From NCBI GenBank assembly GCA_023660035.1, contig JAGXOF010000004.1, forward strand, positions 1 to 32,242: a stretch of 32,242 bases of DNA, written 5' to 3'. Numbering within the stretch: the first letter of the stretch is position 1; each line of letters opens with the position of its first letter. The position numbers and the translations under genes are program-made. Source of the stretch: Dehalococcoidia bacterium LH_S1 (GTDB lineage: Bacteria > Chloroflexota > Dehalococcoidia > SZUA-161 > SpSt-899). Positions 1 to 32,242 of the stretch are shown here, in pieces. The notes beneath the pieces were generated by a model, which was not told where the DNA came from, made no database searches, and worked only from the letters and a program-made list of their open reading frames with translations.

Positions 1-54
1 CGATCAAATATTTCATCTGTGATTATAACTTAGCATTACTTGTGTAACACTACC

Positions 55-108
55 AAATTCCTCTCCCGGCTTCCCTTTGCTATGGAGGATTATGCACTTA
101 ACTATAAT
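55..108 (+). mobile_element. 54-bp fragment of an IS630-family transposase 3' end (encodes FLSRLPFAMEDYALNYN)
   Basis: Identical to the reverse complement of 27141-27194, which is the C-terminal coding part of the degraded IS630 transposase there; similarity stops on both sides. Confidence 0.8.
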
Positions 109-1447
109 CTTTCTCCCGGTAGTCACATATTTAGCATATCATGGTGGGAAGACCCAGATACGGGCTCATACTACGTGGATAAGTGCAGGAGAGACGATAT
201 CAGTAACCTTTGACATACTAAAGCAGCCAGGGGTTGTTGAACTTTATGTCGATAATGAAGATGACGATCGTTTGTATGTAACGGTATGGGTAGACGATAA
301 GTGGATTTGGAGAGAAAACATCTCCGCTGGCTCGAAGGAGTCCTATTTCCAGCGGGCTGATCAGCATCTTGAAGTGTTGCCTGGCGAACATACATTCAAG
401 CTCACATGGCAGGACCTTGATACATCTAAGGAATACTACACTGAAACCAGCAGAAACATAGAGGCCGGAGAAACGGCCCGTGTAATACTGCAGACTGAAA
501 AACATGTGGGACCGGTAGCTCAGGTTTACGTCAACAACCTGGACGACGATTACCTGGATATAGAAGCCTATGTAGGAGACAACAGCCTGGGTGCTAAGGA
601 AGTGCCACTCGGGGCCTCGGATTTCCTTATCGGGGAATCCGAGGTCGTGCCTGACGAGCACACCTTTAGAATGGAATGGAAGGATGATGACACAGGGCGG
701 ACTTATCAGACCGAGACCATTAAGGATATAGCAAGAGGGGGTGTTGTGAAAATCGCGCTGGCTACGGAGAAGCATTTAGGACAACGGGAATTAATCTCTA
801 ACGTACTCGCCGCGGAGACAAGCCTTTATGACCCGATGTGGGATTTAGTCGTCGTTGACCCCGGCGGGTACATACCCACATATGCCAAGTCATTTGCCGA
901 TATAATGATCGATTACTATGAGGCGTATAAGGCAAAAGGCAACTTTCTTGGAGGGGTATCCAGCGGAAGTAAAGGGGCAAAAGATTTTCAAGTGATATGG
1001 GACATCTTCATAGATCAGCTTTGGAGTTCCAGCAAGGAAGCAATGAACAGTGTCGGACTGGAAATACCGCCGGCACTTGATGCTTACCTGGGGCCAGATG
1101 CCCTAGAGTTTGCCCTGAAGAAAGAAGCAGGCATTGAAACGGAAACCACCAGCCAGTTTCTCAAAAAAGAAGCAGTCAAGTATGGTCTGTGGCTAACCTC
1201 ATACGCTGGAATGAGGTGGTCTATTTACAGTGAGAACCTTCAAGAACTCAGCAGCGAACACACTGTATTTCAAGAATACTGGCATGACAAATACGATGAA
1301 GACCTGATCAATGCCTTTGGTAGCACCCAAAATGTCGAGAAGTTTATTGATGTACTGGAAGGCTGGGCGGATAAATTCCAGACTCCGAGCATTAAGGGTT
1401 ATGCTTTCAAATCGGATTTGCTAGTGTCTTGTCAGACTAATAAATAG
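109..1447 (+). pseudogene. Secreted-type repeat protein, truncated by IS sequence and frameshifted near the start (ORF 77..1447)
   Basis: Tandem repeats ...LPGEHTFKLTWQDLDTSKEYYTETSRNIEAGETARVIL... and ...VPDEHTFRMEWKDDDTGRTYQTETIKDIARGGVVKIAL.... A third copy, LSPGSHIFSISWWEDPDTGSYYVDK, is read in another frame at ~109-180. The ORF's predicted N-terminus overlaps the IS630 fragment out of frame. Confidence 0.65.
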
Positions 1448-1469
1448 ACAGATAATATCCAAATATGAT

Positions 1470-2372
1470 ATGATGGGGAGCATGAGCAGAAAAGCGGCTC
1501 CCATCGTATTGAATGGGGAAGAAAAGGAGATATTGGAAAGTATCTCAAATTCACGGATTGCCCCCTATAGAAAGGCACAGCGTGCTCGTCTCATCCTGCT
1601 GGCGGCGGAAGGGATGACCAATACGGCGATAGCCCAGGAGGTGAGGCTACAGCGGTCTATGATAGTGCAGTGGCGTCAGCGGTTTTTTGGTGAGAGGTTG
1701 GTTGGTTTAGAAGACCGGCCGCGGTCGGGAAAACCCAGGCAATATACTGATGCAGACCGGCTAAGGGTAATCGAAACAGCCTGTAACCAAAAACCTGTAG
1801 GAGAGACACACTGGAGCGTACGAACCCTGGCTAAAGCTACAGGGGTCGGACGGGATACAGTTCACCAAATTCTGCGTCAGGCCAACCTGAAGCCACATCT
1901 GGTAGGTACTTTCTCCGTGTCAAATGACCCCGATTTTACCGCTAAGGTGGTGGACGTCGTTGGGCTGTATATGCATCCGCCGGAAAATGCCGTAGTGTTG
2001 TGTGTAGATGAAAAAACCCAGGTGCAGGCGCTGGATAGAACTCAGCCGTTGTTACCAATGCGTCCGGGACAGATTGAGCGGCGAACTCACGACTACAAGC
2101 GTAACGGCACCGTCCAACTATACGCCGCCTTAGAAGTACAGGCTGGACACGTTGTTCCCCGCATCGAGGAACGCCACCGGTCACGGGAGTTCATTGCCTT
2201 CATGAACCAATTACTGCATGCCCATCCATCCGGTGGGATTCACATTATTCTGGATAACGTCAAGAGTCATGACTCCAAAAAGGTGAAAGAGTGGCACAAA
2301 CGCCCAAGCCATAAGAGAGTAGTCTTTCATTTCATCCCCACCTACTCTTCTTGGCTTAGAACTTATCCGTAA
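1470..2372 (+). pseudogene. IS630-family transposase, 3' truncated by the IS5-like insertion
   Basis: N-terminal HTH (NTAIAQEVRLQRSMIVQWRQRFF) and DDE parts VVLCVDEKTQVQALDRTQP and IHIILDNVKSHDSKKVKEW; stops at IPTYSSWL|RTYP exactly where the IS5 end begins. Confidence 0.9.
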
Positions 2373-3454
2373 ATAAAACTTGCCTTTCGGAAGGCGATTA
2401 TAGCAGCAGCCATATGCAACAAGGCCATATAAGATTCGGTCAGCTTTTCATAGCGGACTAGTATTTTTCGAAAGCGATTGAACCATGAGTGACTTACTTC
2501 AACTACCCATCTCCTGGCTTTCCACGCGGGATCCTTCTTTTTTTCCTGAATTTCTTCTCCTCTTTTTTTCACGTGAGGAATATATCTCTTGGAAACAATC
2601 GTCTGTAATGTCGGTTGGCCGCTATAACCCCTGTCGGCACATAAATTTTGCTCAATATCTTTAGGACGGTCGGTGATAATTTCATCCAATACGAGATCCA
2701 GTTGGGTTACATCATGCCGGTTTGCTCCGGTCACGACGAGTGATAGCGGGACACCACGGCCATCCACCAGCAAATGTCGTTTGGTCCCTTTTTTCCGACG
2801 GTCGGTCGGGTTTCGGCCAACAGTTTCTTGTGCCAGAGGGGCCTTGGTCAAGGCGCCATCTATGCTTTGCCAACTCCAGGCGATGCCCTCCATTTCATCA
2901 TATTCGGCAAGACCGGCTCGCCAGAGAGCAACAAAAAAACCGGCCCGCGTCCATCGCATAAAATGAGTATGAATCGCACTCGGGCTTCCAAATCGTTCCT
3001 TGGGCAGCGCTTTCCATTGGCATCCTGTCCGCAGCACATAAAGGATAGCACTGAATATTTGTCTCGACGGCATTGGCTTTCTGCCTCCTCCGGGCTTACG
3101 CAGATATGTTTTGTTAGGGTCGCGCTTTGGCTCCGGAATAAGAGGTTCGACCTTTTCCCAAAAAGGGTCGGACACTTCCCATGATTGAATTTTTGACATA
3201 TGACCTCCTTTTAATAAGGGTTTATTATAGAGACCAACATAACAAGACCTATAGGAAAAGTATATAGGGCTATGCACTTCATCCTTGTAGTGGTGGATAT
3301 GCGCCACTTTTGTCTCGAAAACACATGGCTAGCGGAGAGAAACCGTTCAAATACCATTAATTTGGCCAGTAGCGTGAAGCAATTTCCCTATATATCTGCT
3401 TAACAAGAGTCAAGTGTATATCCCTAAAAGTATATTTTATTTACGGATAAGTTC
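2359..3454 (-). mobile_element. IS5-family insertion sequence with terminal inverted repeats GAACTTATCCGTAAATAAAA
   Basis: Left end cttaGAACTTATCCGTAAATAAAA and right end TTTTATTTACGGATAAGTTCtaag are perfect inverted repeats; a flanking TA is consistent with target-site duplication; a DDE transposase lies inside. Confidence 0.85.
2363..3199 (-). CDS. IS5-family transposase (start MSKIQSWEVSDPFWEKVEPLIP)
   Basis: N-terminal DUF4096-like and DDE regions (QSIDGALTKAPLAQETVGRNPTDRRKKGTKRHLLVDGRGVPLSLVVTGANRHD); AAGGAGG ribosome-binding site just upstream of ATG at 3199. Confidence 0.9.
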   Translation of the reverse strand: MSKIQSWEVSDPFWEKVEPLIPEPKRDPNKTYLRKPGGGRKPMPSRQIFSAILYVLRTGCQWKALPKERFGSPSAIHTHFMRWTRAGFFVALWRAGLAEYDEMEGIAWSWQSIDGALTKAPLAQETVGRNPTDRRKKGTKRHLLVDGRGVPLSLVVTGANRHDVTQLDLVLDEIITDRPKDIEQNLCADRGYSGQPTLQTIVSKRYIPHVKKRGEEIQEKKKDPAWKARRWVVEVSHSWFNRFRKILVRYEKLTESYMALLHMAAAIIAFRKASFIYG

Positions 3455-3505
3455 TAAGTGCCACTAAGGATTACTTGACGATTTACTGCTATAGGCAGAG
3501 GCTGA

Positions 3506-3534
3506 TTGACAGACATAGCATGTCTTGGTATCAT
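3506..3534 (+). promoter_or_regulatory. Sigma70-type promoter TTGACA-17-TATCAT whose spacer carries the palindrome AGACAT-AGC-ATGTCT
   Basis: ttgaca 3506-3511, tatcat 3529-3534, palindrome 3511-3525, immediately upstream of padR. Confidence 0.65.
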
Positions 3535-3565
3535 TCAGCTATAGAAGAAGGGTGAGGTACTAGCT

Positions 3566-3913
3566 ATGAAAAATAGTATACCAAAATACGAGTCAGACCT
3601 CTTGAGAGACAATGCTGATTGTCTTTTGCTTTTCTTGATAAATGAGAACTGGGAGGCCTATGGTTACCAGCTAATCAAGGAGATAGAAAACAGGAGTAAG
3701 GGATATTTCCAGTTTAGGGAAGGAACGGTATATCCCGACCTCCACCAGTTGGAAAGTGATGGGTTTATTCAGGGGAAGTGGCGTGAATTGCCAAACGGGC
3801 AAGAGCGACGATATTACACCATAACAGAGAAAGGCAAGCAAGCACTCGATAAAAAGATGGCCGCGTGGAGGGGATTTACTACGGCGGTGGATCTTGTCTT
3901 TAAGCCAACATAG
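3566..3913 (+). CDS. PadR-family transcriptional regulator
   Basis: Winged-helix pattern YGYQLIKEIENRSKGYFQFREGTVYPDLHQLESDGFIQGKW...RRYYTITEKGKQAL. Confidence 0.9.
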   Translation: MKNSIPKYESDLLRDNADCLLLFLINENWEAYGYQLIKEIENRSKGYFQFREGTVYPDLHQLESDGFIQGKWRELPNGQERRYYTITEKGKQALDKKMAAWRGFTTAVDLVFKPT

Positions 3914-3931
3914 ATAACTCCTGAGGGCAAA

Positions 3932-4942
3932 ATGCAGTTTGAAATCAGAAGCTACATGGACGAAGTGAGGTCTCAGCTTCACCTGGACCCGGCTACCGAA
4001 GTACGGGTTTTGAGGGAGTTGGGGGCGTATTTCCGGGAAAAGACCGCGGCCCTGAGGGAAGAGGGACTCTCCGATAAGGAAGCAAATGAGATTGCCATGG
4101 AATCTTGCGGGAAACCACGGGTCCTGGCACAGCAAATTTATGAAGCACATAGTAGAGGCAGCTGGGTAGAGGCTGCGATGGCCTGTTTACCGCACTTTAT
4201 AATGGCCGGACTCTTCATACTCAGTCTATGGCACCATATGCTCGTGGTATCAGTTGTGTCAGGACTGATAATATGGGTTACTTTGTACGGATGGTGGCAC
4301 GGTAAACCGAGTTGGCTATATCCGTGGGCTGGCTATTCTTTGGCCCACCTCGTAGTAGGCGGATATATTTCATGGCCCACTCTTAAACAAGCAGGATCCT
4401 TCATTTTATGGGAACGCGGTTCCTTGCCAAACAGCTGGCTGTTGTTAGGGATTTGCGCACTGTTCGTATTATCGCTCTGGCTAATAATCAGGACTACTAT
4501 CCGTGTGGTTCGACGGGACTGGATTTTGGCCCCCTTAATGCTTATGCCATTCCCGATAATCGGTGGATGGCTCTTTGGCATAAGAGAGTTTGACAGTATT
4601 TTTGGCGCAGCTAGTGCAAATGCCTCCAATGCTTTAAACATGCCCATGAGCACAGCGTTGGTCGTACTGGGCATTACCTCGACCGCCTTCATCCGTTTGC
4701 GTCAACGGAAGATAAAAGTTGGTGCACTGGCAATGCTCGGATCAACTGCGTTTGCCGTGCTTGCCAATCACCTCGGTAGCGGTTTAAGCTTCCCTGTACT
4801 GCTATTGATCTCATTCCTTCTGCTAACTTTCGTGCTAAGTCCTGCTCTCCTCGAGGCCAAGATCGGGCACGGCGAGGACACAGAGCAAATATGGTCGGAA
4901 ATAGACTGGCTAAGCCATCCCTCAGCTTCCCATAGCAAGTAG
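3932..4942 (+). CDS. Multi-spanning membrane protein with N-terminal HAAS/permease-prefix-like domain
   Basis: Helical N-terminus (ATEVRVLRELGAYFREKTAALREEGLSDKEANEIAMESCGKPRVLAQQIYEAH) typical of PadR-linked partners, then several TM segments. Confidence 0.7.
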   Translation: MQFEIRSYMDEVRSQLHLDPATEVRVLRELGAYFREKTAALREEGLSDKEANEIAMESCGKPRVLAQQIYEAHSRGSWVEAAMACLPHFIMAGLFILSLWHHMLVVSVVSGLIIWVTLYGWWHGKPSWLYPWAGYSLAHLVVGGYISWPTLKQAGSFILWERGSLPNSWLLLGICALFVLSLWLIIRTTIRVVRRDWILAPLMLMPFPIIGGWLFGIREFDSIFGAASANASNALNMPMSTALVVLGITSTAFIRLRQRKIKVGALAMLGSTAFAVLANHLGSGLSFPVLLLISFLLLTFVLSPALLEAKIGHGEDTEQIWSEIDWLSHPSASHSK

Positions 4943-5172
4943 CAGTTTGAAAATCTCCACGGTACTCCCAGTTGAAATACTCTCAACCTCATATTTTACT
5001 GCCCCCTCAAGATAAAACTTCATCCGTTGCCTTATATTTTAAGGGCGTTATGCATGCACCCAAAGGCCCCCCCACAAGTTGGTTGATGCACCTATACAGC
5101 AAAGCTTCAACCCCCTAGCTGTGGCATTTGTGCTAGTACCGATGTATTGTGTTATACTGAAGCTGTCTTTAT

Positions 5173-5202
5173 TTGACAACCTAATGAGAGGACTTGTAGG
5201 AT
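5173..5202 (+). promoter_or_regulatory. Putative promoter TTGACA-18-TAGGAT upstream of dxs
   Basis: ttgaca 5173-5178, taggat 5197-5202, ~45 nt before the dxs ATG. Confidence 0.5.
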
Positions 5203-5247
5203 TTAGATGATACCCAGGTTGTCTATATCCCTCGCGAGGAGAAACAG

Positions 5248-7188
5248 ATGTCTGGAATTTTGGATAATATCCATTCCCCAAGTGACCTCAAGAAACTAAT
5301 CTATACTAAGTTGGATCAACTTGCCTCCGAGATCAGGCAAACACTTATAGAAAGAGCATCACTGAACGGAGGGCATCTGGCCTCCAATCTAGGCGTGGTT
5401 GAATTAACCATCGCTTTGCACAGGGTCTTCAACAGCCCCAAAGATAAGATAGTATGGGATGTGGGACATCAAAGTTACAGCCATAAACTTCTGACTGGGC
5501 GGAGGGATAGCTTCGCCACAATCAGACAGTACGAAGGGCTGTCCGGTTTCCCCGCTCGCGATGAGAGCCCTCATGATGCCTTCGGAGCCGGCCATGCCGG
5601 CACATCGGTTTCAGCAGCTTTGGGTATGGCACTCGCACGGGACCTCAAAAGAGAGAACTTCCACGTGGTTCCTGTCATAGGAGACGGAGCCCTCACTACT
5701 GGTATTGCATTGGAAGCAATCAACAACGTAGGACACATGGGAACAAAATTAACCGTGGTTCTATGCGATAACAACATGGCAATATCCCCAACTGTCGGAG
5801 CTATATCGACACTGCTCAGTCAGGTCAGGACAGACCCCAAGTATGAGATGGCAAAGGGAGAAGCCAGGAAATTCGTGACCTCCATGCCATTAGGAGGCCC
5901 TGCATGGACTGCCAGCAAGATAATGAAAGACCGACTCAAAAGGGCAATTCTCCCTCCCGCTTTTTGGGAAGACCTGGGTTTCGTCTACATAGGCCCCGTT
6001 AACGGGCACAATATCAACGAGATTGAATCCGCGTTGAAAAGGGCTCGCGACTTCGAGGACAAACCAACCCTGGTACATGTTTTAACGAAAAAAGGTAAAG
6101 GCTATTCGCCAGCCGAGGATGATGCAGTTAAGTTCCACGGCGTCTCGCCGCCCAAGACCAGTAAGTCAGAGGCCCCTTCATATAGCAATGTCTTTGGGCA
6201 GACAACCCTTCGGTTGCTCGAGGAGGACCAGAGGGTAGTGGCCATCACGGCGGCTATGTTGGAAGGAACCGGTCTGGCTGAAGCCGCCCAGCAGTTCCCA
6301 AACAGGGTATTCGATGTAGGTATCTGTGAGCAGCATGCAGTTACACTGGCCGCTGGTTTGAGCACACAAGGGTTCATCCCAATTGCAGCCATCTATTCCA
6401 CTTTCCTGCAGCGGGCCTACGACCAAATAATCCACGATGTTTGCATTCAGAACCTGCCAGTGGTTTTCGCCCTCGACCGGGCAGGTATAGTTGGCGAGGA
6501 TGGCAAGACACATCAGGGAACCTTTGACCTCAGTTATCTGCGCAGTGTTCCCAACATGGTTGTGGCCGCCCCGAAAGATGAGGATGAACTCAGGCACTTG
6601 CTTTTCACAGCGGTCAACGCGGCATGTCCAATGGCCGTTCGTTATCCCAGAGGCAATGGCGAAGGCGTACCCATGGAGCACGTGCTGCAGCAGTTACCCA
6701 TCGGCAAGGGGGAAGTGCTGAGAGAAGGACATGACCTCTCTATACTGGCAATTGGGTCCACAGTCTACCCTGCCCTAACAGCAGCAGAACAGCTGTCCAA
6801 AGATGGGGTAAAGTGCACAGTAGTCAACGCCAGATTTGCAAAGCCACTGGACCAAGACCTTATAGTGGAGCTCGGCGCCAGAACGAAAAAGGTTCTGACC
6901 ATCGAGGAAAACTCTATTAATGGAGGATTTGGCAGCGCTGTGCTGGAGTTGTTTGAGAGCCACAACCTCTCAGATATTAAAACACGATGTATCGGCCTGC
7001 CAGACGAATTCATCGAGCACGGTCCTCAGGCGATGTTCCGCTCCATGTTCGGTCTCGATCCCAAAGGTATAGTCAGGAAGGTGAGAGCATCTTTCCCTGA
7101 ACTTTTCCCCGAACCCATCTTCCCCTCCCATTCTGAGCAAAGGGAAGAATCCTGTATTGCTCACTCCAATCACCGGGACAATGAGTGA
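5248..7188 (+). CDS. dxs: 1-deoxy-D-xylulose-5-phosphate synthase
   Basis: Full length; TPP motif GDGALTTGIALEAINNVGHMGTKLTVVLCDNNMAISPTVGAIS; SYSHKLLTGRRDSFATIRQYEGLSGFPAR; AGIVGEDGKTHQGTFDLSYLRSVPNM. Confidence 0.97.
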   Translation: MSGILDNIHSPSDLKKLIYTKLDQLASEIRQTLIERASLNGGHLASNLGVVELTIALHRVFNSPKDKIVWDVGHQSYSHKLLTGRRDSFATIRQYEGLSGFPARDESPHDAFGAGHAGTSVSAALGMALARDLKRENFHVVPVIGDGALTTGIALEAINNVGHMGTKLTVVLCDNNMAISPTVGAISTLLSQVRTDPKYEMAKGEARKFVTSMPLGGPAWTASKIMKDRLKRAILPPAFWEDLGFVYIGPVNGHNINEIESALKRARDFEDKPTLVHVLTKKGKGYSPAEDDAVKFHGVSPPKTSKSEAPSYSNVFGQTTLRLLEEDQRVVAITAAMLEGTGLAEAAQQFPNRVFDVGICEQHAVTLAAGLSTQGFIPIAAIYSTFLQRAYDQIIHDVCIQNLPVVFALDRAGIVGEDGKTHQGTFDLSYLRSVPNMVVAAPKDEDELRHLLFTAVNAACPMAVRYPRGNGEGVPMEHVLQQLPIGKGEVLREGHDLSILAIGSTVYPALTAAEQLSKDGVKCTVVNARFAKPLDQDLIVELGARTKKVLTIEENSINGGFGSAVLELFESHNLSDIKTRCIGLPDEFIEHGPQAMFRSMFGLDPKGIVRKVRASFPELFPEPIFPSHSEQREESCIAHSNHRDNE

Positions 7189-8254
7189 GCAAACGAACCG
7201 CTACCACACATCGGGAAAAGAGAAAGAAGTGAATTTACCTTCAATCTTTGAAAGATATCGCAAAGAGGTAGACAACGAGCTGCGATCGATCTTTGTCGAT
7301 TACCATCTACCTCTTTACGATATGATGCGATATCACCTCGGATGGATAGATGAGAACGGACGCCACATCGAGGGTACTGCAGGTAAGGCATTACGTCCAA
7401 TCCTGTGTCTGCTCGCCTGCGAGGCCGCAGGCGAGCATTTTCATAAAGCATTGCCCTCTGCTGCAGCAATTGAGCTGGTTCATAACTTCTCACTGATACA
7501 TGATGATATTCAAGATAATGACACGGAACGCCGTCACCGGCCCACGGTCTGGAGCATGTGGGGCATTCCACAGGCCATTAACGCAGGGGATGGTATGCGA
7601 GCCATAGCTGATCTTGCTATTCTCCGTCTCGAAGACCGCGGCGTCCCGCAAAAAAAACAACAACGCGCTCAACGTCTTCTGGATGAAAGCTGTCTTAGAA
7701 TGATCGAGGGACAGTACCTCGATCTAAGTTTCGAAGGTCAATTTAATATCTCCGTCAATGATTATCTGGAGATGATAGACCGCAAAACAGCAGCCCTAAT
7801 GTCATGTGCATTGCAGACAGGAGCCATCATCGGCACTGATAATGAATCCGTAATCGAACGCCTCAGAGAATTTGGCAAGAACATAGGGCTTGCCTTTCAG
7901 ATCAGAGACGATGTTATTGGCATCTGGGGAGATCAGGATAAAACCGGCAAACCCCTGGCCAGTGATATCCACAGGAAAAAGAAATCTCTCCCTGTAGTAT
8001 ATGCGCTGCAAACCGCGCGCGGCACAGCCCGGGAAGAGATTTCAAACATTTACAAGAAGTCAGGGATTACAAAGCAGGAGGCAGATAGGGCCCTAGATAT
8101 CCTCAACGAAGTACAAGCAAGAGCTCATAGTGAGAGAATGGCCGAGGAATACCGCAACAGTGCCCTGACTGAGTTGGAGAAGATAAAAACCTCCAGATGG
8201 GCGAGGGCCCATCTGGAGGAGGTAGCATATTTCCTGGTTGAACGTGCTTTCTAA
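7181..8254 (+). CDS. Polyprenyl (farnesyl/geranylgeranyl) diphosphate synthase
   Basis: Aspartate-rich motifs LIHDDIQDNDTERRHRPTVW and FQIRDDVIGIWGDQDKTGKPLASDIHRKKKSLPVV; ATG overlaps the dxs stop (ATGAGTGA). Confidence 0.93.
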   Translation: MSEQTNRYHTSGKEKEVNLPSIFERYRKEVDNELRSIFVDYHLPLYDMMRYHLGWIDENGRHIEGTAGKALRPILCLLACEAAGEHFHKALPSAAAIELVHNFSLIHDDIQDNDTERRHRPTVWSMWGIPQAINAGDGMRAIADLAILRLEDRGVPQKKQQRAQRLLDESCLRMIEGQYLDLSFEGQFNISVNDYLEMIDRKTAALMSCALQTGAIIGTDNESVIERLREFGKNIGLAFQIRDDVIGIWGDQDKTGKPLASDIHRKKKSLPVVYALQTARGTAREEISNIYKKSGITKQEADRALDILNEVQARAHSERMAEEYRNSALTELEKIKTSRWARAHLEEVAYFLVERAF

Positions 8255-8256
8255 AA

Positions 8257-8538
8257 ATGATTGATCAAATGGGTACAATTCCCCAGAAAACCAACAGTAA
8301 CCGCAAACTGGAACATTTGAATATCACACTAAACGAAAATATCGGGTCTAAGGACCTGCCTACAGTACCGGAAGCTTACCGATTTGTCCATCGAGCACCG
8401 CTTGAGGTAGATTTGTCCGGCATCGACCTGCCCATTGAGCTCTTGCCCAAAGAACTCAATGCACTGATCATCATTTCACCCATAGTCAGAGGTGTGGGAC
8501 AGGCAATGGAGATCAACAGGAACATGGCCAGGGCATGA
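8257..8538 (+). pseudogene. fni: N-terminal fragment of type-2 isopentenyl-diphosphate delta-isomerase
   Basis: RKLEHLNITLNENIGSKDLPTVPEAYRFVHRAPLEVDLSGIDLPIELLPKELNALIIISP...EINRNMARA matches the Fni N-terminus pattern (K.EHL.I.L...G...YR.VH.ALPE.DL..IDLST...GK.L.APLLISSMTGG...INRNLA), then ends at 93 aa instead of ~350. Confidence 0.75.
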
Positions 8539-9266
8539 TGATAGCAATGATATGTGCCATGACTCAGGAGTTCAACAGCTTGCTCAGGAAAGTAAATGCC
8601 GGGGAAGCCCTTTCGAAAAATGGTTTTAGAATATGTGAGGCAGGATATGAAGGTGAAGATATATTGCTTATAGAAACAGGCCCCGGCAAGAAGAAAGCGG
8701 AACAAGCCACTGAGTCAATACTTCAGGATTATCCTGTTAGTGGGGTGGTATCGGTTGGCTTTGCCGGAGCTCTGAATGATAAACTGGCAGTTGGTGATCT
8801 CGTGCTTTGTCAAACGCTGTACTCTCAAACAACTGATTCAACTAAACCTTACTATTGTGATAGCAAATGGGTTTCATCGTCGCTGGTAAAGGCGGAGCAG
8901 AGGGGAATTGCCCTGCAAGAAGGCAGCAGTGTAAGCGTCAGGATGCCTGTTTGCGATATTGTAACTAAAGAGGCTCTCGCCAGAGAGTTCCCGGCCACAG
9001 TGGTAGACATGGAGAGCTACTGGATCGGCCAGATTGCACTATCAAAGGATATCCCGTTCCTCTGCATTCGAGCTATATCCGATGCGTTGGACGACTATTT
9101 GCCGCCATTTGATCGCCTTAAGAACTCCGATGGCTCATGGCGAAAAGGGAGAACTCTCTTGTATCTCCTGGTCAGGCCATGGCGACTGGCAAAGACTTTG
9201 TTCCTCTACAGGAACATGAAGCGAGCTGCGGAGAGTTTGACAAAATCGTTTGAGCTCATGAAATAA
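8535..9266 (+). CDS. MTA/SAH-nucleosidase-like phosphorylase, HpnG-like (hopanoid-associated)
   Basis: MIAMICAMTQEFNSLLRKV...IETGPGKKKAEQATESIL...VSVGFAGALNDKLAVGDLVL...VVDMESYWIGQIALSKDIPFLCIRAISDALDD. Confidence 0.8.
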   Translation: MMIAMICAMTQEFNSLLRKVNAGEALSKNGFRICEAGYEGEDILLIETGPGKKKAEQATESILQDYPVSGVVSVGFAGALNDKLAVGDLVLCQTLYSQTTDSTKPYYCDSKWVSSSLVKAEQRGIALQEGSSVSVRMPVCDIVTKEALAREFPATVVDMESYWIGQIALSKDIPFLCIRAISDALDDYLPPFDRLKNSDGSWRKGRTLLYLLVRPWRLAKTLFLYRNMKRAAESLTKSFELMK

Positions 9267-9274
9267 TCTGAAAT

Positions 9275-10030
9275 ATGAAAGCATTGGTGACAGGCGCTAC
9301 GGGATTCATAGGAGCTAACGTAGCACGAGGATTGTTGAATCAGGGGTTCCACGTAAAGGCCCTGTTCAGAGAAGATTACAATCTACGACACAAATGTAAG
9401 AGGAACGAAGAACATACTCACTGCGGCTATGGAAAATGGCGTCAGGAAAGTTGTGTACACTAGCACTGAATCCACTATAGGAATCGGGAAGAACGATGAC
9501 TTTGTCACAGAGGCATGAGAGATGGACCCTGAGCACATCAAGGGCCACTACAAATGGTCAAAGTTTTTTGCAGAAAGGATCGCGCTGAACATGTCTCATA
9601 AGGGGCTACCAGTGGTTATCGTGAATCCCACCGCCCCTGTAGGCCCCTTCGATGTGAAGCCTACCCCCACAGGAAGGATTCTCCTCAGTCTACTGCAGGT
9701 GACAATGCCCATATACTTGAATGTGGGATTGAACATCGTAAGCGTAGAGGATGTCCATATACTGGCCCTGCAAAAGGGGGAAATAGGCGAGCGATACATA
9801 CTTGGAAACAAGAATCTTCCATTTCAGGAGATATTCGATATTCTTAAATGGGAATGGCATATATCGATGAAATACTGGAGGGCAGGATTATGAACCGCCT
9901 TCCCAGGGTTCAGTTAGATACGGTCAGGGCTGCTCACAGATTCAGGTTCCATAACTGCTCAAAGGCGATAAGGGAACTGAGCATGCCTCAAACCCCGGTT
10001 GAAGTCGCACTCGGGGAAGCGGCAAAATGA
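9275..10030 (+). pseudogene. hpnA: Hopanoid-associated NAD-dependent sugar epimerase (HpnA-like), disrupted
   Basis: Rossmann start MKALVTGATGFIGANVARGLLNQGFHVKALFRE, then a deletion with frame change to YDTNVRGTKNILTAAMENGVRKVVYTSTESTIGIG, an in-frame TGA, GHYKWSKFFAERIAL...PVVIVNPTAPVGPFDVKPTPTGRILL, a further frame change, and the C-terminal SKAIRELSMPQTPVEVALGEA. Confidence 0.85.
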
Positions 10031-10164
10031 TTCAGAGATAACGGATATGTGCGCTGACAGGCCTCCAAGTTCAAGGTTCAGGATTAGCTTAAAGATGAAG
10101 GTTGAAAGCTTTGAAGAATTCAAGGCAACTAACCGTGAACCGTGAATCCAACAGGAACGACAAG

Positions 10165-11181
10165 ATGCAGTCGCAGACACAGGCCAGCTGGAAATACTGT
10201 GAGGAAATGCTGCCGAAGGTCTCGAGGACCTTTGCCCTTAATATCCGTGAGCTGAAGGGGGACACCCACCGGGCAGTTCTCCTCGGCTATCTGTTCTTCC
10301 GCATCGCCGATACATTCGAGGACAACATGCATCAGAGCGAAGAGGAAAAGGTTAACACGCTCAATAGCTACTCCGATATCTTCAAAGGGAATAAGAGTCT
10401 GGATGAGCGGCTGGGATTGTACGAGTCATTGAAATTCAGGTGGAACGAGCAATCGCCTGATGAAGAGCTTGTGGAGAACGGCGACCGGGTTATCCGGTGC
10501 TACTTTGATTTGCCAGCTGTTTACCGCCAGATAATAGACCCGCACATCGTCATGACCTCGGAAGGTATGGCCAACTTTCAGCAGAGGAAGCTGGCCAGCG
10601 ATTCAAAAATATTTCAGCTTCAAGACGTGAGTGATCTGGAGAACTACTGTTATTACGTGGCTGGCGTCGTGGGAATGATGCTAACTCAGCTATTCTGCCA
10701 GCATGAAAACATCTCGGGCCTGCGGCCGGAACTGGAGAGGCATCAACTCGACTTTGGTCTGGCATTGCAACTCACGAATGTACTCAAGGATTCTCAAAAG
10801 GACCTGGAAAAGGGCTGGTGTTACCTCCCAACTTCAGTAACAGAGGAACACAACGTTGCGCCCGAAGAACTTGCCAATATTACCCCCGAGCAAAATAGGG
10901 AAATGTTAGAAGAACTGCTTGACGTGATATTGTCATCCTACGATTCAACTCTGAAATACATAGAGACGATCCCTGAAGAGGAACATTCCGTGCGGATGTT
11001 CTGCACAATAGCCTTTGTGTTATCCTACAATACGTTGCTTAGCATAATGAACATGAAGGAGAGCAAAATACCCCGGGAGCAGGTTGACAATATACTAGCG
11101 CAATGCAATTCCTTTGCCGCATCAAACAAGCTGCTGGAAGAGGACTATCTAAAGGTCGTGAATCAGCTGAGGCAGGATTGA
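10165..11181 (+). CDS. Squalene/phytoene synthase family protein
   Basis: LPKVSRTFALNIREL, FFRIADTFEDN, YCYYVAGVVGMMLTQLF, LDFGLALQLTNVLKDSQKDLEKGWCYLP. Confidence 0.9.
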   Translation: MQSQTQASWKYCEEMLPKVSRTFALNIRELKGDTHRAVLLGYLFFRIADTFEDNMHQSEEEKVNTLNSYSDIFKGNKSLDERLGLYESLKFRWNEQSPDEELVENGDRVIRCYFDLPAVYRQIIDPHIVMTSEGMANFQQRKLASDSKIFQLQDVSDLENYCYYVAGVVGMMLTQLFCQHENISGLRPELERHQLDFGLALQLTNVLKDSQKDLEKGWCYLPTSVTEEHNVAPEELANITPEQNREMLEELLDVILSSYDSTLKYIETIPEEEHSVRMFCTIAFVLSYNTLLSIMNMKESKIPREQVDNILAQCNSFAASNKLLEEDYLKVVNQLRQD

Positions 11182-11230
11182 TTTTTGTAAGGCAAAGCGG
11201 TGGTCTTGAGTACAGTTGTTATAGGGAGTG

Positions 11231-11893
11231 ATGATGAGTAAATGGGAACGCGAGAAGAGGGAAGTCCTAGGAGCGGCTAAAAGCATCTCTGAGAAGGGGT
11301 TAGTGGCAGGTGCTTCAGGAAACGTTAGCTTGCGCCTGACCCCAGATGGCGAACAGGAACTTCTGGCAATTACCCCCAGCGGCAAAGGCTATGACACGCT
11401 TACACTTGACGATATACAGGTAATCGATTTTGAAGGTAAAACTGTAGAGGGCAAGCTTGCCCCATCCAGTGAGATGTTGCTTCATATCGAAATCTATAAA
11501 GCAAGGAAAGACATAAAGGCCATGGTCCATACCCATTCGGTATTTGCCAGTATCATGGCTGTGGCCCGACTGGAAATTCCGCCCATCCTAGACGAGCAGG
11601 TTATATTAACAGGCGGCGAGGTAAAGGTCGCTGAATATGCTCCCCCTGGGGGTAAGGATCTCGCGCGGAATGCCCTTGCTGCACTTGAAAACAGGAATGC
11701 AGTGATACTGGCCAACCATGGCATGGTAGGCACAGGCAAATCCATGCAAGAGGCACTTACAGTAGCTGAGGTTGTGGAGCGGCTAGCAAAGATATATCTC
11801 CATACGCTTTCCCTTGACAGGGTCAACACGCTTCCTGCGGAAGCAATAGGGAAGGAAAAGAACCTTTTTCGCAGGCAGCAAAGTGATGGGTAG
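11231..11893 (+). CDS. Class II aldolase/adducin family protein (L-fuculose-phosphate aldolase-like)
   Basis: GLVAGASGNVSLRL, ITPSGKGYDTL, SSEMLLHIEIYKARKDIKAMVHTHSVFASIMAV, ILANHGMVGTGKSMQEAL. Confidence 0.92.
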   Translation: MMSKWEREKREVLGAAKSISEKGLVAGASGNVSLRLTPDGEQELLAITPSGKGYDTLTLDDIQVIDFEGKTVEGKLAPSSEMLLHIEIYKARKDIKAMVHTHSVFASIMAVARLEIPPILDEQVILTGGEVKVAEYAPPGGKDLARNALAALENRNAVILANHGMVGTGKSMQEALTVAEVVERLAKIYLHTLSLDRVNTLPAEAIGKEKNLFRRQQSDG

Positions 11894-11981
11894 TAACAAA
11901 GGTATATGAGAAATTGTCCCGCAAGAAAGTCCCGGAAACATGTATTTGGGATAAATCCAAATAACCACACATACATGTCAT

Positions 11982-11998
11982 CCTGAATTTAATTCAGG
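11982..11998. repeat. Intergenic palindrome CCTGAATT-T-AATTCAGG (REP-like)
   Basis: Perfect 8-bp arms; the tcatcctgaatttaattcaggga context resembles common intergenic REP-type elements. Confidence 0.5.
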
Positions 11999-12144
11999 GA
12001 CTCTACCTCTGTCCGCCTTAGAAGAACGAATTAACCACGAACCCCAGTATCAGAGTCCAGCGGCATTTGAAATGCTGCCCTATATGTCATTTCGACCGAA
12101 GGGAGAAATCCTGAGCCCTGAATAGCCAGGGAAAGTTGGTTGGG

Positions 12145-12172
12145 GAGGGGAGACTTTAGTCTCCCCTCGCTT
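12145..12172 (+). terminator. Rho-independent terminator
   Basis: GAGGGGAGACT-TT-AGTCTCCCCTC perfect 11-bp stem followed by GCTTTT. Confidence 0.8.
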
Positions 12173-12329
12173 TTCTACTACAAATCCAGCCAGATGATAA
12201 GTAGTACTTCGGTAGCAAATTCCATTCCCAAGGTTGATTCCCGTCAAAATTTAGTACTTTGGTTTCATGACAGGCCATTTTCAATGTGCCATGCTTAAAA
12301 CAAGTCTATCTGCTGGTGAGTGCAGAATA

Positions 12330-13045
12330 TCACCCCCGTAAGCTTCTCCATTTTCCTGTAATACCACATATAGCCTCCGATCTTGTTCTGTAACGGCGGT
12401 GATGGATGAGCGCCTGCTTCAGCGTACCCCAGAAACTCTCCATAGGTGCGTTATCATAACAGTTTCCCTTCCTGCTCATGGATGCCTTCAGTCCGAAGTG
12501 TCCCATGAGGTTTCTATACTCGTGAGAGCAGTGCTGGCTGCCCCTGTCAGAGTGGTGTATCAAACCTTTAGTTGGGCGTTGGGCAACTACAGCCTTAAAC
12601 CGTGATTGGCTTACCAGATTCCTGGTCAATCGCTCTCCCATTGCGTAGCTAACGATGCTGCCAGTAAAAAGGTCCTTATGGCTGGCTACGTACAGCCACC
12701 CTTCATCTGTAGGCACATAGGTTATATCCCTAACCCACACCTCATTCGGCGCAGTAACCTTGAACTGCTGCCCCAAGATATTCTCAGCTACAGGAAGTTT
12801 GTGTTTTGAATCCGTGGTAGTCTTGAATCTCTGCTTCTGTTTGCAGCATATGCCAAGCTTCCGCCGAATCCGCTTGATCCGGCAGATACCCACCTGTATC
12901 CCATGCTCCGCCAGGTCCTGCTGTAGCCTCTCTGCACTATAGGTATGTCTTGTCCGCTTGTGTGCCGCTCTAATCTCTACCTCCAGCCGCGTTTCCTCCT
13001 AAGCCCACTTCGATAATGGCCTCTTCATCCAGGCATAATATCCGC
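12330..13045 (-). pseudogene. IS3-family transposase OrfB, 5' truncated, with in-frame stop
   Basis: VSASGYYAWMKRPLSKWA*EETRLEVEIRAAHKRTRHTYSAERLQQDLAEHGIQVGICRIKRIRRKLG...VWVRDITYVPTDEGWLYVA...LIHHSDRGSQH...SRKGNCYDNAPMESFWGTLK. Confidence 0.9.
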
Positions 13046-13938
13046 TGGCTGATACGTTTAAGATGTGGCTTATCGGAAGATACCTGGTCGCCACGCCCTT
13101 AAAGTGACGCATCCAAGCCTTTAGCCGGCTGTGATAGGCGTTGACGTTCTGGATGTGGAAGACCTTGTCTACAACACGATTGCCCTTTGTAAGATTGACA
13201 AGTTTCTCTCTCCCTTGCGGGAGTGAAGTACAACGGTTGACCTCGGGCAAGAGGTTCTCTCCAACGGCGGCGTTTTCCCGAATGATCTCGTGCGTATACC
13301 CCAGTTTGGACAATCCGTTGTAACCTCCCCATCCATCTGTCTGGACAATACTACCCACTTCCACCGCCTCCTTGATGGCCTCCTTCAAACTGGGGCCAGA
13401 AGCATCAGGTACACGCCTGAGTCGAATCCGAGCAGTCTTGCCTTCTTAAGCTCTACCATGATAAGGACCAATGCCTTACCTGCAGCTCCTCGTCCCCGCT
13501 TACCTGGCTTCTCCCCCCTATATAAACCTCGTCTGCTCTGATCAGGCCAGAGAGCCGATCCCGACCAGGTCGGACCATAGCGCAGCGAAGCTTGTGCAGC
13601 CACGTCCACGCAGTCTTATAAGACCCCAAATCAAGAACACGAGTCAACCCCAATGCATTGGCCCCATACTTCTGAGAGGTTAAGTGGCAAATGGCACGAA
13701 ACCAAAGGGGTAAGGGTTTCCTGGTATCCTGAAAAATAGTTCCAGCTATGACAGATGTTCTGTATCCGCACTTAGCGCACTGGAACAACACACCCCTTAT
13801 TGGCCAAGCCTTTTGATGCCCACAACGAGGGCAACAAAAGCCATCAGGCCAGCGCAACCGGTAAATATAATCGTGACACGACTCCTCGGTGGGGAAACGG
13901 GCTTCGAACTCCATTAAATTTCGCGGATAGTCCTCCAT
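13046..13938 (-). pseudogene. IS1595 (ISXO2-like) transposase with two frameshifts, 3' end fused to the IS3 remnant
   Basis: Zinc ribbon CPRCGHQKAWPIRGVLFQCAKCGYRTSVIAGTIFQDTRKPL; IRADEVYIGG; frame change; EKPGKRGRGAAGKALVLIMVE; frame change; RIRLRRVPDASGPSLKEAIKEAVEVGSIVQTDGWGGY...HIQNVNAYHSRLKAWMRHFKGVATRYL. Confidence 0.9.
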
Positions 13939-14074
13939 GCCTCATATTCTGTCTTAGCTCTTTACATCAGTCAAGTACATACCCCTATATATCTATTCTA
14001 CCTGACTTTGGTGTCCATTAAATCCATCCTACCCCAACAACCTGAGAGCAGGGTATAATGGGGACCGTTGGTAC

Positions 14075-15997
14075 TTATTTCCTGTTCCACAGCAGAGTGG
14101 TCAGGATAAGCACAGTTCCAATTAGCCCCAAACCAGCCAGAGTGGCAGCCATTTTCGGAAAGGCAATAAGAAACCCGCCTAAAGCCATCGCTATACGTTG
14201 TGTTATGGGCAGCTTGCCAAACTTTATGAGGTATCCTTCGAGGCCGGATGCCAGGATAAAGATGCCCAGCATAGCTAGAGCGGTGTGATAGAGTATCTCC
14301 CACGGCGTGCCCTGCATAATCAGGGCCGGCTGAAGGACAAAGAAGAAAGGAACGAAGACCAGTACAATTCCCAATCTCAGGCTGGTCCAGGCGGTCTTTG
14401 TAGTGTCTGCGTCAGCTACGCTGGCTGCAATGAAGGCGTTTATGGCTACTGGAGGGGTCAGTCCACCCAGCCCTGCATAAAAGATTATAAATAGGTGCAC
14501 GGCGATTACGGGGATGCCGGTAACCATAGCCACAGCTGGAGCCATGGTGACAGCCAGGAAGAGATATGATGTTCTCTGAAGACCGACCATGCCCATCAGA
14601 AGATTAAATATCGCACCTATCAAGAGCACCAGAAACACGTTGCCAGCACCAAGAGAAACTACCCAGGCAGTTACCGCTGCTGCCATCCCTGTCTTATAAA
14701 GCCCTACCAGTATGAATCCTATGGAGAGGAATATTGCCATTCCAAAGTTTACTAGTCCGGCGGTATATGCCAGCGTCTCCTCCAGTCTGCGGAGGGTTAG
14801 GCTCTTGCGCTTTGTGATTACATTAAGCAGTAACATCAGCACAGACGCATAGACTGGAGTAATCATTCCCCATCGCATGTAGAGGAGGCCGAAAATGAGG
14901 AAAGCAATACAGAGGAGATATATCCATCCTTCCTTAAGGGTGGACCAGATTCTGGGAATATCCTGGGGAGCCAGGCCTTTGAATCCGGCCTTGGCCGCAT
15001 AGCCGTCTACTTGCACCAGCAAACCGGCGTAGTAGAGCACGGTAGGGATAAAGGCGGCTACCATGATAGCGGCATAGTCCACGTTAGCGATTATGGCGGC
15101 CATGAAAACCATTCCTCCCATCACCGGAGGCATCGTATCACCGCCGGATGAGGCGCAGGCTTCAGTGGCTGCGGCATATTCCGATGAGTACCCTGTTCTT
15201 TTCATTGCGGGGATAGTGAATGAGCCTGTGGCAGCGATGTTGGCAGTTATACTCCCGATCAGGCTGCCGAAGAAGCCGCTGGACAGTACGGCTATCTTGG
15301 CTGGGCCTCCCCTTACCTGGCCGAGGAGGGCGGTTGCCAGTTTGAGGAAGAACTCGCCCCCGCCCAGTCCCAACATCACTCCTGCGAACAGGTAGAACCC
15401 GAGAATCATCTTTGCCAGCATCGCTGCTGGTAATCCCAGTATGCCGTCGGCGCCGAAGGCGAAGTTGGAGAATATCTCCTGGAAAGAAAGGCTGAATCCG
15501 TACAGTACACCTGGCATTTTGTCGGCGAAGAGGGGATAGATAATAGAGAGGACAAGCACTGCCGTGTATCCCCAGCCTCCCACCCTCCTCCCCGCTTCCA
15601 ATGAGAGAAGCCCCAGAACTAAAGCCAGGACAAAGTGAAAAATGGAAGGCGCAGGTGTCCATAGCTGCGTGGAGATTTCATTGGAGTGGGAGAGGAAAAA
15701 GAAGAGAGTGGCAGGGAGCAAGAGTGACAGAAGATAGTCATACCAGGGAGGCGCGTAGTCTCTGCTTTTGCGGCTGGACCCCAGTCCAATGAATACATTG
15801 AAACCGAGGATGGCGAAGAGAAGGTAGAAGTATGTGGTGCCGCTTATGACCTTTCCGGCTACGGGAATTGCCAGCCAGTACAGAACGAATAGTACTATCG
15901 CTGCCAGCGTGGTGCCGAGATATATTATCTTTACAGGCGCTGGCAAATGGCGATATCGCGTTAGGGATAGGCCGGACGGCTGCCCTTCTGTAGCCAA
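14075..15997 (-). CDS. TRAP transporter permease, fused 4TM/12TM (DctQM-type)
   Basis: ~640 aa, many TM segments; GSITANIAATGSFTIPAMKRTGYSSEYAAATEACASSGGDTMPPVMGGMVFMAA and GLGGLTPPVAINAFIAASVADADTTKTAW are characteristic. Confidence 0.93.
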   Translation of the reverse strand: MATEGQPSGLSLTRYRHLPAPVKIIYLGTTLAAIVLFVLYWLAIPVAGKVISGTTYFYLLFAILGFNVFIGLGSSRKSRDYAPPWYDYLLSLLLPATLFFFLSHSNEISTQLWTPAPSIFHFVLALVLGLLSLEAGRRVGGWGYTAVLVLSIIYPLFADKMPGVLYGFSLSFQEIFSNFAFGADGILGLPAAMLAKMILGFYLFAGVMLGLGGGEFFLKLATALLGQVRGGPAKIAVLSSGFFGSLIGSITANIAATGSFTIPAMKRTGYSSEYAAATEACASSGGDTMPPVMGGMVFMAAIIANVDYAAIMVAAFIPTVLYYAGLLVQVDGYAAKAGFKGLAPQDIPRIWSTLKEGWIYLLCIAFLIFGLLYMRWGMITPVYASVLMLLLNVITKRKSLTLRRLEETLAYTAGLVNFGMAIFLSIGFILVGLYKTGMAAAVTAWVVSLGAGNVFLVLLIGAIFNLLMGMVGLQRTSYLFLAVTMAPAVAMVTGIPVIAVHLFIIFYAGLGGLTPPVAINAFIAASVADADTTKTAWTSLRLGIVLVFVPFFFVLQPALIMQGTPWEILYHTALAMLGIFILASGLEGYLIKFGKLPITQRIAMALGGFLIAFPKMAATLAGLGLIGTVLILTTLLWNRK

Positions 15998-16003
15998 ATG
16001 AAT

Positions 16004-16222
16004 TTATCCTATCCTCTTGCCCTGCTCGTCAGCTACTTTGACGGGTTCTTTGGGGAAACCGCTGACAGTGCCACTGGATAGTGTTATAACCAGCTCGCAT
16101 TTGGCACCGGGAGTGGCTTTGCCTTCTACAGTTATCGTTTTGTTAATGTGGGCTGGATCGGTAACCGAGGTGAATTCGAAGCTGAGACCGCTCTCAGAAG
16201 TCGCTTTGGGGGTTTCCTTCAC
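16004..16222 (-). CDS. Small ORF between TRAP subunits, extracellular Ig/FN-like fragment
   Basis: 72-aa ORF whose GTG start overlaps the TAXI stop (GTGA); KTITVEGKATPGAKCELVITLSSGTVSGFPKEPVKVADEQGK. Confidence 0.45.
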   Translation of the reverse strand: MKETPKATSESGLSFEFTSVTDPAHINKTITVEGKATPGAKCELVITLSSGTVSGFPKEPVKVADEQGKRIG

Positions 16223-17496
16223 TGTTGGTCCGGGGGTTCGGGCTCCGGCACACTTGTAGGTATTACCTCTTCGCCGCTTTCAGTCAAACTTACATGGAGT
16301 CCAACCTTTGGTATATTATGCTCCACTTTGTATGTTTCCCACAGTGTTACCCACTCCTGGTTTGCCGGACTTATCTCTATGCCCTTCTCCTCGGCTAGGC
16401 TTTTGGCATTGGCGTAAGCATCAACGTAGGTGTTGAGCAGTTCTATGTTTTCCAGCTGCCGGCGCTCATGTGCTTCCGTCCATAAACCTTTCTCTTGCAG
16501 GTACTTTATGAGACCTTCGTGGACGGGGATGTAAGTGGTTTTCAGGGCCTCCATGAGATGGTCGATGCTCATATACTTGTTGGAGTCGTAGGCCTCCTTG
16601 TACTGGTTATAATTTTCATCGAGCCACTTGGCAAAGTGATAGACAAGTTCCGCATCGTGTTTTTTGGTAGTGATGTCGAATATGTAGCCAACTGTTCCCC
16701 AATGGCCAACGGCTTCCGACACGCCGGTTTTGATCGGTGCGAAGGAATAAAGCGGACTCCTTGCTTGCCAGCGCTTGGCTCCCTCCGGGTCCTTCTCAGC
16801 GTTCAGGTCCAGGAAACGGATGCCGTGAGGGGCGGAAGCCACTTCATAGAGGGTTGGGGAGGTGGGGAAGCCGAAGGCGACATCGGTCCTGCCCTCGGCT
16901 ACGGCCCGCATCGCCCCTTCAAAGCTGCCTGCATTTACCCATTCGATTTTTTCTTCGTCGAGTTGAATCCAGGCCAGCAGGGAGCGGAAAGGGTTCAGAG
17001 TGGAATCTTTCATGTTCCAGACCGAGAACCTCGTACCTGGGCCGATATCGTAAATCCTCTCGATATCCGAATCGCCACGGACGAAGAAGCCGGAGTTGGC
17101 CAGGTCGTGAATCCAGACAACCCTTGCTTGAAATGGCCCGCCGTCTTTGGTGGCGTGGTCTTCTGTGGCCTCAATGACGTTACTCAGCATGCTTTTGGAA
17201 GCGGAACTCAGGAACATTTCGCCATCTTTGAGGTAGCGCATGCATTTACCGGGATCTGCCTCTGGCACGACACGAATGGCCATTCCGGTATCGTCTTCCA
17301 TTATAGATGCCCAGCTGACGTATTTGGCCAGTCCGCTCTGGCCCGGGGCTGCAATGTGAAGCCGTTCCGGCCACTGCCAACCCTGATCCGCTTCTTCAGT
17401 CTGGGTTGTGCCTGAGGTGCATCCTGTTAAAACTAGAGTACTGCCCAGCACAAGCAGTAAAGCTATTAGTAGTGGTTTAAACAAGTGCCTAGTCAT
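16219..17496 (-). CDS. TAXI-family TRAP transporter solute-binding lipoprotein
   Basis: Lipobox LVLTGC; LHIAAPGQSGLAKYVSWASIMEDDTGMAIRVVPEADPGKCMRYLKDGEMFLSSASKS..., adjacent to the fused TRAP permease. Confidence 0.85.
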   Translation of the reverse strand: MTRHLFKPLLIALLLVLGSTLVLTGCTSGTTQTEEADQGWQWPERLHIAAPGQSGLAKYVSWASIMEDDTGMAIRVVPEADPGKCMRYLKDGEMFLSSASKSMLSNVIEATEDHATKDGGPFQARVVWIHDLANSGFFVRGDSDIERIYDIGPGTRFSVWNMKDSTLNPFRSLLAWIQLDEEKIEWVNAGSFEGAMRAVAEGRTDVAFGFPTSPTLYEVASAPHGIRFLDLNAEKDPEGAKRWQARSPLYSFAPIKTGVSEAVGHWGTVGYIFDITTKKHDAELVYHFAKWLDENYNQYKEAYDSNKYMSIDHLMEALKTTYIPVHEGLIKYLQEKGLWTEAHERRQLENIELLNTYVDAYANAKSLAEEKGIEISPANQEWVTLWETYKVEHNIPKVGLHVSLTESGEEVIPTSVPEPEPPDQQ

Positions 17497-17499
17497 TCG

Positions 17500-18630
17500 T
17501 CAGTCTCCTTTCTGTCTTGCTTTGTTTGCCTTTGTCCACAGTGGTGGTTCGTATACGCAGTATGGCTCCGCCTCCAGATAGTCTCCTGTGGCTGCGTATG
17601 CCCTTGCCCGGCAGCCTCCGCATACCCTCTTGTACACGCAGACGCCGCACTTTCCCTTCAGTTTGGAAAGGTCTCTCAAGTCTCTGAATAATGGGGCATT
17701 GACCCATATTTCGCCGAAGGATTGTTCCCTCACGTTGCCCGCTTCGATATCCAGGTAGCCGCATCCCTGTACTCCGCCCCGGTGGGAAATGAAACAGTAG
17801 CTGGTGCCAGCAAGACATCCTCTGGTGATGGTCTGCATGGGTTGATAAGTGGATTCAGAATTCGAGGTTTGATTCCTGGGTGCTTCGCTTTCTCTTTGCT
17901 TTACTATCCTCATATAGTGGGGCGCATCCGTGGGTTTGAAGAACATCCTGTCCCCGAGTTCCATCTGTTTATCGTATATCCAGTTTAATGTTTCCTCATA
18001 TTGTTGAGGGGACAGCTCCTGGTCTTCAAGGCCTTTACCGCGCCCGGTGGGGACCAGCATGAATGGATGAAAGGCCACAGCTCCGATCTCTATAGAAAGA
18101 TCCAGCAGGTCGGCTAAGTAGTGGACATTTAATTTCGTCACGGTGCTGTTGATCTGAACTTCAATGCCTGCGCTGCGGGCGTTGGCGATTCCATCCAGCG
18201 CCTCCTGATAAGCCCCCGCTTTGCCGCGGAACTCATCCTGACGTTCCGGGATTGGGAAGTCTATACTCACTGCCAGGCGGGATACTGGCACTTTCTTCAA
18301 TTCGGTAGCCAATTTCCTGGTGATCAACGTGCCGTTGGTGCCCATGACCACTCTGAGACCTTTACTCACACCGTATCTGGCTATTTGCAATACGTCCGGT
18401 CTTACAAGTGGCTCGCCTCCGGTCAGAATGAGGATTGGTTTCGCTACTTCAGCTATCTGGTCGATCAGTCGATAGCACTCCTCGGTTGTGAGTTCATTTT
18501 CATACGGTTCGTTTTCTGAGGAGGAGCGGCAATGGGCGCAGAAGAGGTTGCAGCGGCGGGTTATTTCCCAGGCCACCAGATGCAATCTGGGCTCGATGAT
18601 GTCCTTGTTGGAATGGTTATTCATACTCAT
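17500..18630 (-). CDS. ahbD: Radical SAM/SPASM protein, AhbD/NirJ-like (AdoMet-dependent heme synthase)
   Basis: PRLHLVAWEITRRCNLFCAHCRSSSE, ILTGGEPLVRPDVLQIA, TRGCLAGTSYCFISHRGGVQGCGYLDIEAGNVREQSFGEIW, KCGVCVYKRVCGGCRARAYAATGDYLEAEPYC. Confidence 0.82.
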   Translation of the reverse strand: MSMNNHSNKDIIEPRLHLVAWEITRRCNLFCAHCRSSSENEPYENELTTEECYRLIDQIAEVAKPILILTGGEPLVRPDVLQIARYGVSKGLRVVMGTNGTLITRKLATELKKVPVSRLAVSIDFPIPERQDEFRGKAGAYQEALDGIANARSAGIEVQINSTVTKLNVHYLADLLDLSIEIGAVAFHPFMLVPTGRGKGLEDQELSPQQYEETLNWIYDKQMELGDRMFFKPTDAPHYMRIVKQRESEAPRNQTSNSESTYQPMQTITRGCLAGTSYCFISHRGGVQGCGYLDIEAGNVREQSFGEIWVNAPLFRDLRDLSKLKGKCGVCVYKRVCGGCRARAYAATGDYLEAEPYCVYEPPLWTKANKARQKGD

Positions 18631-19796
18631 TTGATGCCGACCTCCTCATCGGTGAGATAGCAGGCAGGGTCTTCTGCCCAGACATCACCATAAACCGCCT
18701 CCGCGCGCTCACGCAGGTTGCCGTTGCAGATATCAAGATATTGACAGTTACTACACCGTCCCTTGAGCAGCTTTTTGCGGTCTTTTAGGCCTTGCATCAG
18801 GGAGTCAGAGGTGCTTGTCCAGATATCGCCGAATTTGCGCTCAAGGACGTTGCCAGCGGAGTAGGGCCACCAGAACTGGTCAGGGTGAACATTTCCTTCC
18901 GGATCCACAGAGCCGATTTTGATACCCGAGTTGTTGCCTCCATTCCTTTTTAAAAGTTTATAAACAAGCTGAGCGCGCTCTGGGTCTTTCTCCTTCAATT
19001 TCAGATAGAGGTAGACGCCGTCAGAGTGATTCGCAACGGTGAGGACCTCCTTGGGCAAACCTCGCCGGTGCAGGTCCTCGGTAAGCTCACAGATAGTATC
19101 CACAGCTTGCCTGCTCTGACCATGCTCTATGTCATCCTGAACCAGCGTGCTAGCTCTGCCAGAGTAGGCCAAGTGATAGAAACAAAGCCGGTCTATTCCT
19201 TCCTGCCCTGCGAGAGAGAACATGGCCGGTATTTGCTGGTAATTGAAACGTGTAATGGTAAAACGCAGTGAAACCCGCATCTCGTTCTTGATACAGTTTC
19301 TGATTCCCTCGAGGGCTGCCCGGTATGCGCCCTGCCTGCCTCGAAAACGGTCGTTGATTTGTTCAGTCCCGTCCAGGCTTATGCCAACCTCGGCAAATCC
19401 TATCTTACTCAGTCGCCTGGCGATGTCCTCTGTTATCAGCGTACCGTTGGAGGAAAGCGCTACCCTCAGTCCACTCTCAACGGAAAATTTAGCAAGTTCC
19501 AGTAAATCGTCTCTTAGCAAGGGCTCCCCACCGGAGAATAAGATCACCGGAACGCCGAAGGCGGCAAGGTCACTGATGAAAGCCTTGGAGGAAGCCGTGT
19601 CCATTTCCGTAGCCGATTGGCTTTCCCCAGCGGAAGCGTAACAGTGTACGCATCGCAGGTTGCAGCGACTGGTGCAGTTCCAGACGACAACCGGGACAGA
19701 AGTTGATGCTTTGATGGAGTCAGGAGATGACTCTCCATAGCGGAGGCTATCACCCGGACTGTGAATATCGCACAGGAGACGGGAAATGGAAATCAC
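18627..19796 (-). CDS. ahbC: Radical SAM/SPASM protein, AhbC-like (12,18-didecarboxysiroheme deacetylase)
   Basis: MISISRLLCDIHSPGDSLRYGESS...VPVVVWNCTSRCNLRCVHCYA...NVHPDQFWWPYSAGNVLERKFGDIWTSTSDSLMQGLKDRKKLLKGRCSNCQYLDICNGNLRERAEAVYGDVWAEDPACYLTDEEVG. Confidence 0.85.
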   Translation of the reverse strand: MISISRLLCDIHSPGDSLRYGESSPDSIKASTSVPVVVWNCTSRCNLRCVHCYASAGESQSATEMDTASSKAFISDLAAFGVPVILFSGGEPLLRDDLLELAKFSVESGLRVALSSNGTLITEDIARRLSKIGFAEVGISLDGTEQINDRFRGRQGAYRAALEGIRNCIKNEMRVSLRFTITRFNYQQIPAMFSLAGQEGIDRLCFYHLAYSGRASTLVQDDIEHGQSRQAVDTICELTEDLHRRGLPKEVLTVANHSDGVYLYLKLKEKDPERAQLVYKLLKRNGGNNSGIKIGSVDPEGNVHPDQFWWPYSAGNVLERKFGDIWTSTSDSLMQGLKDRKKLLKGRCSNCQYLDICNGNLRERAEAVYGDVWAEDPACYLTDEEVGIK

Positions 19797-20452
19797 AGGG
19801 ACTTATCCCCTTTTTCAATGAGAGTAGAACTGTTATGTCGCTGATGCGTGGTTACCAGGGAAAGCAAGGCTACATCCATTACCTGGGCCATTAGCGGGAT
19901 AGCTCCCGCAACCCTGCTAGTGTGAGCCTCGCGCTTTTTCAAGAGATGGGATATCGCCTTCATAATCGGGTCACGATGAAGGTTAAATGCCTCTACTGAG
20001 TCGGTCAGGGGCAACCCAAGACCGGCAAGGGTTTCCCCAAATCCCTGTCCTACATCGCGAGCGTATTCCAGTGTCTGTTCCCTTTTCGCAGGCTCGTTAA
20101 GATACCTGATAATAACATCGATCATGTTGCGGCCAAGTTGTGCCAGCGCTGATTTTCCTTCCTTGTTCAGTTGGCTATGCCAGTCCTTTGTGATGAGGAA
20201 TGTCCTGCCGATTTCCCTGTGCAGATCACTGGTAGCTTCGATTTCTGCTATTAAATCCTTTACCCCGATAGGCTTGCGATTTGAACTCATGAGGTTGTTC
20301 AATTCCCTTCTCGAATAGCGACGATGCCCCCCAGGAGTAATAAAGGCTTTAATCTTGCCCTCATCTGTCCACTGCCTTAGAGTAACCTCACTTACTCCCA
20401 TGATGGCAGAGGCTTCACTTATAGTTAGCAGGGCTTCATTAGTTGCTGGCAT
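19793..20452 (-). CDS. Transcriptional regulator with MerR/excisionase-type HTH and helical C-terminal domain
   Basis: LLTISEASAIMGVSEVTLRQWTDEGKIKAFITPGGHRRYSRRELNNLM followed by a ~140-aa alpha-helical domain. Confidence 0.82.
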   Translation of the reverse strand: MPATNEALLTISEASAIMGVSEVTLRQWTDEGKIKAFITPGGHRRYSRRELNNLMSSNRKPIGVKDLIAEIEATSDLHREIGRTFLITKDWHSQLNKEGKSALAQLGRNMIDVIIRYLNEPAKREQTLEYARDVGQGFGETLAGLGLPLTDSVEAFNLHRDPIMKAISHLLKKREAHTSRVAGAIPLMAQVMDVALLSLVTTHQRHNSSTLIEKGDKSL

Positions 20453-20487
20453 TCTATCAACACAAAATCTATAAAAAACTACAAGAA

Positions 20488-20516
20488 ATTATAACTTGAT
20501 GAAGTGCCGATGTCAA
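20488..20516 (-). promoter_or_regulatory. Exact-consensus sigma70 promoter TTGACA-17-TATAAT upstream of regulator-ahbC-ahbD-TRAP
   Basis: - strand reads ttgaca (20516-20511), 17 nt, tataat (20493-20488), ~35 nt before the ATG at 20452. Confidence 0.85.
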
Positions 20517-20520
20517 CCTG

Positions 20521-20977
20521 ATGGAGCAATTCAGACAGTATGAGCAAGGGGGAATAGGATTTGTAGTCGTCGATTTAAAGAGCTTAAGGCTTGTAATATC
20601 TCCCTGGACTTTCGAGCATCCACTGGCTTAGAGAATCAAATCAAAGAACGCCTTTGCAGAGATTTCGATTTTCAGGCGTATAATGATAAGGTGAAACTTC
20701 TAGATAAGTTATTTAACCAAATAATGAGTGTAGCGAGGGCCTGTCGAATATCAGCAAGCATGTTCAAATACGGAACTCATTTCAACACCGTGGTGGTATG
20801 GTCGATGAACTACTGCTTAGAGAATTGGGGGTACGAAAGATATCCCTGCTGGATGTAGATGGGAATCCTCAAGAATATCAGATCAATGATAAAATCGAGT
20901 TGTCTGTTCCTGAATTCGATCCTTTCCGACGTTCGTTGTTAATGGTTGGTCAGGCTTGGAGGAGATGGAATGGCTAA
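20521..20977 (+). pseudogene. Frameshifted HEPN-like protein remnant
   Basis: Frame pieces MEQFRQYEQGGIGFVVVDLKS / RFKELKACNISLDFRASTGLENQIKERLCRDFDFQAYNDKVKLLDKLFNQIMSV / EGLSNISKHVQIRNSFQHRGGMVDELLLRELGVRKISLLDVDGNPQEYQINDKIELSVPEFDPFRRSLLMVGQAWRRWNG*; RNSFQH fits the HEPN Rx4-6H motif. Confidence 0.5.
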
Positions 20978-21200
20978 CATACAAATGGAGGTTATTCCAG
21001 AACCTGATAAAGGGACTGCTTCTGTTTTGGTACCAAGTTCGGGAGGACCACAGATTATGTTGAGAGGTGATGGAGATGACACTTACATTTGTGGATGTTG
21101 TGGCGAATCAATCTATGAAAACGTGCAGAGAGGCCAGATTGTCAATCTTGTGTTTAAATGCTTTAACTGCGGTTCCTTTAATCGAGTTAGGGGTACTTAA
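20970..21200 (+). CDS. Small zinc-ribbon protein (76 aa)
   Basis: Two CxxC pairs: ICGCCGESIYENVQRGQIVNLVFKCFNCGSFNRV; GGAGGAG ribosome-binding site; start overlaps the end of the upstream remnant. Confidence 0.6.
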   Translation: MANIQMEVIPEPDKGTASVLVPSSGGPQIMLRGDGDDTYICGCCGESIYENVQRGQIVNLVFKCFNCGSFNRVRGT

Positions 21201-21292
21201 GACCAACTAATATCTCATTTAGGCCAATGCTTGTAAGCTCGCGCTACTGAACACAAGTATGATCGGTGACATTTTCGATGCCGCCTTGGTTA

Positions 21293-21778
21293 TCAGGCAA
21301 AGCGCGAGATGTGTTCAGACAGAAATTGGGCTACCTGGGCAGTGTCAAATGGCCATGCGTAGACTGTCTCTACCTGCGGATTGGACTTGCTGAACTCATT
21401 GAGCTTGTCTGGTATGTCCTTTTCGGCATGCTCTCCACCCCACGTCATCATCGTGGTGGCGACGATTATCTTCGTTGCGCCTCTATCCACAGCTGATTGC
21501 AGGGCTTCATCCATGCCTGGAGCACAAAACTCGTTGTATCCGACAATTACTTCGTATCCTGAGACTTCACCGAGATGTGCTGCTAATTCCTGAGAGGCTG
21601 TGTAAAAGGGGTCGTTCTGTTCATTGCGAGGCCAGTTTCTCATCCTGGCCTCAAGAAAAGAATACCGGTCTTGAACTGATTCCGGATTACCAACATCCCC
21701 TTGTTCAACAAGCGAACGCAGTCTGAAGAATTCGGCGAGTTCCTGTCTGGGGAAATCTCCGGGAGGCGTGCCATGCAT
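21293..21778 (-). CDS. CbiX-like sirohydrochlorin chelatase family protein
   Basis: (TLIVLA)MHGTPPGDFPRQELAEFFRL...VIVGYNEFCAPGMDEALQSAVDRGATKIIVATTMMTWGGEHAEKDIP: chelatase fold and the His-containing sites expected for CbiX relatives. Confidence 0.7.
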   Translation of the reverse strand: MHGTPPGDFPRQELAEFFRLRSLVEQGDVGNPESVQDRYSFLEARMRNWPRNEQNDPFYTASQELAAHLGEVSGYEVIVGYNEFCAPGMDEALQSAVDRGATKIIVATTMMTWGGEHAEKDIPDKLNEFSKSNPQVETVYAWPFDTAQVAQFLSEHISRFA

Positions 21779-21884
21779 GGCCAGTACGATTAGCGTTTTT
21801 ATGGTTTCATTCTATCGTATTGGCTTCCAACAATGTAGTGTCAGGCTGTAGTTATATAAATCGGCGGCATAATTCGTGGCGGAG

Positions 21885-21923
21885 ATTGTGAGCTGGCCCG
21901 CTGTAAGCGGGCCAGCTCACAAT
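21885..21923. repeat. Perfect 17-bp inverted repeat ATTGTGAGCTGGCCCGC-TGTAA-GCGGGCCAGCTCACAAT
   Basis: Exact reverse-complement arms with a 5-nt loop between two - strand genes; may act as a terminator or REP-like element. Confidence 0.9.
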
Positions 21924-21976
21924 GACAGATCCTCCTCTTCTGGATTCCAGCTTCTGCCGGAGTAACGTCTGCGAGA

Positions 21977-22681
21977 CTACCCCTTCCCGTACTTTCTCCG
22001 GAGCTTTGGTTTCTCCAGCTTCCCGGTCGGGTTCCTTGAAACTTTATCAAATATGATACGTCTGGGGCGCTTGTAGCGTTGCAGGTTTTCTTCGCAGAAC
22101 GAGGTTACCTTTTCCTCTGAGAGTTTCTCTCCCGGCGCTGGCTCGATTACGGCCGTTACCATTGGGATAGGTCGTAGTCCGCGAGGCGAAGCTCCCCGCG
22201 GTCGAGTGCGGAGACGATATCGTGAGCCCAGGGCACGAGCAACCATACTATCGTGCCCTTTTCATTCTGTACAGGCTCCAATACGCACTGAGGGCCTATC
22301 TCGTTCAAGAGCACGCCTTTCCCTCCGACAAGAAGATTCCCCATCCAGAACATTTTACCCCCTGCATGGTACAGGGGAGGTATTAGGATAAAGTTATCAT
22401 CATGAGTTTGAAAGTGGTGGGCTTGCTCTGTTATGGTAGCGCATTCCATGTTTTTGTGGTTAAGAAGGATGGGCTTTGGCGGGCCGGTAGTGCCTGAGGT
22501 GAAATAGAGGCCGCATTCATCCTCGGGGGTAAGTGTTACATGTACAGGGTCGATTCGCTCTTTCATCGAATTCTCGCCAGGTAATCTCCTTTCTGAATCC
22601 CTTGCTCGGGACCAGTTCAACGAGAGCTACTTCCTCAGGATACCTTTGGGCCTTTCTCGCCAGCATCTCTGAGATATTCAT
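21977..22681 (-). pseudogene. Acyl-CoA synthetase/AMP-dependent ligase with two internal deletions
   Basis: N-term MNISEMLARKAQRYPEEVALVELVPSKGFRKEITWREFDERAN | core ECGLYFTSGTTGPPKPILLNHKNM...LADYDLSQW | C-term VTAVIEPAPGEKLSEEKVTSFCEENLQRYKRPRRIIFDKVSRNPTGKLEKPKLRRKY, in different frames. Confidence 0.87.
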
Positions 22682-22700
22682 TGCCCCCCTCCCTTTAGCT

Positions 22701-23783
22701 CTATTTATTGGAAAGCTTGTTCAGGGATTTTATCAATGCATCGGTATGCTCGGGCTTACCCACGGTTATGCGAACCGTATTACGGAGCATAGGGGTATCG
22801 AAATATCGTACGAATATCCCGTCCTGCTCCAGAGAATTCTTGATTTGTGCTGCATCACCATTCATTGGCTGGCACAGAATGAAGTTGGAACGGGAAGGGT
22901 AGGGAGCAAGCATTCCTTGCTGCTGCAGTTCCCTGTAAAGGCGCTCACGCTCGGAGGTAATAGCATCTATTCTCTTCTTCATGTTGTCGAGGTCCTTCAG
23001 AGACTCTATAGCAGCCATCTGTGCGGCGGAACTTGCATTATAGGGGAGTTTGGCCTTATATATAATTTCCCGAATTTCCGGATCGAAAATGCCATAGCCT
23101 ATCCTCAGGCCGGCGAGGCCTGCCCATTTACTAAACGATCGCAGGACGATGAGGTTCGGATACGAAGGTACAAGATGGGCGACTGTCTCTCCGCTGAATT
23201 CATAGTATGCTTCATCCACTACGACTAAGATACCTATTTCGAGTAGACTCATTATGTCATATAGTGGGGTTGTATTTCCTGTAGGGTTGTTGGGATTACA
23301 CAGCAGAATTACCTTGGTATGATCATCAATGGCTGATTTTGCCTTTTCCACATTGACACTGAAATCGTCCTCCCTAGGGATATCTACGATTTCACCGTTG
23401 CAGACCTTGGTGCGTATTCCATATGGCACGAACGTGGGGGGGAAGTTGATTACCTTATCCCCTGACTCGAGGGTGATGCGCAATATCAGGTCGATGAGTT
23501 CGTCGGAACCGTTGCCTACGCCGATATATTCTTTCCCGAGTCCCGTGTATTCCTCTAGCATAGATCGAAGTTCACGGTGCTCGGGATCAGGATAGATATG
23601 ATGGGAATCAACTTTAGAAAGCGCCTGCATGACTCTTGGCGAACAGCTGTAGGGGCTCTCATTGGCATCCAACTTGATAATCCGCTCTACAGGGATGCCG
23701 AGGCGCTTGGCTAAAACCTCCAGGGGCTGCACAGCCTGGTAGGGCACAACATCGATCAAATGCCTTCTGATAAGTCTTTTCAT
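22701..23783 (-). CDS. hisC: Histidinol-phosphate aminotransferase
   Basis: KLDANESPYSCSPRVMQAL, VGNGSDELIDLILR, LLCNPNNPTGNTTP, VVVDEAYYEFSG, IVLRSFSKWAGLAGLRIGYGI. Confidence 0.93.
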   Translation of the reverse strand: MKRLIRRHLIDVVPYQAVQPLEVLAKRLGIPVERIIKLDANESPYSCSPRVMQALSKVDSHHIYPDPEHRELRSMLEEYTGLGKEYIGVGNGSDELIDLILRITLESGDKVINFPPTFVPYGIRTKVCNGEIVDIPREDDFSVNVEKAKSAIDDHTKVILLCNPNNPTGNTTPLYDIMSLLEIGILVVVDEAYYEFSGETVAHLVPSYPNLIVLRSFSKWAGLAGLRIGYGIFDPEIREIIYKAKLPYNASSAAQMAAIESLKDLDNMKKRIDAITSERERLYRELQQQGMLAPYPSRSNFILCQPMNGDAAQIKNSLEQDGIFVRYFDTPMLRNTVRITVGKPEHTDALIKSLNKLSNK

Positions 23784-24007
23784 TTTCTCCCCCTTTTATT
23801 GTACTGCATTTTTATTTATGGAGTCTAACACATGATGTTGGTATATTAAAAATCCCCCCAGTTGAAATTGAAGGGAGGATTGAGGATTTTGTTTACAAAA
23901 TTCCGTGGTGGATTTGCGTGACACTATCTGTTTTTGTTATGCCTCACATGGGTCATTATGTTATACTCATTTTTGGGGAGGAATAGAAACCTTTTAAGGA
24001 GGACCAA

Positions 24008-24557
24008 ATGGCAAAGACATACAAATATGAGCACTTTATTCCCCAGTATTACAACATCACTACTAGTTGTATAGAGAACTATGCCATGGGAGTATTGGGC
24101 ATTGATTCGGAAGATATTCTCTTCTCAGCCTCCAAGGTCTTTTTTGCCTATGGTTTAGGCAACGCCCTTCTGTATTCTCTAGGGACTGGTGCCTCCGCCG
24201 TGCTGCTTCCTGACCGTCCTCTCCCAGAGACTGTTTTTGAAACCATCCAGAAGTATGGCGTGACTGTTTTCTTCGGAATCCCGACACTCTATGCCAACAT
24301 GCTCCGGGTGGAGAACGTGGAAGATAAATATGACCTGTCGTCGTTGCGCATTTGCACTTCGGCAGGGGAAGCGTTACCACAGGATGTGTTCAACGAATGG
24401 TAACGAGCCATCCGATAAACTTGCCAAGGATATTCAGTCGTATATGAAGAATAGCATATCACCATACAAATACCCCATGTGGATAGAGTTTGTGGACAGT
24501 CTCCCCAAGACATCAACAGGCAAGATTCAGCGGAATAAGTTAAGAAATCAGGCATAG
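24008..24557 (+). pseudogene. Benzoate-CoA-ligase-like AMP-dependent synthetase with internal deletions
   Basis: MAKTYKYEHFIPQYYNI | CIENYAMGVLGIDSEDILFSASKVFFAYGLGNALLYSLGTGASAVLLPDRPLPETVFETIQKYGVTVFFGIPTLYANML...CTSAGEALPQDVFNEW | frame change | DKLAKDIQSYMKNSISPYKYPMWIEFVDSLPKTSTGKIQRNKLRNQA. Confidence 0.88.
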
Positions 24558-24698
24558 TTGCCTCTGTTTGATAGTCCATTCTGATTACCGGGCTTAGGGG
24601 AGTGCTCTTTGTACTTGCTGCGGGTCCAGTAGTCTGGTTTTACCTTAGGAGATCACTCAGACGAACATCGATAGAATTGCTTACTGGGAAGGTTATGT

Positions 24699-26414
24699 AT
24701 GCAAACGGCACAGGACCTTAAGCGAACGCTACAGAGAATAGATGGAAAGGGGTACAAGGCGTACAAGGATACGGAAAGCTCATACGACTGCCGGGAGTAT
24801 GTGCTTATTATCGACCGTGTCCAGGGCGATCCTTTCGCTGCGCCGAGCCGGGTGCGGGTGCGAGTCTCTCAGAAGCTGGCCGGATTTCCCAAAGATTCCT
24901 ATGAGAGCAAAAGCCGCGAGATAGCATTGCGTGATTTCCTTACCCGCAGGTTTGCCGATGCTGCGAAGCGGTTTTGCAAGGGAAACAGGGGTACCGGGGC
25001 CGGCGGACTGATAGCGATAGACCGTCCCGGCCAGGAGATACAGGAGCGCACGTCTGTGTTCGTCTCCGACGAATATGTGGAGGCAAGGTTTGTGATGGGC
25101 CTCCCTGCGTTTGGGAGGAGTGTGGCGGGGCAGCACGCTGAAGCGATGTTCTTGGAGGAGTTGCCCCGGATTATCAAAGCCTCTCTGTTCGCTCGAAGCC
25201 TCGACCAGAATGCTTTATATGAGCATGTAAAGGTCGCAGAGGATGCTGATTTCCTGAGAAATAAGCTGGGAGAGATGGGGTTGGTGGCCTTCGTAGCCGA
25301 CGGAGCAATACTTCCCCGGGCCAGTGGCGTGGACCAGCGCCCACTGTCCAAAGGGAAGGTAATTCCCTTTGAGTCTCCCGATTCCATGCGAGTAGAAATC
25401 GAGTTGCCTAACCAGGGTACCGTAACTGGAATGGGCATACGTGAGGGCGTAACGCTGGTCGTAGGCGGAGGATATCACGGGAAGTCCACGCTTCTAAGTG
25501 CTCTGGAATTGGGCGTCTATAATCACCTGCCTGGCGATGGGAGAGAACTGGTTATCGCCAATCCGGATACCATGAAGATCCGGGCTGAGGACGGCAGGCG
25601 CATAGAGAAGGTGGATATCTCTTCCTTTATAGCGAATCTTCCCTTCGGGCAAGATACAACTGCGTTCTCGTCCGAGGACGCGAGCGGAAGCACTTCCCAG
25701 GCGGCGAATATAATAGAGGCACTGGAGGTGGGCGCACAGGTGATGCTCATCGACGAGGATACCTCCGCAACCAACTTTATGATACGGGACCACCGGATGC
25801 AGGAGCTGGTCTCCAAGGATAAAGAGCCGATAACTCCTTTTATAGACAAGATACAACAGCTTTACCGTGACCTTGGAGTCTCCACGATACTTGTTATAGG
25901 CGGCTCCGGCGACTACTTCGATGTTGCTGACCGTGTGATCTGCATGGCGGAGTACAAGCCCTATGACCTGACCAGCGAGGCAAGAGACATCGTTGAACGG
26001 TACAGGGCTGAACGCAAATCGGAAGGCGGTGAACACTTTGGTGAGATCATCGAGCGTACACCCCTGGCCGGCAGCTTCGACCCCAGTAAAGGCAAGAAGG
26101 ACGTAAAGATCTCCGCCAAAGGCCTTCATTCCATTGCCTTCGGCAGCCACAGTATAGACCTGAGCGCAATCGAGCAGCTTGTTGACGTGAGCCAGACGAG
26201 GGCACTCGGCGACGCGATATACTATGCCACGAAGTACATGGACGGTCGGAGGACCCTTAAGGAGATCATCGACGCTCTAATGAGGGACGTAAAGGAAAAG
26301 GGACTGCATGTTTTGAGTCCTCACCCTGTAGGGGACTATGCGGAGTTCAGGGGACTGGAGCTTGCCTCGGCAATCAACCGGCTCAGGACCCTCTCTGTGC
26401 AGAAGAAGGGGTGA
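24699..26414 (+). CDS. Predicted ATPase of the ABC class (PF09818-like)
   Basis: Walker A VVGGGYHGKSTLLSALELGVYNHLPGDGRE, TAFSSEDASGSTSQAANIIEALEVGAQVMLIDEDTSATNFMIRD, HPVGDYAEFRGLELASAINRLR. Confidence 0.9.
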   Translation: MQTAQDLKRTLQRIDGKGYKAYKDTESSYDCREYVLIIDRVQGDPFAAPSRVRVRVSQKLAGFPKDSYESKSREIALRDFLTRRFADAAKRFCKGNRGTGAGGLIAIDRPGQEIQERTSVFVSDEYVEARFVMGLPAFGRSVAGQHAEAMFLEELPRIIKASLFARSLDQNALYEHVKVAEDADFLRNKLGEMGLVAFVADGAILPRASGVDQRPLSKGKVIPFESPDSMRVEIELPNQGTVTGMGIREGVTLVVGGGYHGKSTLLSALELGVYNHLPGDGRELVIANPDTMKIRAEDGRRIEKVDISSFIANLPFGQDTTAFSSEDASGSTSQAANIIEALEVGAQVMLIDEDTSATNFMIRDHRMQELVSKDKEPITPFIDKIQQLYRDLGVSTILVIGGSGDYFDVADRVICMAEYKPYDLTSEARDIVERYRAERKSEGGEHFGEIIERTPLAGSFDPSKGKKDVKISAKGLHSIAFGSHSIDLSAIEQLVDVSQTRALGDAIYYATKYMDGRRTLKEIIDALMRDVKEKGLHVLSPHPVGDYAEFRGLELASAINRLRTLSVQKKG

Positions 26415-26701
26415 TGTGACCACGTTACCAAAGCCGCAGGCTGAAGCCTGGGCGAATTGATGCTTGGAGGTTAGTGCAATAAGATATCACAGCAGCAGCG
26501 CAGGCGATCTCGTACCTAGGGAGTTTGCATGAAGTCTGAGGAAAGAGAAAAGAACAACTATCTCGTTACATCTGGTACATGAATTGGGGGAAATCAGGAT
26601 CAGTTATGACCATTCTATCCTGTCTTGGGCCCTTAGATAAATAATAGCGGCAGTTGGCTTCATAAAAGAGCAAGACCTACCATTTCCTTCTTCTCCCTGT
26701 A

Positions 26702-27061
26702 TCACTCATGTTTATAGGGACTTTCCTCATCTCCTGTGACCTGAGTGACATTAATAGTAATCCATTGGTCCCTCACGTTTACACCCCCGAATTCAAGATG
26801 GACATACAGGATATACGACCCTGGTGGAACATCAGCAGTCGTTTGTACAAGGATGCTTGCTTTCTCTGCCAATTGATACATAACAAAGCTCAGAGGATCC
26901 AGGTTTCTAATGTGCCTTCCCTCGGGAAAGGATATCTGATTCATGCTTCCGATGTCCTTCACTCTACGCACTGAAAGGGAACAATCGAGGTTTTCATCTA
27001 TTTCCCTCTCCACTGTAAGGTCGAACCATTCGTTTTTACCGGCTTCAACATCGATTGTCTG
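26702..27061 (-). pseudogene. C-terminal fragment of an extracellular protein, 5' truncated by IS remnant
   Basis: Open frame SSPQTIDVEAGKNEWFDLTVEREIDENLDCSLSV...DVPPGSYILYVHLEFGGVNVRDQWITINVTQV begins right after the IS5 terminal sequence, without an ATG. Confidence 0.5.
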
Positions 27062-27072
27062 GGGAGAACTAA

Positions 27073-27144
27073 GAACTTATCCGTAAATAATATACACTTT
27101 TCCATAGATCTTGTTATGCTGGTCTCTATAATAAACCCTTATTA
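27073..27144 (-). mobile_element. ~72-bp solo end of the IS5-like element
   Basis: gaacttatccgtaaataatatacacttttccatagatcttgttatgctggtctctataataaacccttatta matches the upstream end of the IS5 element at 3205-3454, minus a ~170-bp segment. Confidence 0.8.
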
Positions 27145-28158
27145 TAGTTAAGTGCATAATCCTCCATAGCAAAGGGAAGCCGGGAGAGGAATTTATCTAC
27201 CCATGACTTGGCGAAGTTCAGCCTTTGGGATAGACAATCAAACGTATGTCCTACTATTTGCTTGAGATTATCCAGATGTTTTACAAAACTTACAGAAACG
27301 ACCCTCTTTATGCTCTTCCAGATAAACTCTATTGGATTGAGATCTGGGGAATATGGCGGCAGATACGTCAGATATATCCCCATGCCTTCTGCTTCCTCTC
27401 GCACTCTCCTGGCCTTGTGAGTAGAGAATGAGAAACCCTACAAAGCTCTCTGTTTTTGAATCGGCTGCAAACTCTCGAACACTCGTGCCCCTTAAGGCGT
27501 AAAAGCCCACTGTGTTAGCCTTCATCTTCTGCGTGTTTTTCTTCATCTCCGGTTTGCCAAAGCTCCATACCCTTACCGTGTTGGCTGTGAGTTGTGGTGC
27601 ACTCTCATCTGCAAACCCAAGGGCTATCTCCTCAAACCAGTAGCCTTTCGCCTCCATCAAATATTTGGAACTTAACTCCAATTGCTTACCCAGTAACTCC
27701 TCTGCATTATCCGGTCTTATGTAATCCTTCGGATATGGCTTGGAGAAATTCATCCTGAGCTTGCCTCTCAGAATCCTCCGTACCTGGTGGTGAGATAATC
27801 TCACACCAAATCTCTCTGCTATAAGTTCCACTACCTCTGAGGTTTGCCAATAGTCCTTCTCCTTAAGTAGCTCCTCCATACATCTCACGTTCTCATCACT
27901 AAGCTTTGATGGCCTGCCTCTTTCTGAGTTATGCTTGAATAGCAGCCCATCATATCCGTCTTTGTTCCACTTTCTTATCCACTCATAAGCTGTAGAATGA
28001 GGCATATCGAACAGCCTCGCTGCTTGCTCAAAAGATGTCTTGCAGTTTGCCAAAGCGTTCAAGACCCCGATCTTTTTCCAAACACTGAAGTCCACCTCCC
28101 TTTTCAACAATTCCTCTACAAGTTCAGGATCATTTATCTGTATTTTGTCTCCCTTCAT
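27126..28158 (-). pseudogene. IS630-family transposase with internal deletion and frameshift
   Basis: N-term HTH (FEQAARLFDMPHSTAYEWIRKWNKDGYDGLL), LGFADESAPQLTANTVRVWSFGKPEMKK, TESFVGFL | frame change | STHKARRVREEAEGMGIYLTYLPPYSPDLNPIEFIWKSIKRVV. Confidence 0.9.
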
Positions 28159-28180
28159 AATGGCTTAAGTATACCACATT

Positions 28181-28210
28181 ATGCAGCTTAATGCAGCTTA
28201 ATGCAACTTA
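28181..28210. repeat. Three tandem 10-bp repeats ATGCAGCTTA/ATGCAGCTTA/ATGCAACTTA
   Basis: Direct reading; located just upstream of the IS630 transposase start. Confidence 0.9.
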
Positions 28211-28405
28211 GTATAACTGGTACATCTGACTAAGTCAATTTGCTGGTATGAGTGCTCCGGTTATAACGGAATGCACTGCCCCAGTGAGGCCGTAGATGAC
28301 CTCCCCTTGAGAGCCTGCTGGCAATAGTGAAGCTAAGAAGATATAGGGCGTGACAACAGGTCATGGTCTTAGTAAACTAGAGGTAAACTAACTGGGAGGT
28401 GGTTA

Positions 28406-28801
28406 ATGGCAGATCTCGTAGCATACAGCCTTAAGGTTGATCCTGACGACCTGGAGAGGGCCAAGAGGTTTTACGCCCGTCGAGGGGTGCTGCTTCAGGA
28501 TATTGTGCGGGGTGTGATACGGATGGCCAGCGGCTGTGAATCATGCCTTGCCCTGGCGGAATCGAATGCACCCCTTGAGCAGGTTCAGAGTTCGATGGCG
28601 GGAATGCTGGCTGATGCCCAGCAGACATGGCGGCTAAACGGGCTTTTCCAAGATACGATATTCGACCTGGCCCGCAGATGCAACATCCAAGAGGACTTCA
28701 TCACCAATGTTCTTGTGGAAGCGCAACACCAGAAATTCAGTGGGGGTAGTGGGGAGACAACGGGAGAAGTTAAGGGGGTTAACCATGGGGAACACGACTA
28801 A
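28406..28801 (+). CDS. Hypothetical protein of integrated element
   Basis: 131-aa ORF with an AACTGGGAGGTGG ribosome-binding-site region; overlaps the next ORF. Confidence 0.6.
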   Translation: MADLVAYSLKVDPDDLERAKRFYARRGVLLQDIVRGVIRMASGCESCLALAESNAPLEQVQSSMAGMLADAQQTWRLNGLFQDTIFDLARRCNIQEDFITNVLVEAQHQKFSGGSGETTGEVKGVNHGEHD

Positions 28802-29292
28802 TCGGCAGCCTGTAGATTGGCTGAGGGTAGCTCTACAGAACGTGCTGGAGGCTGCCCCGGTACAGGGCTACGCAAAAAAGCAAGCGAATACCTTAGTGCA
28901 GCAGATGCCGGAGTGGCTGTTGCTGAGATGGTCCGAGGCAAACGGGATTAACTCAGCTGCGGGTTGCCACTCGGTACCCCAACTTCCGGAGATGTTTCTT
29001 ACCGACATGGGGCGAACTCAAGTCGAACAATACGTGGAGACGCACCGGTGTGTGCCACTGGCTCGAAGTTTAAGGCGTATAGTCTCCGCAGTAACCAAGC
29101 TCGATGCTGAGGGGAGGCTTCCCTGTAGCTACTCCGAGGTTGTGTATGCCACAGCCGCTGTGGCCATGGGGAACCGTACAGTTGAGGGCAAACAATGCGG
29201 CCTTAAGCGAAGTGCACCGAATGCTGGACTGCGAGTACGGGGAGTGGGTTAGTGCCCGGCTCCAAGAAGCGATACAGTGGCTTAGGATGTAA
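28785..29292 (+). pseudogene. Hypothetical element protein with C-terminal frameshift
   Basis: MGNTTNRQPVDWLRVALQNVLEAAPVQGYAKKQ...YATAAVAMGNRTVEG then frame change near 29185-29195 to NNAALSEVHRMLDCEYGEWVSARLQEAIQWLRM*. Confidence 0.55.
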
Positions 29293-29438
29293 GAACCTAC
29301 TTTGCAGATCCGGCAAGGCGAACGCAGCGCAATGTGGGAGGCTCTGTGGATGGCAATAGTCACGGGAGGCGATGACCAATGATTATACCAAGTGATGGCC
29401 GTGCCGTCTCCAGCGAAAAATTTTCAGGAGGTCAGGAA

Positions 29439-31076
29439 ATGAGCGACACAAAAAGTGCCGCTATTTGGGTGAGGGTGAGCACCGAGGAGCAACAATCCCT
29501 GGACTACCAGGTTGCTGATGTCAAAGGGTGGCTGGAGTCCCAGGGCTATGGGGTTCCGGACGACCGGGTGCTTAAGGGCTATTGGACAAGCTTGGCCACG
29601 CTAGATTGCCCAGAAATGCAGGCCCCCTTGTCCTGGGTCAGGAACAAAGAGATTGACGCGATTGGCATTTGGCATACCGACTGGCTAAGTGGTAGGCCGG
29701 CCCACAAGGTCTTCATGCTAGACTTGTGCCAGCGCAACAACGTCACGGTCTTATCGAAGAACTCCCCCCTTATCGAGGGCCGTGAGGGCAAGCTCCTGGA
29801 GTATGTACAAGCATATGGCAAGGAAGGCCAGGTCCTTTACGCCCAGGAAGGGTCCAAGGGGAAACTTCACGACAGGGCTAAGCGCCTGGGATTACCCACT
29901 ACCTGCCAGCCGCCTTATGGGTACCACTGGAGCGATACACGTACGGAATTGCTTCCCATACCTCAGTGGGAAAACAGGCGTACCATAGTGAGGCTCTACC
30001 TTGAGGGCGGCACCATTCACGGGATAAAGAGAGAACTCCATGAACGTACGATCCCCAGCCCTAAAGGTCTGGGATGGTGGCCGCAGCCTACCATCTGGGG
30101 AATATTGGTGGACTCGGTCAACTGCGGCGAATACACAGCCCTGAGGCGGTAGTCCATTGAGCCACAGACCCGCAAGGGCAAGCGCAGTGGGCAGCGAACC
30201 TACGGGAAAACTTCTTCGAAGCGCGCCCAGGGGATATCTCTGGCCAACATAGAGGTCAGGAGCCCCGTGTACAGCCGCGCCGAGCAGGCATGGATAAACC
30301 GCCGGCTCGAGCAGAACCGGCTCAATTCCCGCCGCAACGCCAAGCACGACTTTCTCCTCCGGGGATGGATTAAATACGAAGTGGACGGTCGCACATATGC
30401 CTGCAGGTACATCCGGGATGGGCTCTGGTCATATGAATATCCAGACAACGGCTTTCACGGGAAGGACCACCCCCACCCATACATCAACGGACCGTGGCTA
30501 GAGAAAATCGTTGAAGAACGGGGAAAGGAGCTTCTAACGAGCCAGGCCGTGTTGGAGAACGAATTGGGGCGTTCAGAGCAAGCGATCAGCGAAAGCATGG
30601 CCAACCTGGAAAGGGAAAACCGTAGTCTGGACCAGCGAAAGAACAGCAACGCAAATGCTGAGGTTCAGCTTCTGCTTGACCGTAGCCAGCACACGGAAGA
30701 AATCTCCGAGGAAGCTTTTCAGCGTGCTCTCACCAGGATACACACTGAAAGTGCTCACATAGATGAGCGCCAGAGGGAAGTAACAGCCCAAATGGAAGAC
30801 CTCGGCCACTCTGCTTCTTCGCTGGCAGGGCTGTCCCAGTTGCGTGAGCAGCTGGAGGAGCGGTTGGCGTCCACGGAATTCGCGGGCCGGAGGTTTGTGT
30901 TAGAGGCGCTTGGAGCAGAGGTAAGGGTAACGGCGGAGGGGCGGATAGAGGTTGAGTTCACCACCCCACAGGAGATACCAAAAGAGGAAATTGCATTAAG
31001 CAGAGGGGTGATAGCTTTGTGGCACATAAGAACATTTTGGTCAATGTCCTTGGAAGGGTGGTGGCCAGGCGTGTAA
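29439..31076 (+). pseudogene. Large serine recombinase interrupted by an in-frame TAG (30150-30152)
   Basis: AAIWVRVSTEEQQSLDYQVADVKGWLESQGY resolvase start; both ORFs (29379..30152 and 30267..31076) are in the same frame with no other stop between; coiled-coil and C-terminal domains typical of large serine recombinases. Confidence 0.88.
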
Positions 31077-31339
31077 TGCTGTTTAATGACGGCGTTACCC
31101 TGGAGCACAAAGGCTTACACGGTTACCTCAGAGCTTTGACGGGGAACGTCGTTAAGATGGTTCCCGTCGGTGGTGGTGATAGCGGTGAGCATACCACCAC
31201 AAAGGGCGTTAGGGTAGTTTGTGGAAGCTATGAGGCCTTTCTACCTGATGGCGTGGGTTACCGATAAAATACCTATCACCTATTGCGGTGTTAGGGTGTT
31301 ACCACGCAACGCCGTTTGCCCTAACCTTGGGGGCCAGAG

Positions 31340-31612
31340 TTGGCCGAAGCCCTGTCAAGGGTATTGCCTTTTACCTCAAGGGATGATGCTAGACCCGTGT
31401 TGAATTGCGTCAAGTTCGAGATAAAGGACGGACAATTGACCCTTGTGGCTTCGGTTAGCTATACGCTGGCGGTGAATAGCTTTGACCTTGCTCAGGATGA
31501 TGGAGAAGTCCTTATTCACAGGGATGGTATAATGGAACTTATCCCAGTTCTGAAACGGGCAAGATGGGCAAGGCTGGGCATTGTAGCTGAGAATGACCCT
31601 GACGGTGGTATG
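31340..31612 (+). pseudogene. DNA polymerase III beta-clamp (DnaN)-like N-terminal fragment
   Basis: LAEALSRVLPFTSRDDARPVLNCVKFEIKDGQLTLVASVSYTLAVNSFDLAQDDGEVLIHRDGIMELIPVLKRA; truncated near the junction with the opposite-strand integrase fragment. Confidence 0.65.
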
Positions 31613-31624
31613 GCTTCCAATAGC

Positions 31625-31954
31625 CTAGAGCCAGGTGAAGAACGTTCTGATGCTGTAGTGGGTTTCCACACCGCTGGCGGATAGTGGCTTTTGCTGATGG
31701 TCTGCCTTTCCCACCCAGCGTGGGCGTTCCTGTAAATAAACCAGGTATTCCTCAAGGTGGGTGGCAGTGATCTCGCTGACGGGGAGCCAGCCCTGCGCCT
31801 CCGCGTAGTCGGCGAGGAAACGAAGGCACATCTCCACGGAGCCGATATAGCGTGGCGAGTACCGGGACGCCCTCAGGCTAATGATGTACCCTCTTGCCGC
31901 TTCTCTGAGCGGCAGTCTTGTTACAAGGATATTATCAGAAACCAACTCTGTCAC
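31625..31954 (-). pseudogene. Tyrosine recombinase (phage integrase) N-terminal SAM-like core-binding domain fragment
   Basis: AARGYIISLRASRYSPRYIGSVEMCLRFLADYAEAQGWLPVSEITATHLEEYLVYLQERP...VETHYSIRTFFTWL; catalytic domain missing. Confidence 0.8.
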
Positions 31955-31993
31955 CGCACCGGGCCCCTTGGCTCAAGGCTGGTTCAGCTTCAC

Positions 31994-32068
31994 TGGAGCG
32001 GAAGACGGGATTCGAACCCGCGACCTTCTCCTTGGGAGGGAGACGCTCTACCCCTGAGCTACTTCCGC
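31994..32068 (-). tRNA. tRNA-Gly (anticodon CCC), CCA encoded
   Basis: Reverse complement GCGGAAGTAGCTCAGGGGTAGAGCGTCTCCCTCCCAAGGAGAAGGTCGCGGGTTCGAATCCCGTCTTCCGCTCCA folds as a cloverleaf; anticodon loop CUCCCAA. Confidence 0.95.
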
Positions 32069-32242
32069 CGGCTCACTTCTTTTTTTGCGTTTATTGAGTT
32101 CCTTGAGTTTGTTGCGTTTGGAGAGTTCTCTCTCATCTCCCCACCAATTCAATGCAAGGAACTCTATCCACTCAACAAACCCAACAAACTTTGGTAGTGC
32201 TCAATAAGTAATGCTCCTTGCTTAAGAGATTGTAAACTGGTA

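Follow-up and report, generated by a model that had tools for sequence, protein, structure and literature searches.

In a stretch of DNA of 32,242 nucleotides from Dehalococcoidia bacterium LH_S1 (hereafter the window), and in other Dehalococcoidia, the gene of an AhbD-like heme synthase lies beside the genes of a TAXI-TRAP transporter. This link is conserved, is more than chance and is no accident of the window genome. With regard to its function, we lean slightly towards an interpretation, derived from sequence comparison and gene context, in which the transporter would import the substrate of AhbD or the metal-free form of that substrate (a compound of the coproporphyrin III type), a chelatase would add iron, and AhbD would complete heme.

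The window operon and its products

The window is contig C150 of a draft genome (G000; 1.12 Mb, 205 contigs, 64% complete). A first-pass annotation, made from the sequence alone, had placed six open reading frames (ORFs) on the minus strand, overlapping or a few bases apart, and had read them as one operon. The ORFs lie where it placed them (Table 1) and the operon is real: the genes of the regulator, the AhbC-like and AhbD-like proteins, the TAXI protein and the fused permease are joined by overlaps or short gaps, including 4-nt overlaps at the regulator/AhbC-like and AhbC-like/AhbD-like junctions and a 3-nt gap between the AhbD-like and TAXI genes. The small ORF, previously counted as a separate sixth gene, loses that status. 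In UBA5627 (Dehalococcoidia, L121), the corresponding sequence (70% identity) continues the TAXI protein in the same frame, and comparison with that locus reveals that the tail of the window TAXI has been severed by a frameshift and a deletion. Comparable tails are present at three other loci (L085, L086 and L090) and absent at three more (L067, L083 and L084).

Table 1. Genes of the window operon and the neighbouring chelatase gene (window coordinates)
Feature	Position	Strand	Basis
MerR-type HTH regulator with helical C-terminal domain, 219 aa	19793..20452	-	HTH_17/MerR profile; conserved upstream position
AhbC/NirJ1-like radical SAM/SPASM protein, 389 aa	18627..19796	-	Profile scores; CX3CX2C; neighbours in relatives
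AhbD-like heme b synthase, radical SAM/SPASM, 376 aa	17500..18630	-	TIGR04545; cysteine motifs; tree
TAXI-family solute-binding lipoprotein, 425 aa	16219..17496	-	PF16868; clade found only with AhbD
Small ORF, frameshifted and truncated C-terminal tail of TAXI gene	16004..16222	-	Comparison with L121
Fused TRAP permease, small and large subunits, 640 aa	14075..15997	-	TIGR02123; DctM 239 bits
CbiX/ferrochelatase-like class II metal chelatase, 161 aa as listed	21293..21778	-	CbiX profile; fold model

In profile searches, the AhbC-like protein scored best against NirJ1 (547.9 bits) and reached 528.7 bits against AhbC (TIGR04546), both below the cut-off of 650 that applies to each family. Its CX3CX2C motif spans residues 45–52, and its orthologs in relatives adjoin AhbD and AhbAB. 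The best family of the AhbD-like protein is AhbD (TIGR04545; 468.8 bits, below the cut-off of 500), with NirJ2 as the runner-up (356.5 bits), and its orthologs in relatives lie between AhbC and AhbAB. Set against the published AhbD motif (CX3CX2C plus SPASM cysteines; PMC10452713), the protein has the radical SAM motif (C27, C31, C34) and a C-terminal series C272-X17-C290-X37-C328-X2-C331-X5-C337-X2-C340-X17-C358, which contains the AhbD cluster motif CX2CX5CX2CX17C (C328, C331, C337, C340, C358) and amounts to seven of the eight full-SPASM cysteines, the first one missing. Identification of the pair as peptide maturases was rejected, the best maturase-type scores being ~138 bits (AhbC-like) and 162 bits (AhbD-like) as opposed to 548 and 469 bits for the heme group; at the family level, the AhbC/AhbD assignment of the first-pass annotation is upheld. 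The same genome has another AhbD-like radical SAM gene, with 38% identity, on a 2.6-kb contig (G000:C9:1042-2043, L061).

The window TAXI protein scores 67.1 against PF16868 (cut-off 27) and 68.1 against TIGR02122, below that family's cut-off of 84.35, and the permease exceeds the TRAP_fused cut-off (TIGR02123; 428 bits, cut-off 320.65). By gene content, a TAXI binding protein and a neighbouring fused TRAP permease make up a TAXI-TRAP transporter, the same two components as in VcGluP of Vibrio cholerae (PMC11574862). Glutamate is the known ligand of the VcGluP type (PMC11574862). Unlike known TAXI-TRAPs, the window-type clade has a long C-terminal extension, two clade-specific lysines (K58 and K101) and two clade-specific tryptophans (W160 and W186), and it always sits with AhbD. 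The AlphaFold model predicted for this TAXI (pLDDT 52) did not have the quality that an analysis of the pocket requires.

Ahead of AhbC-AhbD in de novo operons, and likewise ahead of AhbD-TRAP-TAXI in the transporter-linked gene sets that we call cassettes, lies the gene of the same regulator; among the regulator homologs compared, a C-terminal FxxHR motif (H159) is nearly invariant. Elsewhere in the window, the several transposase-like ORF fragments that follow immediately after the operon (12330-13938) are probably insertion-sequence remnants, and an 84-aa zinc-ribbon-like ORF with two CxxC pairs lies between the chelatase and regulator genes (20946-21200, plus strand), for which a Pfam profile search gave no match. 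An AMP-ligase-like (acyl-CoA synthetase) gene is broken across two frames (21841-22620; further fragment at 24008-24403), and positions 5248-11181 of the plus strand hold a row of isoprenoid genes (DXS-like, polyprenyl synthase-like, phosphorylase-like and squalene/phytoene synthase, PF00494).

Conservation of the linkage and loss of the upstream pathway

Across 394 genomes of the class, the TAXI type, defined by at least 42% identity, occurs in 11, and in 10 of these AhbD adjoins it; in the eleventh (G335), the contig begins inside the permease gene and AhbD is on another contig. Two layouts are found, in a total of six families. The first, AhbC-AhbD-TAXI-TRAP, is that of the window and, up to contig ends, of G127 and G285; the same gene order is repeated in two further named Dehalococcoidia (L121 and L124), and named members of the class carry TAXI relatives with 67–77% identity to the window protein. 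The second, regulator-AhbD-TRAP-TAXI without AhbC, is that of G311, G083, G215, G205, G360 and G239, and also of G125, in which the regulator had no match. No AhbD was found near TAXI relatives below 42% identity, and no AhbD, regulator or CbiX homolog near TAXI relatives in Proteobacteria and Desulfobacterota. The AhbDs linked to the transporter make up two supported clades, of 5 and 8 rows, in a tree of 44 AhbDs; since there are only two, independent events were few, and the linkage may go back to no more than one or two origins. In G053 (L032 5648-8741), a DctP-type TRAP system, with its binding protein and its small and large permease, lies just upstream of regulator-AhbC-AhbD; it is a second TRAP beside heme genes, but probably an unrelated one.

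Homology searches revealed neither HemB, HemC, AhbAB nor AhbC in G311, G083, G205, G335, G360, G239 and G125. These seven TAXI-positive, AhbC-negative genomes are 91–99% complete, and two of them (G083 and G205) are single contigs. Conversely, among the AhbC-positive, TAXI-negative genomes examined, HemB and AhbAB are present in 18 of 18 and HemC in 17 of 18, and full operons of relatives run AhbC-AhbD-AhbAB-HemA-HemC-HemD-HemB-HemL. The window operon shares with the Ahb pathway (AhbA-D) the AhbC- and AhbD-like enzymes in pathway gene order and differs from Ahb operons in having TAXI-TRAP in place of AhbAB; in the cassette-only relatives, everything that comes before AhbD in the pathway is absent. 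The first-pass annotation had suggested that the transporter acts in support of an incomplete heme pathway, and these relatives, which keep AhbD and TAXI-TRAP without the upstream enzymes, greatly strengthen this idea. It had also named relatives lacking the neighbourhood as contrary evidence: such relatives exist but carry the complete pathway. In the literature, siroheme genes are reported from only two Dehalogenimonas genomes of a terrestrial cluster (PMC7506110), a pattern that would be consistent with a division into cassette and full-pathway genomes.

AhbD at 55% identity or more occurs in 62 genomes, 10 of them without AhbC; eight of these 10 have the TAXI type, and the other two are 62% (G062) and 77% (G354) complete. 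When only genomes at least 90% complete are counted, the TAXI type is present in 7/7 AhbD-positive, AhbC-negative genomes versus 2/38 AhbC-positive genomes (Fisher p ~8e-7, ignoring relatedness). G064 is an exception in having HemB, AhbAB and AhbC with only distant AhbD homologs (36–37%). Within three families (f15, f63 and f78), cassette-bearing genomes occur alongside genomes with the full operon, which suggests that the two were switched repeatedly.

The window organism retains more of the pathway. Another contig of its genome (C128) encodes a CysG-N/HemA fusion, HemC, CobA/HemD, HemB and HemL, together with the start of a CbiD-like gene, a very large CobN-like protein and a BtuFCD-like transporter (HemL, CobN, Btu and CbiD were named by inspection of the sequence); a search for AhbAB gave no match in this assembly, which is 64% complete. 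Of the complete separate heme operon that the first-pass annotation considered a possible counter-indication, the early genes are present. It counts against the salvage interpretation that AhbC, for which pure coproporphyrin salvage would have no need, is retained in the window genome and in close relatives, and that the window genome holds the early genes. The cassette may supplement synthesis in this organism, or AhbAB may truly be lost; with HemA to HemL and AhbC still encoded, supplementation is more likely than replacement of the de novo pathway.

A chelatase as probable partner

The CbiX/ferrochelatase-like gene upstream of the window operon is a probable partner of the cassette. All 12 members of its group match the CbiX profile; two of the 12 also match ferrochelatase (PF00762) weakly (best E 7e-5), below the cut-off. 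The SirB match has an E-value of 1e-10, and H2 and H117 are invariant. A fold model (pLDDT 85) gave its best E-values with CfbA and SirB, and Bacillus subtilis ferrochelatase covers more of the model than does CfbA (TMq 0.54 vs 0.46). The protein therefore has in common with class II chelatases (CbiX, SirB, CfbA, HemH/CpfC) two invariant histidines, the CbiX profile and the CfbA/SirB fold, but differs in an N-terminal HGxPPxDFPR...WPR...NDPF stretch that lengthens the ferrochelatase alignment, and in its occurrence in cells without sirohydrochlorin synthesis: where HemB is lacking, there is no sirohydrochlorin on which it could act. Canonical ferrochelatase was found in none of 18 genomes, the lone weak PF00762 match (G125) being the chelatase gene itself. 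Homologs begin ~7–8 residues upstream with MKxxIVL; in the window (21778-21810, minus strand), a stop stands just before the MKxxIVL stretch, where there is no standard start codon, and the gene start may be altered.

The chelatase is present in 10 of the 11 TAXI-positive genomes versus 2 of 18 TAXI-negative genomes with the full pathway, and adjoins the cassette in G083, G205 and G215. In f63 and f78, it is unlinked to the cassette, has a MiaB-like gene or a membrane protein as neighbour with nothing heme-related recognised, and also occurs in cassette-free G268 and G274; the co-occurrence is therefore partly family history. In f15, the chelatase tracks the cassette within the family.

Proposed porphyrin salvage and alternative explanations

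In the mechanism that we propose, TAXI would bind a porphyrin carboxylate from outside the cell (coproporphyrin III or the iron form of it being most likely), which the fused permease would carry in. The CbiX/ferrochelatase-like protein would insert Fe2+ when the ring is metal-free, and AhbD, as predicted by homology and context, would convert Fe-coproporphyrin III to heme b by the oxidative decarboxylation of two propionates that is the chemistry of this enzyme. The MerR-type regulator, possibly a sensor of heme or porphyrin, would control the cassette genes. In relatives, the cassette would replace the de novo pathway, whereas in the window organism it would more likely supplement it. The claim in its full extent, namely a compact salvage system that joins a coproporphyrin III TAXI-TRAP importer (the first tetrapyrrole TRAP) to a half-size chelatase and AhbD, draws on porphyrin that neighbours release and has repeatedly replaced de novo synthesis, is put forward tentatively, and we rate it slightly below even. 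A literature search for a TRAP porphyrin importer gave few hits and no such paper. Coproporphyrin is released and used between bacteria, as in the Leucobacter/Sphingopyxis case cited in PMC12285269 and PMC11139205. This cross-feeding resembles the proposed salvage in that a bacterium grows on released coproporphyrins; unlike the proposed salvage, it is described in those citing passages without a transporter or AhbD-based completion.

One alternative, which we regard as unlikely, is that the TAXI-TRAP of the window clade takes up siroheme, didecarboxysiroheme or a tetrapyrrole of that kind, which AhbC and then AhbD would finish. This would explain why AhbC is retained in that clade and adjoins AhbD and TAXI in the window, G127, L121 and L124; it would also suit G127 (91% complete), which has AhbC and AhbD without HemB, HemC and AhbAB, and the identity of only 42–45% between TAXIs of the two cassette clades. 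However, the cassette-only genomes have the same TAXI type without AhbC, the upstream genes are present in the window genome, and both G127 and the window genome are fragmented drafts, in which the absence of a gene may be assembly loss.

Equally unlikely is uptake of glutamate, 2-oxoglutarate or another carboxylate, with the AhbD link due to co-regulation or chance. TRAP substrates are usually small, as this explanation would have it. Characterised TAXI ligands are likewise small acids such as glutamate (PMC11574862), next to which a porphyrin of ~650 Da would be exceptional, and this counts against salvage. Against uptake of small acids stand the linkage of all close TAXI homologs to AhbD wherever the contig allows, over both gene orders and all six families; the tracking of upstream pathway loss by TAXI; and residues, such as the two lysines named above, that set the AhbD-linked TAXI clade apart from unlinked TAXIs. 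Moreover, HemB and HemC are needed to turn glutamate or ALA into heme. In cassette-only genomes, import must supply a compound no earlier in the pathway than the AhbC product, which excludes glutamate, ALA and 2-oxoglutarate as heme precursors there. The first-pass suggestion of glutamate or 2-oxoglutarate is not supported, since these relatives could turn neither into the AhbD substrate, and its mention of an export role found no evidence.

Still less probable is that the AhbD homolog of the cassettes modifies another imported tetrapyrrole or an unrelated molecule and does not make heme b. The sub-threshold NCBIfam score of the window protein (468.8 vs 500) would be in keeping with this, but the cluster cysteines are retained, and cassette and operon AhbDs alike have 57–63% identity to the window AhbD. 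In G215, a single contig, the de novo operon encodes AhbC, AhbAB, HemA, HemC, CobA/HemD, HemB and HemL (HemA, CobA/HemD and HemL named from reading of the sequences) and no AhbD; as the only close AhbD of this genome is that of the cassette, the cassette enzyme probably makes real heme. Furthermore, cassette-only genomes keep cytochrome-c assembly proteins (PF01578) and hence need heme, and a cytochrome-like gene lies beside the cassette in G360; in the window's clade (G000, G285 and G127), cytochrome-c assembly genes were not found, which counts against salvage. From these comparisons, the cassette AhbD probably performs the normal last step of heme synthesis. Uptake of ready-made heme with AhbD as a leftover is very improbable: it would suit genomes that need heme and do not synthesise it, but AhbD would then be useless and is nevertheless intact in every cassette, in at least three families.

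These findings bear on the substrates of TAXI-TRAP transporters, of which few are known, and on the way in which anaerobes without the pathway obtain heme. Genomic context, loss of upstream genes and the natural gene replacement in G215 point to a single class of testable substrates. If it takes place, the porphyrin import proposed here would be a new route of tetrapyrrole transport, would explain the heme supply of Dehalococcoidia without de novo tetrapyrrole synthesis, and would make coproporphyrin a growth-factor hypothesis for hard-to-grow anaerobes.
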